Below are positions 1 through 61,171 of a stretch of DNA of 61,171 bases, in pieces. The notes beneath the pieces were generated by a model that was given only the letters and a program-made list of their open reading frames with translations, was not told the origin of the DNA and did no database searches. A program made the position numbers and the translations under genes. Positions within the stretch are counted from its first letter, which is position 1. Each line of letters starts with the position of its first letter. Origin of the DNA: Planctomycetota bacterium. GTDB lineage: Bacteria; Planctomycetota; Brocadiia; Brocadiales; Brocadiaceae. The stretch spans positions 1 to 61,171 of the forward strand of contig VGXV01000022.1 of assembly GCA_016873165.1 (NCBI GenBank), written 5' to 3'.

Positions 1-139
1 GATTGAGAGCCTTGCCAATAAGACCGCTATAAAGGAATATCACGAACACAACATACATGATCTGGTAAAAAAAATACCCGTGGGGTATAAATCAATGGAA
101 TCAGATTGGGGCAATCCGTCAGGAAAGGAAGTATGGTGA
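1..139 (+). CDS. mazE: MazE-like antitoxin, C-terminal end (5' truncated by window edge)
   Basis: Only the last 45 codons are present, read in frame from base 2 to the TGA at 137-139. The tail has the MazE signature: a hydrophilic stretch followed by a segment ending ...GNPSGKEVW, which in characterised MazE proteins is the disordered, toxin-binding C-terminus. One base separates the stop from the mazF start at 141, the usual coupled antitoxin-first order. It would neutralise MazF and, with the missing N-terminal AbrB-type fold, repress the operon. The DNA-binding half lies outside the window, so integrity of the full gene cannot be judged. Confidence 0.8.
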   Translation, partial: IESLANKTAIKEYHEHNIHDLVKKIPVGYKSMESDWGNPSGKEVW

Positions 140-140
140 G

Positions 141-485
141 ATGCCTGTTTATATACCAGGAAGGGGGGATTTTGTAACCGTTTCTTTTGATCCTCAGTCT
201 GGTCATGAACAAAAAGGCAGAAGACCCGCTCTCATTATAAGTAATTATCTCTTTAATAAACATACCGGCCTTACGATTGCCTGCCCGATAATAACCACAA
301 AAAGAAATTTCCCGTTTCATATAAAAGTCCCAGATGGTATCTGCCTTTCTGGTTATATTATGGTTGAACACATCAAATCCATTAATTATAGAAGCCGGAA
401 CGTAAAGTTTCTTGAGAAAGCGCCCAAGGAAGTCATTAATGAAGCGCTGGCCATTTTAGATGCATGTATATACCAGGAAGCATAA
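141..485 (+). CDS. mazF: MazF-type mRNA interferase toxin (PemK family)
   Basis: A complete 114-residue protein of normal family length. Known family role: a ribosome-independent, sequence-specific endoribonuclease that cleaves mRNA and arrests growth when MazE is lost. Visible hallmarks are the N-terminal GDFVTVSFDPQSGHEQKGRRP segment region (the loop with the conserved Arg after the first strand), a TxACPIITT strand, an FPFHIKVP strand, and the VEHIKSINYRSRN block matching the E. coli DQVKSIAWRAR segment. It follows mazE by one base and is probably translationally coupled. Resemblance to E. coli MazF is strong along its whole length, so the call is secure. Cleavage specificity cannot be predicted. 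Confidence 0.92.
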   Translation: MPVYIPGRGDFVTVSFDPQSGHEQKGRRPALIISNYLFNKHTGLTIACPIITTKRNFPFHIKVPDGICLSGYIMVEHIKSINYRSRNVKFLEKAPKEVINEALAILDACIYQEA

Positions 486-612
486 CCACACAAACCAGCC
501 TTAAATAACAAACCTTGCATACGCCAACAAGGTATTGTTTATACTCGGATCATGTGTTGTCTTTTTCTGAATATCTCATTCGTATTCGCGATTTTGTTTC
601 CAACTCCGGATA

Positions 613-762
613 TATAGTCAAATAAATCTGGTTTTCGATTAGTCTTTTAATGCTTCGACTCCGCTCAGCATGACGAATCTGTCACCCTGAGCGGAGTCGA
701 AGGGTTATGTTTCCGAGCAAAAACGTATTTGATATTTCGAAAACCAGATGTGTTTGACTATA
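613..762. repeat. Nested inverted repeat (MITE- or REP-like) downstream of mazEF
   Basis: Two 26-base outer arms (613-638 and 737-762) match as inverted repeats at 24 of 26 positions. Inside lies a perfect 16-bp inverted repeat, CTTCGACTCCGCTCAG at 653-668 with its complement at 687-702. The structure fills most of the 329-bp gap between mazF and the next gene (486-814); no gene was found in that gap. The inner palindrome has the look of an intergenic element common in many bacterial genomes, while the outer arms suggest the whole 150 bp moved as a unit. No target duplication was identified. Confidence 0.7.
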
Positions 763-814
763 TCTCATTTTTGCAAGATAGGGCTGCATAACGTAAACGC
801 TTAAACTTTTCAGA

Positions 815-1141
815 TTATTTCCAATTTATTATGTAATTATTGGCTCCCTGCACGTAGATATTGACAGATAATGATCCTTTGAGTGAGTTATTATTACTTT
901 CCACTATTGTATCTTCGAACCTCACGGTAAGCAAAACCACATTGGAGGATTCTTCTTTCCCTGCGGGTTTTCCCCATCGGGCATAAAAATCTTTTACATA
1001 GGGAAGGCCATTGTTGCTGTTGAGGGTGACTATGGGTTCTCCTTTAATATCAGTTCCTTCAACAAGGATATCTGCCGTAAATTCCTTTGCCAGGACAACG
1101 CCTTTGAATTCTTTCTTTTTAAAAACAAGTTGCTTAATCAT
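815..1141 (-). CDS. Hypothetical protein, 108 aa
   Basis: I do not recognise the family. The protein is soluble-looking, rich in beta-branched residues (strand-like alternation such as VVLLTVRFEDTIVE and LSVNIYVQG), and has neither signal peptide nor membrane segment. An AGAAAGG-type ribosome-binding site lies about 9 bases before the ATG, which supports a real gene. It stands alone on the minus strand between the mazF-side repeat and another small minus-strand gene. A small beta-barrel or phage-tail-like fold is possible but unsupported by any motif. Confidence 0.6.
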   Translation of the reverse strand: MIKQLVFKKKEFKGVVLAKEFTADILVEGTDIKGEPIVTLNSNNGLPYVKDFYARWGKPAGKEESSNVVLLTVRFEDTIVESNNNSLKGSLSVNIYVQGANNYIINWK

Positions 1142-1319
1142 ATTTTTGCCTTTCTGAATAAATTATTTATTCTTGAAAAATGATCACCAGATTATTCGAT
1201 TAAATACGCATTAAATTTTTTTCTATTGTCCGGGCTGTCAGGGTATGAGGACTATTTGCATATCCCAGAGTAATTCTTTAAAATGTGACCGTGTGCTTTC
1301 TATCCCACAATGATAATCA

Positions 1320-1505
1320 CTATCCCTGTATGGCAAAGTTGGCGCCATCATTTTTTGAGGGAATGTATTCGCCAATAGGGCAAAGCACCTTGCTGTCTTT
1401 TTCACACCGGATCAGAATCTTCCACAAAGCTTCAAGGCTCTCCTTTTCATGTTCGGTTTCCGGAATCATCTTTATTCTTGATTTGCTTTCAATGGAAATT
1501 TTCAT
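1320..1505 (-). CDS. Small hypothetical protein, 61 aa
   Basis: A short, charged protein with a central amphipathic helix (HEKESLEALWKILIRCEKD) and two cysteines. It was chosen over the longer plus-strand frame across the same bases because its ATG is preceded at good spacing by GAAAGGGA, and because its composition is protein-like whereas the opposite frame lacks a ribosome-binding site. No family was recognised and no domain is evident. The 178 bases between it and the next minus-strand gene contain nothing obvious. Confidence 0.55.
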   Translation of the reverse strand: MKISIESKSRIKMIPETEHEKESLEALWKILIRCEKDSKVLCPIGEYIPSKNDGANFAIQG

Positions 1506-1731
1506 ACAATTGTCCCTTTCAGATATAAAACCAACGATTCATTTTTTGTCCTGCAGCAAACTGCATTGTCTGATAAAAAACTATAATAACTCAGAATTTT
1601 TAAAACTTCAATATGCTCTTTCGGAGGGTATTAACTACCAATTTATTTTTCTGAGTTTCTATGATTGTGATACATTAAGATAAAACCAATGCAAAAACAC
1701 GGTAAAAAACTGTTAGAAATAAGGAGATAGT

Positions 1732-2421
1732 ATGAGCATAGTAGGAGGATTTGAAACTGCCATTGGAAAACTTTTATTGGCTGCTGTTTTAGGCGGAATT
1801 ATTGGATGGGAAAGAGAGCGACGGGGAAGACCTGCCGGTTTGCGTACGCATATTTTAGTCTGCGTTGGGGTAACCTTAATGATGCTGGTATCGGAAAGCA
1901 TATTTGATAAATATAAAATATATACGACTGATTCTGTTCTCAGGGTTGATCCTGCGAGGATTGCGGCTCAGGTAGTTACTGGCATTGGGTTTATAGGGGC
2001 AGGAACAATTATGAGATTTAAGGCGTCTGTAAGGGGATTAACTACAGCAGCATCTTTATGGGTAGTTGCGGGCATTGGTTTGGCGATAGGGAGCGGTTGC
2101 TTTATTCCTGCTCTGCTGACGACTATGATAGTACTCTTTACATTGTTGTTAGTGCCTTTTTTTGAGAGAGATATAAGACGGGATAAATACCAGACATTAA
2201 AATTATGTATAGCAGGCACTCAATCTTGTCTTGAAATAATTTTGGAAATATTAAAAAGAAATTCAATGGAAATGCAAAATTATGGATTCGAGAAAGATAT
2301 CGTAAAAGATGAAATTTTGTATGATATCAATGTAAGATTTAAGGATGATATTTCAGTTTCAAAAGTTTCTGAGGAATTTGTTCGATCAATAAAAGAAATC
2401 AGAAAACTTAGCTGGGAATGA
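1732..2421 (+). CDS. MgtC/SapB family membrane protein
   Basis: A 229-residue protein starting at ATG behind a good AAGGAG site. The N-terminal two thirds hold about four membrane segments with the MgtC signature: GGIIGWERERRGRPAGLRTHILVCVG, of which the arginine-rich loop and the following GVTLMM helix are diagnostic. A further conserved GIGFIGAGTI segment lies near residue 85. The C-terminal ~70 residues are soluble and alternate strands and helices, as in the ACT-like tail of longer MgtC proteins. Characterised MgtC proteins influence ATP synthase, phosphate or Mg2+ homeostasis. They are not themselves proven Mg2+ transporters, so a transport label would be unsafe. It is monocistronic here. 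Confidence 0.88.
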   Translation: MSIVGGFETAIGKLLLAAVLGGIIGWERERRGRPAGLRTHILVCVGVTLMMLVSESIFDKYKIYTTDSVLRVDPARIAAQVVTGIGFIGAGTIMRFKASVRGLTTAASLWVVAGIGLAIGSGCFIPALLTTMIVLFTLLLVPFFERDIRRDKYQTLKLCIAGTQSCLEIILEILKRNSMEMQNYGFEKDIVKDEILYDINVRFKDDISVSKVSEEFVRSIKEIRKLSWE

Positions 2422-2459
2422 TTGTGAAGAAAATGTCTAAATATCGATAAAATAAACAT

Positions 2460-2488
2460 TTGACAATATCCAGGCTATTTGATATATT
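2460..2488 (+). promoter_or_regulatory. Sigma-70-type promoter for the TPR lipoprotein gene
   Basis: TTGACA at 2460-2465 and TATATT at 2483-2488 are separated by exactly 17 bases, close to the full consensus. It lies about 50 bases before the ATG at 2539 and just after the MgtC-like gene, so the TPR gene has its own strong promoter. No operator-like repeat was seen around it. Confidence 0.65.
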
Positions 2489-2538
2489 CCCGTAAAATTG
2501 TCTGGAATAATTAATTCAATTATGGGAGAAACGGTAAA

Positions 2539-3795
2539 ATGATAAAGAATCTAGTATCGCCATTTTATAAACCATTGACAATGGCAGTATTAGTTTCTCT
2601 TGGTATGTGTGGATGTTCTAAGGTAGATATGCCTGATGAAGTAATTAGTTCATACCAAAAAGCAATTCGTATCAATCCCGGCCTGGCGGAGGCTCATTTT
2701 AATCTTGCGATAGCATATAACAACAGAGCGATGCTGAATGAAGCGATCGTGGAGTTGGAAAAAGCGATTGAAATAAACCCCAATTACAGTGAGGCGTATC
2801 TTCAGTTAGGGTTGCTTTATATAGAAAAAGAAATGTGGGATAATGCGAAAGCCACTTTCAAGTCTTTACTGAAGCTGGAACCCGAAAATTTTCTGGCGCA
2901 TGATAAGCTTGGTGATATCAACAAAGCGCAGGAAGAATTTAACGAGGCTGTTTCCGAATATAAAAGCGCATTGGCAATTAATCCAAAAGCTGTAGAGACG
3001 CTGTACAATCTTGGTGTTGTTTATGCAAAGATAGATAACACAGATGAAGCGATTCAAACGATGTTAACCGCAATTGGAATAAATCCCAATTATACGGATG
3101 CCCATTTTTTCCTGGGTCAAATTTATTTTAATAAGGAACTTTTCGATAATGCTTTGGATGAGTTCGGGAAAGTTACGAAGATAAACCCCAATCATGCATT
3201 GGCACATTGTCACCTCGGTTTGACATTTTATGAGAAGGGAAATGTGGATGACGCTGTGGCTTCTTATAAGAAGTCTATAGAAATAGATCCTAAAAATCCA
3301 AAGGTGCATTATAATCTTGGAATTGTATATTCTGATGAGAAATTGTTCGATAATGCTATTGAGGAATTTCGCACCGTTGTGAAACTCAGTCCTGACGATG
3401 CCGATGCTCATTATAAACTCGGTACTGCATATGCAAATAAACGAACACTGGTTAAGGCGGTTTCTTCGATTCAAAAAGCGGCATCCGCGCATTATAACAT
3501 AAAAAATCCTTATTCGGATAAGAGGGCATTAGATGAAGCGATTACTTCATTACAGATGGCTATTGAAGTAAACCCGTATAATCCTGAAATATATTTTGAC
3601 ATGGGAAATGCATATTCACAAGACCGGAAATTAGATGATGCCGCAAGGGCGCTTGAAGAAACGATCCGAATCGATCCAAATTTCGCAAAGGCACATTATG
3701 GTTTAGCTCTTATATATGACAGAAAAGGCATGAAAGAAGAAGCACAAAGAGAGTATTTGGCATATCAGAAATTAATGGGCAAACATGTAGATTAA
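2539..3795 (+). CDS. TPR-repeat lipoprotein
   Basis: 418 residues. The N-terminus has a hydrophobic segment followed by a lipobox-like LGMCGC near residues 21-26, suggesting lipid anchoring to the envelope. The rest is about eleven 34-residue tetratricopeptide repeats with the usual pattern (A..NLG..Y......DEAI..F..A..INP). One unit, around residues 300-320, is shortened and degenerate. TPR superhelices mediate protein-protein contacts; no catalytic domain is attached, so a scaffold or assembly role in the envelope is the most that can be inferred. It starts behind GGGAGA and is followed by a good terminator, so it forms its own transcription unit. Confidence 0.85.
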   Translation: MIKNLVSPFYKPLTMAVLVSLGMCGCSKVDMPDEVISSYQKAIRINPGLAEAHFNLAIAYNNRAMLNEAIVELEKAIEINPNYSEAYLQLGLLYIEKEMWDNAKATFKSLLKLEPENFLAHDKLGDINKAQEEFNEAVSEYKSALAINPKAVETLYNLGVVYAKIDNTDEAIQTMLTAIGINPNYTDAHFFLGQIYFNKELFDNALDEFGKVTKINPNHALAHCHLGLTFYEKGNVDDAVASYKKSIEIDPKNPKVHYNLGIVYSDEKLFDNAIEEFRTVVKLSPDDADAHYKLGTAYANKRTLVKAVSSIQKAASAHYNIKNPYSDKRALDEAITSLQMAIEVNPYNPEIYFDMGNAYSQDRKLDDAARALEETIRIDPNFAKAHYGLALIYDRKGMKEEAQREYLAYQKLMGKHVD

Positions 3796-3843
3796 TGATT
3801 TGAGCTTAGAGCAGACATTAAAAAATAATAAGAATTTAAAGGA

Positions 3844-3870
3844 AAAGAGGGATTTTACCCTCTTTTTTTA
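3844..3870 (+). terminator. Rho-independent terminator after the TPR lipoprotein gene
   Basis: AAAGAGGG at 3844-3851 pairs with CCCTCTTT at 3858-3865 across a 6-base loop, and a run of T follows immediately. It lies 48 bases past the TPR stop codon and faces the same strand. Confidence 0.85.
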
Positions 3871-3920
3871 TGGAATGTTTTGTATTTGATAATTTTTTAC
3901 ATTCGTGTTAAATTTGGCGT

Positions 3921-4943
3921 ATGAAGAAGTTGTCTACTTTAAATACTCAAAGTGAATATTTGTCCAAATATCGCTTCTTTCCTTTCAGTGAATATTTAAA
4001 AGAAAAATTTCCATTCAAGGTGCATAAAATCGCTCTCCATGCGGGTTTTACCTGTCCAAATAGGGATGGACGTGTTGGCGTGGGGGGATGTACGTATTGT
4101 GCAAATGAAAGTTTTAGCCCAAACGTAAAGGAACCATATTTATCAATAACGGAACAGATTCAAAAGGGGAAATCGTTTCAAAGACAAAGGTACGGCGCTG
4201 AAAAATTTATTGCCTATTTTCAGTCGTTTACCAATACCTACGCGGATGTTGGCACGCTAAAAGCATATTATGAAGAAGCCATGGCGGATCAGGATGTAAT
4301 CGGCCTCTCCATAGGCACCAGGCCTGATTGCATCAATGGAGAGATACTGGATATTATTAATAGCTACACGAAAAAATATCATGTATGGATTGAATATGGT
4401 CTTCAATCCATACACGAAGAAACTTTGAAACGCATTAACAGGGGGCATGAATATAAAGCATTTGTTGATGCAGTCAATCTTACAAAAAAAACTTGCATCA
4501 ATATGTGTATTCATGTTATTTTAGGCCTTCCTCTGGAAACGTACGATGATATGATGAAGACCGCGGAAGCTGTTGCGGAAATGGATATTCAGGGAATAAA
4601 GTTGCATCATTTGTATGTGGCAAAGAACACTGCATTGGCGGAAGAATATTTCAAAGGAAATGTGAAAACATTGGATGTTCATGAGTATGTGCGGCTGGTC
4701 GCAGATTTTTTGGAACGCATACCGCCGAATGTTACGGTGCAAAGATTGGTCGGAGATACTCACGGCAACTTTCTGATATCGCCAATTTGGAGAATCAGTA
4801 AGGCGAACATCACTGCAATGATAACGCAGGAATTGGAAAAAAGAGGCACATATCAGGGAACCCTTTGTGGTATTTCAGCATTGACAAACAATAGTCAAAA
4901 ATCTAATTTAAACGAATCAAGATTCCATACCATAGAGTTTTAA
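3921..4943 (+). CDS. TIGR01212/YhcC-type radical SAM protein
   Basis: 340 residues. The N-terminal motif CPNRDG...GGCTYC places Cys45, Cys57 and Cys60 in the unusual C-x11-C-x2-C spacing of the YhcC/TIGR01212 radical SAM family, which binds a [4Fe-4S] cluster and S-adenosylmethionine. Other family blocks are GLSIGTRPDC, VWIEYGLQS with RINRGH, and the LHHLYVAKNTALAEEY segment. The reaction of this family is not established; the E. coli protein is simply called an Fe-S oxidoreductase. Length matches relatives. There is no clear ribosome-binding site before the ATG, but the family start agrees with it. The stop codon lies only 2 bases before a tRNA gene. Confidence 0.88.
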   Translation: MKKLSTLNTQSEYLSKYRFFPFSEYLKEKFPFKVHKIALHAGFTCPNRDGRVGVGGCTYCANESFSPNVKEPYLSITEQIQKGKSFQRQRYGAEKFIAYFQSFTNTYADVGTLKAYYEEAMADQDVIGLSIGTRPDCINGEILDIINSYTKKYHVWIEYGLQSIHEETLKRINRGHEYKAFVDAVNLTKKTCINMCIHVILGLPLETYDDMMKTAEAVAEMDIQGIKLHHLYVAKNTALAEEYFKGNVKTLDVHEYVRLVADFLERIPPNVTVQRLVGDTHGNFLISPIWRISKANITAMITQELEKRGTYQGTLCGISALTNNSQKSNLNESRFHTIEF

Positions 4944-4945
4944 AA

Positions 4946-5019
4946 GCGGGCGTAATTCAGTGGTAGAATACTAGCTTCCCAAGCTAGATATGTGGGTTCG
5001 ATTCCCATCGCCCGCTCCA
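4946..5019 (+). tRNA. tRNA-Gly (anticodon CCC)
   Basis: A full cloverleaf is visible. Acceptor stem GCGGGCG (4946-4952) pairs with CGCCCGC (5009-5015). The anticodon stem is CTAGC/GCTAG around the loop TTCCCAA, giving anticodon CCC. The T arm contains GTGGGTTCGATTCCCAT. The CCA end is encoded (5017-5019). It begins 2 bases after the radical SAM stop codon, so co-transcription with processing is likely. Confidence 0.93.
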
Positions 5020-5150
5020 TTTCTTAAATATCATATTGGTTTAAATTCCGATACTGGTATATAGTCCTGAATTAAGACAGCTTCAATTGCGAGAGAGATT
5101 TGAACATTTGCAATCGAATATTTTTAATGTTTATTATGAAAAGGTGAAAT

Positions 5151-5915
5151 ATGACTGATGCCTATTCTAAGCCGCCTGTGTCTGAAGTAATAATGGGAGT
5201 CACTCTGAAACAACCTGTTTTAGGGAAAGGCGGATTGATATTTGAAATTATCAGCGCCTTTAAAAAAGATTACCCGGTCATTCGATATGGAAATCCGTTG
5301 GAAGATCTTGAAATGAACGATTATCTTATGGAGCCAAAAATTGATTATAATTCGACGGGTCCCGTATTGTATCGGCTTAGTACCGTTGATACGAATTGGC
5401 TGGTGCAATTGCAGTTTAACAAAATCTTTTTTAACTGGATTAAAAAAGATGAAGAAAGAGAGACGATGTATCCCGGCTTTACCGGTATATACAAAAAATA
5501 TTCTCGATTGGTATCGTTTATCCAAAATAATCTTCATTCGGAATTTTCCGTTAAATTTTGTGAATTGACCTATCAGGATAGAATATTCTGGCAGGAGCAT
5601 ATTGACGACCTTTCTGAGATAAACAAGATAATAAAAATCATATTGCCTTCAATACGAGATAATGACATAACATATTCTCCGAATAATATTTTTAGTAAAT
5701 GCACATTGCCTGTTAAGAAAATCGGCGGGTATGCTATCGTCTCGATTAACACCGCAACGACAAAGGAGAATAAGCAAGTAATAAGTTTTCAATGCACGCT
5801 GAGAGGGGCGGTAAAAGATATGTTGATAGACAATTGGTACGAGATAGCGCGTGAAATGCAAATCAAACTGTTTCAGGATTCTTTTAATGAAAAGTTTTTG
5901 GAATCGTTGAAGTAA
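5151..5915 (+). CDS. TIGR04255 family protein of unknown function
   Basis: 254 residues beginning with the family's typical PPVSEVIMGV opening, followed by strand-helix segments and a conserved end in which a long helical stretch follows strand YAIVSINTATT. The TIGR04255 family is scattered among bacteria, often near mobile or defence genes, and has no established activity. A good AAAGGTGA site lies before the ATG. The neighbour downstream is an M48 peptidase gene 21 bases away, so the two may be co-transcribed, but nothing in the sequence links their functions. No signal peptide or membrane helix was seen. Confidence 0.72.
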   Translation: MTDAYSKPPVSEVIMGVTLKQPVLGKGGLIFEIISAFKKDYPVIRYGNPLEDLEMNDYLMEPKIDYNSTGPVLYRLSTVDTNWLVQLQFNKIFFNWIKKDEERETMYPGFTGIYKKYSRLVSFIQNNLHSEFSVKFCELTYQDRIFWQEHIDDLSEINKIIKIILPSIRDNDITYSPNNIFSKCTLPVKKIGGYAIVSINTATTKENKQVISFQCTLRGAVKDMLIDNWYEIAREMQIKLFQDSFNEKFLESLK

Positions 5916-5936
5916 GCATGATATTCAAATAAATCG

Positions 5937-6674
5937 ATGGTATTAAAAAGAATATTTTGTGTCATTTTTATTCTTTCAGGAATAGAGGTTGTTTTTTTCT
6001 CCGGATTCTGTGGCTTTGCAAATGACGAATGGCAATTGAATCATGATGGCGCCGGATTGACCGAGGAAGAAGAAATTGAACTTGGCAAGAAAGTAGATGA
6101 ATATTTAAGTCGTGAATTATATTTTGAAACCGATGAGGAACTGAATAAGAAAATAAATGATATCACATCACTCATTGTTTCTGTTTCAGAGAGAAAAACA
6201 CTTCCTTACGTATGCAGCATAGTCCAATCGTATTCTATCAATGCTTTTTCCTCTCCGGGCGGGCACATTTATATTACAAACGGATTATTGCAATTAACGA
6301 CAACGGAAGATGAAATGGCCTGCATTATCGGGCATGAAGTTGCGCACTCCTCACTGAGACATGCGTCAAAATTTTATCAGGAACTTAAGCATATTTTTTC
6401 TCAGCAGGATAATGTTCATGAGAATGCAATTGCAAAGTTATTATTAAAAAGCCATCTGAATGAGTTTGAGGAAGAGGCAGACAGAAAGGGCGTGCTATAT
6501 GCGTTTAACGCAGGGTACGATCCTCATGGTTTGCCGGATTTTTTGGAAAGGCATCTTAACATTGTTACTCATAATGGTATGTTAAGCATTTTTGGTATGG
6601 AGTATTATGTAAAAGTTGGTATGAGAATAAATAAACTAAGAGAATTTATTGCAACCTTAAAAGGTGACTGGTGA
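5937..6674 (+). CDS. M48-family zinc metallopeptidase, exported
   Basis: 245 residues with an N-terminal hydrophobic signal or anchor (residues 5-27). The zinc site is HEVAH at 133-137, with the third ligand in ExxxD at 178-182 (EEEAD), exactly as in M48 proteases such as BepA/LoiP. NAFSSPGGHIYITNG upstream is the conserved substrate-groove segment. Relatives act in outer-membrane protein quality control in the periplasm. It is short for the family, with no TPR tail as in BepA. Its stop codon is followed one base later by pyrD, and the last codons contain the pyrD ribosome-binding site. Confidence 0.87.
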   Translation: MVLKRIFCVIFILSGIEVVFFSGFCGFANDEWQLNHDGAGLTEEEEIELGKKVDEYLSRELYFETDEELNKKINDITSLIVSVSERKTLPYVCSIVQSYSINAFSSPGGHIYITNGLLQLTTTEDEMACIIGHEVAHSSLRHASKFYQELKHIFSQQDNVHENAIAKLLLKSHLNEFEEEADRKGVLYAFNAGYDPHGLPDFLERHLNIVTHNGMLSIFGMEYYVKVGMRINKLREFIATLKGDW

Positions 6675-6675
6675 A

Positions 6676-7596
6676 ATGACAGACGTAAAATTATCAGTAA
6701 ATTTGTGCAATATCCGATTATCGAATCCGACGATTTTAGCATCCGGGATATTGGGGACTACCAGGGCTTTGCTGAAACGGGTAGCGGAGTGCGGCGCAGG
6801 TGCGGTAACGATTAAGTCAATAAGCAAAGAAGCAAGAGAAGGGCATAATAATCCAACGGTTATTACGTACGAAGCCGGGATGATAAATGCCGTAGGCTAC
6901 TCGAATCCTGGTGTTGAATCCGCACGTATCGAATTTACCAACCTCAAAGAGATTGGTGCGCCTGTATTTGCCAGTATTATCGGCACATGCAATGATGAGT
7001 TTGTTAAGGTTGCAGAAGGGTTATCGGAGTCCGGGTTTTCGGCTATTGAAATACCTCTTTCCTGTCCTCATACGCCAGGTTTTGGTCTTCTTTCAGGGCA
7101 GGGAACCCCAAAAGCCACGTACGATATAACCTCCGCGGTAAGACGAATAACACATTTACCGATATTCGTTAAAATATCCCCGAGTATTCCTGAAATAACT
7201 ACTGTGGCAAAAGCAGCAGAGGACGCAGGGGCAAGCGGTATTACTGCGGTAAATTCAATGGGACCTGGCATGATTATCAATATTGAATCAAAAAAACCTG
7301 TGTTGGGATTTAAGGTGGGAGGTGTTACGGGAGACGCCTTGCGGCCTATTGCAGTGCGTTGCGTGTATGATGTTTATAAGGCAGTGAAGATTCCCATTAT
7401 AGGGGTTGGTGGTATATCTACCGGACGGCATGCTATAGAGATGTTGATGGCAGGAGCAGTGGCCGTAGGCATTGGGACAGGCGTTTACACGAGGGGAATT
7501 GATGTATTCAGCAAGGTGTGCGCAGAAATGAAGCAGTGGATGATTGAAAACGGTTATAACAATATTAATGATCTTGTGGGTATTGCTCATGATTGA
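6676..7596 (+). CDS. pyrD: Dihydroorotate dehydrogenase, type 1B catalytic subunit
   Basis: 306 residues counted from ATG 6676. The GTG at 6664 is in frame, but the N-terminus from 6676 matches the family and an AAAAGGTG site precedes it at about 10 bases. It oxidises dihydroorotate to orotate with FMN in pyrimidine synthesis. Cys130 in LSCPHTPGFG is the catalytic base that marks the class 1B/1A fold, and NSMGPGM, GVGGIS and GAVAVGIGTG form the FMN phosphate site. The next gene encodes the partner PyrK and overlaps by 8 bases, so the NAD-linked heterotetramer (1B) is the likely form. pyrE is also in the window, at 18.1 kb. Confidence 0.95.
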   Translation: MTDVKLSVNLCNIRLSNPTILASGILGTTRALLKRVAECGAGAVTIKSISKEAREGHNNPTVITYEAGMINAVGYSNPGVESARIEFTNLKEIGAPVFASIIGTCNDEFVKVAEGLSESGFSAIEIPLSCPHTPGFGLLSGQGTPKATYDITSAVRRITHLPIFVKISPSIPEITTVAKAAEDAGASGITAVNSMGPGMIINIESKKPVLGFKVGGVTGDALRPIAVRCVYDVYKAVKIPIIGVGGISTGRHAIEMLMAGAVAVGIGTGVYTRGIDVFSKVCAEMKQWMIENGYNNINDLVGIAHD

Positions 7597-8356
7597 ACAA
7601 CCAAAAATAGTAAAAATATGTGATATCAAAGACGAGACTCCAAACGCGAAAACATTTTTTTTTGAATATATGGGACATTATGACCCGGGACAATTTGTTA
7701 TGGTATGGATTCCGCTTAATGATGAGAAGCCATTTACCCTTTCGTATATTAACAGGAATATTGCCGGTATAACTGTATTAAAAAGAGGTAATTTTACAAA
7801 AACCCTGCACACAAAAAAAATTGGTGATCAGATAGGCATACGGGGTCCTTACGGCAGGGGATACAGTTTGATAAAGGGCAATGCTGCTACGTGCATCGTA
7901 GGAGGCGGTATCGGGATGGCTTCTATTGCATGTTTGGCGGATAAACAGGAAAATGCGACAATTGTCCAGGGATCACGAACTATGCCGGAATTGCTTTTTC
8001 GGCATCGTTATAAAGAGATGAGACTATGCACGGATGATGGCTCCTTTGGTTACAAGGGAACAACGGTTGATTTGCTGAGGGAATTAGTAGGGAAACATGA
8101 TTATCAAAAAATATATGCATGCGGTCCGGAAAAAATGTTGTACAAAGTATATGAATTATGCAATGAACACCACATCGAGTGTGAAGTATCAATTGAAAGA
8201 TATATTAAATGTGGTTTTGGTATTTGCGGTCAATGCGATTGCAGTGGTCAAAGAATATGTATCGACGGACCGGTCTTTAATTCAAAAGATCTAAAAGATA
8301 TGCCTGATTTTGGAAAAACAGAAATTACAAAATCAGGAAAAAGAATTTCTCTGTAA
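7589..8356 (+). CDS. pyrK: Dihydroorotate dehydrogenase electron-transfer subunit
   Basis: 255 residues from ATG 7589, which overlaps the pyrD stop; the in-frame codons upstream to 7544 merely read through pyrD. The protein has a ferredoxin-reductase fold: an FAD-binding barrel (PFTLSY near residue 48), a nucleotide-binding domain with TCIVGGGIGMAS at 101-112, the YACGPEKML motif, and a [2Fe-2S] cluster from Cys208, Cys213, Cys216 and Cys224. The last Cys spacing (x7) is shorter than in well-studied PyrK, and an extra Cys218 is present. It passes electrons from PyrD FMN to NAD+. No terminator follows; a transposable element begins 57 bases later. Confidence 0.93.
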   Translation: MIEQPKIVKICDIKDETPNAKTFFFEYMGHYDPGQFVMVWIPLNDEKPFTLSYINRNIAGITVLKRGNFTKTLHTKKIGDQIGIRGPYGRGYSLIKGNAATCIVGGGIGMASIACLADKQENATIVQGSRTMPELLFRHRYKEMRLCTDDGSFGYKGTTVDLLRELVGKHDYQKIYACGPEKMLYKVYELCNEHHIECEVSIERYIKCGFGICGQCDCSGQRICIDGPVFNSKDLKDMPDFGKTEITKSGKRISL

Positions 8357-8412
8357 AAGAAAAATGGTAGTGTTCAATAAGAGTATTATTGTTTTGTGAG
8401 AGGAATATAGTT

Positions 8413-8714
8413 GTAACACTTTAGCTTTTTGAAAAAGACATCGGTTTCCCTTATTTTATAAGGCACCTCTAATATTGGAGCATGGAGCACATTTCACATC
8501 CATTAACTCCGCACTTTAGTGCGGAGATATCCACAATAAATACACCGGCTTTGGTAGAGACAGGTTTGAAACCTGTCTCTACAACCTGGTACAGTGAAAG
8601 ATATTGGGCTAACTATACTTCAGGGCTGAAGCCCATGATTATTTCTCCCCTTAACCCCATGCTGAAGCATGGGGTTAAGACAGGGGGTAATTTTTCAAAA
8701 AAGTAAAGTGTTAC
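8413..8714 (+). mobile_element. 302-bp MITE, copy 1 (IS66-like ends, 8-bp target duplication)
   Basis: The ends are inverted repeats beginning GTAACACTTTA (left at 8413, right ending at 8714). The 8-bp sequence ATATAGTT flanks both sides (8405-8412 and 8715-8722), a target-site duplication. Internally there are four palindromes: CTCCGCAC/GTGCGGAG (8507-8526), AGAGACAGGTTT/complement (8556-8580), GGGCT/AGCCC near 8630, and a 13-bp stem TTAACCCCATGCT/complement (8651-8678). A second, inverted copy lies at 53305-53604. Ends starting GTAA with 8-bp duplications fit the IS66 family as I know it. The element encodes no transposase. The short open frame inside (8482-8706) is translation of the palindromes, not a gene. 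Confidence 0.88.
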
Positions 8715-8816
8715 ATATAGTTGAATTTTGTTGACATAAGAAAATAAATATTGTAGCCTTATATCCTACTTGGTTATCGAAACATACTTTCGGTAACGTT
8801 TTTTTTGGCGTTAAAC

Positions 8817-8889
8817 GCCCCCATCGTCTAGAGGCCCAGGATGCCAGGTTCTCAGCCTGGAGACAGGGGTTCAAATCCCCTTGGGGGTA
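8817..8889 (+). tRNA. tRNA-Glu (anticodon CTC)
   Basis: Acceptor GCCCCCA (8817-8823) pairs with TGGGGGT (8882-8888), with one G-U pair. The anticodon stem CCAGG/CCTGG surrounds loop TTCTCAG, giving anticodon CTC. The T arm is AGGGGTTCAAATCCCCT. The D-arm sequence TCGTCTAGAGGCCCAGGA is typical of tRNA-Glu. CCA is not encoded. It stands alone, about 100 bases after the MITE. Confidence 0.93.
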
Positions 8890-9054
8890 TATTGAGAAGT
8901 GTAAAACAGAGAGGTTTTTGATAATAAAATTCGAAAACCTTTTTCCCAAATGCCTGCCCGAATGATTCAAGTCTATGATACGAATTAAGAAACCATGCCG
9001 AAAAAGAGATTTATCTTAAAACTATAGTATTCGTTTGATGAGTCTTATTTTGTT

Positions 9055-10572
9055 ATGAATATTAATAAAAAAAGGATACTGGTTCTATTTTCAATTAATG
9101 TATTCATAATCATCCACATTCTATTGTGGTATACATATGGATTCCGGAAGGTGGGAACATTCAGCTTAAATGGCATTGTTAACCTTTTTGGGTTTGGCCT
9201 GCTAAATTCCGCCGCCGTTTTTTTTATTATTGTTGTTGCAGTGACAGTATTTTTTGGAAGGGTTTTCTGCGGATGGGGATGTCACTTTGCTTTTTTCCAG
9301 GAACTTGCTTTGCGAGCGCTTCATAAATGCGGAATACGTCCTTCCATTATTCATTCCAAAGCAAATATCATACAATACGTATTTCTTCTGAAAACAATCA
9401 CTGCCATTTTTGAATTCTGGCACATTTACGGTTTCCCGCAATTCCACATTAATATTGGCGATACACAGGTTATAACACCGGATCTTCCACGCAGTCCTGT
9501 TATCATTGCATTATTTATTTTATTTGATGCGTTTCTCTTTGTTTATCTTATGGGTTCGAGGGCATTCTGCAGATATGTGTGCCCATGGGCTCCTCTGCTT
9601 GCACTATTTGAGAATGTTAGTTTTTGGCGAATAAGAAAAATTCGGGAATGCACCGGGTGTATGAGTTGTACGAAAAATTGCACAATGGGGATAACGGTAC
9701 ACGAAGAGATCGCTCAGCATAGCGCGGTGGTAAGCGCAAGTTGTATACGATGCCTTTCCTGTAAGGGTGCTTGTCAAAACGGAACATTAGATTATAAATT
9801 TGGCATCAATGCACTATCTGTTACCCGCACATTCAGGTGGTTGATTCCGAAAGTGAGCAATTATAATATCTATGCCGAATTGATTCTCATTTTTTGCGGA
9901 ATAATTACTGCATTTTATACACAAAAATATTTGGGTAGTTTTCAGACGTTTCTTGGCGCAGCATGGGGATTGTGTTTTGCCGTGATACTACTAAAAATAC
10001 TTGAAAGGAAGCGTATAACAATAACAGAAACTGTTCTTGAAAAAAGAAGTTTTCCGGCGGTTAGTTTAATAGTGTTATCTACTCTTGTGTGGTGTTGGGG
10101 AACATTTGCGCCTCATGAAACGCGTCTGTTAATGCGGGGCAACAGATTTATGGATCGTATGGAGTATGAAAAGGCAATAGTGACATTTACAAACGCGGTG
10201 AATGAATATCCGTCAAATAAGCAAATACGTTCCTCACTTGCTTTGGCATATAAAAATGCCGGCAACTATGAAAAAGCGATAATCGAGTACAGGACGCTTC
10301 TTGCGGAAGACCCTGAAAATGCCGTTTTGCGTAATAATCTTGGAACTGTTTATTATCGAAAAGGAGAGTATGATGCAGCTATCGAAGAATACAAAAAGGC
10401 TATTGTGTTTGACAACGGTCTCACTGCTGCTTATGGGAATATCGGTTTAATATTTTTAGAGAAGGGAAATATTGAAGAAGCCGTTTATTATTTGGAAAAT
10501 GTGTTTGCAACAGAGGAGGAAATGTATCAATATCTTTTAACTTATTTTGGGTCTAAACAAGGACAGATATAG
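9055..10572 (+). CDS. NapH/CcoG-like membrane polyferredoxin with C-terminal TPR domain
   Basis: 505 residues. N-terminal and central membrane helices carry the paired motifs FCGWGC (Cys72, Cys76) and FCRYVCPW (Cys172, Cys176) typical of NapH/NosR/CcoG-type quinol-linked iron-sulfur proteins. Two [4Fe-4S] motifs follow: Cys199/202/205/209 and Cys230/233/236/240. After further membrane segments (about 272-350) comes a periplasmic-type region with three to four TPR repeats (360-495). NapH relatives transfer electrons from quinol to periplasmic reductases or assist metal-enzyme maturation. The TPR fusion is not part of classical NapH and may recruit a partner. A small zinc-ribbon gene follows 10 bases later. 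Confidence 0.82.
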   Translation: MNINKKRILVLFSINVFIIIHILLWYTYGFRKVGTFSLNGIVNLFGFGLLNSAAVFFIIVVAVTVFFGRVFCGWGCHFAFFQELALRALHKCGIRPSIIHSKANIIQYVFLLKTITAIFEFWHIYGFPQFHINIGDTQVITPDLPRSPVIIALFILFDAFLFVYLMGSRAFCRYVCPWAPLLALFENVSFWRIRKIRECTGCMSCTKNCTMGITVHEEIAQHSAVVSASCIRCLSCKGACQNGTLDYKFGINALSVTRTFRWLIPKVSNYNIYAELILIFCGIITAFYTQKYLGSFQTFLGAAWGLCFAVILLKILERKRITITETVLEKRSFPAVSLIVLSTLVWCWGTFAPHETRLLMRGNRFMDRMEYEKAIVTFTNAVNEYPSNKQIRSSLALAYKNAGNYEKAIIEYRTLLAEDPENAVLRNNLGTVYYRKGEYDAAIEEYKKAIVFDNGLTAAYGNIGLIFLEKGNIEEAVYYLENVFATEEEMYQYLLTYFGSKQGQI

Positions 10573-10582
10573 GAGGAAAATT

Positions 10583-10903
10583 ATGGCTGTTTATACGTGT
10601 GGAACGTGTGGCATGACGACAACAAATAAAGGGCATTTATGCAAACCGGTCGAGACGCAAAAGGCGGTGGCATGTTATTATTGTGGCGTGGTAACCAGCG
10701 ACCCGCGCCATGTATGCGCTCCTAAACTTGTAACACTTAAATACGTATGTAATTCCTGCGGCCGCGTTGCTCCTAAGCGCGACCTGCTTTGCAATCCTGC
10801 GCCAATACCAAAAGAAAAAAAGAAGGCAAAAACATCTGCTACAAAAAACGTGACAAAAGCAAAAGGCACAAAAACAGCAGCAAAAGCAAAAAAGAAGAAA
10901 TAA
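10583..10903 (+). CDS. Zinc-ribbon protein with lysine/alanine-rich tail
   Basis: 106 residues from ATG 10583, chosen because AGGAGG lies 5-6 bases upstream; the longer in-frame version overlaps the preceding gene and lacks a site. Residues 1-75 contain three CxxC knuckles (CGTCGM, CYYCGV, CNSCGR), each followed by a single C after an H-L or H-V type spacing (HLC, HVC, LLC), consistent with three small zinc ribbons. The last 30 residues are almost only K, A and T, resembling histone H1-like nucleic-acid-binding tails. Function is unknown; DNA or RNA binding is plausible. It is translated directly after the NapH-like gene and probably co-transcribed. Confidence 0.75.
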   Translation: MAVYTCGTCGMTTTNKGHLCKPVETQKAVACYYCGVVTSDPRHVCAPKLVTLKYVCNSCGRVAPKRDLLCNPAPIPKEKKKAKTSATKNVTKAKGTKTAAKAKKKK

Positions 10904-10938
10904 AAATAGTTTTATCATATCTTCGGTGACTTTTAACC

Positions 10939-10963
10939 GTAGGGTGGGCATTGCCCACCCTAC
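10939..10963. repeat. 12-bp palindromic repeat between convergent genes
   Basis: GTAGGGTGGGCA at 10939-10950 and its exact complement at 10952-10963 are separated by one base. This hairpin lies between the zinc-ribbon gene and the convergent helicase gene. The sequence type is a common intergenic palindrome in many bacteria and may double as a terminator, although no T tract follows on either strand. Confidence 0.65.
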
Positions 10964-10985
10964 AGGAATTTGAAATTTCTAAACA

Positions 10986-13900
10986 TTAAATTAATACAGA
11001 CTTTCCTATTCGGAGAAAAATAATTTTAAATACAGGGTTATTGATTTTCAGACAACGTTTTACTGCCTCCGTATAAATATTTTTCTGAGTGTGGTATTTA
11101 TGTGTGGAAAAGGATGTCTCTTTTAAATGTGTTTCTTCTGTTTTATAATCGGCAATAATTGTTAATCCTTCAAATTCGTAAATAATATCAATTGTGCCTC
11201 TCATTATTTGTCCATCCCACTGAAGGAGTATCGGCATTTCACGCCCGATTATCATGGCATTCTTTAGTTCATTGTATGCTTCGGAATGAAAGAAATTGGT
11301 GAGTATGTTGACAATTTCCGTTTTTATAAAATTGAATATTGTTTGGTGAGTGTTTGTTTTGTTAATGTTTATTAAGATTAAGGAATTTATTAAGTCCTGA
11401 AATTCCTGCTGTGTTCCCTGATAATCCCATTTTTCCAGAACTTGGTGACATAAAGTGCCAATTGTTGCAGCATGTTTTCGCTGCATTTCTGTGGAGCTTC
11501 CGTTTTTGTTGTGAGCAGAAATTTCATAATGCATGGGAGTATCTTCTTCACATAAAGCAGAGGGAGATATAAACAACGGCTGTGCTATTTCTTTCAGCAT
11601 TGCTTGTTTTCGGTTATTCCATACCTGGACAAAAGAATTCCAGTCCACATTCCATTTGTTTCCTTCTGTTTTTGAAACGAAGCGTCTTGTGCCATCATAT
11701 TTAAAATTTTCAAAAAATATTTCGCTGACACCGAAAGTAACTTTTACAGGCTGACCGGAAGCTGTATGAAGTTCATTATTAAGCTCGATGCCGTATGCGT
11801 CATGGAGAGATTTCGTGATTAATCCGATATATGACTTGTTGTTGCTCTTTAGTGTGCCTGTAAGAATTAAACGTTCTTTTGCTCTTGTCATGGCGACATA
11901 CAGAACACGTTTTTCTTCTTCCCATGCACGTTCATTTATCTTATTCTCAATAACGATGCTTTGAAGATTCCTCAGTTGCTGTTCGCCTTTGCCAAGCGCT
12001 ATTCCTGTGGAAGATGTATTCCAGTCAAACACGGCGGAATCAGTTGTTTCGTTGTCCTTTTTTACTTCACCATGTAAATTTCCCAGAATTACCACGGGAA
12101 ATTCCAATCCCTTTGATTTGTGAATGGTGAGAACTTTCACCACATCGAGTGTCTCGTCGGAAAGGGGGCTTTCTCCTTCTTCTTTTGCATCGTCTATGTA
12201 TTGTTTCATGCTGTTTATGAAATGTTTAAGAGAAATGCCCTGAATTTGTTCTAATTTGCAGGCTATTTGGTAAAATTTCTGAAGGTTTGCAAGTTTCTGT
12301 TCTCCCTGCCATGAACTTGCGGTTATGCCGGTAAAGTGGGGATCATGAATGATTTCTGAAATGAGACGAGAGACAGGGATAATTCCCGAGCGTACATGGT
12401 AGTTTCTTAGAAATGCATAAAAGCCGTTTATTGTCTCTTCCAGACCGGTTTTATTTGAGATTGTTTTGCGGTAATCGAGCAGTTCATTCGTTTTAAGGAG
12501 ATATATTTCGTTATCCGTAAAACCTGCAAAAGGTGAACGCAAAGTGCCAACCAGGGCAACAGTGTCAAAGGGATTTTCAATTGCTCTTAAAAGATTCATG
12601 AAATCGATAATTTCCTGGGTTGTATAAAAATATTTTTCTCCTTCCACAATAAAAGGTATATTGTGCTCTTTTAAGGATTCAACGTAAGGCCGTATTTGTG
12701 TGAATGAACGCAAAAGCAGAGCGATATCTTTGTATTTAAGTTTAGGAAGAAAGTTATTTTCCAACGTATTATGAGTATTGCCGCACGACACATTAGCTTT
12801 TATCCACTTTGCAATCCAATCGGCTTCTGCCTCTCTGGCGCTTTCCGCAGTTAATGCTTCCCCGTTGATACCGGAAACACTTATAATCTGAACTTTTTGA
12901 AAACAATGAGATGGATCACGGTTGGCATGAATAGGTATGTATTTTGGTTGCAGACCTTGTTGTTCTGTTATTATTTTTTCATCAAAAAGGTCATTTACCA
13001 CATTTATAATGCCCGAATGACTTCGAAAATTTTCCTGCAGGTTGAGCGGCGCTTCATTGTCACAAATTTGTTTGACAACGTGTTCATACGCTTCAATATC
13101 CGCTCTTCGAAAAGAATAAATAGATTGTTTTGGGTCTCCAACGATAAAAAGTTTTCCCGGTTCAAGAGGTATATTATGTATGGTGTCGCTGTGATTATGT
13201 ATCTTTTCAGAAAGAAAAAGAATTATATCGTATTGGATGGGGTCTGTGTCTTGAAATTCATCCACAAGAATTGCCGTATATTCGTTTTTGAGCGCAGCTC
13301 TGATACGGCGATACGTATCGTTTTGCAGCAAATTTCTCGTAAGGGTCAGAAGTCCGTCAAATGAAACATATCCCTGAGACAGGTAGATTTGCTGAAAGGT
13401 TTTGGCAAACGGCAAAATAAGATTTAATATTGTCTTAACGAAAGGTTCGTCAACGCATTGTAATTTTTTTAGGAGGATACGGCATTTTTTGACAGTGTCC
13501 TGTGCAATAGGAAAATCTTCTTCCCTCCATCCGGTTTTTGCCGTGGAGATAGATTTTTCGAAGTCATACGTTATATTGTTTAAGCAATCAATGCTATGAG
13601 TTTTTAATGCGTTAAAAATATTTGAGAGTTCCTGCAGTTGTAACAAGAGTTTGTTGTTTGATTTTTGGCATTTTGGAATGATAGTGTTGATAGTATTAAA
13701 GCAGGGATTTATTAATGAATGAATATATGAGGAGTTGTCTGATTTCTGTGACAGTGTATCTAAAGGGATGGAAAAACCTGATAAACGTTTTGTGAGCGAT
13801 TTAATTGAATCAAGTTCTATTCTTGTTAAAACGTTTTTCCATGTTGATGAATTATTTGAGGTAAGCGATAATTCTGTATCGAGCCATTTAACCCATTCTT

Positions 13901-14411
13901 TTTCAAAAAGATCTTCAAATATGGACCCTTCATCAACGGTAAAACCTGGGGTTACTCCCGATTCTATTGGGAACATGCGGAGAATATATGCGGCAAAACT
14001 ATGAATTGTGCAAACCATGGCCTTGTCCATATCTTCCAGAGACTTCAATGTTCGCCGTTCAATTTCACTATAGGTCATGTGATACGTTGTTTGTAAACGA
14101 GCAATAAATGTATCAGCATTTTGTTGTTCCTCCTGATTACAAGCGCCTTTTATTGCTGCCGCTATTTTTTCCAGTTCTTCCATGAGACGGATTTTCATAT
14201 CGCTGGCAGCCTTCTCTGTAAATGTCAATGCAACGATTTTCAGAATAGGACTTTCCACCGATTGGAGGCTTTTGTGTGCTAAGAGAATATGCAACATTCT
14301 TTGCACTAAAATAGTAGTTTTGCCTGTTCCCGCGCCGGCGGTAAGCACAATATTTTTGTCCTGCTCAGATACCGCTAATTCCCGTGTTTTAATATCAATG
14401 GGTTCATGCAT
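10986..14411 (-). CDS. AddA-like UvrD-family helicase with PD-(D/E)XK nuclease domain
   Basis: 1141 residues, the usual AddA/RecB size. The Walker A motif GAGTGKTT lies near residues 27-34, with downstream SF1 motifs: the ALVDEFQDTDPIQ region, GDPKQSIYSFRRAD, ENFRS, and the late LTIHKSKGLEFPVV and VAMTRAKERL blocks. The C-terminus has GTIDIIYEF...IIADYKTEE, the RecB/AddA nuclease core (D...DYK). Such enzymes process double-strand ends for recombination. No addB-like partner lies beside it; the upstream neighbour is divergent plsC. There is no clear ribosome-binding site before the ATG. A solitary RecB-like helicase is an alternative name. Confidence 0.88.
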   Translation of the reverse strand: MHEPIDIKTRELAVSEQDKNIVLTAGAGTGKTTILVQRMLHILLAHKSLQSVESPILKIVALTFTEKAASDMKIRLMEELEKIAAAIKGACNQEEQQNADTFIARLQTTYHMTYSEIERRTLKSLEDMDKAMVCTIHSFAAYILRMFPIESGVTPGFTVDEGSIFEDLFEKEWVKWLDTELSLTSNNSSTWKNVLTRIELDSIKSLTKRLSGFSIPLDTLSQKSDNSSYIHSLINPCFNTINTIIPKCQKSNNKLLLQLQELSNIFNALKTHSIDCLNNITYDFEKSISTAKTGWREEDFPIAQDTVKKCRILLKKLQCVDEPFVKTILNLILPFAKTFQQIYLSQGYVSFDGLLTLTRNLLQNDTYRRIRAALKNEYTAILVDEFQDTDPIQYDIILFLSEKIHNHSDTIHNIPLEPGKLFIVGDPKQSIYSFRRADIEAYEHVVKQICDNEAPLNLQENFRSHSGIINVVNDLFDEKIITEQQGLQPKYIPIHANRDPSHCFQKVQIISVSGINGEALTAESAREAEADWIAKWIKANVSCGNTHNTLENNFLPKLKYKDIALLLRSFTQIRPYVESLKEHNIPFIVEGEKYFYTTQEIIDFMNLLRAIENPFDTVALVGTLRSPFAGFTDNEIYLLKTNELLDYRKTISNKTGLEETINGFYAFLRNYHVRSGIIPVSRLISEIIHDPHFTGITASSWQGEQKLANLQKFYQIACKLEQIQGISLKHFINSMKQYIDDAKEEGESPLSDETLDVVKVLTIHKSKGLEFPVVILGNLHGEVKKDNETTDSAVFDWNTSSTGIALGKGEQQLRNLQSIVIENKINERAWEEEKRVLYVAMTRAKERLILTGTLKSNNKSYIGLITKSLHDAYGIELNNELHTASGQPVKVTFGVSEIFFENFKYDGTRRFVSKTEGNKWNVDWNSFVQVWNNRKQAMLKEIAQPLFISPSALCEEDTPMHYEISAHNKNGSSTEMQRKHAATIGTLCHQVLEKWDYQGTQQEFQDLINSLILININKTNTHQTIFNFIKTEIVNILTNFFHSEAYNELKNAMIIGREMPILLQWDGQIMRGTIDIIYEFEGLTIIADYKTEETHLKETSFSTHKYHTQKNIYTEAVKRCLKINNPVFKIIFLRIGKSVLI

Positions 14412-14539
14412 AAAATATGTATGTTAGGAATATAAATATCGCTAATGTTTTAAGTAGATAGGGTTTATTAAAATGATATAATATCACATTTATATGATTT
14501 ATTGTATCTATCTTCATAGTATCTTATTCGTGGGAAAGA

Positions 14540-15169
14540 ATGTATTTGAGAATTTTAAATGAGATTTTTTTCCTGTTTTTAAAGATCGTTGGTATTATTT
14601 TGTTAAAGTTAATTTACCGGATAGAATCAGTAAACAAGAATTCCATTCCTCGTACCGGCCCTCTTATCGTTGTGGCAAATCATTTCAGCTATATGGATCC
14701 GATTGTGCTTCAGACAATGTTTCCAAGGCGCATTTCGTTTTTAATGACCGAGATATATTATGAAGGCAAGTTGAACCGGCTTTTTAAACTGTTACATTGT
14801 ATTTGTGTTCGACAAGAAGGGCCAAACACCGCTTCAATCAGAGAAGGGTTAACGGTGCTTAAGAAAAGCGGCGTTTTGGGGATTTTTCCGGAAGGCAGTG
14901 TGAGTAAAGAAGGTGTTTTACAATCCGGGAATCCCGGAATAGGTTTTTTTGTGTTGAAAAGCGGTGTCAAAGTTGTGCCGGCGTTTATAACGGGTACATA
15001 TGAGGCATTGCCAAAAGGGGCAAAAATTCCCAAAAGAACAAAAATCAAAATACATTTTGGACTGCCTATTGGCTTTGAAAATGTGGGAATTGGCAAAAAT
15101 GATCGGGAGAGGATTGTTGAAATTACAAATGAAGTTATGAAACAAATTAAAGGTTTATCGATGCAATAA
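14540..15169 (+). CDS. 1-acylglycerol-3-phosphate acyltransferase family protein (PlsC-like)
   Basis: 209 residues with an N-terminal hydrophobic anchor. The acyltransferase motifs are in order: H48-x4-D53 in NHFSYMDP, FPEGSVSKEG near residue 120, and a VVPAFITGT block. This family acylates lysophosphatidic acid or related lipids at the inner membrane. A GGGAAAG site precedes the ATG. A second paralogue lies at 40.3 kb on the other strand, with the more canonical FPEGTRSEDG. The present copy's GSVS in place of GTRS may shift substrate preference; that is inference. It ends at a shared terminator facing the RCC1 gene. Confidence 0.87.
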   Translation: MYLRILNEIFFLFLKIVGIILLKLIYRIESVNKNSIPRTGPLIVVANHFSYMDPIVLQTMFPRRISFLMTEIYYEGKLNRLFKLLHCICVRQEGPNTASIREGLTVLKKSGVLGIFPEGSVSKEGVLQSGNPGIGFFVLKSGVKVVPAFITGTYEALPKGAKIPKRTKIKIHFGLPIGFENVGIGKNDRERIVEITNEVMKQIKGLSMQ

Positions 15170-15197
15170 TTTATCCGAATAACACACTCTAAAAGAA

Positions 15198-15230
15198 AAG
15201 GGGGATTTCATTTTCCATGAAATCCCCCTT
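15198..15230. terminator. Bidirectional terminator between plsC and the RCC1 gene
   Basis: A perfect 14-bp stem, AAGGGGGATTTCAT at 15198-15211 with its complement at 15217-15230, encloses a 5-base loop. It sits between two convergent genes. A-rich sequence before and T-containing sequence after allow it to work on either strand. Confidence 0.8.
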
Positions 15231-15260
15231 ATTTGAATTATGTATAAGGTAAAATAGCTA

Positions 15261-17036
15261 TTATTTGACTTTTACCTTTATCTTTTCCTTCTTGCCGCCA
15301 GCCTTAACGGTGATCTTGGCTTTGCCTTTTGAACTTGCGGTAACTGTAAAAGATGCCTCGCCATTTTCGTCTGAAGTTAGTTTGTCAGGTGAGACAGTAA
15401 TACGCCGTTTTCCGCTCTTATTAAGTTTTACCGTGATACTTTCTCCTTCAACCAGACAATCATCTTCTCCGGTTACAGTCAGTGTCACTTCTGCACTTTC
15501 TCCGACTTTGAGGTTTAATCTATTTGTATCTGCCTCAATGTCTTCTGTTTCACAGTCGCCTGTTGCGCAGCCTTCAGTAGCGCCAACATTTAAATCGATT
15601 GTTTTTGGTGTTTTGCTATTTTTGGTAGAGCCGTCACCCAGTTGGCCTTCGTCATTTAATCCCCAAACATACACCTTGCCATTGCAAGTGATTGCAAGGC
15701 TATGGTATTCTCCTGCGGCAACATACACGATATCTTTTAACCCGGTGGCGTCAATCGGCTCTGAGCTGCTTCTTGTAGAACCATCTCCGAGTTGCCCTTC
15801 ATCGTTTAATCCCCAGGATTTCACTTTGCCGTCCTGTATGGCAAGGCTATGGTCGCTTCCACATGCAATGGCTGAAATATTTGCAATATCGATGACTTCT
15901 ACGGGTGTTGAGCTATTGATGGTAGAACCGTCGCCCAATTGTCCTTCATCATTAAGTCCCCATGCCCATACCTTTCCATCATTGTCGAGCGCCAGGCTAA
16001 ACGTTGTGCCTGCACAAACAGCATCAACGTTGCTCAGTCCTTCAACTTGTACAGGGGTTAATACCGGATTGGCGCTTGTTTCTCCATTGCCGATTTGCCC
16101 TACATCATTTAATCCCCATGCGTAAACAAAACCATCTTCGGTAACTGCCAAACCATGTGCATCACCTGCTGAAATTCCTTTTATAGAGGGCAGACCGCTT
16201 ACTATGACAGGAGTGCTGCTTGGTTCATCAGTGCCATTGCCAAGCTGTCCGTCGCTGTTGGCGCCCCATGTGACTACCGAACCGTTTGAGAGCAATGCCA
16301 TGGAGTATTCTCCGCCGGCAGAAATTGCAATTACATCGGTAAGGTTAGGTATCTGAACAGGAACATTGCTGCTTTCCTCCGTTGTTCCTCCGCCGAGTTG
16401 GCCGTCGCCATTATATCCCCATGCCCAAATACGACTGGTTGCGTCAAGCGCCAAATTATGATCGCCGCCGCAATCTACTGCGATAATGGTGGTAAGATCG
16501 TCAATCTGAACAGCTACAGGAGTTGTTTGACTGCTGTTTGTTCCATCCCCCAACTGCCCATCCTCGTTAATTCCCCATGCCCATAATTTTCCATCGGAAT
16601 CTAATGCAACACTATGGGTCCATCCACCTGAAATTTGTGGATTTACAGCTCCCGGTGTCGGTTGTGGTTCTGGTGATGGTCTTGGTCCAGGACCTGTTCC
16701 CGTTGGCTGTGGCCGTGGAGAGAAACTAGGTTGAGGCGGAGTTCCTGACGGCTGTGGCTGTGGAGAGAAGCTCGGTTGAGGAGGAGTCCCTGATGGCTGT
16801 GGCCGCGGAGAGAAACTAGGTTGCGGAGGAGTCCCTGATGGCTGTGGCCGTGGAGAGAAACTTGGTTGAGGCGGAGTTCCTGATGGCTGTGGCCGCGGAG
16901 AAAAATTCGGTTGAGGTTGAGTGCCCGTAGGTTGGGGTATTTGTGCATAAGCGAGATGATCACTTACGTAAAAAAAAGTCATTGTAAAAAGTAGAACAGA
17001 TATTATTGGTAAACCAAAAAAGCGTTTTTTAATCAT
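15261..17036 (-). CDS. Secreted RCC1-repeat protein with proline-rich linker and Ig-like tail
   Basis: 591 residues. A signal peptide (about residues 1-31, ending AYA-Q) leads into a linker of five 15-residue repeats of the type QPSGTPPQPSFSPRP. Next come about seven RCC1 repeats of roughly 50 residues (GGWTHSVALDSDGKLWAWG...GQLGDGT), expected to form a seven-bladed propeller. The C-terminal ~100 residues (after a CATGDCET motif) resemble a bacterial Ig-like or invasin-type domain ending in alternating V-K residues. Extracellular or surface location is likely; ligand unknown. It has no obvious sorting signal such as PEP-CTERM. It stands alone behind a long non-coding upstream region. Confidence 0.85.
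   Translation of the reverse strand: MIKKRFFGLPIISVLLFTMTFFYVSDHLAYAQIPQPTGTQPQPNFSPRPQPSGTPPQPSFSPRPQPSGTPPQPSFSPRPQPSGTPPQPSFSPQPQPSGTPPQPSFSPRPQPTGTGPGPRPSPEPQPTPGAVNPQISGGWTHSVALDSDGKLWAWGINEDGQLGDGTNSSQTTPVAVQIDDLTTIIAVDCGGDHNLALDATSRIWAWGYNGDGQLGGGTTEESSNVPVQIPNLTDVIAISAGGEYSMALLSNGSVVTWGANSDGQLGNGTDEPSSTPVIVSGLPSIKGISAGDAHGLAVTEDGFVYAWGLNDVGQIGNGETSANPVLTPVQVEGLSNVDAVCAGTTFSLALDNDGKVWAWGLNDEGQLGDGSTINSSTPVEVIDIANISAIACGSDHSLAIQDGKVKSWGLNDEGQLGDGSTRSSSEPIDATGLKDIVYVAAGEYHSLAITCNGKVYVWGLNDEGQLGDGSTKNSKTPKTIDLNVGATEGCATGDCETEDIEADTNRLNLKVGESAEVTLTVTGEDDCLVEGESITVKLNKSGKRRITVSPDKLTSDENGEASFTVTASSKGKAKITVKAGGKKEKIKVKVK
16692..16934 (-). repeat. 45-bp in-frame tandem repeats encoding the proline-rich linker
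   Basis: Five near-identical 45-base units encode QPSGTPPQPSFSPRP-type 15-residue repeats. Differences between units are mostly silent or single-residue (R/Q), so expansion or contraction by slippage is likely among strains. The repeat also creates spurious open frames in other phases. Boundaries are approximate. Confidence 0.8.
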
Positions 17037-17534
17037 TAAATTCCCCTTTCTTTTAGTAAAAATGCGACAAACAAATAGATTGTTTAATAATCAGAAAATA
17101 AGTTTTCCCCTCTCTCCTTTCTCTTTATAAAAATGTCATTCAGAATTTGTTTTAAAAATTCATATTTAAAGCAGTTGATAATAAAGACAAATCTTAATAA
17201 AATTTCGATTAAGCTAACAAATAAAAGAACTTATGTCAAGTTATTTGCATTGTTTGGATTAGTGATGGTCTATATTGAAAATTATAAATAATACTATAAA
17301 AAAGAATTCGATTATCATATTTTAAGTGAAGACGTCTTGCAACAATATCAAATACAAATATGTAATTGATATACAATTGACATGGACATATAAAAACTAA
17401 ATTATGATTTTATGAGTGAGCGATATGAAAAATGAGAATTATTGAAAAATATTGGAAGAAGTGCTATTTAAAAAATATTTGCTTTAAAAACTATCCCTCC
17501 TCTGCTACATTACTACCTTAAAGAAGGAGAAATT
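17037..17534. other. AT-rich intergenic region upstream of the RCC1 gene and the PilZ unit
   Basis: 498 bases without a credible gene. They separate divergent units: the RCC1 gene to the left and the small-peptide/PilZ unit to the right. A TTGACA occurs at 17377-17382, but the best -10 (TATGAT) sits 20 bases away, so it is only a weak promoter candidate. No terminator or conserved RNA structure was recognised. Confidence 0.5.
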
Positions 17535-17618
17535 GTGAAAAAGACAATCATTATTATTGCGATTATCGTTGTCACCGCATTGTTAATTGAACTTTATGTT
17601 TATTACCAGCACCATTAA
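17535..17618 (+). CDS. 27-residue single-span membrane peptide
   Basis: A short frame starting GTG behind a strong GAAGGAGA site: three N-terminal residues with two lysines, a hydrophobic run IIIIAIIVVTALLIEL, and a short tail ending YYQHH. It would form one membrane helix with a positive cytoplasmic N-terminus. It ends 23 bases before the PilZ gene, and both share one upstream region, so an operon is likely. Small membrane peptides of this kind often modulate a larger protein. No homologue is recognised. The strong ribosome-binding site is the main support. Confidence 0.55.
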   Translation: MKKTIIIIAIIVVTALLIELYVYYQHH

Positions 17619-17641
17619 CTGAAAGAAAGGGGTGGCATAAC

Positions 17642-18037
17642 ATGCCGGAAGAAAGAATCGAAAGAAGATTGTTTCCAAGGATTGATACGAATTTTCCCGT
17701 TACATTGAATGTTGATGGCAATGTATTTTCCGCCAATAGTATCAATTTGAGCGAACGGGGAGTATGTTGTGAAACCTCTGAATATTTCCCTTCTTTTACA
17801 ACGATTAAGGTAACTCTTGATCTCCCTGTAAAGAACGAAACTGTCGTGAGATCAGGAATAATTGTACGTGTAAAAAACAGACTACCCGCAGAAGAATCTC
17901 AAAGGAAAACGTATGCAACCAGTATTTACTTTGAAGATATTGATGCCGGTGAAAGGCAAAAAATAATGAAATATCTTTTAGAAGCAGGCAATATAAATGT
18001 GGGATTAAATAAAACCATAAAGTCTCTCTTATGTTAA
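17642..18037 (+). CDS. PilZ-domain protein
   Basis: 131 residues, essentially one PilZ domain. The c-di-GMP-binding motifs are present: an arginine-rich ERRLFPRID near the N-terminus (RxxxR) and NLSERG about 40 residues later (the D/NxSxxG motif). PilZ domains sense c-di-GMP and control motility, polysaccharide or transport machines. The ATG follows GAAAGAAAGGGG, about 10 bases upstream. An HD-GYP remnant at 47 kb is the only other c-di-GMP-related sequence seen in the window. pyrE begins 57 bases downstream and is probably separate. Confidence 0.88.
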   Translation: MPEERIERRLFPRIDTNFPVTLNVDGNVFSANSINLSERGVCCETSEYFPSFTTIKVTLDLPVKNETVVRSGIIVRVKNRLPAEESQRKTYATSIYFEDIDAGERQKIMKYLLEAGNINVGLNKTIKSLLC

Positions 18038-18094
18038 AATGAGTACAAACACTTCAGATAAAAATTAATTTTAATATTTGCGGGAATCGTATAA

Positions 18095-18670
18095 ATGAAT
18101 ATTGATAACGCCAGAAAAGAATTGCTACGGATAATTATCGAAAAATCGTTTAAATACAATGAAAAACCTGTATTTAAACTTACCTCGGGGAAGATGAGCA
18201 ATTATTATATTAACTGTAAGGCGACCACACTTGATTCCGCCTCAATGTTGCTTATAGGGCAGCTTTTTTTTGAGAAAATCAAACAACTTGATGCTGATGC
18301 CATTGGCGGCCTTACTCATGGAGCAGATCCCATAGCATTTGCAACCGCAATGGTAAGCGCAATGCAGGGCAGTAATATTCAGGCATTTGTTATCAGAAAA
18401 GAAGCCAAATCCTATGGAATGATGAAACTCATTGAAGGTAATGTTTCGGAAGGCGATAAGGTGGTAATTGTGGATGATGTGGTTACCACAGGAGGTTCTA
18501 CAATTCAGGCAATAGACAGGGCAAGAGAGCATAAACTGGAAATTGTTAAGGCTATTGCGCTGGTTGACCGTCAGGAAGGTGGCAGGGAAAATATAGAAAA
18601 CAAAAATGTTGTTTTTGAATCTCTGTTTACACGGGATGAATTGATTGAAGCTTACAAAAATAAATTATGA
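18095..18670 (+). CDS. pyrE: Orotate phosphoribosyltransferase
   Basis: 191 residues, normal length. It converts orotate plus PRPP to orotidine monophosphate, the step after PyrD/PyrK. The PRPP loop VVIVDDVVTTGGST is intact near residue 125-138, and the N-terminal FKLTSGKMSNYYINCK segment and the RKEAKSYGMMKLIEG flexible loop (with the catalytic Lys) are typical. The class is the archaeal-like, shorter type found in many bacteria. It lies about 10 kb from pyrDK rather than in a pyr operon. No attenuator or PyrR-type leader is visible in the 57-base gap. Confidence 0.94.
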   Translation: MNIDNARKELLRIIIEKSFKYNEKPVFKLTSGKMSNYYINCKATTLDSASMLLIGQLFFEKIKQLDADAIGGLTHGADPIAFATAMVSAMQGSNIQAFVIRKEAKSYGMMKLIEGNVSEGDKVVIVDDVVTTGGSTIQAIDRAREHKLEIVKAIALVDRQEGGRENIENKNVVFESLFTRDELIEAYKNKL

Positions 18671-18692
18671 AAGAGAAAAGGATATCCGGGAA

Positions 18693-21473
18693 TTAATCGC
18701 TGAGCACTTCTGCGATCTTTTGTAATAATTTATCCGGAGTGACAGGTTTTTGTAAAAAATAGAGCCCCTCATTAAGAATTGCTCTATTTGTAGTTATGTC
18801 CTCCGAATAACCGCTCATAAATATTATCTTTATGTCCGATCGTTGTTTTTTGATTATATTGTATGCGTCCTTGCCGCTTTTTTTGGGCATCATCACATCA
18901 AATAACAAAAGATCGATGTGTCCTTTATTCTCTTTATACTTTTGTATGGCATCATCTCCGTCTTCTGATGCAATTACTTCATAGCCTTTATATTCGAGCG
19001 TCTTCGTAACAATTTCCCTTACCGCCTTTTCATCTTCGGCCAGCAGAATTGTCTTTGCTTTTGTGAATACAGCAGCCTGAGTTTTTGCCACCTCCTTTTT
19101 ATCAGAATATATAATTTCCTGATCTGTTAAGGGTAAATAGAGAGTACATGTTGTTCCTTTGCCCGGTTCGCTTGCAACCTCAATGCAACCGTTGTGCTGC
19201 CTTAGTATTCCATAAACTATTGAAAGGCCGATGCCGGTTCCTTTTCCCCTATCTTTTGTCGTAAAAAAAGGTTCAAATATTTTTCCTTTGATATCTTCGC
19301 TCATCCCTATTCCGGTATCGGAAATAGTTATTCTGGCGTATTCTCCTGTATTCTTAAGTTCATAATTATTGACGAATGCACTTTCCAATTTCACGATATC
19401 TGTGCTTATGCAAACTTTTCCACCCTTCGGCATTGCGTCTGCTGCGTTGCTTACAAGATTTATTAATACCTGCTCTATCTTGTCTTTATCTGCCATTATT
19501 TTCAAATCTTTATCCGCAAGTATTACATTGCATTTGATGTTTTCTCCTGCTATTCTTAGAAACAGTTGTTCAGCCTGCCTGATAACATCATTCAGATTTA
19601 CCGGTTCAAGGCTTACCGGCTGTCTTCTGCTGAAAGCAAGAAGGCTTTGGGTAAGATTTGTGGCCTTGTTGGAGGATTCGATTATTTTGCTCAGGTATTC
19701 TCGCGCCGGATCATCTTCTTTCAATTGCATTTCTGTCAAATTCGCATATCCGATTATCGCCATGAGCATGTTGTTAAAATCGTGGGCTACTCCACCTGCC
19801 AGTCTTCCAATGGACTCCATTTTTTGTGCATGGTAAAGCTGATTTTTAACCTCAGTAAGTTCTTCAGCTCTCTCGGCGACTCGCTTTTCAAGAGTTTCAT
19901 TCAAGAGTTTTAAGTTTTCTTCCGCCTGCTTACGATCTGTAATGTCCTGTGAAAAACCGATAGCCCGAATACAATCGCCTTTTTCGTCGAATTCTAATTC
20001 TGCTTTTTCCCTGATCCATTTAATGTTGTTGCCTGCCACAATTCTATGCTCGATGTCATACGGTTTATTATTGCTGAGGGCTGCGTTCCATTCCTTTTGC
20101 ACATAATCACGGTCTTCAGGATGAACGCAATTAAGAAAATCATCATACGTAAGTTCAGTGCCAGGTAAAGCACCAAAAATACGATAATTCTCATCTGTCC
20201 AATAGATCTTGTTTTTATGAACGTCTAATTCCCATGTTCCGATAGTTCCGATCTCTTGTGCTTTTTTAAGATAATACCTTTGCAGCTTTAGTTCTGCGGT
20301 TCTTTCCTCCACTTTTTCTTCGAGTGTTTTCGACCAATTCTTAAGTTTTGCATTGGCGGTATCCAGTTCCAGAATCAAATCGTTTATCTGCCGCATGTCT
20401 CTGGCGATACATACGTACCCCAATAATTTCCCATTTAAATCCTGCATGGTTGATGTATGCAGACCGATGGGAATATTTTCGCCGGATTTTGTTTTGCAAT
20501 TTCTTATAAATCCTTCTTTTGTCAGTTCCTGCAATCGGGTTTTTTTCGGCGCTTCCTCTTTAAATTTGAAAATTATCCCTACCGGTTTTCCTAAAAGTTC
20601 TTCTTCCGTATATCCAAGTAAATGGCTGGTAGCTTGATTTATTCCTTTGATTGTGCCTTCAAGATCGACCAAAATAAGCGGATCTATCATGCTTCTGAGA
20701 ATTGTGTCGGTAAATTCTTTCGCGGCAACCAATGAACTTCTTGAACGTTCTATATTATCAATCATTTTATTAAACGTTTTTCCCAATGTGCCAACTTCGT
20801 CATGGGAAGAAAACTCTAATTTCCTTGAATAATCCCCTTCACCTACTTTTTTTGCCGCCTCTGAAAGTTCTTTTATGGGCTTTGAAATTCTAATGCAGAA
20901 CAGATAACCAATAATGAAAATTATTATGTCACAAACCAACATAGTAGGAAGGATTATCCGCAATTTGAAATTTTTGGCGCTGAATATTCTTTCAAATTCA
21001 TGTGTTATTTCATTGTTTAAGTTCAAAAGTTTATCGTTATTCTGACGAATAAAATCAATGGCATCCCTGGAAGTTTTCGTGTCATGTGTATTCTTGATTG
21101 CAATTGCCACCTTTTTCTTAAATGACTGCCAAAGTTCGCTATTGTATTGGAATAGTTCGTTCATGATTGAAGGAGCGGGAGGAATTATTATTCCCATGCT
21201 TTCTCCTCCATTCCAGAGTGTTTGCAGGGATAAATCATAGGTATTAACCGCTTCCTCAAGAAACTGACGGTCGTTGGTATTATCATTAACATAGACTATT
21301 GACAGAGCAAGTCTTGAAATTTTTTGTGATAACATCCTCTGCCGTCCGGCAACATTAACAATGTGATTGTCATGTTTCTGTGTATCTTGATAGCGATATA
21401 CAACGAACAAATTGGCTGCCGCCACCGCCAGCATGAGCAACAATAAAAGTGATATTTTTTTGTTGATATTCAT
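18693..21473 (-). CDS. Hybrid sensor histidine kinase/response regulator with PilJ-type sensor
   Basis: 926 residues. Residues ~8-28 and ~172-195 are membrane spans around a periplasmic helical region carrying VAGRQRMLSQKI, the signature of the PilJ/NarX-type N-terminal domain. Then come HAMP (about 196-250), two PAS domains (about 255-375 and 410-530), coiled coils, a HisKA H-box [11 protein letters not shown], an HATPase with DTGIGM and GKGTGIGLSI, and a C-terminal receiver domain with LLFDVMMPKKSG (phospho-acceptor Asp) and a conserved Lys in LQKP. No separate output gene is adjacent; the receiver may act in a phosphorelay. The ligand is unknown, though PilJ/NarX-like domains in other bacteria respond to small anions. 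Confidence 0.88.
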   Translation of the reverse strand: MNINKKISLLLLLMLAVAAANLFVVYRYQDTQKHDNHIVNVAGRQRMLSQKISRLALSIVYVNDNTNDRQFLEEAVNTYDLSLQTLWNGGESMGIIIPPAPSIMNELFQYNSELWQSFKKKVAIAIKNTHDTKTSRDAIDFIRQNNDKLLNLNNEITHEFERIFSAKNFKLRIILPTMLVCDIIIFIIGYLFCIRISKPIKELSEAAKKVGEGDYSRKLEFSSHDEVGTLGKTFNKMIDNIERSRSSLVAAKEFTDTILRSMIDPLILVDLEGTIKGINQATSHLLGYTEEELLGKPVGIIFKFKEEAPKKTRLQELTKEGFIRNCKTKSGENIPIGLHTSTMQDLNGKLLGYVCIARDMRQINDLILELDTANAKLKNWSKTLEEKVEERTAELKLQRYYLKKAQEIGTIGTWELDVHKNKIYWTDENYRIFGALPGTELTYDDFLNCVHPEDRDYVQKEWNAALSNNKPYDIEHRIVAGNNIKWIREKAELEFDEKGDCIRAIGFSQDITDRKQAEENLKLLNETLEKRVAERAEELTEVKNQLYHAQKMESIGRLAGGVAHDFNNMLMAIIGYANLTEMQLKEDDPAREYLSKIIESSNKATNLTQSLLAFSRRQPVSLEPVNLNDVIRQAEQLFLRIAGENIKCNVILADKDLKIMADKDKIEQVLINLVSNAADAMPKGGKVCISTDIVKLESAFVNNYELKNTGEYARITISDTGIGMSEDIKGKIFEPFFTTKDRGKGTGIGLSIVYGILRQHNGCIEVASEPGKGTTCTLYLPLTDQEIIYSDKKEVAKTQAAVFTKAKTILLAEDEKAVREIVTKTLEYKGYEVIASEDGDDAIQKYKENKGHIDLLLFDVMMPKKSGKDAYNIIKKQRSDIKIIFMSGYSEDITTNRAILNEGLYFLQKPVTPDKLLQKIAEVLSD

Positions 21474-21525
21474 TTGTTGTAGCTATTCTATGTTTCAGAT
21501 TTTTTCATTCTTTGTAAAGAATGAT

Positions 21526-24405
21526 TCAGGCAGAAGTATCGAATTGCATAGAATCAATATAAACATTATTAAACTCATTATGGTTCGCAACATTAATGTG
21601 TTCAATTTTATCTAAAATATCTTCTATTTTCCCCTCAGTTTCTTTGAATAATAAGCACATCTGTGCTCCAATACCGGCGGCGTTTGAAATACATTCTATT
21701 TTGTCTGTGGAAATATCCGGAAGCAATCCTATACGGATGGCATTCTTCACATTTAAATTCATGCCAAAAGATCCCGTCAATATAAGTTTGTCAATATCTT
21801 CAATACGAATACCATATTCCTTGAGCAAAATAAATATTCCTGCCATAATGCCTGCCTTCGCCTTTTGAACCTCTTCTATATCGCGGGCGCTTATTACTAA
21901 CGGCTGGAAAAAAGCGGTTTCCTGTTTGGGGACGAGAATATATCTGTCATTTCTCAGGTTATCAAACTGCGGTTTTTTTACAAAATAACCTCTCTGGTTA
22001 ATAATACCAAGCCGCAAAAAAGCCGCAATTGCATCAATTATGGCGCTTCCGCACAGGCCGGAAGGTTTGCTTCCTTTATAGGTAGCATAGTGAATGGTTA
22101 AATCTTCGTGTATATCTAATTTATAAATAATACCATGACCGGCGGTTCTGCCAGATGCGACGTAAGAACGCTCAAAGGCGGGCCCTGCTGCAACAGAAGT
22201 GGCGATGATTCTGTCTTTATTTCCAATGACGAGTTCCCCGTTTGTTCCCAGATCAACATATAAAACCGGCTTTTCCGAACGGTACAGTTCTGAGGCAATT
22301 ATGCCGGCAACCAAATCTGATCCTACAAAACCATTCAAGAGAGGGGGGAAAACAATCCTTCCGTTTTCGTTCATTGCAAGTCTTTCTTTTGTATACGTAT
22401 CCATGTTTGTGTATTCATAGCGAGATAAGAGAACCGGCACAAAAGGGGATTTTACAAGATATTCGATTTCAAAACCGAGAAACATATGATGCATAACAGA
22501 GTTTCCCACGACAATCATTTTGTAAATATGATTGTAATCTATGCATGCGTTTCTGGTTATTTTCATAATGAGACTGTTAATTCCTTTCAAAAGGCTATTC
22601 CTGAGTACATGCTTGCCTGATTCGTCACTCATGTACTGTTGTGCTCTGGTTATGATATTGTCCCCGAAATAAAATTGTGGATTCATGGAAGAACCATAGG
22701 CGACAAGTTTGCCCGTTTCCAAATTATGAATATAAATGGCAATAGTCGTGGTGCCAATGTCTAATGCCACTCCAAACGCATCACGGGAATGGCTGATGTC
22801 AACCACCGCATTTTTACCGCTATCCAGAATGCAAAAGAGAGGCTTATTGCCCCTGATCATATTCGGCAATTTTTGCAAAATAATTGGTGAAATATTCACG
22901 CCTTTTCCTGTAGCGGCACAGATTACTTCGACATCCGGTTGGGAATCGGATTTCTTCTCCAAAGAAACGGGAATTACTTGAATAGAGGGATTCATTACAT
23001 ATTCATTTGCCAGATTGTCAATAAATTGAAGAGAAACATCTTTTGTGTATACCATGGTTTCCGGATCGGTTCTTGATTCTTTTGGAACATAAACATCCAA
23101 ATCCGATGAAACCCTGAATAGGCATGCAAGACGATAGTTCTTCTCTTTTTGTTCGGAGGTGAGGACAATATCCTCTTTTTTTGAATAAGGAATCGGAGCG
23201 CTTTTTTCCAGTTGGACGATACAAGATCCGCAAACACCGGACTTATTGCAAAGTTGTGGTATGTGGATACCGGCGAGGGCTGCCGCTTCAATCAGGCCGA
23301 TATCCTCTTTCACATAAACTTTTCTCTGATATGGAGAAAAAGAGATGCATTTCATCCCTTTTCCATTTTTTCCGTATGTTTTATAATTCTGTGAAACTGC
23401 ATGAGAAGCATTTACCATTGCCGTAATGGTGTCGGGTGTTGCATTTGGTGGTATCTCGCATCCCGCGCCAAGTATAAACCGCCCTCTTTCCAGAGAAGCG
23501 TGAACGAGTTCGGTTGATTGGGTAAAAATATCCTCGGAACTCTCATTTACGAAAGAAAGTGATTTTATGTTTCCGTTAAAACACAGAGATGAAGACAAAT
23601 CGAAGGCAACATCCAGTGGCACCAAATAGTCAATGGTCATTACATCAAGATTGATATTCTCCATGTCTTTGATTATTTCCTGAGTTGCTCCGGCGACACT
23701 ATACCATGTAATAATCTCCGGATATTGTTTTTTGATAAAACCGTATATTTTTGCGAGATTCGGAAGTTCAAACTCTCTGAATATTTTTGGGGGAAGTATC
23801 GCAGGAGAGGCAGAAGGGTTAAACATAATAATGCTGTCCGCCCCTGCTTCCAATAAATGTTTTATGAATTCTAACGCGACTTCACAGGTATACGAAAGGA
23901 GCCTTTTAAAATTATTCGGTTCGTCAACTATCGCGTAAAGAAACTTTTCGATATCCATTATCCGGGAGGCAATTGTGAGAGGCGCAAGTGCGTGAGCAAC
24001 CACAGGAACTTTTCCCTGGCAGGCGTTCTTCAATATCTTTACCGCTTTGATAATCTCCGGCATCCTGCCTCTTTCAAGAGGGTCGGGAACAGACAACTTA
24101 TCCAAGTCACTGATGGATTGCATAACGGGCTGTTTCACATGCGGATAATTATCCGCAGGATAGGTTAGTGTGCACCCTATAGCCTCCGGCTCTACACAAA
24201 GGTCTGCAAAAGCAAATACCGCATCATACTGAAAATGTTCCTGAGCATTGAGCTGGCATCCCGCAATTACTGCTCCATCGGTAACATAGTCTCTTACGCT
24301 TTTCCCGCATAGTTTTGCAGTTACTCCTGCTACTTCCGGAATAACCGGTATACGATCAACTCTTTCATATTCTATGGTGGCTTTAACGCGTTCAAAAGAA
24401 TTCAT
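21526..24405 (-). CDS. URO-D-type methyltransferase fused to a [2Fe-2S]/ASKHA corrinoid-activating (RACE) protein
   Basis: 959 residues from ATG 24405, chosen over the in-frame ATG at 24438 because GGGGAAA lies about 9 bases upstream of 24405. Residues 1-340 form a URO-D/MtaA-like barrel. Residues ~350-445 are a plant-type ferredoxin domain with Cys386, Cys392, Cys395 and Cys428. The rest is an ASKHA ATPase domain (FGVALDIGTTT near 544-553, VDLGTNGE near 717, and a GSFG block near 877), as in RamA/RACo proteins that reduce inactive Co(II) corrinoids using ATP. The MtaA-type HxC zinc motif is replaced by WYSVAG near 234-239, while Cys316 (GAGCEIPP) remains. The gene lies 57 bases past a corrinoid protein gene, so the pair should act together. 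Fusion of transfer and reactivation in one chain is unusual. Confidence 0.85.
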   Translation of the reverse strand: MNSFERVKATIEYERVDRIPVIPEVAGVTAKLCGKSVRDYVTDGAVIAGCQLNAQEHFQYDAVFAFADLCVEPEAIGCTLTYPADNYPHVKQPVMQSISDLDKLSVPDPLERGRMPEIIKAVKILKNACQGKVPVVAHALAPLTIASRIMDIEKFLYAIVDEPNNFKRLLSYTCEVALEFIKHLLEAGADSIIMFNPSASPAILPPKIFREFELPNLAKIYGFIKKQYPEIITWYSVAGATQEIIKDMENINLDVMTIDYLVPLDVAFDLSSSLCFNGNIKSLSFVNESSEDIFTQSTELVHASLERGRFILGAGCEIPPNATPDTITAMVNASHAVSQNYKTYGKNGKGMKCISFSPYQRKVYVKEDIGLIEAAALAGIHIPQLCNKSGVCGSCIVQLEKSAPIPYSKKEDIVLTSEQKEKNYRLACLFRVSSDLDVYVPKESRTDPETMVYTKDVSLQFIDNLANEYVMNPSIQVIPVSLEKKSDSQPDVEVICAATGKGVNISPIILQKLPNMIRGNKPLFCILDSGKNAVVDISHSRDAFGVALDIGTTTIAIYIHNLETGKLVAYGSSMNPQFYFGDNIITRAQQYMSDESGKHVLRNSLLKGINSLIMKITRNACIDYNHIYKMIVVGNSVMHHMFLGFEIEYLVKSPFVPVLLSRYEYTNMDTYTKERLAMNENGRIVFPPLLNGFVGSDLVAGIIASELYRSEKPVLYVDLGTNGELVIGNKDRIIATSVAAGPAFERSYVASGRTAGHGIIYKLDIHEDLTIHYATYKGSKPSGLCGSAIIDAIAAFLRLGIINQRGYFVKKPQFDNLRNDRYILVPKQETAFFQPLVISARDIEEVQKAKAGIMAGIFILLKEYGIRIEDIDKLILTGSFGMNLNVKNAIRIGLLPDISTDKIECISNAAGIGAQMCLLFKETEGKIEDILDKIEHINVANHNEFNNVYIDSMQFDTSA

Positions 24406-24462
24406 CGTAATATTTCCCCGATTTATAACAGAGTGCATTTTATTAGGATGATATGCACATAT

Positions 24463-25125
24463 TTATATTTTCAGAAAATAATGTAACGCGTCAAAAGCGT
24501 CAAAGGCCACATAATCAACATCAATATACTTATGTTTTGCCTGCTGAACAGCGGCGCCACCGGCGACAATTACCGGTTGTATTGACTTTTTCATTGATAA
24601 AATTCTTATTTCATTAATAGCAGGCAGGCATACGGTCATTAAACTTGAAACACCGATAATGTCTGCTTTTTCCCTGATAGCTGCGTCAACAAATACTTCC
24701 GGCGGCACATCTTTTCCTAAATTAATAACTCTAATGCCGGACATTTTTGAAATGGTTGCCACCAAATGCTTCCCCAAATCATGCACATCTCCCTGGATAG
24801 TGCCGATAACGAGGGTTTTTGTTGTGTTGGTATCAGGATTTTTCGGAATGCATAGATCGGAGATTTGGTCCATGGCATTTTCAAGTTTTCTGGCAATTAC
24901 CTGATCAATTACTTCGGTCATTGCACGTGAAGCAAGAAGAACGTCGAGGAGTTGAAAATTTTCTGTGGTACATTTTTCTTCCAGTGCTCTTAAGGCAACT
25001 ATCAAACCATTACTAATAATCTCTTTAACGGGAACGCCCTGAGATATCAATCTGTCCGCCTCCGCAACCGCTTCGTTGTTCTCTCCTGCCTCCACCAGTT
25101 TTGCCAGCCGTATTACATTCGCCAT
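24463..25125 (-). CDS. Corrinoid (B12-binding) methyl-carrier protein, MtaC/MtbC-like
   Basis: 220 residues with the two-domain layout of methyltransferase corrinoid proteins: an N-terminal helical cap (about 1-90) and a Rossmann-type B12 domain. The lower-ligand motif D113-x-H115-xx-G118 (GDVHDLGK) is intact, followed by GVSSLMT and VIVAGGAAV, which contact the nucleotide tail in the family. It carries methyl groups between a donor-specific methyltransferase and an acceptor enzyme. The usual donor methyltransferase (MtaB, MttB or MtbB type) is not in the window. It is transcribed just before the URO-D/RACE fusion, presumably as an operon, and ychF lies upstream. Confidence 0.9.
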   Translation of the reverse strand: MANVIRLAKLVEAGENNEAVAEADRLISQGVPVKEIISNGLIVALRALEEKCTTENFQLLDVLLASRAMTEVIDQVIARKLENAMDQISDLCIPKNPDTNTTKTLVIGTIQGDVHDLGKHLVATISKMSGIRVINLGKDVPPEVFVDAAIREKADIIGVSSLMTVCLPAINEIRILSMKKSIQPVIVAGGAAVQQAKHKYIDVDYVAFDAFDALHYFLKI

Positions 25126-25181
25126 GCTTTTCGTTCTGTCACTTAAACTCTGAGAAGTTTATTTAATGGTGATTAAATTTT

Positions 25182-26270
25182 TTAAACATTAAACCGGAAG
25201 TGGACGATATCGCCGTCTTTCATAACATATTCCTTACCTTCCACGCGTAAAAGCCCTTTTTCCTTTATCTTTTGTTCAGAACCCAAGGCGATGAGATCGT
25301 CATAGCCATATATTTCCGCGCGGATAAAACCCCGTTCAAAATCAGAATGAATTACTCCTGCCGCCTGGGGGGCCTTTGTTCCCTGCTTAATCGTCCATGC
25401 CTTTATTTCTTTTGGTCCTGCGGTAAAATAAGTAATTAATCCAAGTAAATGATATGTTTCCCTGATAAGTTTTTCAAGTCCTGATTCCGTCATCCCCATT
25501 TCTTCATAATAAGACTTCCTTTCCGCAGGCTCCATTTGGGCGATTTCCGATTCAATATCGCCGGAAATGATGACAAACCTTGAGTTCTCTTTTTTTGAAT
25601 ATTCGGAAATGGCATCGATGTGTTTTTTATCCTTTTCAAGATCGAAGATATTGGCTACATATAATACCGGTTTTGACGTTATTAAATGCAGGTCTGCAAT
25701 GTCGGCTTTTTCCTCGTCTGTAAAGGATAATTGCCGTACCGGGATGTTGTTGTTAAGGGAGTCTTTTATTTTTTTCAAAACATCAATTGTTGCCAGGATT
25801 TTTTTATCGCCGGTTCTTGAAAGTTTTTCACTTCTGCTTAGTCTCTTATCAACCGTCTCGATATCCGCAAGAATCAATTCCGTATTGATAATTTCGATAT
25901 CTCTTATCGGGTGAACACTGCCTTCCACATGAATAGTATCGCTTTTTTCAAAACAGCGCACTACATGCAGTATGGCATTTACATTTTTAATGTGGCCAAG
26001 AAACTGGTTGCCCAGTCCTTCGCCTTTGCTTGCGCCTTTTACAAGGCCTGCGATGTCAACAAATTCAACTATTGTCGGAACAATTTTCTCCGTTGGTATT
26101 AATTCGGCAATTTTATCTAAACGTATATCCGGAACCGTTACCACTCCCACATTGGGGTCAATTGTGCAAAAGGGATAATTTGCAGATGCCGCCTTGGCAG
26201 ATGTTAACGCATTAAAGATGGTTGATTTTCCAACGTTTGGCAAACCAACGATTCCACAGTTTAAACCCAT
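25182..26270 (-). CDS. ychF: Redox-regulated ATPase YchF (Obg-family)
   Basis: 362 residues, standard length. The P-loop is GLPNVGKST (about 8-16), with a [10 protein letters not shown] switch segment and a C-terminal TGS domain (about 275-360, including [13 protein letters not shown] and [12 protein letters not shown]). Family members bind ATP in preference to GTP, associate with ribosomes and respond to oxidative stress. The ATG follows GGGGAC. It lies upstream of the corrinoid operon on the same strand with 56 bases between, so read-through is possible but functional linkage is not implied. Confidence 0.96.
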
Positions 26271-26469
26271 TTTTGTCCCCGTTCTTTAGTTATTTATTAA
26301 AACATACAATGATAAAGACATATATATTACCGGTAATTTCTCTTTTTCGCAAATATGGAAAATAGATGGTTTGTACAAACAACGATTTTTTCAATAAAAA
26401 TTTCTAAAGTATCATTATATTTGTTATTTAGTGTGTAAAATCATGTAAAATAAAGCGTTTATATTCTGA

Positions 26470-26498
26470 TTGACAAGAAAATATACATGCGTTAAACT
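26470..26498 (+). promoter_or_regulatory. Sigma-70-type promoter upstream of tonB
   Basis: TTGACA at 26470-26475 and TAAACT at 26493-26498 are 17 bases apart, about 80 bases before the tonB-like ATG. The 306-base divergent gap between ychF and tonB holds nothing else recognisable. No Fur-box-like palindrome was found. Confidence 0.5.
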
Positions 26499-26576
26499 CG
26501 AATGCGAATAAGAAAACGAATATCTTGTGATCTCCATACGTTAAAACTGTTGCCGGTCAACCTGTGACGGTATAAT

Positions 26577-28043
26577 ATGTTCATTAAAATCCGTTCTGAA
26601 TTTTATAAAAGACACCTATTTGCCCTCCTTATTATTGTTTCTTTAGCAATTCATGGTCTTCTTTTTTTCTTTTCCCCTCAGGCAAGTCAGTTATTGAGCA
26701 TCAGGTCACTCAGGGATAGCCTTGTGCGTGAGCCGGATGAGTACACAATTACGTTTGAGCTTGAAAATAAAGAAAACAAGAAGAAATTCCCGATTCCTGA
26801 GCTAAAAAAGGAGAAAAGCAACGTAGAGAAAAAAAAAGAGAAAAAGTACGAAACATTTACCGATACTTCTAAAAATAAAGAAGATGAAGCGCCGTCTGAT
26901 GAAACAGACAGGATTGGCGAGAAAGGTTCTTTAGCAAAAGGGAAGAATCCCGATGATGCGAAATCGGCTAACAACAAACCTTACGCGGATGGACAGTCAA
27001 AAGCTCCTTTTCTGGGAAAAGGGGAGCAAGGTGTTTCCATTGAAAACCAGCAGCAAAGCCGGGCACAGGAAGAGGTGGAGCAGTTCGTAAAAAAGGAAGA
27101 AAAATCAGAAGAAAACAATGTTGTTCAGAAATCTGCCCAATCGGAGAAAAAACAGGAAATTCAGAAAGAACAAGTAAACATCATGGGGGTGCAGCGGGAA
27201 AGAGTTACCGTAAAAGAATTTAAAAAGACACAATCCGGAGAGAGACAAACGGAAGCAAATAAAGTTGTTCAAACAGAGAATGATGGAAAAGAACAACACA
27301 GCAGAAAATTAATAGCAGAAGCCGGTGTGCGACAGGAAAAGAACCCAGAGGAAATTCTCCGCCGGGAGGGAATACATGTTTTGGAGGAAACAAGGAATAG
27401 CAAAAATGCTTCGAAAGAAAAAAAGGGTGATCTGATATCCGAATCGCAGGAAATGCAGAAAACGGTGAAGAGTGAAAATGGGGAAAAAACTGAAACGGAG
27501 ATAAAAGATGACCTGATTCCGCCTCCTTCAGGGGTTACCGGAATTACTCAGCAAAACAGAACTGAAGCAAACACCGTAAGTCAGGCAATAAGCCAACAGG
27601 CTGCAACGGCAGAAAAAGAACAGGCAAAGGTGTCTTTCAGCGTAAATGCGAAGGATGAAGGTTCCGGCAGTGATCCGATATTGTTTGAAGATACGCTATC
27701 GAATGCGGAAATTCCTGGCGCGCCTTCTTTTAACGTAAAACAGCATAAATATGCGGCATATTTTAAACATATTCGGCAGAGAATATCGTTGTATTGGTTT
27801 CTGGGATATGGCACACGGGCTGAGATTAAACTGGAGACCCGACAAGATAAACCAATTATCATTGAATTTAAAGTATTGCCAGATGGAACAATTGAAAAGG
27901 TAAATATAGTGGAGGATGCGGGTAATTTTCAGCTTGCCTCACGGCTTGTTTCTTCTATTAAAGGCGCTTCTCCGCTTGACCCTTTTCCTGCGGATATGAA
28001 AGAACCATCGATTGATGTAAGATTTAATTTTTTCTTTTTTTAA
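26577..28043 (+). CDS. TonB-family energy-transducing protein
   Basis: 488 residues. The single N-terminal membrane helix (about 13-33) contains SLAIHGLLFFF, the Ser...His arrangement that TonB uses to couple with ExbB/ExbD. A very long charged, K/E/Q-rich linker (about 50-370) is suited to spanning the periplasm. The C-terminal ~110 residues match the TonB fold (IIIEFKVLPDGTIEKVNIVEDAG...LASRLVSSIKG...PFP). It is roughly twice the length of E. coli TonB owing to the linker, which could alternatively resemble TolA. exbB follows 38 bases later. No TonB-dependent receptor is in the window, so the cargo is unknown. Confidence 0.82.
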   Translation: MFIKIRSEFYKRHLFALLIIVSLAIHGLLFFFSPQASQLLSIRSLRDSLVREPDEYTITFELENKENKKKFPIPELKKEKSNVEKKKEKKYETFTDTSKNKEDEAPSDETDRIGEKGSLAKGKNPDDAKSANNKPYADGQSKAPFLGKGEQGVSIENQQQSRAQEEVEQFVKKEEKSEENNVVQKSAQSEKKQEIQKEQVNIMGVQRERVTVKEFKKTQSGERQTEANKVVQTENDGKEQHSRKLIAEAGVRQEKNPEEILRREGIHVLEETRNSKNASKEKKGDLISESQEMQKTVKSENGEKTETEIKDDLIPPPSGVTGITQQNRTEANTVSQAISQQAATAEKEQAKVSFSVNAKDEGSGSDPILFEDTLSNAEIPGAPSFNVKQHKYAAYFKHIRQRISLYWFLGYGTRAEIKLETRQDKPIIIEFKVLPDGTIEKVNIVEDAGNFQLASRLVSSIKGASPLDPFPADMKEPSIDVRFNFFFF

Positions 28044-28081
28044 TTATTCAATAAAAGTAAGAAATAGGAGGATATGAAATT

Positions 28082-28687
28082 TTGGAATGGTTATTAGGCG
28101 GCGGAATAATAATGATACCGCTGTTAATATGTTCTATTCTTTCTCTTGCCATTATTATGGAGAGAGCAATTAATTTAAGAAGAAGCAAGATACTCAAACC
28201 TGAAATAATACAGACAATAGAAGCGATACGAAGTCCGAAAGACATACCATTAGCAATATCAAAATGCGAGGTGATTGAAGGCCCTTTTTCCAATCTTTTA
28301 CGGCGCATCCTTTTAAACAATCATCTCTCCCGGGAAGAAAAATTTATTGATATCCAGGCGGTGGGAAAGCAGGAAACAAGAATCCTTGAAAGACGTCTCT
28401 GGCTCCTGGAAATAATTACCGCGATTGCTCCGTTGTTGGGATTGCTGGGCACCGTTCTGGGACTGGAAGATATTTTTGCCATCATATCGGAACTTGGCCT
28501 TGGCCATGCGAAAGCATTTGCCGGCGGCCTTGCGGTTGCCATACGCACAACAGTGTTTGGCCTGTGCATTGCAATACCTTCTTTAGTCGCATATAATTAT
28601 TTCGATAAAAAAGTGGATAGCTATGTTCGTGAAATAGAAGAATATTCCATGTCTATTCTCAATAAGCTCTATCCGCCGGAAGTATAG
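28082..28687 (+). CDS. MotA/TolQ/ExbB proton-channel family protein
   Basis: 201 residues with three membrane helices: near residues 5-25, and the conserved pair around 113-135 and 160-182 (APLLGLLGTVLGLEDIF and FAGGLAVAIRTTVFGLCIAIP). The start is an uncommon TTG placed 10 bases after AGGAGG; the ATG at 28074 is out of frame and closes at once. It partners with TonB and ExbD to convert proton motive force into movement. The matching exbD gene is not adjacent but 1.1 kb downstream, beyond a stretch of broken genes. Confidence 0.9.
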   Translation: MEWLLGGGIIMIPLLICSILSLAIIMERAINLRRSKILKPEIIQTIEAIRSPKDIPLAISKCEVIEGPFSNLLRRILLNNHLSREEKFIDIQAVGKQETRILERRLWLLEIITAIAPLLGLLGTVLGLEDIFAIISELGLGHAKAFAGGLAVAIRTTVFGLCIAIPSLVAYNYFDKKVDSYVREIEEYSMSILNKLYPPEV

Positions 28688-28857
28688 AAAAAAAGTATTT
28701 TTTATTTTAAGTTACAATGAAAGGACTTTTCAGAAAAGAATTAAAGGAAGACAAGACATCGAAAACAAGTCTTGGAAAAAGGACAGTTTTATGAAGTTGC
28801 TATTAACTATCGAATCTTGGGAAAATATGTACGATAACAACCCTTGATAATACAAAT

Positions 28858-28956
28858 ATGGTATTTGCTGATTTGAGGGACGGCCTCGTGGCATATTATC
28901 CGTTTAACGGCAATGCCAATGACGAAAGCGGGAATAGAAATAATGGAACGGTATAA
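28858..28956 (+). pseudogene. LamG-domain fragment
   Basis: A 32-codon frame encodes DGLVAYYPFNGNANDESGN followed by NNGTV, the first strand of LamG/concanavalin-like domains of secreted proteins, then stops. Nothing else of the domain is present, and there is no ribosome-binding site. It is best read as a remnant of a larger surface-protein gene, lying among broken toxin-antitoxin genes between exbB and exbD. The ~170 bases before it (28688-28857) hold no recognisable gene. Confidence 0.6.
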
Positions 28957-29307
28957 TGAAATATACCTATGACTTTGCCGAAATTCGTGGAAAAGTCCCT
29001 ATGATAGAGTTTTTGGATACCTTAATTTATCAAGGAACGCGCTAAGACATTTGCATATATCGAAAAACTGGTAGAACTAAAAAGCATTGGGATACCACCT
29101 AAAGAAAATTTATCCAAACATTTAGATGATGGCATATTTGAACTGCGGGTAAGTTTTGAGAACAGGATTTCGAGAAGCCTTTATTTTTATGGATCGGATA
29201 AGCAAATAGTTTTTACGCACGGCTTTATTAAAAAGGGGCAGAAAACCCCTAAAAATGAGATTGAGAAGGCTAAGACTATGAGAAAATTATGGAAAGGTAA
29301 AAAATGA
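28956..29307 (+). pseudogene. Frameshifted RelE/HigB-like toxin gene (phage-derived Gp49-like family)
   Basis: The 5' part reads MKYTYDFAEIRGKVPMIEFLDTL and stops at 29043. The rest continues in the +1 phase as IKERAKTFAYIEKLVELK, ending at TGA 29305-29307. Together they make a normal ~115-residue HigB/Gp49-type toxin (conserved LRVSFENRISRSLYFY and FTHGFIKKGQKTP blocks). One base appears gained or lost near 29015-29030, within TTAATTT. The ATG of the next gene overlaps the toxin's stop by 4 bases, so the original operon layout is preserved. Either the toxin is dead, or the sequence has an indel error. Confidence 0.72.
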
Positions 29308-29498
29308 ATATTGCAGAAAAATACTTTAAAAATCAGCTTTCTTCTGATGAATTCAGACGCTCATTTCTGGAAGAAAAGGTTAAACTGGATATCGAATATA
29401 AGTTAGAGGAACTTAAAAAGGATATTCAAACCAGTAAAAGCCCTGAAGAGCTTATCAAGAAGGTTGACTCAATAGAACAATACATCATGTCTGTTTAG
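29304..29498 (+). CDS. Antitoxin-like partner of the frameshifted toxin, 64 aa
   Basis: It starts with an ATGA overlap at the toxin's stop. The sequence opens with FKNQLSSDEFRRSFLEEK, the helix found at the N-terminus of antitoxins paired with Gp49-like toxins. It is highly charged and helical, but lacks the Xre-type helix-turn-helix expected further on; at 64 residues it may be a shortened variant keeping mainly the toxin-neutralising part. Any remaining role is uncertain because the toxin frame is broken. Confidence 0.6.
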   Translation: MNIAEKYFKNQLSSDEFRRSFLEEKVKLDIEYKLEELKKDIQTSKSPEELIKKVDSIEQYIMSV

Positions 29499-29642
29499 GA
29501 TAATAACGCCCTGTGCGTGCGGTGGTGAATCAACCATATAAAACATAGGATTCGGGTTACAAACCGAACCCGCAATATGAAAGATAAGGTTGGGTGAAGC
29601 GGAGCGCACCCAACAGGAAAGGGAAAACGGATTTGATGGGTT

Positions 29643-29813
29643 CGCTTCGCTTTCATTTCACAGAGAGGTTCGCACGGAAAATACAAGAACGAGAAAGGTT
29701 ACATTGCAATCGTTCCAATGAATAAAAAGGAAATACCTCCAGGGACATTAAGAAGTATATTAAAACAAATGCGGGTGGATTTGGAAAAATTCGAAACTAT
29801 TTTTAAAAATTGA
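29643..29813 (+). pseudogene. HicA toxin remnant (N-terminally truncated)
   Basis: An open frame with no start codon encodes FISQRGSHGKYKNEKG, IVPMNKKEIPPGTLRSILKQ and a terminal ...FETIFKN. This matches the HicA core, including the catalytic His in the GSH motif and the GTLRSILKQ helix. The first ~20 residues are absent and a TGA lies in frame upstream. No HicB follows; the stop is 8 bases before exbD. The preceding ~140 bases contain a short palindrome (GTTGGGTG/CACCCAAC near 29588-29614) but no gene. Confidence 0.7.
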
Positions 29814-29820
29814 GTTCAAT

Positions 29821-30237
29821 ATGAGATTCAGAGAAAAAACACCTTCAAAATCATTTATTAATCTTACGCCATTGGTGGATATGTTGTTCATAATCCTTCT
29901 CTTTTTCCTGGTTACTTCAACCTTTATAGAACAACCCAATATTCAACTTGAGCTTCCCACGACAAAACACACGCCCACTGGCAAGGTAGAAGAACAAGTA
30001 TTGACAATTTCCCGTGATGGAAAATTGTTTTTCCAGAATGAGCCGGTGGAAAGAAAAGACCTTATACCTGTGTTGCGGGAAGCATTTTCCCATGAAACTG
30101 AAAAAACCCTTGTTTTACGTGCAGATAAGAACGTTTCCTATGGCCTTGTCGTTGATGTAATGGATGCTGCCAAAGGGGCCGGTTTAAAAAAGATAGTCGC
30201 TCCTACGGTCATTGACCCTGAAGACCGGTTGAAATGA
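29821..30237 (+). CDS. ExbD/TolR-family protein
   Basis: 138 residues: a short cytoplasmic N-terminus, one membrane helix containing PLVDMLFIILLFFLVTSTF with the essential intramembrane Asp (about residue 23), and a periplasmic domain (VEEQVLTISRDGKLFF..., ...VLRADKNVSYGLVVDVMDAAKGAGLKKI) typical of ExbD. It completes the TonB-ExbB-ExbD motor. Its ATG lies 8 bases after the HicA remnant, with no strong ribosome-binding site or promoter visible in the gap, so expression may depend on transcription coming through the broken genes. Confidence 0.92.
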   Translation: MRFREKTPSKSFINLTPLVDMLFIILLFFLVTSTFIEQPNIQLELPTTKHTPTGKVEEQVLTISRDGKLFFQNEPVERKDLIPVLREAFSHETEKTLVLRADKNVSYGLVVDVMDAAKGAGLKKIVAPTVIDPEDRLK

Positions 30238-30315
30238 GATTTTGTTTGCGACTTTTGGTATTCTTTTATAAAATATCGACATTAATGAATTTGCAAAACT
30301 TAGGAGATATAGCCA

Positions 30316-30750
30316 ATGCAGAAAAAGAAATTCGTAAGAAGCAAATGTATAACATGTAAACAATGCATGATGGAATGCGCGGTAAGGCATTCATCTTCCC
30401 GAAATCTTTATGAGGCTTTTATGGAAAGCCCAAAATCACAATATCGCTTGCAAGTATCCATCAGAAAAGATCACCCTTATATGACGGTCTGCCAGAATTG
30501 CGCGAAACCAAAATGCATGGCATCCTGTGAGTATGGCGCGATTACGAAATATGAGGATGGAAATGTTGTTATCGATAAGGCAAAATGTGTTGGATGCTGG
30601 GAGTGTGTAACTGCGTGCCCCTTTGGCGCTATAACGAAAAATACTGAACTTAAATATGCTTTTAATTGTGATGACTGCAAGGGATTTGATACTATGGCGT
30701 GTGTAGAGGCATGCAAAACCGGGGCTCTCGTTTACGCTGATACGAAATAA
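30316..30750 (+). CDS. Four-cluster [4Fe-4S] ferredoxin-like electron-transfer protein
   Basis: 144 residues with cysteine sets CITCKQCMMEC, CQNCAKPKCMASC, CVGCWECVTAC and a C-terminal CDDCKGF..ACVEAC, giving four potential [4Fe-4S] clusters as in the beta subunits of DMSO-reductase-type and hydrogenase (HycB/CooF) systems. No catalytic subunit is nearby, so it is an orphan electron carrier. The N-terminus lacks a Tat signal, so it is cytoplasmic. A GGAGATA site precedes the ATG. It may serve a CODH or formate-type enzyme elsewhere, which cannot be decided here. Confidence 0.87.
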   Translation: MQKKKFVRSKCITCKQCMMECAVRHSSSRNLYEAFMESPKSQYRLQVSIRKDHPYMTVCQNCAKPKCMASCEYGAITKYEDGNVVIDKAKCVGCWECVTACPFGAITKNTELKYAFNCDDCKGFDTMACVEACKTGALVYADTK

Positions 30751-30952
30751 CCAAAGTTTTACAACAGCAGCTTTGCGCCAGCATGTTAGATGTAGTATTC
30801 AAACAAAATCCATCGTGTATACGTTGGTTAATCAAGTAACAGAATTACATGGTGGTTTTTTCCGATATGCCGTGTTGGTTTAGCGATATTTTTAGGGAAT
30901 ACAGGTGTTTTTTTAAATTGACAAATAGGGTAGTTTGGTGTAGCGCTTACCT

Positions 30953-32356
30953 ATGCTAAAAAAACACAGCAAATTTTTTGAATCATTGTTGTTACTTGCC
31001 GACTGGTGTACCCTTTCCATTTCATGGATAACAGCATATTACCTGCGCTGTTATTCCGAAATTATTCCTGTGTATAAGGGTATACCTCCTCTCAAGAATT
31101 ACATCATTTTATTAATTTTCATGATTCCCCTCTGGGGAATTGTCTTTAAGACATTCGGTTTGTATCAACCCCGCCGGGTTTCTACGAAATTATCAGAAAT
31201 TGTTGATATTGCAAAGGCCTCCACCTTTGCGACATTAATACTTATTTCCCTTACATTTCTTTTTCGTCAGGATGAATTTTCCCGGTTAATATTCTTTTAT
31301 TTTTGGATTATTAGCATTATTTTTCTGTGTTTTACAAGGGCAATATTCAGGGAATTTTTGAGATTTATACGGCAGAAAGGCTACAACCAGAGATACGCAT
31401 TGGTTGTGGGAACTGAGAAACTGGGGCAAGAGCTTGTTGGTAAATTAAGAAAACATTTGGAACTTGGTATTCAGGTAACCGGATTTCTGTCTAATGATTC
31501 AAACAGCGTGGGAGAAAAAATATCGGGTATTGAAGTATTAGGGAAATTTTCCGACATTCGCGGTTTAATTATTAAGCATAGTATTGATATTGTCTTTATC
31601 ACGTTACCCTTTCATTCACATTATCAATTAAAAGAAGTATTGGAGAATATAGGTGATGAAATGGTCACGATTATGGTATTGCCCGATCTTTTTGATTTTG
31701 TAACATTGCGCGGGAATGTTAGCGAATTTGAAGGTATGCCGCTTATTGGCCTTCGTGATACCCCTCTTTACGGATGGAATGTGATTTTAAAGAGGGTGTT
31801 GGATGTCGTCTTTGCCACAATTGTCCTGGTTCTTACAATGCCCCTTATGTTTATTATAGCATTATTGATAAAACTAACATCGGAAGGTCCGGTATTCTAC
31901 ACGCAGGAAAGAATGGGACTGGATGGAAAACTTTTTAATTTGCTTAAATTCCGGACGATGTACATAAATGCAGAAGATCACACAGGTCCTGTCTGGACAA
32001 AGAAAGATGATCCCCGATGTACGAAAATAGGGAGATTGTTACGGATGGTAAGCTTAGACGAATTACCGCAATTTTTCAATGTGTTGAAAGGGGATATGAG
32101 CATTGTGGGGCCGCGTCCCGAAAGGCCTGTTTTTATTAAAAACTTCAGAAATACCACTCCAAGGTACATGTTACGGCACAAAATGAAGGCTGGAATTACC
32201 GGATGGGCACAGGTGTGTGGTTTGCGTGGCAACACTTCACTGGAAAAACGGATAGAGTACGACCTTTATTATATTGAACATTGGTCGATGAGATTTGATT
32301 TGAAGATAATCTGGCTTACACTCTGGAACGGTTTTGTCAACAAGCATGCCTATTGA
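30953..32356 (+). CDS. Polyprenyl-phosphate sugar-1-phosphate transferase, full-length WcaJ/WbaP-type
   Basis: 467 residues. The first half has four to five membrane helices and a CoA-binding-like Rossmann segment (ALVVGTEKLGQELVGKL near 145-162). The C-terminal half is the transferase domain: KRVLDVVFATIVLV membrane hairpin, EGPVFYTQERMGLDGK, KFRTMY, and LDELPQFFNVLKGDMSIVGPRPERP. It places the first sugar phosphate on undecaprenyl phosphate to begin exopolysaccharide synthesis at the inner membrane. The WcaJ-like layout suggests glucose-1-phosphate, but specificity is not certain. Only one other polysaccharide gene is nearby (34.6 kb), so the rest of the pathway must be elsewhere. Confidence 0.9.
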   Translation: MLKKHSKFFESLLLLADWCTLSISWITAYYLRCYSEIIPVYKGIPPLKNYIILLIFMIPLWGIVFKTFGLYQPRRVSTKLSEIVDIAKASTFATLILISLTFLFRQDEFSRLIFFYFWIISIIFLCFTRAIFREFLRFIRQKGYNQRYALVVGTEKLGQELVGKLRKHLELGIQVTGFLSNDSNSVGEKISGIEVLGKFSDIRGLIIKHSIDIVFITLPFHSHYQLKEVLENIGDEMVTIMVLPDLFDFVTLRGNVSEFEGMPLIGLRDTPLYGWNVILKRVLDVVFATIVLVLTMPLMFIIALLIKLTSEGPVFYTQERMGLDGKLFNLLKFRTMYINAEDHTGPVWTKKDDPRCTKIGRLLRMVSLDELPQFFNVLKGDMSIVGPRPERPVFIKNFRNTTPRYMLRHKMKAGITGWAQVCGLRGNTSLEKRIEYDLYYIEHWSMRFDLKIIWLTLWNGFVNKHAY

Positions 32357-32432
32357 CCCATTGTTTACTCCAAAATTACAAGTCTATTTTGTCCTGTTGT
32401 ATAACATCCATACCACTCTTAACCACTCTTAT

Positions 32433-34079
32433 ATGATTTATGCTAAAAAGTTACTTATGGAAAATATAGTAAGGGGTGTCCTGAGATATTGTCTTTTCTT
32501 ATGTGCAATCTACGGAGTTTTTCCTTTTTTGGATAAAGGCAATAGCGCTGATCATGTGTTTGCGGATGATTTTATTCCTGGCGAAGGATGGGAGATTGAG
32601 ACAGAAAAAGAAGACCTTGCAAACATTATACTTGACATTGCGATGGAGTCTTATCCGGGCATAGACAAAACACGTTATTTGGAACAATTAGAGGAAATAA
32701 CAGAAACGATAAAAGCCTCTGTTGGAAATGATAAAACTCCGGAGCATATGATCAGCACGATAAACACAATACTTTTTCATGCACTCAGATTTCAATATGT
32801 CCAAACGGGAAATCTTGAACATGTACTTTTAAATAAGGTATTGGACAACAAGTCAGGAAACTGTGTAGGATTATCTCTTTTATATCTTTGTATAGCGCAG
32901 AAACTTCAATTGCCAATATATGGTGTGAGTGTTCCTGAACACATGTTTGTGCGTTATTCAGAGGGAAATCATACAAGAAACATAGAAACAGGCTACAACG
33001 GATTGGCTATGCCGGATCGTTACTACATGAATATTCCCGGAAAGTCTATTTCGCAAAAAAGCATAAAGAACGGCTATTATTTAAAAAATCTTACTATTGA
33101 TGAAGTTCTTTCCAGCATTTATTTGAATCGTTCTCTTATTCAAAAAGAATACGGAAATATAAAAGATGCGTTAATTGATGTGAATAAAGCCGTGGAATTG
33201 CGTGATAACGATGCGGTTGCTTTTTGCAACAGGGGGGTGCTCCATGAAAAACTTGGAAATAATGAACAAGCGATAGCAGATTATAACAGGGCGATTGATC
33301 TGAACCCTGATTATGCGCCTGCATATTATAATCGGGGGTCTTATTATGCCAATATGGAAAAAATTGATAATGCCATAATGGATTATAACAGGGCAATATT
33401 ACTGGACCCTAATTCTAAATTGGCACATTATAACAGAGGCATGGCATTTTATTTTGTTGGCAAGGTCGAATTAGCAATACAGGATTTAAGCACGGTTATT
33501 GCTTTTGATCCGGAATATGCGCCTGCCTACGCAACGAGGGGTTTGGCATATGCCGAATCGAATGAACCGGAAAAGGCATTAAAAGATTTTAATAAGGCAT
33601 TGGAGTTGGATCCCGGGAATGTGGATGTTTACATGAAAAGGAGTATTTTGCATGCTGATGCAATGCGTTATGACGAAGCCATACGTGATATAACCGCCTT
33701 TATTCAATCGGCGCCTGAGAATGTTTTTGCATATTATATAAGGGCAAAAGCATACCGTGGAAGCGCGCGTTACAGGGAATCTCTTGAGGATTTTAATAAA
33801 ATGATAGAGCTGAAACCAGGGCTTGCAGGCGCTTACTATGAACGCGCTCTCGTAAAAAAATTATTAGGAATGCCTTCTGATGCCCTTGCGGATCTTAATG
33901 TCTCCATAGAACTTTTTCCCTATAATCCCCTTGCCTATCTTCATCGTGCAAATACCTATCGGGAGTTGGAACTCAAAGAAAAAGCATTAAAGGATTATTT
34001 AATCTATTTAAAGCTTAATCCTGATGCACCGGATGCTGATGAAGTGAAGAAAGATATAGAAAGTATACAGAGTCACTGA
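32433..34079 (+). CDS. SirB1-type transglutaminase-like domain plus TPR repeats, exported
   Basis: 548 residues if started at ATG 32433; ATG 32457 is also possible, and neither has a clear ribosome-binding site. A hydrophobic signal (about residues 12-30) precedes a transglutaminase-like domain of the SirB1 type: LDNKSGNCVGLSLLYLCIA holds the likely catalytic Cys and VPEHMFVRY the His. About nine TPR units follow (Y.NRG.....G..E.AI.DYN.AI.L.P). SirB1 relatives combine the same two domains but usually lack a signal. Peptide or isopeptide bond chemistry is possible but unproven. It starts next to the WcaJ-type gene's end and probably shares its transcript. Confidence 0.8.
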   Translation: MIYAKKLLMENIVRGVLRYCLFLCAIYGVFPFLDKGNSADHVFADDFIPGEGWEIETEKEDLANIILDIAMESYPGIDKTRYLEQLEEITETIKASVGNDKTPEHMISTINTILFHALRFQYVQTGNLEHVLLNKVLDNKSGNCVGLSLLYLCIAQKLQLPIYGVSVPEHMFVRYSEGNHTRNIETGYNGLAMPDRYYMNIPGKSISQKSIKNGYYLKNLTIDEVLSSIYLNRSLIQKEYGNIKDALIDVNKAVELRDNDAVAFCNRGVLHEKLGNNEQAIADYNRAIDLNPDYAPAYYNRGSYYANMEKIDNAIMDYNRAILLDPNSKLAHYNRGMAFYFVGKVELAIQDLSTVIAFDPEYAPAYATRGLAYAESNEPEKALKDFNKALELDPGNVDVYMKRSILHADAMRYDEAIRDITAFIQSAPENVFAYYIRAKAYRGSARYRESLEDFNKMIELKPGLAGAYYERALVKKLLGMPSDALADLNVSIELFPYNPLAYLHRANTYRELELKEKALKDYLIYLKLNPDAPDADEVKKDIESIQSH

Positions 34080-34472
34080 AAAAACGGGATATCTTGTACA
34101 GGTAATCTTGTGTGTACTATGCAAGCTTATTCAATCTTCCTTACCCGCTGAATCAATCTTCTTGTGTAAAGTCTGATTATATTTCTAAAAAAATCAGGAA
34201 TGTGACAAATGTCATATTCATAAATAACTATTTTTTATATAATAACAATCAAATGGAATAAATAAAACTATTAATGAAAAGATACCAACTGTTTATTGTT
34301 TATTCGCGCAAAAGACATTGTTTGTTTTTTGTACGAAAATAGTTCTATCATAAAAAGGAAAATAATTATTTTTTGCTTACATTGGTTTTCTAATTGAGTA
34401 TAATAACGGTTTTTATCATAAATATTTGATAATAGGGAATTATAATAGACTTTATTTCTAAACGAGAATCTC
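34080..34472. other. AT-rich intergenic region before the sigma-54 promoter
   Basis: No gene is credible in these 393 bases. A TGTGACAAATGTCATATT-type partial dyad at about 34200-34218 (GACAAATGTC core) could be an activator site for the sigma-54 promoter at 34473, given its position about 260 bases upstream, but this is only suggestive. The rest is AT-rich without hairpins. Confidence 0.35.
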
Positions 34473-34488
34473 TGGCACAAACATTGCT
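34473..34488 (+). promoter_or_regulatory. Consensus sigma-54 (RpoN) promoter
   Basis: TGGCACAAACATTGCT carries TGGCAC, five spacer bases and TTGCT, matching the -24/-12 consensus at every conserved position. Transcription would begin near 34500, about 130 bases before the sugar transferase ATG at 34628. A sigma-54 promoter requires an enhancer-binding activator; none is encoded in the window. Confidence 0.8.
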
Positions 34489-34627
34489 ACTGTGGTAATG
34501 AATTATATAATCTGAAGGCTGTGCCGGTTAATACGATGGATCCGATATCAGGCAGTGGAGTTTAAAATTTTTTAATTGTATTTATTACGATTATTTTTTT
34601 AACTTCGTGGAGAGATGGGTGACTGAC

Positions 34628-35305
34628 ATGTTATCAAACAAGATTGCAACACAGAATGTATTTAACTCGAATATTAATTCAAAAGATGATTACGTTAGTT
34701 TGAAACGGAATATAGAAAATATTGTGAAAAGGGTTTTCGATATAGTGTGGAGTATGTTTTTTATACTTTTTTTTTCCCCTCTGTTTTTTTTCATTGCTGT
34801 TTTAGTGAAATTGGACAGCAAAGGACCTGTTTTTTTTAAACAGAAACGGTGTGGGAAAAGTGGTAAAGAGTTTTTTATGCTTAAATTCAGAACCATGGTT
34901 GATGACGCAGAAATCTTGAAAAAAAATCTTGTAAATGAAATGGGGGGACCCGTATTTAAAATTAAAAAAGATCCGAGGATAACAAGGATCGGGTCTTTTC
35001 TGAGAAAATGGAGCATTGATGAATTACCTCAGTTTGTAAATATTTTAAAAGGTGAAATGAGTCTCGTTGGGCCAAGGCCTTTGGCGAAGGAAGAAATGGT
35101 AGGCTATGATGTATGGAAAGATATAAGGCTTATGGTAAAACCCGGCCTAACAGGCTTGTGGCAGATTTCCGGAAGGTCTTCTGGGAATTTCAACGATTGG
35201 GTAAAATATGATATAGAATATGTGCGTAACAGATCAATATTTATGGATATTAAAATTATGTTTTTGACATTATTTGCCGTTTTGAGCAAAAAAGGCGCAT
35301 GTTAA
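34628..35305 (+). CDS. Short polyprenyl-phosphate sugar-1-phosphate transferase
   Basis: 225 residues from ATG 34628; an in-frame GTG at 34607 is an alternative. A GGGTGA segment lies just ahead of the ATG. It has only the catalytic half of the family: KRVFDIVWSMFFILFFSP membrane hairpin, KGPVFFKQKRCGKSGK, KFRTMVDDAE, IDELPQFVNILKGEMSLVGPRP and the terminal PGLTGLWQISGRS block. It starts polysaccharide or glycan-lipid assembly with a sugar phosphate of unknown identity. It is controlled by the consensus sigma-54 promoter at 34473, unlike the WcaJ-type paralogue 3.7 kb upstream, so the two enzymes may feed different polymers. Confidence 0.9.
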   Translation: MLSNKIATQNVFNSNINSKDDYVSLKRNIENIVKRVFDIVWSMFFILFFSPLFFFIAVLVKLDSKGPVFFKQKRCGKSGKEFFMLKFRTMVDDAEILKKNLVNEMGGPVFKIKKDPRITRIGSFLRKWSIDELPQFVNILKGEMSLVGPRPLAKEEMVGYDVWKDIRLMVKPGLTGLWQISGRSSGNFNDWVKYDIEYVRNRSIFMDIKIMFLTLFAVLSKKGAC

Positions 35306-35358
35306 ATAATGCAGAGAGGCATTTTCATTTTTAAATTAAAGAAGAAGAGGGGGGCTTT

Positions 35359-36531
35359 TTAGCCGGTAGTGCTTTCTTTTAATTTTTTGTATTGTTCAAA
35401 TGCCTTTTTGGCTTCTCCTTTCATTCCTTTTTTTTCATATAAATTTCCTAGGTTATTTAATATTTCAATTGTTTCCGGCTGTATTTCCAATACTTTTGAA
35501 TATTCGTAGATGGCGTTATCCAACACCTCTTTTTGTTCATAAACACGCGCCAGGGCAAGATGCAAAGTGGCATATTTTGGATTAATTGTTATTGCGCGTT
35601 TTAGAATTACAATAGCATTTTCCGACATATTTTCCTGGTTGTATACTATCCCAAGGCATAAGTAAGCATTTAAATTGTTTTTATCAAGGGAAACCGCGTT
35701 TTCCCATTGTTCTATTGCTTTGTCGTATTGACCATTATAATAGGAAATAAGTCCTAATTCGAAATAGGTGTCCGGTTTTAAGTGGATATTCATCTTTTCG
35801 ATATCTTCCAACTTCTCCTTTATAGCAACAAGTTTTTTGAGTGTGTAAATATCGAGTGTTTTATTTTGGGTTTCAGGGAAAATTAATGAAGATATTAATG
35901 CTTTCTTTCTTTCAATGGGGAGGGTATTTTCCAATTCCTCTTTTTCTTTTTCAATAAAACCGATTGATTTGCCAGAGATATTCGTAAGTTCAAAATTTTT
36001 ATCCTTTAGTAAAGATATTTTCTGTTCCAGCCGCGTCGTTTTCTTTTCATTTTCTTTTTTCAGAGATGTTATTTCTGATAGGTGATCTTCTTTGAGTTTT
36101 TCTTCTATTTTTTTCAACTGATCTTCATGTTCTTTTTTTGAAAAAAAGTCACCTTCGTAAGAGGAAAGTTTTTTTTCGTATTCCTTGGTTTTTTCATCAT
36201 ATAAAGATTTGGGGATATATTCGTTTTTTAATTTTTCCTCATACTCGGCAATTTTTGCTTCGTAAGTATTTTCGTCAATCTTTTGTTGTTTCATGCGTAA
36301 AAATTTTAATGTCTTTATTTGTTCATCTTTTTCAGAAATTAGTTTTTCATAATAAGGTCTTTCTTTGAGAAACCAGTAGCAAAAAAGTAAAACACCACAA
36401 ATAATAAAGACGATTCCAACAATAAAAGAGAATTGTTTATTTGTTCTAATAAAAGAGGTTTTCTCCGCAGATGAGGCGGTTCTTTTTAATTTATCGAGGT
36501 ATTTTGGCAGTTTAAAAGAGAAAAATTTCAT
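35359..36531 (-). CDS. Membrane-anchored coiled-coil/TPR protein
   Basis: 390 residues. One membrane helix near residues 32-51 (FIVGIVFIICGVLLFCYWFL) is followed by a long charged coiled coil (about 55-205, rich in E and K) and then four TPR units (about 245-385). The topology suggests a cytoplasmic tail of ~30 residues with the coil and TPRs on the other side of the membrane, but the signal is ambiguous. No enzymatic domain is present. It converges with the sugar transferase gene, and a role in envelope or polymer-export assembly is a guess from context only. Confidence 0.75.
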   Translation of the reverse strand: MKFFSFKLPKYLDKLKRTASSAEKTSFIRTNKQFSFIVGIVFIICGVLLFCYWFLKERPYYEKLISEKDEQIKTLKFLRMKQQKIDENTYEAKIAEYEEKLKNEYIPKSLYDEKTKEYEKKLSSYEGDFFSKKEHEDQLKKIEEKLKEDHLSEITSLKKENEKKTTRLEQKISLLKDKNFELTNISGKSIGFIEKEKEELENTLPIERKKALISSLIFPETQNKTLDIYTLKKLVAIKEKLEDIEKMNIHLKPDTYFELGLISYYNGQYDKAIEQWENAVSLDKNNLNAYLCLGIVYNQENMSENAIVILKRAITINPKYATLHLALARVYEQKEVLDNAIYEYSKVLEIQPETIEILNNLGNLYEKKGMKGEAKKAFEQYKKLKESTTG

Positions 36532-36627
36532 AGCTAAACCGGTAATAAAACCAAGTCAAACATTTACAAGTATTTTCCGTCCGATTTTATTAAAAAATCA
36601 TAGAGAAGGATTTTACAAAAATTTTTG

Positions 36628-37653
36628 TTATTTATTAAAAGAGGTTTTCTTGTTTATCATGAGATCGTCGGCTTCTTCAGGTCTCATAGGAACAATTTCT
36701 ATTATTTCAGCAGGTGAACCATTATTCGATTTTCTCACTGCTACTTTTGTCTGGGGGAGAAATTGCGATTTTGCGTATCTTGCGGTTATGCGAGCGGAAG
36801 TGTAAATTTTTTCTTCAGTAATTTCTCCCCGAACCAAAGTGGTTGGGCCTGGTATATCAACAAGATTCAATAAATAATCGCCATCTTTAAAGAGGATGGT
36901 AATTCGTTCATTTTCTGTTTCATTTCTGCCTATAATGGCTTTTGTGGTGTTATCGATTCTGAAATGTCTTCCCACTTTCAGAAGATTAACATCGTTTGCG
37001 TCGGCGTCAGATGTTTCTACCAAATCTTTCATACGATGTGCGAATTCCGGGTCCGTGAGTAAGCATCCACCGGCGGAACAAGGATAATCTTTGATTTCAA
37101 AAACATCTGCAAGCTGTATCTGTTCTTTCCTGGAGCGCCCTCTGATCTGAAGCAATTTTTCTCTGTCTACAAGTCCTAACTTTTCCGGTATCGTTGGTTC
37201 CATATGCTTTGCGCACAATGGTCGTAGTACCAGCCCCGTGAGGTTTGCTTCTTTATCAATAATTCTCATAGCTTCTTTTCGCTGGGACATAGGTCGTTGT
37301 CCCAAAACCTCACCGGTAATGATGAAATCTGCGCCAATTTCCCGCATGTAGTCTCCCGCTGCGCGGAATATATTAATTCTGCAATCTATGCAGGGATTCA
37401 TATGTTTGCCGTAGCCGTGTTTTGGTTTTTTTACTATTTCTAAAAATCGGTCTGTGGTGTTAATTACTTTTATGGGTATTCCAAATTTTTCCGAAACTTT
37501 TACTGCTTCTAATTTGCAACTGCCATGAGAAGTACAGCGACAAAATACGGTGACAAAATTCAGCGCTATAACCTCGATTCCCTGTTCCTGAATAACGCGT
37601 ATAGCCAAAGTGCTATCTAAACCACCAGATAATAATGCCAAAGCCTTAGCCAA
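36628..37653 (-). CDS. PP-loop ATP pyrophosphatase, tRNA-thiolation-type (MnmA/ThiI-related)
   Basis: 341 residues starting at TTG behind AAGGAG at ideal spacing. The PP-loop SGGLDS (residues 9-14) adenylates a substrate. Cysteine pairs CRCTSHGSC (about 38-46) and CIDC (about 88-91) plus CSAGGC further on resemble those of sulfur-transfer enzymes. The last ~100 residues resemble the NFACT-R/DUF814-type extension found on such MnmA-like proteins. A tRNA 2-thiouridine or 4-thiouridine synthase is the likeliest role. It differs from true MnmA in length and from ThiI in lacking THUMP and rhodanese domains, so no symbol is given. Confidence 0.75.
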   Translation of the reverse strand: MAKALALLSGGLDSTLAIRVIQEQGIEVIALNFVTVFCRCTSHGSCKLEAVKVSEKFGIPIKVINTTDRFLEIVKKPKHGYGKHMNPCIDCRINIFRAAGDYMREIGADFIITGEVLGQRPMSQRKEAMRIIDKEANLTGLVLRPLCAKHMEPTIPEKLGLVDREKLLQIRGRSRKEQIQLADVFEIKDYPCSAGGCLLTDPEFAHRMKDLVETSDADANDVNLLKVGRHFRIDNTTKAIIGRNETENERITILFKDGDYLLNLVDIPGPTTLVRGEITEEKIYTSARITARYAKSQFLPQTKVAVRKSNNGSPAEIIEIVPMRPEEADDLMINKKTSFNK

Positions 37654-37748
37654 TGTAATAACTCCTTAAAACGGTGCAAAAAAAGCCTTAATTTTTATAA
37701 ATACAATTTTAATAATTTTTTATCACGATGAAAAGACAGGAATCTCTT

Positions 37749-38081
37749 TTATTGCAGGGTTTCTTTTTTTATCCAATCCAGATAATTTTTCGAGCCATGG
37801 GCTATGGGCACGGCGATAATTTCCGGCACATCGTAACTATGTAATTTATGGACACGATCTTCAACCTTTTTAAAGAGGTCTTCCTTTGTTTTGCAAATCA
37901 TGAGCGCTTCGTTTTCAACGTTAATTTTTCCTTGCCATTGAAATATGGATTCAATGGGATTTATTATATTGCAACAAGCGACTAATCTTTCTTCTACCAA
38001 TGTCTTTCCGATTTCTCTGGCCTCATTTACAGATGATGCCGTTACAAATATGATAATTGTTTTCGGTGTGTTCACAGTCAA
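37749..38081 (-). CDS. cutA: CutA1 family protein (divalent-cation tolerance)
   Basis: 110 residues, family length. The trimeric ferredoxin-like fold shows in the conserved blocks VTASSVNEAREIGKTLVEERLVACCNI, SIFQWQGKI..ENEALMICKT and HSYDVPEIIAVPI. CutA1 is linked to copper and other divalent-cation tolerance, although its direct biochemical role is uncertain. The start shown is TTG after an AAAAGG site; GTG two codons later is an alternative. It forms a tight minus-strand cluster with the next gene upstream (38086-38502), four bases away. Confidence 0.93.
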   Translation of the reverse strand: MTVNTPKTIIIFVTASSVNEAREIGKTLVEERLVACCNIINPIESIFQWQGKINVENEALMICKTKEDLFKKVEDRVHKLHSYDVPEIIAVPIAHGSKNYLDWIKKETLQ

Positions 38082-38085
38082 ATAT

Positions 38086-38502
38086 TTACCTTTTAAGTTC
38101 TTTTTCTAGCGTACTTTTATTACATGTGCCGCCATATTTTTTTAAAATCAATTCGATTTTTTGGCTTTGTTCATCATCTTCTGTTACATAGACAAGCGAG
38201 CAACGGCAGCCAGCAGGGTTTTTGCAAGTACTATGGGGAGGTTTTATTGAATGATGTATTTCATGATTGGGTAAAAAATGTTTTCCATCAAGTTCCCTGC
38301 AAACGTCGCATGTTGAGTTATCCTTTGTTGCAGAATAAAACACATAAGAAATTTCTTTTACGAGATTTGTAGTAAAAGTATCTTTTTCTTGTTCCGCGTT
38401 ACTGTTTTTGGCATGCTGCCTTTTTTGTTTTCCTTTTAAGCTGTTTTTTAGCGAAAGATAAATGAGATAGCCGATGGCAAAAATTATGACAAACCGTAAC
38501 AT
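38086..38502 (-). CDS. Membrane-anchored protein with Mu-F-like cysteine motif
   Basis: 138 residues. One N-terminal helix (about 3-17) anchors the protein. The centre has CDVCRELDGKHF and, 25 residues on, PPHSTC and GCRCSL. This CxxC...H..CRC pattern resembles the C-terminal part of phage Mu F-like head-morphogenesis proteins, where it probably binds zinc. No phage genes are nearby, so this is likely a small cellular zinc-binding protein. It sits between cutA and a small membrane protein gene in one minus-strand series. Confidence 0.65.
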   Translation of the reverse strand: MLRFVIIFAIGYLIYLSLKNSLKGKQKRQHAKNSNAEQEKDTFTTNLVKEISYVFYSATKDNSTCDVCRELDGKHFLPNHEIHHSIKPPHSTCKNPAGCRCSLVYVTEDDEQSQKIELILKKYGGTCNKSTLEKELKR

Positions 38503-38509
38503 GTATGAG

Positions 38510-38746
38510 TTATCCGGTACCTTTCGGTTTTCTCAGCATGAACAAAAAAAGACCTCCAACTACAAGTACCCCTTGAGTTAATATGATACTCTTTATCCAT
38601 ATTGCAAAACATTTCCAGAATAAATCGGCGCCGCGAATTTGATCTATTGCACGGGAAACGCTTACGAATGAATAAAGTGCAATCATCGCAATAATCAACG
38701 CCATAATAATTATAATAAGTACTTTTAGTTTTGGCTTCATGGTCAT
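38510..38746 (-). CDS. Small two-span membrane protein, 78 aa
   Basis: The protein was started at ATG 38746, which follows CGGGAAAAA at good spacing; a longer TTG frame to 38773 overlaps the TPR gene and is less likely. Hydrophobic stretches lie near residues 8-28 (LIIIIMALIIAMIALYSF) and 50-68 (ILTQGVLVVGGLFLF), with a charged loop between. No family recognised. The gene starts 13 bases after the TPR lipoprotein stop codon and is probably co-transcribed with it. Confidence 0.65.
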   Translation of the reverse strand: MTMKPKLKVLIIIIMALIIAMIALYSFVSVSRAIDQIRGADLFWKCFAIWIKSIILTQGVLVVGGLFLFMLRKPKGTG

Positions 38747-38759
38747 TTTTTCCCGATTG

Positions 38760-40058
38760 TCATTTTTCTCCAAAGGTAACGATTAATTCTTCAGCTTCGT
38801 TTTGTGTATCAGTTGATTCTGAGTTCTTTTTATTTTTCGCTGCCGAGATCAATTTTGCGGCAGTCTTGTATTCAAGAAAAGCATTATCCAGCAAACCGCT
38901 TTTATCGTAGGTATACGCCAAATTATAATGGGCCTGTATGTTTTCCGGATCGATATCCAGCGCCTTTTTAAATGCAGCCGCAGCTTCTGTAAGCATATTC
39001 TTGCACGCATATGCCTGACCGAGATTAAAATGTATTTTGGATGAACCCGGATTCAGTTCAAGAAATTTATTCCATGCTGATATTGCGTTGTCGTAAAGGC
39101 CAGCCTGCATATAAACGCTGCCAAGTTCTTTGTATGCCTTAGAAAAATCAGGATTTGAAGCGATGGCTTTATTGTATATGTGAGCAGCTTTTCCCGGGAA
39201 TCCCTTTTCCGCATATGCTTCTCCGAGCTTGCACAGAGCATGGATATTATTTGGGGTGATTTGTACGACGTTTTCATATTCCAGAATTGCTTCGTTATAA
39301 AGGCCGTTTTCCATGTAAGCATCTGCAAGATCTAGTCGGGCTATAGTATTGGAAGTATCTTTCGTCAGCAGATCTTTATAGACGTTTATTGCGTCAGGAG
39401 TCATCCCTTTCATTCTGTAAGCACAGCTGAGGTAATAATACGCCATTAAATCAGTGGGATATTCTTTAATGATATTTTTAAATGAAGATAGGGCGTCTTC
39501 TAACAATCCCCTCGTATATTGATTATAACCGATAATATATCCCGGAGATATTCCTTTATTTTCAATTTGGAATTCTTTTTCCTTTGCATCAATACTTGCT
39601 TCATTTATGGCTATTTCTAAATTCTTTTTTGCCTCCATATCCTGAGGATTGATTTTTAATGCTCTTTGATGTTCTGTGATTGCATCTTCAAACAAACCTT
39701 TCTTTCTGTATGTGAACCCCAAATTATCGTGTGCCTTGGAATAGTCAGGATTTAATTTAATTGCCAATTTAAATTCTTTTATTGCTTCATCATATTCATT
39801 TATATTGCAATAGGATACGCCAAGGTTATTGTGTGCTTCTGCAAAATCGGGATTTAACGAAATGGCTCTTTTGAATTGAACGATTGCTTCCTCTATCATG
39901 TCCTTTCCAACGTATTTTGCACCGAGATTGTTATAATCCGTTGCAAGTTGGTATTTTCTTGTTTTATTTTGATTCCCGATATCATTTTTGTTGCTGTATG
40001 AACAGCCAAAACAAAAAAGAATCAGACAGATGAAAATCAAGATTTTTTTCAATTGCAA
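38760..40058 (-). CDS. TPR-repeat lipoprotein, second copy type
   Basis: 432 residues. The signal IFICLILFCFGC ends in a lipobox-like FCFGC, with the cysteine at about residue 19. It is followed by about ten TPR units, interrupted by a ~45-residue non-TPR helical insert near 150-185. The architecture parallels the lipoprotein at 2.5 kb, but the repeat order and sequence differ, so they are paralogues rather than a recent duplication. It heads a minus-strand series with a small membrane protein, the zinc-motif protein and cutA. A scaffold role in the envelope is likely; no substrate or enzyme activity is indicated. Confidence 0.85.
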   Translation of the reverse strand: MQLKKILIFICLILFCFGCSYSNKNDIGNQNKTRKYQLATDYNNLGAKYVGKDMIEEAIVQFKRAISLNPDFAEAHNNLGVSYCNINEYDEAIKEFKLAIKLNPDYSKAHDNLGFTYRKKGLFEDAITEHQRALKINPQDMEAKKNLEIAINEASIDAKEKEFQIENKGISPGYIIGYNQYTRGLLEDALSSFKNIIKEYPTDLMAYYYLSCAYRMKGMTPDAINVYKDLLTKDTSNTIARLDLADAYMENGLYNEAILEYENVVQITPNNIHALCKLGEAYAEKGFPGKAAHIYNKAIASNPDFSKAYKELGSVYMQAGLYDNAISAWNKFLELNPGSSKIHFNLGQAYACKNMLTEAAAAFKKALDIDPENIQAHYNLAYTYDKSGLLDNAFLEYKTAAKLISAAKNKKNSESTDTQNEAEELIVTFGEK

Positions 40059-40282
40059 ATTCCTTAAAAAACGTCAGTTACATAAATAATGTTTTTGCAA
40101 TACATAAAATTATTATCTATTTTAATTTATATAGAAATAGTGTCAAAGTCAATATTAAAAACCATTTATAGAAATTCCCCTCCCCAGTTTTTAAAAGGGC
40201 AAGCGGAATTGTCTTTTATAGTATTTTTCCTTGAGATGTATGAATAGAGAAGAATGTGAATGGATAAGGATATTATATTTTC

Positions 40283-41020
40283 TCATTGTTCTAAAAGTTC
40301 CAGCACTGCATTTCTTAATGTATCGGTCACGTGAATGGTATATTCGCGATCGGTTCTGGAATTATCAAACGAAAGGGGTTTTCCAAATGCTATTTTCACG
40401 TATCTCTTTTCAGGATGAGATAAAAATCCGCGTTTTGGCATAAACCGGTTGCTTCCATTTATTGCCATTGGTACGACTCTTCTTTTTGATTTTAAGACTA
40501 TAAGCGAAATGCCTCTTTTAAACGTTCCCAGACTGCCATCTTCACTTCTTGTGCCTTCGGGGAATATTACCAGTGATTTTTGTTTTGCGGTTAATTCATC
40601 AATTGCTTTGATAAGGCTGGTATACGCCTTTCTATCCTCTTCTCTCTTAATAGGGATGTGTCCGGAGGCAAACATATAAGCGCCCAATACCGGCACGCGA
40701 AAGATAACCTCTTTTGAGATAAAGCTGAAGTTTACCGGTATGTATGCAAGAGAGAGTTTTATATCCATCATGCTTTGGTGGTTCGCGATAAAAATGACAG
40801 GCTCGTTTTTGGGGATATTTTCCAAGCCTTCCAGGGCGACCCTCATACCTATGATTTTAAATGAAATACGGCTGAAAACCCTTTCCATCGTGTTAAATAC
40901 CCTTTCTTTGTTTTTTGTATCCATGCTGAGGAGGACTGAAAGGGATGTGGAAAATATCCAGCACAAAACAAATGTTGACCAGGAAAATATGGTAAAAAAT
41001 ATTTGATAGAGTTTATACAT
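40283..41020 (-). CDS. 1-acyl-sn-glycerol-3-phosphate acyltransferase family protein (PlsC-like)
   Basis: 245 residues. An N-terminal membrane segment precedes NHQSMMD (the H-x4-D site, about residue 80) and FPEGTRSEDG (about 150), with VVPMAINGS in the lipid-binding site. This is the canonical PlsC set, closer to the E. coli enzyme than the copy at 14.5 kb. It catalyses the second acylation in phospholipid synthesis. The gene begins directly after the stop of the DegQ-like protease gene with no gap and is probably translated from the same transcript. Confidence 0.92.
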   Translation of the reverse strand: MYKLYQIFFTIFSWSTFVLCWIFSTSLSVLLSMDTKNKERVFNTMERVFSRISFKIIGMRVALEGLENIPKNEPVIFIANHQSMMDIKLSLAYIPVNFSFISKEVIFRVPVLGAYMFASGHIPIKREEDRKAYTSLIKAIDELTAKQKSLVIFPEGTRSEDGSLGTFKRGISLIVLKSKRRVVPMAINGSNRFMPKRGFLSHPEKRYVKIAFGKPLSFDNSRTDREYTIHVTDTLRNAVLELLEQ

Positions 41021-42508
41021 TTATTTTAAAGTAATAAACCCTTTATTTTTAATATACACAGTGATCGTTTTGTTTGAACTCATGTATTCTTCAATAATCC
41101 CCATGAATTCGATAACCGAATTGACATTTTTTGCTCCGACTTTGGTAATCAAATCGCCGGGTTCTATGCCTGCATGCCCTGCAGGGCTGTTGATGTCTAC
41201 TTCAATTACCAACACGCCGTTCTCGTTTTCCAGTCCCATCGATTTGGCAATTTCATTCGTCAAATCGTTGACAACCAGCCCTATGGAGAACTTTGCGGGT
41301 TCTTCCTGTTTTCTAAAAGCAGTATATGTTTTCCCGGCAAGGTTTTCTGGTTGCTGTTCAACTATTGCGACCAGGGTGTTTTCGGCGCCATTTCTTATAA
41401 CTTTGATAACAATGCGGGAATCAATTCCCGCATGCCTGATAACGTGTTGCAGATCCATAGAATTATTTATCACTTTGCCATCCATTTCATAAATAATATC
41501 GCCCGGAAGTATCCCCGCCTTAGATGCGGGGGTTTCGCTCCATACTTCCATTACAAATACCCCGGTATCTTTGGTTAAACTAAAATGCGTTAGGATATCA
41601 TATTTATTTCTAAACCCCAGCATTATTGCAAATTCATCGGTAATATCCTGTGTTCCGATGCCAAGATATCCTCTTACAATTGTGCCGGTATTTATAAGGG
41701 TTTCAACCGTTTCTTGCGCAATGCTTGAAGAGAGCGCGAAGCCCACGCCCTGGGAGCCTCCGGTGTGGGTAGCGATTGCAGTATTGACACCAATAACTTC
41801 TCCCCTTAAGTTAACAAGCGGTCCCCCGCTGTTTCCGGGATTGATGGCTGCGTCAGTTTGAAAAAAATCTTCATACAGAAAGGGAAGCGTGAAGGGAATT
41901 ACGTGCGTCCTTCCTTTGGCGCTGATAATACCCATGGATACTGTTTGCTGGAATCCGAAAGGATTACCGATGGCTATTACCCAGTCGCCGACCCGCACTT
42001 CTTCAGAGTTGCCGAATTTTGCAGGGAAAAAACCTTCACCGTCTATTTTTATAATTGCCAGGTCCGTGTTGGGGTCAACACCAATAACTTTAATGTTGCT
42101 GTAATATTCCCCGTCATAAGTGACCACAGTGATTTCTTCCGGTGAAAAATCACTGATAACGTGATTGTTTGTTAAAATGAAACCGCGTTCATCCACAATA
42201 ATGCCGGAACCGAGTCCTTTTTTAGGGATTTTATTGGCATGCGGGCTTTGATCAGGGTTTTCCGGTTGGGAAGGATGATTGTCCCCGTAGGGTTTTTTTT
42301 CTGTTATAAGGCTTACAACAGAGGGTTTTACCAGTTCCGGAACTTTTTGGAATATTTCTATAAGGGGTTTCGTATATTTTTCAAGCTCGAGAAGTTCCTG
42401 CCTCAGCGCTTCTGCATTGATAGTTTGTTTTGCAAAAACAACTCTGATGTTTAAAAAGAGGAAAAGTGCTGCAGAGAGAACTATTAAGAATTTTTTTTCG
42501 TTTTTCAT
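41021..42508 (-). CDS. DegQ/HtrA-type periplasmic serine protease with two PDZ domains
   Basis: 495 residues. A signal peptide (about 6-27) leads to a trypsin-like domain with the His in NNHVIS, the Asp in PNTDLAII and the Ser in GNSGGPLV. Two PDZ domains follow (about 285-370 and 400-490). This is the standard layout of periplasmic HtrA proteins that degrade or refold damaged exported proteins. The ATG overlaps the stop of a small membrane protein gene by three bases (TGA/ATG), so translation is coupled. PlsC follows directly. No sigma-E-like promoter was found. Confidence 0.94.
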   Translation of the reverse strand: MKNEKKFLIVLSAALFLFLNIRVVFAKQTINAEALRQELLELEKYTKPLIEIFQKVPELVKPSVVSLITEKKPYGDNHPSQPENPDQSPHANKIPKKGLGSGIIVDERGFILTNNHVISDFSPEEITVVTYDGEYYSNIKVIGVDPNTDLAIIKIDGEGFFPAKFGNSEEVRVGDWVIAIGNPFGFQQTVSMGIISAKGRTHVIPFTLPFLYEDFFQTDAAINPGNSGGPLVNLRGEVIGVNTAIATHTGGSQGVGFALSSSIAQETVETLINTGTIVRGYLGIGTQDITDEFAIMLGFRNKYDILTHFSLTKDTGVFVMEVWSETPASKAGILPGDIIYEMDGKVINNSMDLQHVIRHAGIDSRIVIKVIRNGAENTLVAIVEQQPENLAGKTYTAFRKQEEPAKFSIGLVVNDLTNEIAKSMGLENENGVLVIEVDINSPAGHAGIEPGDLITKVGAKNVNSVIEFMGIIEEYMSSNKTITVYIKNKGFITLK

Positions 42509-42723
42509 TTATTTTTTGGCGAACCTTTCAACTTAAAAACCAGATAAATACTCCCCGCGAAGAGGACTACATTGGTAAAAAAAGTAGTAATGACTATTTT
42601 TTTTGCATAGAAGGGGTCATGTGTGTTGTGTACTTTCGCAACGGCACAATATGTAAGATAAATGATAATGATATAAGAAAAACATATACCGGTTATAAAA
42701 AGGACTTTTTTTATTAATTTCAT
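42505..42723 (-). CDS. Small two-span membrane protein, 72 aa
   Basis: Hydrophobic segments near residues 8-27 and 45-63 flank a charged loop. The terminal codons overlap the start of the DegQ gene, so it is in the same transcript. Its function is not known. It could be a modulator of the protease, but the overlap alone does not show that. Confidence 0.65.
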   Translation of the reverse strand: MKLIKKVLFITGICFSYIIIIYLTYCAVAKVHNTHDPFYAKKIVITTFFTNVVLFAGSIYLVFKLKGSPKNK

Positions 42724-43126
42724 CCTGGTGCGAGTGGCGGTAAATGTTTATTTTTTTATAAATAGATATGATCCATAATCATTGCCATACTATACAACAA
42801 TTTAAAGAAACACAAAAACAAAATTTGTGTTGATATGGGAACTTTTCATAAAATATGAGTGTTTTATAGAGTAAAAGTTTTCTCCTTTTTTTAAAAGCAA
42901 GCTGGTTTTTGTTTTCCTCCTTTTCTTCAAAAACCAGCTTGCTGCTTTATTGGGGAATAGAGTGCAGTGGTTGGGATTTTGCTGAAAAATCATAGAGGAA
43001 ACTACAGAGATGAATGCGAAGCCAGGGGAGAGGGGGGGTACTTACCGCTTGCGGATGTTTCGTAATTTTGCGTGAGAATGGCATTTGCCAGGTGAATCCG
43101 TATTTTTTTTCTTGCGACAGTCCGTT
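42724..43126. other. Intergenic region with a large hairpin
   Basis: 403 bases between a small membrane protein and a hypothetical gene, both on the minus strand. The only structure is the hairpin at 42896-42943 described separately. The rest is AT-rich, with a short G-rich patch near 43020-43045 (GGGGAGAGGGGGG). No gene was found. Confidence 0.5.
42896..42943 (-). terminator. 15-bp stem hairpin, probable terminator of the minus-strand gene at 43.1 kb
   Basis: AGCAAGCTGGTTTTT at 42896-42910 is the perfect complement of 42929-42943, with an 18-base loop. On the minus strand it is followed by TTTTAAAAAAAGG. The position, 184 bases past the hypothetical gene, suits a terminator or attenuator. 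The long loop is unusual for a terminator. Confidence 0.55.
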
Positions 43127-43462
43127 TTAAACGTAAGTGTCAAGGAACGAACCTAATTGTCTGCCTAGCGGGATTTTTTCTAATTGTATAGGATTATAGC
43201 TTTCCGCTATCTGCAAGTTTTTTCCGCTGTTATTCGTCTTTATTTCGTCAATTTTTTGCGTCACCGCGTTAAGTTTGAATTGTGTCTTATTTGAAGTGTT
43301 TGCTTTTATAGTAGAAAGTATTTTTTTTATATTTTCTGCGTGAGTATTTGTTGCATTGTTTTTAGGAACCGGTTGGGTTTCCATTTTTGGCTTTGTTTGG
43401 GAAGACAACCTTTGTATTTGTCTCAGCAGTTCAGATGCCGATGGGCTTACATTGCTAACCAT
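43127..43462 (-). CDS. Hypothetical protein, 111 aa
   Basis: A hydrophilic protein rich in N, K, T and Q. The N-terminal half is low in order (SSQTKPKMETQPVPKNN); the rest is mainly helical (AENIKKILSTIKANT, LNAVTQKIDEI). There is no signal peptide. Its profile recalls small regulators such as FlgM or spore/flagellar-type proteins, but no diagnostic motif was found. A GGAGAAG site lies about 13 bases before the ATG. The gene stands alone. Confidence 0.5.
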   Translation of the reverse strand: MVSNVSPSASELLRQIQRLSSQTKPKMETQPVPKNNATNTHAENIKKILSTIKANTSNKTQFKLNAVTQKIDEIKTNNSGKNLQIAESYNPIQLEKIPLGRQLGSFLDTYV

Positions 43463-43894
43463 AATTATTTTTTACTTCTCCGGAACTATTCAATCTGATA
43501 TACGATTTTTAATCTCGTAGTGCTATAGAGCGATTCTCATGCCTAAAAAGAGTAATAGGAAATTTTAGTTTTTAGAGAAGCGGAGAATTTTGTGTCTTTA
43601 TTAAATATATTTTTTTAAATTAATACGTATCTATCGTTATTTTAAATATTTACAGTGTATAGCTTGCTTTTATAAAGAAACGGGGATATGAATAAAATTA
43701 TCAATAATTTTTGTATCTCATACTCTTTTTCAATACAAAATTATGAAAGGACGGTATTTGGTACTATTGGAAAAAAAAACGAAGGGTGACAATGGTGTTG
43801 TGAAATTGATCACAAAAATAAGGCAAGAAATTTAAAAATATAATTTTGGGAAATTGCATTTTTCCTCATTTATGTTACAATTGATTTAAAATAA
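43463..43894. other. Intergenic region before ssrA
   Basis: 432 AT-rich bases between a minus-strand hypothetical gene and ssrA. They contain the ssrA promoter candidate (43854-43881) at the right end. Nothing else recognisable was seen. Confidence 0.5.
43854..43881 (+). promoter_or_regulatory. Probable ssrA promoter
   Basis: TTGCAT at 43854-43859 and TACAAT at 43876-43881 are separated by 16 bases. The mature tmRNA 5' end at 43895 lies 14 bases beyond the -10, leaving a short leader that RNase P would remove. Confidence 0.5.
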
Positions 43895-44247
43895 GGGGGC
43901 GAAAGGATTCGACCGGATTGTATGAGGTATAGGTTGCGTATTGAGGTTGTCAGGCGGCCTCATTAAAAACCTGGCAAAACAATTAAATGCCGAAGAACCA
44001 ATGGCAATGGCTGCTTAATTGACAGCCACGTTTCATTCGTTTTACCTGCGAAATGGATGAAACGACGAATAGCAGGTTAGTTTAGTCCTTTTGCGCTGTG
44101 GGGGCTAAATGAACTTTTTAGCTGCGCTAGCTTTTAAAAACCCTGTCTATTGGGGTTTTAACGGTGAAATCAAAAAATGGACTATATACGTAGAAGCCTA
44201 TATTGAAGCATCCAGGGACGCGGGTTCAATTCCCGCCGCCTCCACCA
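43895..44247 (+). ncRNA. ssrA: Transfer-messenger RNA (tmRNA)
   Basis: The 5' end GGGGGCGAAAGGATTCGACC and the 3' end with GGTTCAATTCCC and CCGCCTCCACCA are the tRNA-like halves of tmRNA; the 7-bp acceptor stem pairs with one G-U. CCA is encoded. The tag reading frame (43974-44018) starts at resume codon GCA and encodes AKQLNAEEPMAMAA, then TAA. The hydrophobic C-terminus suits ClpXP recognition, although the usual LAA end is replaced by MAA. tmRNA with SmpB rescues stalled ribosomes. 353 nt is a typical one-piece length. Confidence 0.93.
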
Positions 44248-44342
44248 TAAGATACGGGTATATCTTTTGATAGGAACATAGCGCTGTTTCATTAAGGCCG
44301 GAGTGTTGTGAACACTCAACGTCATTACTATTCAGCCTCAAC

Positions 44343-46991
44343 TTACTGCATTAAAGCACATCGGACATTTTCCAAAAGCTTTGCTGGCAAAAAGGGTTTT
44401 TGAATAAATGATAAACCTTCTTTCCTGAAAATGTTGCTGTCGACTATGTCTTCCGAGTAACCGCTGAGAAAAATAGCCTTGAGTTCCGGTCTGATTTTTT
44501 TCATTTCATCATACGCTTCTTTTCCGTTTTTTCCCGGCATTTTTACATCCAATATCAAAAGATCCAGGTTGTCTTTGTGCTCCATAAATTTATCTATGGC
44601 GTCTTTTCCGTCTCGCGCGATTACCACAGTATACCCAAATTTTTCCAGTGATTTTTTGATAAGGTATCTTACCGATTCGTCATCTTCCGCGATCAATATC
44701 GTTTTATTGTCGCTCGCACGGGTTGTGAATGCCTCTTGAATAAAGTTTCTTTCCTGTGCTTTAATTTTACTGGTGGCCAAAGGCAAATATACGTTAAAAG
44801 TAGAACCTTTGCCGCATTTGCTTTGAACGTCTATAAAACCCTCATGTTGTTTGATAATTCCATAAACAATAGAAAGGCCGAGTCCCGTGCCTTTCCCTAC
44901 CGGTTTGGTGGTGAAAAAAGGGTCAAATATTTTCTCTTTTTGCTCCTCATCGATGCCGGTTCCTGTGTCAGATACTGAAATAAGCGCGTAGTTTCCTTTC
45001 GTTCCGAAACCGCGTGATTTTATAAATTCATCATTAATTTCTGCAATGCCGGTAGTTATCATTAATTTTCCGCCATCAGGCATAGCATCCCTGGCATTAG
45101 ATACAAGGTTCATTATCACTTGTTCAATTTTTGTGTTGTCTGCCATAACAACAGGGTTTGTATCCGATAACGTTAAGATATACTCGATGTCTTCCCTCAT
45201 AAGCATCGTTGTGAATATTTCCGCGTTTTTAATAATAGTATTCATATTTTCAGGACGGGCATTAATACTCTGTTTTCTGCTAAAGGTAAGCATGCTTTGT
45301 GTCAAGGTGGCTGCTTTTTCCGCGGTTGAAAGTATCTTATGGATGTATTCTCTGACGGGATCATCATCCTGCAATTCGAGTTGTGATAAGTTGGCATATC
45401 CTATTATACCCGTGAGGATGTTGTTAAAATCATGCGCGACACCACTGGCAAGTCTGCCAACCGATTCTAATTTTTGAGCATGGAAAAGCTGTTCTCTTAA
45501 TTCTGTCCGTTCTTTTTCGGTGCGTTTTATGTCGGTAATATCTTCTTTGATCGCAAGAAAATTGGTTATCACTCCTTCCTGATTTCTCATGGGAGTTATT
45601 TGGGCGAGTTCCCAATAATATTCTCCGTTTTTTTTCTTATTATAAAACTCTCCCTGCCAGGTGCCGCCATGAGTAATAGTTTTCCATAAATGTTGATATT
45701 CTTCATCGGTGGTTTTTCCCGTTTTTAAAAAACGGGGGTTTTGTCCTATGACTTCATCAAGGGTGTATCCCGTTATTTCGTTAAATTTCGGATTAACATA
45801 TTCTATATTGCCATTTGTATCCGTGATTACAATGCAACTGGCGCTTTGTTCCACTGCCTGAAATAACATTTTAATCTGTTCGTCCTTTTGTTTGCGGTCT
45901 GATATATCCCTGATTGCCGCGGTAAAAAATCTTTGACCGCCTTTTTCCACGATTGTTTCTTCGATTCTCAGATCAATGGGAACGGCTTTCCCGTTTTTTT
46001 GAAGTCCTTCGAGTTCCACTCGTTTTCCCAATATTTTCGCTTTCCCCTGTTTAATATAATTTTCAATGCCTTTATGATGATCGTCTCTGTATTTCTGTGG
46101 TATGAGGATTTCAAGTTTTTGGTTAATTATTTCGTTCTTAGAGTATCCGAAAATATTGCATAGTTCCTGATTTACAAATTGGATAACGGAATCCTGATTT
46201 ATTGTGATAATGCCCTCGCCGACTGATTTTAATATGGCAGATATTTTTTCTTCCTGCAATTTTAACTCTTCTTCGGCGTATTTACGTCGGGTATTTTCGC
46301 GGTTAAGCGCTATATTGTTTCTTTCATGGGTATAGATATTTCCCAGAAAGCGGTCTACTTCCAATGCTTTTTGGTTGGGTTTCAGGAGTTCGTCCGGCGG
46401 CACATAATAGAAATTGTCGCATACCAAACCACGGTATATGATTTTCGGATGTGTGTGAATGATATTTGCAATTACTTCGGGCGGAAGTTGTTTGCGGTTA
46501 TATTGGCAGATTGCAACAGCGTCAATACCGGGAAAATAGCAGTTAAGCATTGCTTCATATTCTATAAATTTCTCAATGTTATGGTTGCCAGCAAGCAACC
46601 CGGTTGCTTCGCTTACCACCCTTAATGCGTTAAATCCTTCCATTTTTGCAGAAGCAATAATTTTCTGCCAGTACTGTATTGTTTTGTCCGGATCAAAATT
46701 GCCCTGATTAAGATACACCTGTTTTTTATCAAATATTGATAGAGTGCCGGCTTTCAGGACATTTTTGACGTCAATTCCCCCATTCTGCAAGGCATTTATT
46801 GGTACTTGAGAAGCCTGATAATCAACGACGTAAATGCATTTTTCGCCACGTTCCAAACCGATTTTAATAAAGGGTACGGCAATTTCTAATTGTTCTTCTT
46901 GTGTGTCACAAATCTGGCAAATATGATCGTGTATGTTGAATTTCCCAAGGGCCTCAATAAGTTCATTTTCAGATAATACGTTATTTTTCAT
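44343..46991 (-). CDS. MEDS-domain hybrid histidine kinase/response regulator
   Basis: 882 residues from ATG 46991. An open frame extends to 47066, but that part overlaps an HD-GYP remnant in another phase, so the later start is preferred. Residues ~1-225 are a MEDS (DcmR-type) sensor domain, containing [22 protein letters not shown] and [10 protein letters not shown]. Two PAS domains follow (about 255-380, 385-510), then HisKA with [11 protein letters not shown], HATPase with DTGTGIDEE and [10 protein letters not shown], and a receiver domain with [13 protein letters not shown] and a terminal LQKP-like FIQKPF. There are no membrane spans, so it is cytosolic. MEDS domains were first described in regulators of C1 compound metabolism, but the ligand here is unknown. 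Confidence 0.87.
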
Positions 46992-47004
46992 AGCATTTCG
47001 TGAT

Positions 47005-47175
47005 TTACTTAAACAGAAATCCTCTTTCATTAAAGACTCTGAGACAAGCGTCCACCACATCGGCATCGTAAATTATGCCTTTATTTACCGTTATTTCAAC
47101 AATGGCCTTTTTTGTCGACCATGATGTTCGGTACGGCCTTTCCGTAACCATGGCTTCAACAGTATCAGCGACATT
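47005..47175 (-). pseudogene. HD-GYP C-terminal remnant
   Basis: A 56-codon stretch reads VADTVEAMVTERPYR and DADVVDACLRVFNERGF, the terminal blocks of HD-GYP phosphodiesterases, ending at TAA 47005-47007. Upstream codons in the same phase remain open, but lose any similarity and lack the catalytic HD and GYP motifs. It therefore seems to be the 3' end of a lost gene, ending 13 bases before the MEDS kinase start. HD-GYP enzymes hydrolyse c-di-GMP; this fragment cannot. Confidence 0.6.
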
Positions 47176-47530
47176 ACAAGACTCCTTTATGCAACGAATG
47201 TTTTGGAATACACCCGTATAACATCCTGAAACTATGCCTGAGTCAAAGTGGTAAAATATTACGTATTAGATTTAGCCTGTTGTGAGGTTTGAGTGATCAA
47301 AAGAGTATCAAATTGGAACGACGAATACAAGTATTTGTTTTCATGCATGATAGTTATTTTATTTGTGAAAAGAATTATATTTTCTTATAGTGGTCGGATA
47401 AATTGCGGTTTCTGTGTTGGAGTAAAGCAAATGCTTGTAATTCTGTGTAGTGCAAGGGACGACAATTATCGATAACAGGTGGTTCGTATGAATGAAAGAG
47501 ATAAGCGGGTATGGGTGAGGGGGGCTTCTT

Positions 47531-47713
47531 GTGACGTGTCCTTTTGGAATTTCATTTGATGATTGTCCGATAAAAGAAATGAGAAAACTTCCGCTGAACG
47601 AGCGCATGCTACTTGTTGATTATATGCCATGACTGGAACTTGATATTATCATTAAACATCATGAAGATTGCTATGCAAAAAGGGAGAAAGAAGAAAGCGC
47701 AAGAGAGCGCTGA
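47531..47713 (+). pseudogene. Short degenerate frame with in-frame TGA
   Basis: Starting GTG behind GAGGGGGG, 33 codons (TCPFGISFDDCPIKEMRKL then PLNERMLLVDYMP) stop at TGA 47630-47632. A further 26 codons (LELDIIIKHHEDC ...) continue in the same phase to another TGA. The continuity of phase and amino-acid character suggests one short ORF split by a stop, possibly a decayed small regulator gene. No family recognised. The surrounding 47176-47530 contains nothing else. Confidence 0.35.
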
Positions 47714-47767
47714 ATACATGTTAAATTGACGTTTCAAACGGAATTTATAAACCTGAAGGAGCGATGT

Positions 47768-49402
47768 TCAATGTTGTAGCCGGATGCCTGTATCATTTGT
47801 TGTAAGAAAGTGCTTTTCCATGGACTTCTTTTCTGAATTCTTACTACCAGGTTCTGGCGCAGCAACCGCGATATCCGTGGGTTCTTTTTCCGCGGGAAAG
47901 CTTACTATAAAGGCAGTGCCTTTTCCCTTTTGACTTTGCACCTCTATCTTGCCCCCGTGCCGTTTGACGATCCCGAAAACGATACTCAATCCCAACCCCG
48001 TCCCATGATCCTTAGTGGTAAAAAAAGGATCGAAGACTTTTGACTGTGTTTCTCCATCCATGCCGATGCCCGTGTCTGAAATACGTAAAACAACATTTCC
48101 GCCTTCTTCCCTTGTCGAAAAGGAAAGTGTTCCTCCCTCCGGCATGGCGTCAAGGGCATTATTGACCATGTTTAACAATACTTCCCGCAGTTCCAAAGGA
48201 TTGCCTTTTATGCAGGGAACACGTTGAATATCATCCAGATTTATCGTATAGGTGATTCCTGCCCCCTCTGCCGCAACCTTCCACCTTTGGCGCGTATAAT
48301 CAATGATGCTTTTTATCTCTTCCTGTAAATCAATTGCTACAAACCAGTCACGATCTTCTCTTGCCTTGGTGAATTTATTCATGCGGCGAACGATTTCTGC
48401 GCCATCCTTGACGGAACTGCGAATAAGGCGCAATTCCTCCAGCAATTTTTCCCTGCCTTTGTTTTCGCGCATCAGCATCTGTATCTTTCCGTCTATGATT
48501 GCAAGAATGTTGTTAAACTCGTGCGCAATGCCGGTGGTCATAACCCCCATAGCCTGCAATTTCTTTGATTGCAGCAGTTCTTGTTCCATCCGCTTTCGTT
48601 GTGTGATGTCAATTCCGTATATATTGACATAGTTTTCTCCCGCTATGGGCGCAAAGGTAAAAAAATACACATAAGGGCCGATTTCGCCTTCGTATGAAAT
48701 TGTTGAACTGCTGCGGATGGCATCGTTAACCATTTTCAACCATGGTTCGGGGAGCATTTGATTTATCCAACAGTTCCAAAAATTCAATAAGTGTGAGCTG
48801 GCGTTATTGGCATAGAGAATCCTTCCCTCCTTTGATACTCTCAATACAGGGTTGGGGTTTTCGCTGGGAAATTTTGACAAGCTTTCTAATTTTTTTTCCA
48901 AATTTACGCGCTTAGAAATATCTGTTATGGTGGTAAAATACCGAATATTATCTCCTTCGGTATCTTTTGCCGCGATACTTTCAAGCTGCGCGTAAAATGG
49001 CTGATTTCCCTTCAACATTACTATTTCGCAGAATTCTTTGTTTCCTGTTTCGGCAGATTTTCGCAGGTGCATGGAGTAGATGTCGATATCTTCCCTTATC
49101 ATGAATTTTGATAAAGGTTTATTTATCAGAAAATGCCGCTCTGTTCCCAACAGGGAAACTCCCGCCATGTTTACTTCCGTAACGAACCCTTTCTCGTTCA
49201 GGATAAAATATCCCACAGGGGCAAGGTCGTAAAGGTTAAAGTACTTTTGCCTGGCTTCTTCGGGCTGTGCCTGAGATTTGTGGAGTTCTTCCTCCTGCAT
49301 TTTGAGTCCGAGTTGTTGATTCTGTAATTCATAGGCTAATGCACTGACGTCTGTTTCCGGGAGGTTATGGAGTTCATTGTGTAGTGTATTTTTGTTGGTC
49401 AT
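47768..49402 (-). CDS. PAS-domain sensor histidine kinase
   Basis: 544 residues, cytosolic. An N-terminal coiled coil (about 20-55, with LAYELQNQQLGLKMQEEEL as often seen before PAS kinases) precedes two PAS domains (about 55-170 and 185-265), HisKA with TTGIAHEFNNIL, and HATPase with NALDAMPEGG, SDTGIGMD and [11 protein letters not shown]. It lacks a receiver domain, so it needs a separate response regulator, which is not adjacent. Signal unknown. The C-terminal ~30 residues are low in structure. No ribosome-binding site is evident before the ATG. Confidence 0.9.
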   Translation of the reverse strand: MTNKNTLHNELHNLPETDVSALAYELQNQQLGLKMQEEELHKSQAQPEEARQKYFNLYDLAPVGYFILNEKGFVTEVNMAGVSLLGTERHFLINKPLSKFMIREDIDIYSMHLRKSAETGNKEFCEIVMLKGNQPFYAQLESIAAKDTEGDNIRYFTTITDISKRVNLEKKLESLSKFPSENPNPVLRVSKEGRILYANNASSHLLNFWNCWINQMLPEPWLKMVNDAIRSSSTISYEGEIGPYVYFFTFAPIAGENYVNIYGIDITQRKRMEQELLQSKKLQAMGVMTTGIAHEFNNILAIIDGKIQMLMRENKGREKLLEELRLIRSSVKDGAEIVRRMNKFTKAREDRDWFVAIDLQEEIKSIIDYTRQRWKVAAEGAGITYTINLDDIQRVPCIKGNPLELREVLLNMVNNALDAMPEGGTLSFSTREEGGNVVLRISDTGIGMDGETQSKVFDPFFTTKDHGTGLGLSIVFGIVKRHGGKIEVQSQKGKGTAFIVSFPAEKEPTDIAVAAPEPGSKNSEKKSMEKHFLTTNDTGIRLQH

Positions 49403-49975
49403 ATTATTTAATTGTTAATACTAGTGGAAGGGGAATTTTTTATAAAACTTTTTCAACTTTTATCTTATTTGTAAACTGCATTGTAAACTTAAGCTAAATT
49501 TGTGCCTTGAAATCAATGGTAAAATAGTTTTTTACAGATATAAATATATGTGTTGATATATAGGTAATTTATGAAATTTCTCTACGAGGAAATTTTTTTT
49601 AATAGGTGAAACAAAGTATAATTCTCAAAGAAAAAGGTGTGTGGATGCCATAGTGGTGAATGACCAATAAGGCATTTATGCCATATTGTGATTCATCCTT
49701 ACCTTATGTTTTTTATGATTGTATTGGAGGATCAAAAAGAAAATGTATATATCTTTATCGCTCTGTGAGTTAATTGCATACAACAATTGGAAAGTTTTTT
49801 GTTTTTGCGATAAAATTTTTGGAATGATTTTCGCAACTCTAAGTGATATAAGTATGGAAAAAGAAATTAATAAATAATGTTTTATTTATTAAAATTAAAT
49901 TCGACCTGATAATACGCCTTTAAAATAACAGGTAATTTTTCAAATCTGATAGATTAAAGAAAGAATTTTATACGC
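49403..49975. other. AT-rich divergent intergenic region
   Basis: 573 bases between two divergent signal-transduction genes. No open frame with a ribosome-binding site, no hairpin with a T tract, and no repeat shared with the rest of the window was seen. It probably contains both promoters, but no motif match is strong enough to list. Confidence 0.5.
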
Positions 49976-50905
49976 ATGAAAGTAGAAATTGACAAACCGC
50001 TCGATATTTCACCTGATGAAGAAAACAAGCTTACGATGCATAGCTTGTACAATATTGTAGGTGTAATAATTACCATACTTGAATTTTTTCGTGATATTTT
50101 AGAGAACAAGCAATGCATGGAAAAGAGTATTTCCCTTTGCAATACCATATTATATTCATTTGGAGATGAAGGTCTTACCCTGAATACCTTAGAAAATCTG
50201 GAGAAGTACAAGAGTATTATCAGGGAAGATGTCTATGAAACTTTAGAGACTTCACCGAATGTTTTACAACAAAAATTAATTCAGGAACTATTAGAAAACT
50301 TAAATGACGTTTTTGATGTTCTTGATGTTCGCACACGGGAGATTATGGCAAGACTCAATGCTCAGGATCCGTGGGTTCTTTTTTCTGTTGAAGATTTTAA
50401 AAAAGATATACGGAATGTTCTTGATGCGATTGTTAAAAACAGTATGGGACGTTACGGTATTGTTTATGATCCTCAACAACAGGGATCAAACAACTATTTG
50501 GTTGAACTGTGTGTCGAAAGTCACGATGGCAAAACGATTCTCATGCCCGCAATTGTGCAGGATTGCTTCAGGGACCTCATTGCCAATGCAAGAAAATATA
50601 CGCCTCCGGGAGGGCAAATTAAGGCAAGCCTTGTTGACGATGGCAGCAATATAGTGATAACGGTGTCTGATACCGGAAGAGGCATCCCGGAAAATGAAAT
50701 TGCGAAGGTTGTTGAGTACGGTGTGCGAGGGTCAAATACTCTGAAGAGCGAAACGCATGGCGGCGGATTCGGTTTGACCAAGGCATACTATGTTTGTAAA
50801 CAATTCAAGGGAAGGATGTGGATCGATTCAGATCTGGGAAAAGGCACCATCGTTACTCTATGCATTCCGCACATACTACCGGCGAATAAGCAGTTTATAC
50901 GTTGA
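49976..50905 (+). CDS. HATPase-domain sensor kinase-like protein
   Basis: 309 residues. The C-terminal ~110 residues are a normal HATPase_c domain: DLIANARKYTPPGG (N-box), SDTGRGIPENEI (G1), THGGGFGLTKAYYVCK (G2) and a final GKGTIVTLCIP. The N-terminal part is helical, with MHSLYNIVGVIITILEFF around residues 21-40 as the only candidate for an H-box, so the phospho-acceptor may be His22 in an atypical context. No PAS, HAMP or membrane segment is present. It precedes an epimerase gene by 18 bases, which suggests co-transcription. Confidence 0.75.
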   Translation: MKVEIDKPLDISPDEENKLTMHSLYNIVGVIITILEFFRDILENKQCMEKSISLCNTILYSFGDEGLTLNTLENLEKYKSIIREDVYETLETSPNVLQQKLIQELLENLNDVFDVLDVRTREIMARLNAQDPWVLFSVEDFKKDIRNVLDAIVKNSMGRYGIVYDPQQQGSNNYLVELCVESHDGKTILMPAIVQDCFRDLIANARKYTPPGGQIKASLVDDGSNIVITVSDTGRGIPENEIAKVVEYGVRGSNTLKSETHGGGFGLTKAYYVCKQFKGRMWIDSDLGKGTIVTLCIPHILPANKQFIR

Positions 50906-50923
50906 AAAAGAAGGTGTATAGCT

Positions 50924-51823
50924 ATGAAAATTGCGGTGACAGGTTTAACAGGATTTTTGGGGTATTATGTAGCAAGAAGGTTTTTTGATAAAGACTTTCA
51001 ACTACAGGCGCTTGTTCGGGATACAAGCAATATATTGCATCTGCAGGATTATCAAAAAAACATCACGTATGTTCAGGGGAATTTAGATGATAAAGAGACA
51101 TTGAAAAAATTTGTGCATGGCGCGGATATTATTCTGCATATGGCGTACGAAAGAAACGGCGCGTCATTTCATGAAGCGGGAAATAAGGATATCAAGCGAT
51201 TTGTTGAGACAAATCTTTTAGGGAGTATAGAACTGCTTGACGCCGCAAAATATGCAGGCGTTAAACAATGTATCTTTATCAGTTCCTGCGCTGTCTATGG
51301 ATTTATTTATCCCCATATTCGTCTTGACGAGTTGCATCCGTTAATGCCTGACTCAAATTATGGAGCTTATAAAGCGTCCGTAGAGGCATTTTGCCATTCG
51401 TATTTTCTTTCAAAACAATTTGAAATAACGATATTCAGACCTGTGGGTATTTACGGCGTTGCTCCTCATCTTGCCCATTCGGCATGGTATAATATTGTAA
51501 AAGACATTAAGCATGGTCGCGATGTGGAAGTATCAGGCGGAGGAAAAATAGTTTCCGTAGAAGAAGTGGCAAGGGCAATTGAACTGACGATTGGCAATAA
51601 GGATGCATCCGGGAAAATTTATAATCTTTCGGATATGTATATCGACAATATGAGCGTTGCCCAAATTGCCAGGGAAATGTGCGGCACGCGATCAATTATC
51701 AGCGGCACACCTAAAAAACCAATTAATACGATTGACAATACGCAGTCAAAGGAACTAGGGGTAATGTATTCCGGTGTTGAAGGGGTAAAACGATATATCC
51801 GGGAGTTAGTTCGTCGTATTTAA
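50924..51823 (+). CDS. NAD-dependent epimerase/dehydratase family protein
   Basis: 299 residues, extended SDR type. The nucleotide-binding motif TGLTGFLG is at residues 6-13, and the active-site YxxxK (YGAYKAS) lies near residue 145. The middle ISSCAVYG contains the catalytic Ser/Thr position. The C-terminal half carries the substrate region. Such enzymes modify nucleotide sugars or reduce sterol- or flavonoid-like ketones; specificity cannot be told. It is short by about 20-30 residues compared with GalE. It sits between a sensor kinase-like gene and a methyltransferase gene, all in one direction. Confidence 0.85.
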   Translation: MKIAVTGLTGFLGYYVARRFFDKDFQLQALVRDTSNILHLQDYQKNITYVQGNLDDKETLKKFVHGADIILHMAYERNGASFHEAGNKDIKRFVETNLLGSIELLDAAKYAGVKQCIFISSCAVYGFIYPHIRLDELHPLMPDSNYGAYKASVEAFCHSYFLSKQFEITIFRPVGIYGVAPHLAHSAWYNIVKDIKHGRDVEVSGGGKIVSVEEVARAIELTIGNKDASGKIYNLSDMYIDNMSVAQIAREMCGTRSIISGTPKKPINTIDNTQSKELGVMYSGVEGVKRYIRELVRRI

Positions 51824-51851
51824 AAAATTTGATCTGAAAAGGTTTTGTTTA

Positions 51852-52985
51852 ATGGGCATCCTGAGGGAATTGATTATTGAAAAGATAAAAAATAAGGGGA
51901 AAATTACCTTTGCCGAATTTATGCAAATGGCGTTGTATCATCCTGAACATGGGTACTACAATTCGAATATCACGCCCGTAGGCAAATCGGGAGATTTTTA
52001 TACAAGTCCTGCTGTCCATCAAATGTTCGGAGAACTGGTCGCGGTACAATTGGAAGAAATGTGGCAAACGTTGGGATGTGGCACGTTTACTGTTGTAGAA
52101 ATGGGCGCTAATGCCGGCTGGTTATGCTACGATTGTATGCGGTATATAAAAAGCGAATATCCGGAGTTTTATAAAAATATTCAATATATTATTGTTGAAT
52201 CGAATCCTCATATGCGGAAAAAACAGCAGGAACTTTTATGCGAGAATGATATTTTTCATGAAAAACTTTCATGGCATTCATACACAGAGGATGGATTCTC
52301 ATTCGATGACGTTCAGGGGTGTTTTTTGTCAAATGAATTTGCAGATGCGCTGCCTGTTCATCGACTAATAGTAAAAAAGGGAGAAATAAAAGAGATATAT
52401 GTAGGATACAACGGCATTGATTTCTGTGAAATTATTGACGAGGTATGCAGCCGGGAATTAAAAGGCTATTGTGCCGATGCTGAGTTGCCTTTAAGAGAAG
52501 ACCAAATATTCGAAATGAATCTTGCTGTTTGCGGTTATTTGAATCATGTCGCGCGGAAGTTACAACGTGGTTTTGTGATGACGATTGATTATGGAGACAC
52601 CTCGTATCGGCTCTATCAGAATAATGGCAGGGAGGGCGCCGTGCGGTGTTATTACCGGCATGGTGTTAACCGGAAGTACTACGAACGTTTGGGAGAGCAG
52701 GACATTACCGCTTCCGTAAATTTTTCTTATCTCATAAACGTGGGGAAAGGATTCGGATTGGAAGCGACCGGTTTTGTGAAACAATCCCATTATTTGATTG
52801 CTTTGGGGATTCTGGAAAAGTTAAATAGAGTAAGAGATAATCCTGAAACGGTGTTGAAAGTAAAAAATCTTTTCCTGCCCGATAGTATGGGGGATGTTTT
52901 CAAAGTACTGATTCAGCATAAGAATGTGAAAAATCCAACCCTGTCCGGTCTGAAACCGTTGCATACGATAAAGCTTGGAATATGA
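51852..52985 (+). CDS. MidA/NDUFAF7-family SAM-dependent methyltransferase
   Basis: 377 residues. The N-terminus matches the family: FAEFMQMALYHPEHGYY and GDFYTSPAVHQMFGELVA. The SAM-binding loop reads EMGANAGWLCYD, where the family usually has an E-x-G-x-G-x-G pattern, so the glycine-rich part is altered. Later blocks (SNEFADALPVHR, TIDYG) are intact. Human NDUFAF7 methylates an arginine of complex I. In bacteria the substrate is unknown. The ATG lies 28 bases past the epimerase stop and follows a GAAAAGG-type site. Confidence 0.85.
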   Translation: MGILRELIIEKIKNKGKITFAEFMQMALYHPEHGYYNSNITPVGKSGDFYTSPAVHQMFGELVAVQLEEMWQTLGCGTFTVVEMGANAGWLCYDCMRYIKSEYPEFYKNIQYIIVESNPHMRKKQQELLCENDIFHEKLSWHSYTEDGFSFDDVQGCFLSNEFADALPVHRLIVKKGEIKEIYVGYNGIDFCEIIDEVCSRELKGYCADAELPLREDQIFEMNLAVCGYLNHVARKLQRGFVMTIDYGDTSYRLYQNNGREGAVRCYYRHGVNRKYYERLGEQDITASVNFSYLINVGKGFGLEATGFVKQSHYLIALGILEKLNRVRDNPETVLKVKNLFLPDSMGDVFKVLIQHKNVKNPTLSGLKPLHTIKLGI

Positions 52986-53023
52986 TTTATAGCACTTGAT
53001 TTTTCATGAGAAAGGAGTGATGT

Positions 53024-53266
53024 GTGGAAATCAAACAATCATCAGAGGTAAATTCAATTATAAATATTCTCGTGGAAGCGATAAAAAAAGAACAGGAATC
53101 GTATGATTATTATTACAACGCTTCATTAAAAGCAACAAAACCTGCGACTAAAAAACTATTGCTCGATCTTGCTGAATGGGAAAAATCACATATTGAAGAA
53201 CTAAAACATCATGTTGCGGAACTGAAGGCACAGAGGGAAATTGATAGGGCCATTACCGGCGGGTGA
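53024..53266 (+). CDS. Half-size ferritin/rubrerythrin-like protein, 80 aa
   Basis: The GTG start follows AAAGGAG. Two helices are clear: residues 12-40 with EAIKKEQESYDYYYNAS and 45-72 with LLDLAEWEKSHIEEL. The pattern E...ExxY and ExxH resembles one metal-binding half of a rubrerythrin-type four-helix bundle, so a dimer could assemble a di-iron site. No rubredoxin domain is present. It lies 38 bases after the methyltransferase gene, and the MITE begins 38 bases later. An oxidative-stress role is likely but unproven. Confidence 0.72.
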   Translation: MEIKQSSEVNSIINILVEAIKKEQESYDYYYNASLKATKPATKKLLLDLAEWEKSHIEELKHHVAELKAQREIDRAITGG

Positions 53267-53304
53267 TAGTGTATTTTTAGGGAATTTTATTATACAAAAA
53301 TCAT

Positions 53305-53604
53305 GCAACACTTTAGTTTTTTGAAAAAATTGTCCATGCATTAACCCCATGCTTTAGCATGGGGTTAATGGGGGAAATAATCATGGGCTTCAGCCCTGAA
53401 GTAAAGTTATCCCAATATCTTTCACCGTATTAGGTTGTAGAGACAGGTTTCAAACCTGTCTCTACTAAAGCCGGTGTATTTATTGTGGATATCTCCGCAC
53501 TAAAGTGCGGAGTTAATGGATGTGAAATTTGTTCCATGCGCCAATATTAGAGGTGCGTTATAATAAGAAAAATCGAAGCCTTTTTCAAAAAGCTAAAGTG
53601 TTAC
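53305..53604 (-). mobile_element. 300-bp MITE, copy 2 (inverted relative to copy 1)
   Basis: The reverse complement of this interval matches the element at 8413-8714 in roughly nine of ten bases by eye, including all four internal palindromes and the GTAACACTTTAG end. The opposite end reads GCAACACTTTAG, one base off. The 8-bp AAAATCAT occurs on both sides (53297-53304 and 53605-53612), an independent target duplication. It separates the ferritin-like gene from the pdh cluster and encodes no transposase. Confidence 0.88.
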
Positions 53605-53650
53605 AAAATCATACTACGTATTAAAAAAACCTTTATTTTGTAAGGCAGAA

Positions 53651-54640
53651 ATGCATATGGAAATAAAAAAAGACGATTTACTGCAAATGTATTATTATCT
53701 TAAATTAACGAGAAGGCTTGAGGACCGTGTAACATCGCTCTACCATCAGGGTAAAATTATGGGAGGAGCGTGGACGAGCAACGGCACTGAGGCTGTTTCT
53801 GTCGGATACGGATATGCGCTTGAAAGGGATGATATTGCCGCTCCATACTTCCGGGATATGGGGGTGTTTCTGATACGGGGCATTTCGGCAAAACGTATTA
53901 TGGCTCAGTATTTTGGGAAGAAAACGGGGGTGACCGGCGGAAAAGAAGGCAATGTGCATATCGGCGATATGAAGTATGGCGTTGTCGGATTCCCAAGCCA
54001 TTTGGCGGATAATTATCCTGTCGGCACAGGGGTGGCCCTGGCCTTTAAAATGCGCGGAGAAAAAAAGATTGCGGTGGCGTGTACCGGCGACGGAGGCACA
54101 AGCCGTGGTGATTTTCATGAAGGAATGAATTTTGCCTCTGTGAGAAAATTACCCATCGTATTTATTTGTAATAACAATCAATACGCATATTCGACGCCAT
54201 TACGCCTGCAAATGAATATTAAAGATGTTGCGGAACGAGCTCGCGCCTATGGAATTCCAAGTAAAATCGTTGATGGCAACAATGTTGTTGAAGTATATAC
54301 GGCTGCAAAAGAGGCATATGAAATTGCAAGGAATGGAGGGGGACCTACGTTTATCGAATGCAAAACCATGCGCATGCACGGGCATTCGGAGCACGACAGC
54401 GCTAAGTATGTGCCGGGGGAATTGCTGGAGGAATGGAAGAAAAAGGACCCTATCGCATACATGGAAAGATATTTGACGGAAAAGAACATCGCGGGAAAAG
54501 AGGAACTCGACGGCATTGATATCCGGGTAAAAAAGGAAATAGAAGAGGCGGAGGCGTTTGCGGAGGAGAGCCCTTACCCTGATCCCGAAGACGGCATGAA
54601 AGGCGTCTATGCAACACCGATAGAAATAACATCTGTATGA
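53651..54640 (+). CDS. pdhA: Pyruvate (2-oxoacid) dehydrogenase E1 component, alpha subunit
   Basis: 329 residues. The thiamine-diphosphate motif GDGGTSRGDFHEGMNFA... NNNQYAYS lies near 138-180, and the phosphorylation-loop-like GHSEHDSAKYV segment at about 240-250. It decarboxylates pyruvate (or acetoin, which uses closely related AcoA) with TPP and transfers the acyl group to the lipoyl E2. A second in-frame ATG two codons on is possible. The beta subunit and E2 follow, interrupted by a regulator gene. The MITE ends 46 bases before this start. Confidence 0.88.
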   Translation: MHMEIKKDDLLQMYYYLKLTRRLEDRVTSLYHQGKIMGGAWTSNGTEAVSVGYGYALERDDIAAPYFRDMGVFLIRGISAKRIMAQYFGKKTGVTGGKEGNVHIGDMKYGVVGFPSHLADNYPVGTGVALAFKMRGEKKIAVACTGDGGTSRGDFHEGMNFASVRKLPIVFICNNNQYAYSTPLRLQMNIKDVAERARAYGIPSKIVDGNNVVEVYTAAKEAYEIARNGGGPTFIECKTMRMHGHSEHDSAKYVPGELLEEWKKKDPIAYMERYLTEKNIAGKEELDGIDIRVKKEIEEAEAFAEESPYPDPEDGMKGVYATPIEITSV

Positions 54641-54701
54641 AAAGAAAATCGTTTAGCGTCTATTCTAATAATCTACCACAAGGGTTTTTTGGGAAATTGA
54701 A

Positions 54702-55340
54702 ATGTACAATATAAAATTTTCAGAGGTTGTAGAACGGTTGAGAGAGGTGCTGAATACGAAATCAGACGATGATGTTGCAAAAAGTCTTGAAATAACCCCT
54801 CAGGCATTTTTTTCGTTCAAAAAGCAAAATGAGATTCCTTCCGAATTGCTCGTTCGTTTTTGTTTGTTGCATCAAACATCAATTGACTGGCTTGTTAAAG
54901 GGGAACAGGAAACGACGAGTGAATATGTAAATATCCCGACATACAATCCAAAAATATTTACCGGTGAGAAAACAGATGAAACAGCCCGCAAAACAGAATT
55001 TATTGCCTTTAAAAACGACTGGCTACAGGCTGAATTCGGCACGAATAGAACGAATCTTTATTTGTTTAATATAGAAGATGATTCGATGACGCCCACATTA
55101 AAAGACGGTGATGTTGTTATTGTTAATAAAAAAGATAATCTGCTGGATCGTGACGGATTATATCTTTTGCGTATTGAAGGAGCATCGTTTGTTAAGCGTG
55201 TACAACGTCTTCCCGGTGGCAGCATTCGTATGATATGTGATAATTCTGCGTATCAGCCAATCGAAGCAAAAGCGGATCAGATAGAGAATGGTGAAATTCT
55301 GGTTATCGGGCGAGTTGTATGGATGGGAAAGAATTATTAA
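54702..55340 (+). CDS. CI-like/S24 LexA-type transcriptional repressor
   Basis: 212 residues. Residues ~6-66 are a phage-CI-type helix-turn-helix (DVAKSLEITPQAFFSFKKQNEIP, then SIDWLVKGE). The C-terminal half is an S24 peptidase-like domain with Ser128 (DDSMTP) and Lys165 (SFVKRVQRL) at the correct spacing. No Ala-Gly or Cys-Gly cleavage site is evident in the linker, so RecA-stimulated self-cleavage may be lost. It lies between pdhA and pdhB in the same direction, so it may regulate that cluster, or be a phage-derived repressor left there. Confidence 0.85.
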   Translation: MYNIKFSEVVERLREVLNTKSDDDVAKSLEITPQAFFSFKKQNEIPSELLVRFCLLHQTSIDWLVKGEQETTSEYVNIPTYNPKIFTGEKTDETARKTEFIAFKNDWLQAEFGTNRTNLYLFNIEDDSMTPTLKDGDVVIVNKKDNLLDRDGLYLLRIEGASFVKRVQRLPGGSIRMICDNSAYQPIEAKADQIENGEILVIGRVVWMGKNY

Positions 55341-55343
55341 AGA

Positions 55344-55491
55344 ACCCACCCCTGCCCCTCCCAAGAGGGGAATAAGCAAAGTCTCCTCCCAAGAGAGGAA
55401 TAAGTAAAAACTTCTCCCAAGAGGTGCATAAATGAAAATTTCCCCCGTGTGGAAAAAAAGAAATCCCCTCCTGGGAGGGGCAGGGGTGGGT
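55344..55491. repeat. Inverted-repeat element with three 28-bp tandem units
   Basis: A perfect 20-bp inverted repeat forms the ends (55344-55363 and 55472-55491). Between them, three imperfect direct repeats of 28 bases begin CTCCCAAGAG at 55358, 55386 and 55414. It follows the repressor stop by three bases. The palindromic ends with CCCCTCCC resemble intergenic repeats common in environmental bacteria. It is not CRISPR: the units are contiguous and degenerate. Confidence 0.75.
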
Positions 55492-55635
55492 AAATCACGA
55501 ATATACTCAGGGATGTAAATGTACCATAAGAGTATAAAACGAATAACCCTTTTGAGGAAAGCGTCTATAAACAATTTTTATCTCCGGTATATATTTCTTT
55601 CGTGGAATTTATGTGAATATTTAAAGGAGACACGT

Positions 55636-56610
55636 ATGGGGCAAATTACCTATCTTGAAGCAATACGGGAAGCGCTGGATGAAGAAATGTCCCGCGACCC
55701 GGGCGTGTTTATATTAGGCGAAGATGTGGGAGTGTATGGAGGGGCGTTTCGGGTAACGGAAGGATTTTACGAGAAATATGGCGAGTGGAGGGTGCTTGAT
55801 ACCCCTTTATCGGAATCCGGGTTTACCGGGGCCGCAATAGGGGCGTCACTCGTAGGGATGCGTCCGGTCGTTGAAATGCAGTTTGCCGATTTTATCTCAT
55901 GCGCTTTCGATCAATTGATAAACGTTGCGGCAAAATTTCATTATCGTATGGGTTCCGCCGTGCCTATTGTTGTCCGGGCTCCTTATGGCGGCAACATACA
56001 TGGAGGCGCATTTCACTCCCAGTGCATCGAAGGATATTTTTTTAATGTTCCGGGGTTGAAAATTGTGGCGCCATCGACGGTATACGATGCGAAGGGTTTG
56101 TTAAAAGCGGCCATTCGTGACAATGATCCCGTAATATATTGCGAACACAAATATCTTTACCGGCGCATAAAAGATACAATCCCGGAAGACGATTACATTG
56201 TGCCGATTGGTGCAGCAAGGGTTTTTCAGGAAGGATCTGACGTATCGGTTATTACTTACGGAGCAATGGTGCATACCGCCATGGAAGCGGCAAATGAAGT
56301 AAAAGCGAAGGGCATTTCCGTTGAAATTGTCGATTTGAGAACATTATTGCCATTGGACAAAAAAACGATTTTCGATTCCGTTAAGAAGACGAATAAGGTT
56401 ATCATTCTCCATGAACAGACAAAGACGGGTGGTGTTGGCGGAGAGATTTCCGCATTGGTTGCCGAAAACTGCTTTGAGTATCTGGATGGCCCGGTTATTC
56501 GTGTTGCGGCGCCCGATACTCCTGTGCCCTATAGTCCTCACATGGAGGAACATTTTATTCCTCAGACAAAAGACGTGGTAAACGCGATAGATAAAATAAT
56601 ACGCTATTAA
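55636..56610 (+). CDS. pdhB: Pyruvate (2-oxoacid) dehydrogenase E1 component, beta subunit
   Basis: 324 residues from ATG 55636, which lies after AAAGGAGA; the longer in-frame extension to 55519 runs into the repeat-flanking region and has no site. The N-terminal TYLEAIREALDEEMSRDP, GEDVGVYGGAFRVTEGF and DTPLSESGFTGAAIG blocks, followed by VEMQFADFI and the C-terminal LRTLLPLDKKTI, are standard for E1 beta. With PdhA it forms the heterotetrameric TPP enzyme. E2 starts 15 bases after its stop. Confidence 0.92.
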   Translation: MGQITYLEAIREALDEEMSRDPGVFILGEDVGVYGGAFRVTEGFYEKYGEWRVLDTPLSESGFTGAAIGASLVGMRPVVEMQFADFISCAFDQLINVAAKFHYRMGSAVPIVVRAPYGGNIHGGAFHSQCIEGYFFNVPGLKIVAPSTVYDAKGLLKAAIRDNDPVIYCEHKYLYRRIKDTIPEDDYIVPIGAARVFQEGSDVSVITYGAMVHTAMEAANEVKAKGISVEIVDLRTLLPLDKKTIFDSVKKTNKVIILHEQTKTGGVGGEISALVAENCFEYLDGPVIRVAAPDTPVPYSPHMEEHFIPQTKDVVNAIDKIIRY

Positions 56611-56625
56611 TCAGGAGAAGGGTAT

Positions 56626-57870
56626 ATGCCGGTTGATATTATTATGCCGCAAATGGGAGAAAGTGTGGCAGAAGGAACCATCCTTAAATGGCTGGTTTGC
56701 GAAGGCGATTACGTTACAAAAGAACAACCTCTGGCTGAAATCAGTACGGATAAAATTGATACGGAAATACCATCGCCGGTCTCCGGGGTGGTAAAAAAAA
56801 TTCTGTATAAGGAAGGCGATACCCTTGCTGTTCAGACCGTTATTGCCCAGATTGAAGAGCGTGAAAGAACAGAGCAGACAAAGGAAGAAGGAAAAGAACA
56901 AAAGGAAGAAAAGCGGCGGGAAATATCCGCAGCGGCAGCATCCGTTGGAGAGGTTGAAATTCATGAGAAAAGATATTCTCCCCTGGTAAAAAAACTGGCA
57001 AAGGAATATGACGTTAATTTATCGGAAGTAAAAGGTTCCGGAGAATTTGGCAGGGTAACGAAAAAGGATATAATGGAGTACCTTTCCGCAAGGAAGGAGA
57101 TTACGGTTCCAAAAGAAGAAATTGCGAAAGAGCCGGAGCGGGAAACCCTTATTCCGCTGCATCCACGACGCAAGATCACTGCTGAAAGGATGGTGTTGAG
57201 CAAACAAACGGCGGCACACGTAACAACCGTATTCGAAGTTGACGTGACGCCGGTGGCAAAATACCGCGAATTGAATAAAGAGATTATGAAAAAGGAAGGA
57301 ATACATCTTACCTACCTTCCTTTTATCGCATTTGCAGCCATACAGGCATTGAAGGAATATCCTGTTTTAAATTCATCGTGGACGGATAATGGTATTTTAC
57401 GGAAGAATTATATTAATATGGGAATAGCCGTTTCTCTTGAAGATGGCCTGATAGTGCCGGTCATTAAGGATGCGGATAAGAAAGATTTGCTTCTATTGGC
57501 AAGGGAAATACAGGAGATAGCAGTGAATGCCCGTTCAAAAAAATTAAAGCCGGATGATGTCCAGGGGGGGACGTTTACCATCACGAATTATGGGGTCAAT
57601 GGAAGTTTGTTCGGTACTCCTGTGATTTTGCAGCCTCAGGCTGCCATACTGGGAGTTGGAGCGGTGGTAAAAAGACCGGTTGTTATTGATGATGCAATTG
57701 CCATCCGGTCAATGGTGTATTTGAGCCTTTCTTTCGACCACAGGGCAATGGACGGCGCACATGCCGACGCATTTCTTCGCAGGGTGAAAGATATATTGGA
57801 GACATGGGGGGTGTCTCTTTATGAACAGAAAAAGTCTAATCCTCCGGGCGGATATGGTGGAATATGGTGA
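56626..57870 (+). CDS. pdhC: Dihydrolipoamide acyltransferase (E2) of 2-oxoacid dehydrogenase
   Basis: 414 residues. One N-terminal lipoyl domain with Lys43 in STDKIDTEI, a K/E-rich linker (about 80-105), a peripheral-subunit-binding domain (YSPLVKKLAKEYDVNL, GSGEFGRVTKKDI), and the catalytic domain ending with SFDHRAMDGAHADAF (H-x3-D-G). It accepts the acyl group from E1 and passes it to CoA. The substrate could be pyruvate, acetoin or a branched-chain oxoacid; the operon with LipB favours a lipoylated complex generally. E3 is not in the window. Its end overlaps lipB by 50 bases. Confidence 0.93.
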   Translation: MPVDIIMPQMGESVAEGTILKWLVCEGDYVTKEQPLAEISTDKIDTEIPSPVSGVVKKILYKEGDTLAVQTVIAQIEERERTEQTKEEGKEQKEEKRREISAAAASVGEVEIHEKRYSPLVKKLAKEYDVNLSEVKGSGEFGRVTKKDIMEYLSARKEITVPKEEIAKEPERETLIPLHPRRKITAERMVLSKQTAAHVTTVFEVDVTPVAKYRELNKEIMKKEGIHLTYLPFIAFAAIQALKEYPVLNSSWTDNGILRKNYINMGIAVSLEDGLIVPVIKDADKKDLLLLAREIQEIAVNARSKKLKPDDVQGGTFTITNYGVNGSLFGTPVILQPQAAILGVGAVVKRPVVIDDAIAIRSMVYLSLSFDHRAMDGAHADAFLRRVKDILETWGVSLYEQKKSNPPGGYGGIW

Positions 57871-58537
57871 GGCCTGGGATCTGCAAAAAACACTGCTGGA
57901 GTTGCGGTCTGCGGAAAAAATAGAGGATTGCCTGGCGCTTCTTCAGCATCCTCCCACCTTTACGTATGGCCGCAGATATAAGGAATCTAATCTCATTTCC
58001 AATAAGAAATTCTATGAGGATAGGGGCATCTCTGTTTACAAAACGGACAGGGGAGGTCTTGCCACATATCACGGTCCTGGTCAGATAGTAGGATATCCCA
58101 TCATAAAAATGTGCTCTTATACCAATGACTTTTATGAATATTTGCGGATGCTTGAAGAGGTTATGATAAGAGTAGTATCGGATTATGGGATAACCGCGAA
58201 AAGAAGAAAAGAATATACCGGTGTTTGGGTAGATGATGCAAAGATAGGTTTTATCGGCGTCAGGATTGCGCTGGGTTATACGATGCATGGTTTTTCACTT
58301 AACGGGAATAATGATGTTTCTGCATTTAAATACATCACCCCATGCGGGATTGATGGGGTAAAGGTTGTTTCTCTGCAACAATTAATGGAGAGACCGATTC
58401 ATCTGCTGGAAATATATGATAAAATTATAATGCATTATTCAGCTATCTTTCAGACTGAAATGATTCCCCTGGAAAATGCGTTGGTATTACGGAAGGATGA
58501 AGCGATTAAACGTATTAAATGTAGGGAGAGGCGTTAG
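57821..58537 (+). CDS. lipB: Lipoyl(octanoyl) transferase
   Basis: 238 residues. It moves octanoyl groups from acyl carrier protein to lipoyl domains, such as that of the adjacent E2. Catalytic Cys175 (TPCGIDGVKV) and Lys141 (AKIGFIGVRI) are in place, and the RGGLATYHGPGQIVGYPII block matches the family. The ATG lies inside pdhC, 50 bases before its stop, in a different phase, so translation is probably coupled. LipA, which inserts sulfur, is not in the window. Confidence 0.93.
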   Translation: MNRKSLILRADMVEYGEAWDLQKTLLELRSAEKIEDCLALLQHPPTFTYGRRYKESNLISNKKFYEDRGISVYKTDRGGLATYHGPGQIVGYPIIKMCSYTNDFYEYLRMLEEVMIRVVSDYGITAKRRKEYTGVWVDDAKIGFIGVRIALGYTMHGFSLNGNNDVSAFKYITPCGIDGVKVVSLQQLMERPIHLLEIYDKIIMHYSAIFQTEMIPLENALVLRKDEAIKRIKCRERR

Positions 58538-58596
58538 CCTTGCTTGTCCCCTGAATACGTTCAGAGGATTGCAACCCAATGTCATTAAGTTAAGAA

Positions 58597-58680
58597 GGGT
58601 GGATTAAGGCGTTGTATTTTATGCCGAATCCACCAATAATATGCACAGGAAAGGTGGATTCGCTGTCGCTTAATCCACCC
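58597..58680. repeat. Palindromic intergenic repeat
   Basis: GGGTGGATTAAG (58597-58608) and CTTAATCCACCC (58669-58680) are exact complements. Within, GAATCCACC (58626-58634) pairs with GGTGGATTC (58653-58661). The nested stems give a cruciform-like element in the gap after lipB. It is non-coding. Confidence 0.65.
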
Positions 58681-58712
58681 TTACAAGGCTATTCAGCGTA
58701 AATGTTACAAGG

Positions 58713-58827
58713 CTCGTTCCCAAGTTCCGATTTGGGAACGCACGTGCTTGGGAAGCTTCTGCTTCCCGGAACAGGAAGCAGGAGCTTCCTTTACCATTGC
58801 GTTCCAAAGCCGGAGCTTTGGAACGAG
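58713..58827. repeat. Compound palindromic repeat with four stems
   Basis: The ends CTCGTTCC (58713-58720) and GGAACGAG (58820-58827) are complementary. Inside, CGTTCCCA/TGGGAACG, GGAAGC/GCTTCC, AGGAAGC/GCTTCCT-type and CGTTCCAAAG/CTTTGGAACG stems occur in series. This is a REP-like or bacterial interspersed mosaic element. Together with 58597-58680 it fills the 338-base gap between lipB and the PAS gene (58538-58875), which has no gene. Confidence 0.65.
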
Positions 58828-58875
58828 AAAATTTATTTCATCATTGCAAATATTTATTGAAAAACGAGAATTATC

Positions 58876-61077
58876 ATGCGCATAAATCTTAATCAACTAT
58901 CGGTAATTGAAATATTAAAATTATCCAAACATATTAAGGGAAAATGTTTTCTGTTTTCTTGTTTAGAGGAAGTTGCACAAGAATTTACAAAAATTTTCTA
59001 TGAATCATTTACGACCGATAGCGGGAAAAACCCTTTTGTGCTTGTCCGCTTTTTTAATACGTGTTCTTATCATAATCTTCCTGAGGATATCCGGGCATAT
59101 ATTCAGTCTGAAGAGCAGAAAAAGAAACCATTGCCTGAAGACCGTTATTTGACACTTATGGGAACATATGGAGACAGGGAAGAATGGAGGAGTCGAAAAG
59201 ATTCTAAAAACTATCAGGCATTCTTCCTCTCCGATCCTCAATTTCATGCCAAATTTCCTATGTTTTCCGCTGTTTTCAGGCAGATAGGAATTGAAATACT
59301 TTCCGGTTCTCAATTAGATATGAGCATTTTAATAAAAGAACGGCACAAGCAATTAAGCGCTTTTTGTGTGGAAAACGCTGTGGGAAGTAACCTTATCCCT
59401 AAACAATCCGAATTTGTGGAGCCGTTTGCCATTCAATCCGTATTTGGATTCGGAGGCATTTACCCAACGGGGAATGTTTATATAATTGCTATTTTTTCCA
59501 GGGAAAAGATCAATAAAGAAACCGCCAGTTTGTTTCTCAGCCTTAATCCTGTGGTAAAGCAAATTACGCTGCCCTATGTAATCCGGGAGAAAATTTTTAA
59601 TGAATATCTTCCATCGGGGAAAAACAGTAAAGAAGAATCATTGGGAAATCTCGAAAGATTCAATGAAAACGTTGTTGATAATCACAGAAAATATCTTATT
59701 GAGAAAGAGGTGTCTGATGCCATTCGCGTGGAGCTGGAAATAGCAAATGAGCATATGATTGAATTGGCAAAGGAGTTGGAAAAGTCAAATAAAAACCTGC
59801 AGAAAGAAATTGTAAAACGAAGCTATACAGAAGACGCTCTTCTGGAAAGTAAGAGACAATTGCAGTCAGTGCTGGATAATACTACCGCCTGCATTTACAT
59901 AAAAGATATATCGGGAAAGTATTTACTTATTAATAAGCAATTTGAAAAGCTTTTTCATATTACAAGAGAACAAATAAAAGGGAAAACAGATTACGATATA
60001 TTTCCCCAGGAGATGGCGGAAGCGTTTCAAAAAAATGATAAGAAAGTGCTTGAAGCAAATATGCCGATGGAGATGGAAGAAATTGCTCCCCATGATGACG
60101 GGCCACATACATATATATCAATAAAATTTCCGCTGTTTACTTCACAGGGTGTTCCTTACGGAATATGCGGAATATCAACGGATATTTCACAGCGTAAACA
60201 GATGGAGATAGCACTGAAAAAAGGCAATGAAATTCTTGAACAAAGCGTTGTGGAACGTACGAGGAAACTTGAAGAACAAAACATTCAACTTGTAAAGGAG
60301 TTTGAAAAAAGGAAAAAAATAGAGCTCGCCCTGAAGGAGAGCGAAAAACGTTTTCGGGTAATGTTTGAACAGGCGGCTGTTGGTGTTGCGCTTCACGAAG
60401 TGAAGACGGATAAATTTGTTATAGGCAATAAAAAATATTGTGATATCGTTGGCTACACCATCGATGAAATGAAAGAAAAAAAACCCGGCCAGATTACCCA
60501 TCCTGAAGACCTTCCGGTTAAATCGGATAATATGCAAAAATTAATTGATGGCAGAATACACGAATTTACCATGGAAAAGAGATATTTCCATAAGAATGGG
60601 TCCATTGTTTGGGTGAATATGACGGCATCGCCTATGTGGAAGGCGGGGGAAGCGCCTGATTTTTACATGGTAATTGTAAGAGATATTACTGAACGGAAAA
60701 AAGCAATAGAGTCTCTTGTGGAAAGCAACGAAAGAATTCAACTTTTGCTTGATTCTACAGGAGAAGGTATTTATGGCATTGATGCGAACGGATTGTGTAC
60801 ATTTGTAAATGCCTCATGCATTAATTTGCTTGGGTATGAGAATGCAAAACAATTGATAGGAAAGGATTTGCACAACACGATTCATCATAGCCACCGGGAT
60901 GGCACCCCTTTTCCCATTGGAGAATGTAAAGTATTTCAGGCATTTAAAAAAGGCGAAAGCATTCATGTGGCTGATGATATTATCTGGCGTGCCGATGGGA
61001 CGTTTTTCCCTGTCGAATATACGTCATATCCAATTAAAAAAGATGGGTCATCGTGGAAACGAGTGGGTAGATTTTAG
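58876..61077 (+). CDS. Multi-PAS sensor protein, probably frameshifted near its 3' end
   Basis: 733 residues. Residues ~1-265 form a soluble region I recognise only as a type often found before PAS domains in kinases (with blocks LTLMGTYGDREEW, FQ.GIEI and SVFGFGGIYPTGNVY), without a firm name. A coiled coil (about 275-325) is followed by three PAS domains (about 325-440, 480-600, 605-720). The third PAS ends abnormally: after EYTSYPIKKDG the frame reads SSWKRVGRF and stops at 61077, whereas another phase continues with FRDF, like the usual FRDIT end. No kinase domain appears before the window edge, so the gene is either broken or has lost its transmitter. Confidence 0.75.
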   Translation: MRINLNQLSVIEILKLSKHIKGKCFLFSCLEEVAQEFTKIFYESFTTDSGKNPFVLVRFFNTCSYHNLPEDIRAYIQSEEQKKKPLPEDRYLTLMGTYGDREEWRSRKDSKNYQAFFLSDPQFHAKFPMFSAVFRQIGIEILSGSQLDMSILIKERHKQLSAFCVENAVGSNLIPKQSEFVEPFAIQSVFGFGGIYPTGNVYIIAIFSREKINKETASLFLSLNPVVKQITLPYVIREKIFNEYLPSGKNSKEESLGNLERFNENVVDNHRKYLIEKEVSDAIRVELEIANEHMIELAKELEKSNKNLQKEIVKRSYTEDALLESKRQLQSVLDNTTACIYIKDISGKYLLINKQFEKLFHITREQIKGKTDYDIFPQEMAEAFQKNDKKVLEANMPMEMEEIAPHDDGPHTYISIKFPLFTSQGVPYGICGISTDISQRKQMEIALKKGNEILEQSVVERTRKLEEQNIQLVKEFEKRKKIELALKESEKRFRVMFEQAAVGVALHEVKTDKFVIGNKKYCDIVGYTIDEMKEKKPGQITHPEDLPVKSDNMQKLIDGRIHEFTMEKRYFHKNGSIVWVNMTASPMWKAGEAPDFYMVIVRDITERKKAIESLVESNERIQLLLDSTGEGIYGIDANGLCTFVNASCINLLGYENAKQLIGKDLHNTIHHSHRDGTPFPIGECKVFQAFKKGESIHVADDIIWRADGTFFPVEYTSYPIKKDGSSWKRVGRF

Positions 61078-61171
61078 GGATTTTCATATCTCAGGAAGCA
61101 TACATGTCAGAATTTTTAAGCGTAGATATTCTTCGTCTCTTAGGCCGTAAGCCCGTCTTTGTATAACCCTG

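Follow-up and report, generated by a model that had tools for sequence, protein, structure and literature searches.

Among the described systems closest to the locus reported here, CmuA and MtsA-type proteins place the URO-D fold in a multidomain corrinoid-methyltransferase system, and CmuA joins URO-D to a corrinoid domain, not to a reactivator. Type 1 mlp gene clusters bring together a corrinoid protein, UroD-superfamily proteins and a Ram/RACE reactivase (Kountz & Balskus, PMC10418091), with two or three separate Mlps, a His-Cys-Cys zinc site and a separate RACE. MtvBCA, OdmB and CdmBCA (PMC13222342) and archaeal Mto (PMC8630106) also pair a UroD-fold methyltransferase with a corrinoid protein and an ATP-dependent activating enzyme. 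In the O-demethylase, chloromethane and Mto systems these components are separate proteins, accompanied by a methyltransferase for H4folate or H4MPT, and zinc is not always needed in the bacterial (PMC13222342) or the archaeal (PMC8630106) representatives.

Here, we describe a locus in which a URO-D domain and a corrinoid reactivator share one polypeptide, next to a corrinoid protein and a hybrid histidine kinase and with no such H4folate or H4MPT methyltransferase. The window (the whole analyzed stretch, 61,171 nucleotides of contig VGXV01000022.1 from a member of the Brocadiaceae) contains the following features, given in window positions:

18671..25181, minus strand: islet of three genes (kinase, fusion, corrinoid protein), missing en bloc from both genus-mates
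18693..21473, minus strand: PilJ-HAMP-PAS-PAS-HisKA-HATPase-REC hybrid histidine kinase, 926 aa, two predicted TM segments
21526..24405, minus strand: URO-D::[2Fe-2S]::RACo(ASKHA) fusion, 959 aa with ATG at 24405 (970 aa if ATG at 24438)
23398..24393, minus strand: URO-D domain of the fusion, MtaA/CmuA-like by profile matches
23692..23700, minus strand: zinc-site remnant Ser236-Val-Ala238, replacing MtaA His-x-Cys in the alignment (959-aa numbering)
23458..23460, minus strand: Cys316, the sole zinc-ligand position kept in the alignment
23110..23319, minus strand: [2Fe-2S] ferredoxin domain of the fusion, four Cys kept (CNKSGVCGSC...C)
22279..22776, minus strand: RACo middle region of the fusion, DIGTTT motif
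21538..22266, minus strand: RACo C-terminal ASKHA domain of the fusion, DLGTNGE motif
24463..25125, minus strand: corrinoid (B12-binding) protein, 220 aa, Pfam B12-binding_2 and B12-binding, GDVHDLGK

Unlike type 1 mlp, the window has one URO-D with a broken zinc site, joined in one chain to a RACE from a different lineage and accompanied by a kinase. The genome encodes a single URO-D protein (a type 1 mlp cluster requires at least Mlp2 and Mlp3, together with a B12 protein and a RACE) and the His-Cys-Cys site is lost, which sets the locus apart from the type 1 mlp-like clusters (B12, two URO-D, RACE) found in most other Brocadiaceae genomes, e.g., L025. A cassette on plasmid pTs417 of Thiodictyon syntrophicum (NZ_CP020371, 38703-43694) carries B12, URO-D and RACE genes in the same order as the window, plus a signalling gene, but there URO-D and RACE are encoded by two genes 4 nt apart and the output is a GAF-GGDEF diguanylate cyclase. 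Its URO-D is 41% identical to that of the window, whereas its RACE is only 26% identical and lies on another branch.

The fusion is encoded by one uninterrupted open reading frame of 970 aa (window 21526-24438, minus strand) with the order URO-D, [2Fe-2S], RACo-middle, RACo-ASKHA, and each Pfam match exceeds its gathering cut-off: URO-D at residues 16-347 (E 3.7e-71), Fer2 at 374-443 (E 7e-9), Raco_middle at 555-720 (E 1e-44) and RACo_C_ter at 725-967 (E 7e-71). The first-pass annotation, made from the sequence alone, was therefore right to place URO-D and a [2Fe-2S]/ASKHA reactivator in one chain of 959 residues. This length is the likelier one, because GGGGAA lies upstream of the ATG at 24405 and the homologue in a second genome begins at the equivalent Met. 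Single-sequence structure prediction of the fusion returned a mean pLDDT of 31. The reactivator half retains the [2Fe-2S] cysteines (C-x5-C-x2-C...C), DIGTTT and DLGTNGE, all as in a RACE/RACo domain, and RACo of C. hydrogenoformans (3zyy) aligns with it end to end over ~600 residues (E 4e-86). It shares Fer2, the middle region and the ASKHA domain with RACo/AcsV (3zyy), but differs in its N-terminal URO-D, in having no detected RACo_linker and in its location outside the acs cluster, which has its own AcsV. The fusion branches apart from AcsV in the tree and scores 374 bits against the AcsV model, under the cut-off of 800.

A second fusion was found in a Brocadiaceae genome of another genus (G004, contig C98), as a 953-aa ORF with 62% identity (L027:2625-5486). 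Recurrence in this independent genome rules out an assembly error or frameshift as the origin of the fusion, and answers the concern, raised with the original proposal, that close relatives might encode the halves separately. The pN was 0.17 in the URO-D half and 0.26 in the RACE half against a saturated pS of ~0.8, indicating purifying selection on both. Among 33 family genomes, only the window genome (G000) and G004 have the fusion and the close corrinoid protein (74-75% identical). Long open frames had suggested that the fusion is common in Brocadiaceae, a notion we rejected as URO-D and RACE are separate ORFs there. A scan of genome contigs yielded no further fusion and one Lokiarchaeota RACE match only, viral contigs gave no match, and plasmids gave only Thiodictyon and Azoarcus matches, as members of the URO-D clade described below and with no fusion; the literature searched contained no URO-D::RACE fusion.

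The URO-D half scored 165 bits against PRK06252, 139 bits against mtaA_cmuA and 100 bits against HemE, which rules out HemE and dispels the doubt that this part might lack methyltransferase relatives. Its best solved-structure match is the M. mazei methylcobalamin:CoM methyltransferase (4ay7, E 6e-21), and PDB matches up to E 10 included no MtvB/OdmB/CdmB-type entry. In the alignment, the zinc site His-x-Cys...Cys reads LHICG...C in MtaA and YSVAG...C in both fusions, so that only one of the three MtaA-type zinc ligands survives, with Ser in place of His and Ala in place of Cys.

The 220-aa protein has the B12-binding_2 cap and B12-binding domains of MtaC/MttC-type proteins and, as first described, an intact DxHxxG (GDVHDLGK) in a gene preceding the fusion; no second stand-alone corrinoid protein of MtaC-like kind was found in the genome, where other B12-binding matches are longer or shorter frames of other kinds. 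The tethering of a reactivator to a methyltransferase beside a corrinoid partner has a real fusion behind it. The module as initially drawn (21526-25125) was too small, since the same present/absent block includes the overlooked kinase gene (18693-21473, minus strand), which lies 52 nt downstream of the fusion. This 6.5-kb islet holds exactly three genes between pyrE and ychF, and in the genus-mates G001 and G002, which lack it, pyrE and ychF adjoin. Mobile-element ends were considered and rejected: only short, low-identity repeats surround the islet and its GC matches the surroundings. Across the 33 family genomes, the sensory half of the kinase has matches of at least 54% identity only in G000 and G004, the third-best (G010) being 40% over 297 of 420 aa. 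The islet genes of G004 lie on three contigs (fusion C98, corrinoid protein C196, kinase homologue C241), and its kinase homologue is truncated with a differing C-terminus.

In the URO-D tree, the window and G004 sequences form one clade (support 96/81) with Thiodictyon, G039, G389, G297, Azoarcus and G160, all with a broken zinc site. For six members the B12 context was readable, and in every one of them the URO-D gene is accompanied by a gene for a B12 protein and by one for signalling (a diguanylate cyclase, histidine kinase or Ser/Thr kinase):

Window: B12 - URO-D::RACE fusion - hybrid kinase
Thiodictyon: B12 - URO-D - RACE - GAF/GGDEF, 4-nt overlap
G039: RACE - B12 - URO-D - DUF1638 - hybrid kinase
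Azoarcus: B12 - URO-D - DUF1638::kinase - hybrid kinase, within a methanol/C1 gene region
G389: B12 - URO-D - DUF1638 - two hybrid kinases - RR-HD
G160: Ser/Thr kinase - B12 - URO-D

An adjacent signalling gene was thus present in 6/6 zinc-broken and 0/11 intact-zinc URO-D/B12 lineages (Fisher p 8e-5), or in 1/11 of the latter under a looser adjacency rule (p 6e-4), in a small sample with clade and test picked after the contexts had been seen. The kinases are not orthologs across clusters, and anammox genomes are rich in kinases (tens of HAMP/PAS matches per genome); in the stretch read for Azoarcus, G389 and G160 there is no RACE gene. The literature searched contained no relevant report of corrinoid/URO-D proteins paired with kinases or of URO-D paired with DUF4445. 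We propose that this zinc-less URO-D clade is tied to signalling genes; the window fusion belongs to it by tree position, B12 gene and signalling neighbor.

Starting from what was observed directly (gene structure, domains, motif states, co-occurrence and the three-gene islet), we favor a corrinoid methyl-transfer module that reactivates itself and passes its output to a signalling protein, a reading we consider plausible while stopping just short of calling it probable. Its biochemical core has good support. Together, fusion and corrinoid protein would form a self-contained device, in which the URO-D half would bring a methylated ligand to the Co(I) held by the 220-aa protein and the tethered [2Fe-2S]/ASKHA half would re-reduce oxidation-formed Co(II) with ATP, both activities being assigned by analogy. 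Given the loss of the thiol-activating zinc site, a free thiol such as CoM is an improbable ligand. The output would be a signal and not carbon supply: the PilJ/PAS hybrid kinase would respond either to whether the corrinoid protein is methylated, Co(I) or Co(II), or to the complex that this protein forms with the URO-D half. We propose such a readout because genes for a diguanylate cyclase, a Ser/Thr kinase or hybrid kinases accompanied by DUF1638 adjoin those of URO-D relatives. With such neighbors, the closest relatives point to signalling more than to the plain methyl-transfer pathway first envisaged, and the chemistry may be a means of detecting methylated compounds, not of feeding on them. 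Against this sensory role, suggested by gene context, speak the separation of the three genes in G004, the lack of orthology among the kinases, the abundance of kinases in anammox genomes and the absence of a RACE gene from three of the stretches read; moreover, a kinase beside an enzyme gene may simply regulate that gene. More tentatively still, the clade could constitute a class of chemosensors in which a zinc-less URO-D methylates a corrinoid from an environmental donor, a RACE primes the cobalt with ATP, and a kinase or cyclase responds once the corrinoid is methylated.

The main rival is a catabolic donor-side demethylase passing methyl groups from an unknown donor (e.g., a methoxyaromatic or halomethane) through the corrinoid protein and AcsE to H4folate and the Wood-Ljungdahl pathway, the kinase controlling expression only. 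UroD-superfamily donor enzymes can do without a His-Cys-Cys zinc site (PMC10418091, PMC13222342), neither the RACE nor the corrinoid protein has lost its motifs, and an apparently complete Acs cluster, with AcsE and an AcsV of its own, is present in the genome. However, neither the islet nor any related cluster read contains an H4folate methyltransferase (no pterin-binding MTII is adjacent, and AcsE and DHPS are the only pterin proteins in the genome), the signalling neighbors of the nearest relatives vary by cluster to include a diguanylate cyclase and a Ser/Thr kinase, and the URO-D half scores as MtaA/CmuA in a comparison that contained no OdmB/VdmB-type sequences; we consider this rival unlikely, if a serious contender. 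The earlier statement that a donor methyltransferase is missing holds genome-wide for MttB, the donor type that the search covered.

A role in the methionine/SAM cycle, with the corrinoid protein and fusion methylating homocysteine or another sulfur compound in a host devoid of MetH, would suit the G004 corrinoid gene, which comes after MetK, SAHH and DUF1015 on C196, the lack of a MetH-type pterin-binding domain in the window genome, and the reactivation of methionine synthase B12 by RACE-like and DUF1638 proteins in other bacteria (PMC5764234). It is improbable, as homocysteine methylation by a URO-D fold would need the lost zinc site, the islet is missing from both genus-mates and no SAM-cycle gene lies near the fusion in the window. 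The acceptor-side MtaA/MtbA-like transferase of the first-pass annotation draws on the match to 4ay7 and to the MtaA/MtbA models, but scores fall far under the curated cut-offs (MtaA 141 of 400 bits, MtbA 106 of 600 bits), CoM is not expected in the host, and the fold also includes the donor-side enzymes MtvB, OdmB, VdmB and CdmB (PMC13222342); with His and one Cys lost in both known fusions, the acceptor-side name should not be used, and such a function is very improbable. That the fusion is decaying or arose by chance, without function, would fit its very narrow distribution (2/75 genomes of the class) but is largely refuted and extremely improbable given its retention in two genera, purifying selection on both halves and intact RACE motifs.

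As a single-chain reactivator-methyltransferase, the fusion offers a simple system for studying corrinoid reactivation, and all three islet proteins are open to direct expression and testing. In the chemosensor reading, the window version would unite receptor and priming pump in one chain. If the sensory reading is true, it would represent a new way to sense methylated compounds, in which the donor is measured by its consumption on an ATP-primed B12 protein, would suggest a role for DUF1638-kinase proteins, and may point to what anammox-family bacteria detect beyond nitrogen compounds.

The gene for the fusion of URO-D to a corrinoid reactivator is called as an ORF of 970 codons without interruption, and its single chain carries URO-D, Fer2, RACo middle and RACo C-terminal ASKHA domains, all above Pfam cut-offs, which upholds the first-pass annotation's reading of both parts in one protein. 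The 959-residue length also stands and now has a better-founded start, at 24405, favored by an upstream GGGGAA and by a homologue that begins at the equivalent position. The RACo half aligns full-length to Carboxydothermus RACo (3zyy, E 4e-86), with all [2Fe-2S] cysteines and nucleotide motifs present, and the preceding gene does encode a corrinoid protein with an intact motif. pyrE and ychF adjoin each other in the two genus-mates, with an 11-nt tail overlap in G002 and a spacing of 129 nt in G001. The window has an islet of exactly three genes between them, all in the same direction:

18693-21473, reverse strand: hybrid kinase, domain order PilJ-HAMP-PAS-PAS-HisKA-HATPase-REC, predicted to span the membrane twice
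21526-24438, reverse strand: the fusion
24463-25125, reverse strand: two-domain corrinoid protein with a GDVHDLGK motif

Elsewhere in the window, a hybrid histidine kinase (44343-47066, reverse strand) has an N-terminal MEDS domain, the sensory domain of methanogen/methylotroph DcmR, and a kinase half 47% identical to that of the islet kinase; an RCC1-repeat protein (15261-17036, reverse strand) begins with an array of PRPQPSGTPPQPSFS-like repeats.

Hydrazine synthase alpha domains in 19 of 33 genomes identify the family as the anammox Brocadiaceae. The window's own genome (4.05 Mb, 191 contigs) gave no such match, though both genus-mates have the domain, reflecting either an assembly gap from repeated hzs copies or a true absence. 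Searching for single-chain URO-D/Fer2/ASKHA proteins found a second complete fusion, the only other one found among 75 genomes of the class, in a genome of another genus, G004 (953 aa, no internal stop, 62% identical); the URO-D half as query returned no additional close relative among 392 genomes of the phylum. Between the two genomes, identity is 72% for URO-D halves, 74% for corrinoid proteins and 57% for the [2Fe-2S]/ASKHA (RACE) halves (pN 0.17-0.26, pS saturated), so that constraint is strongest on URO-D and its corrinoid partner. In most other Brocadiaceae there is instead a row of B12, URO-D, URO-D and RACE genes, separate and with intact zinc sites, which in several genomes follows a formate-dehydrogenase-like gene. 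The window's genome lacks this cluster and has one URO-D protein and one MtaC-like corrinoid protein. The claim that no donor methyltransferase is present held for MttB across that genome, where the only pterin-binding proteins are DHPS and AcsE and the acs cluster holds its own AcsV. PF00809 matches in G000 (the window's genome), G001 and G004 are likewise DHPS and AcsE only, with no MetH-type pterin domain, so methionine synthase there must be of another type. In G004 (L072:3145-8675, contig C196) the 74%-identical corrinoid gene follows MetK, SAHH and a directly abutting DUF1015 gene. The RACE genes most similar to the reactivator half of the fusion (L067 and L069, in genomes G067 and G068) have EF-G, EF-Ts and uridylate kinase-like genes beside them and no corrinoid gene in the vicinity.

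The zinc ligands of MtaA and of the Mlps, UroD-superfamily proteins of mlp clusters, are the His and Cys of LHICG plus a later Cys; both fusions have YSVAG in place of LHICG and keep the last Cys alone. Because the His-Cys-Cys set is linked to thiol or selenol substrates (PMC10418091, PMC13222342), the URO-D half is, judged by its residues, probably not an acceptor enzyme of the CoM type; zinc-free or altered sites are known in O-demethylases and CdmB (PMC10418091, PMC13222342). Of the proposed acceptor-side MtaA/MtbA type, the descent therefore survives, by score from the MtaA/CmuA side and not from HemE, but the acceptor role is unlikely.

A maximum likelihood tree of 74 URO-D sequences places the window and G004 in a clade (support 96/81) with Thiodictyon, Azoarcus KH32C and the genomes G039, G389, G297 and G160. 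Leaving out G297 (contig end just upstream) and G004 (fusion not beside a B12 gene), a B12 gene and a signaling gene adjoin URO-D in all six other members, each of which has a broken zinc site, with the defect differing among several of them:

Signaling neighbors in the URO-D clade
Window: hybrid kinase
Thiodictyon: diguanylate cyclase
G039: DUF1638 and hybrid kinase
G389: DUF1638, hybrid kinases and an RR-HD protein
Azoarcus KH32C: DUF1638::histidine kinase and hybrid kinase, inside a methanol dehydrogenase/formylmethanofuran gene region
G160: Ser/Thr kinase, its ORF overlapping the B12 ORF

Among the intact-site URO-D/B12 pairs examined, a signaling gene adjoined in the same run in 0 of 11 lineages (Fisher p 8e-5 versus the clade), or in 1 of 11 with a 480-nt gap allowed (p 6e-4); as the grouping was defined after the contexts were seen, these values rank the lead and do not prove it. 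DUF1638, here also found fused to a kinase, has a genetic tie to B12 reactivation (PMC5764234). On the Azoarcus plasmid pAZKH (L114:11372-16521) the order is B12, URO-D, DUF1638::histidine kinase and hybrid kinase. This row, set between formylmethanofuran genes and a gene cluster for a PQQ methanol dehydrogenase, is a candidate C1 sensor, and its betaproteobacterial host is tractable.

The nearest URO-D outside both fusions (41% identical) lies on plasmid pTs417 of Candidatus Thiodictyon syntrophicum, in a row of B12 protein, URO-D, RACE and GAF-GGDEF diguanylate cyclase, the last two genes sharing 4 nt. Unlike in the fusion, URO-D and RACE are separate genes there, 4 nt apart. In the RACE tree, Thiodictyon groups with G039 and the fusion's RACE stands on its own branch. 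Since the RACE halves of these URO-D relatives are not sisters, URO-D and its B12 partner are, on sequence comparison, an old pair to which RACE was recruited more than once.

Going by the protein families involved, the [2Fe-2S]/ASKHA half would use ATP to reactivate Co(II) of the neighboring corrinoid protein and the URO-D half would present a methyl donor to Co(I), a core that we consider probable. More tentatively, the output may be a signal that the kinase reads. The same 2 of 33 genomes share the fusion, the closely similar corrinoid protein and the kinase's sensory half (chance of one such pairwise coincidence about 1 in 528, assuming independence), which is supportive, not decisive. That sensory half is 54% identical in G004 and 40% in a partial homologue in G010, the remaining family genomes giving only generic HAMP/PAS matches. 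The G004 homologue (L150:3301-5028, contig C241) conserves the PilJ-HAMP-PAS half; its kinase half differs and stops within the ATPase domain. A plainer, somewhat less likely alternative is a catabolic demethylase that the kinase regulates; against sensing, the three genes are unlinked in G004, on three contigs, and the kinases of the clade's clusters are not orthologous to one another. Among the open-licence papers searched, none was found on a URO-D::RACE fusion or on a corrinoid/URO-D pair coupled to kinases, and a methyl-transfer sensor, if true, would be new in kind.
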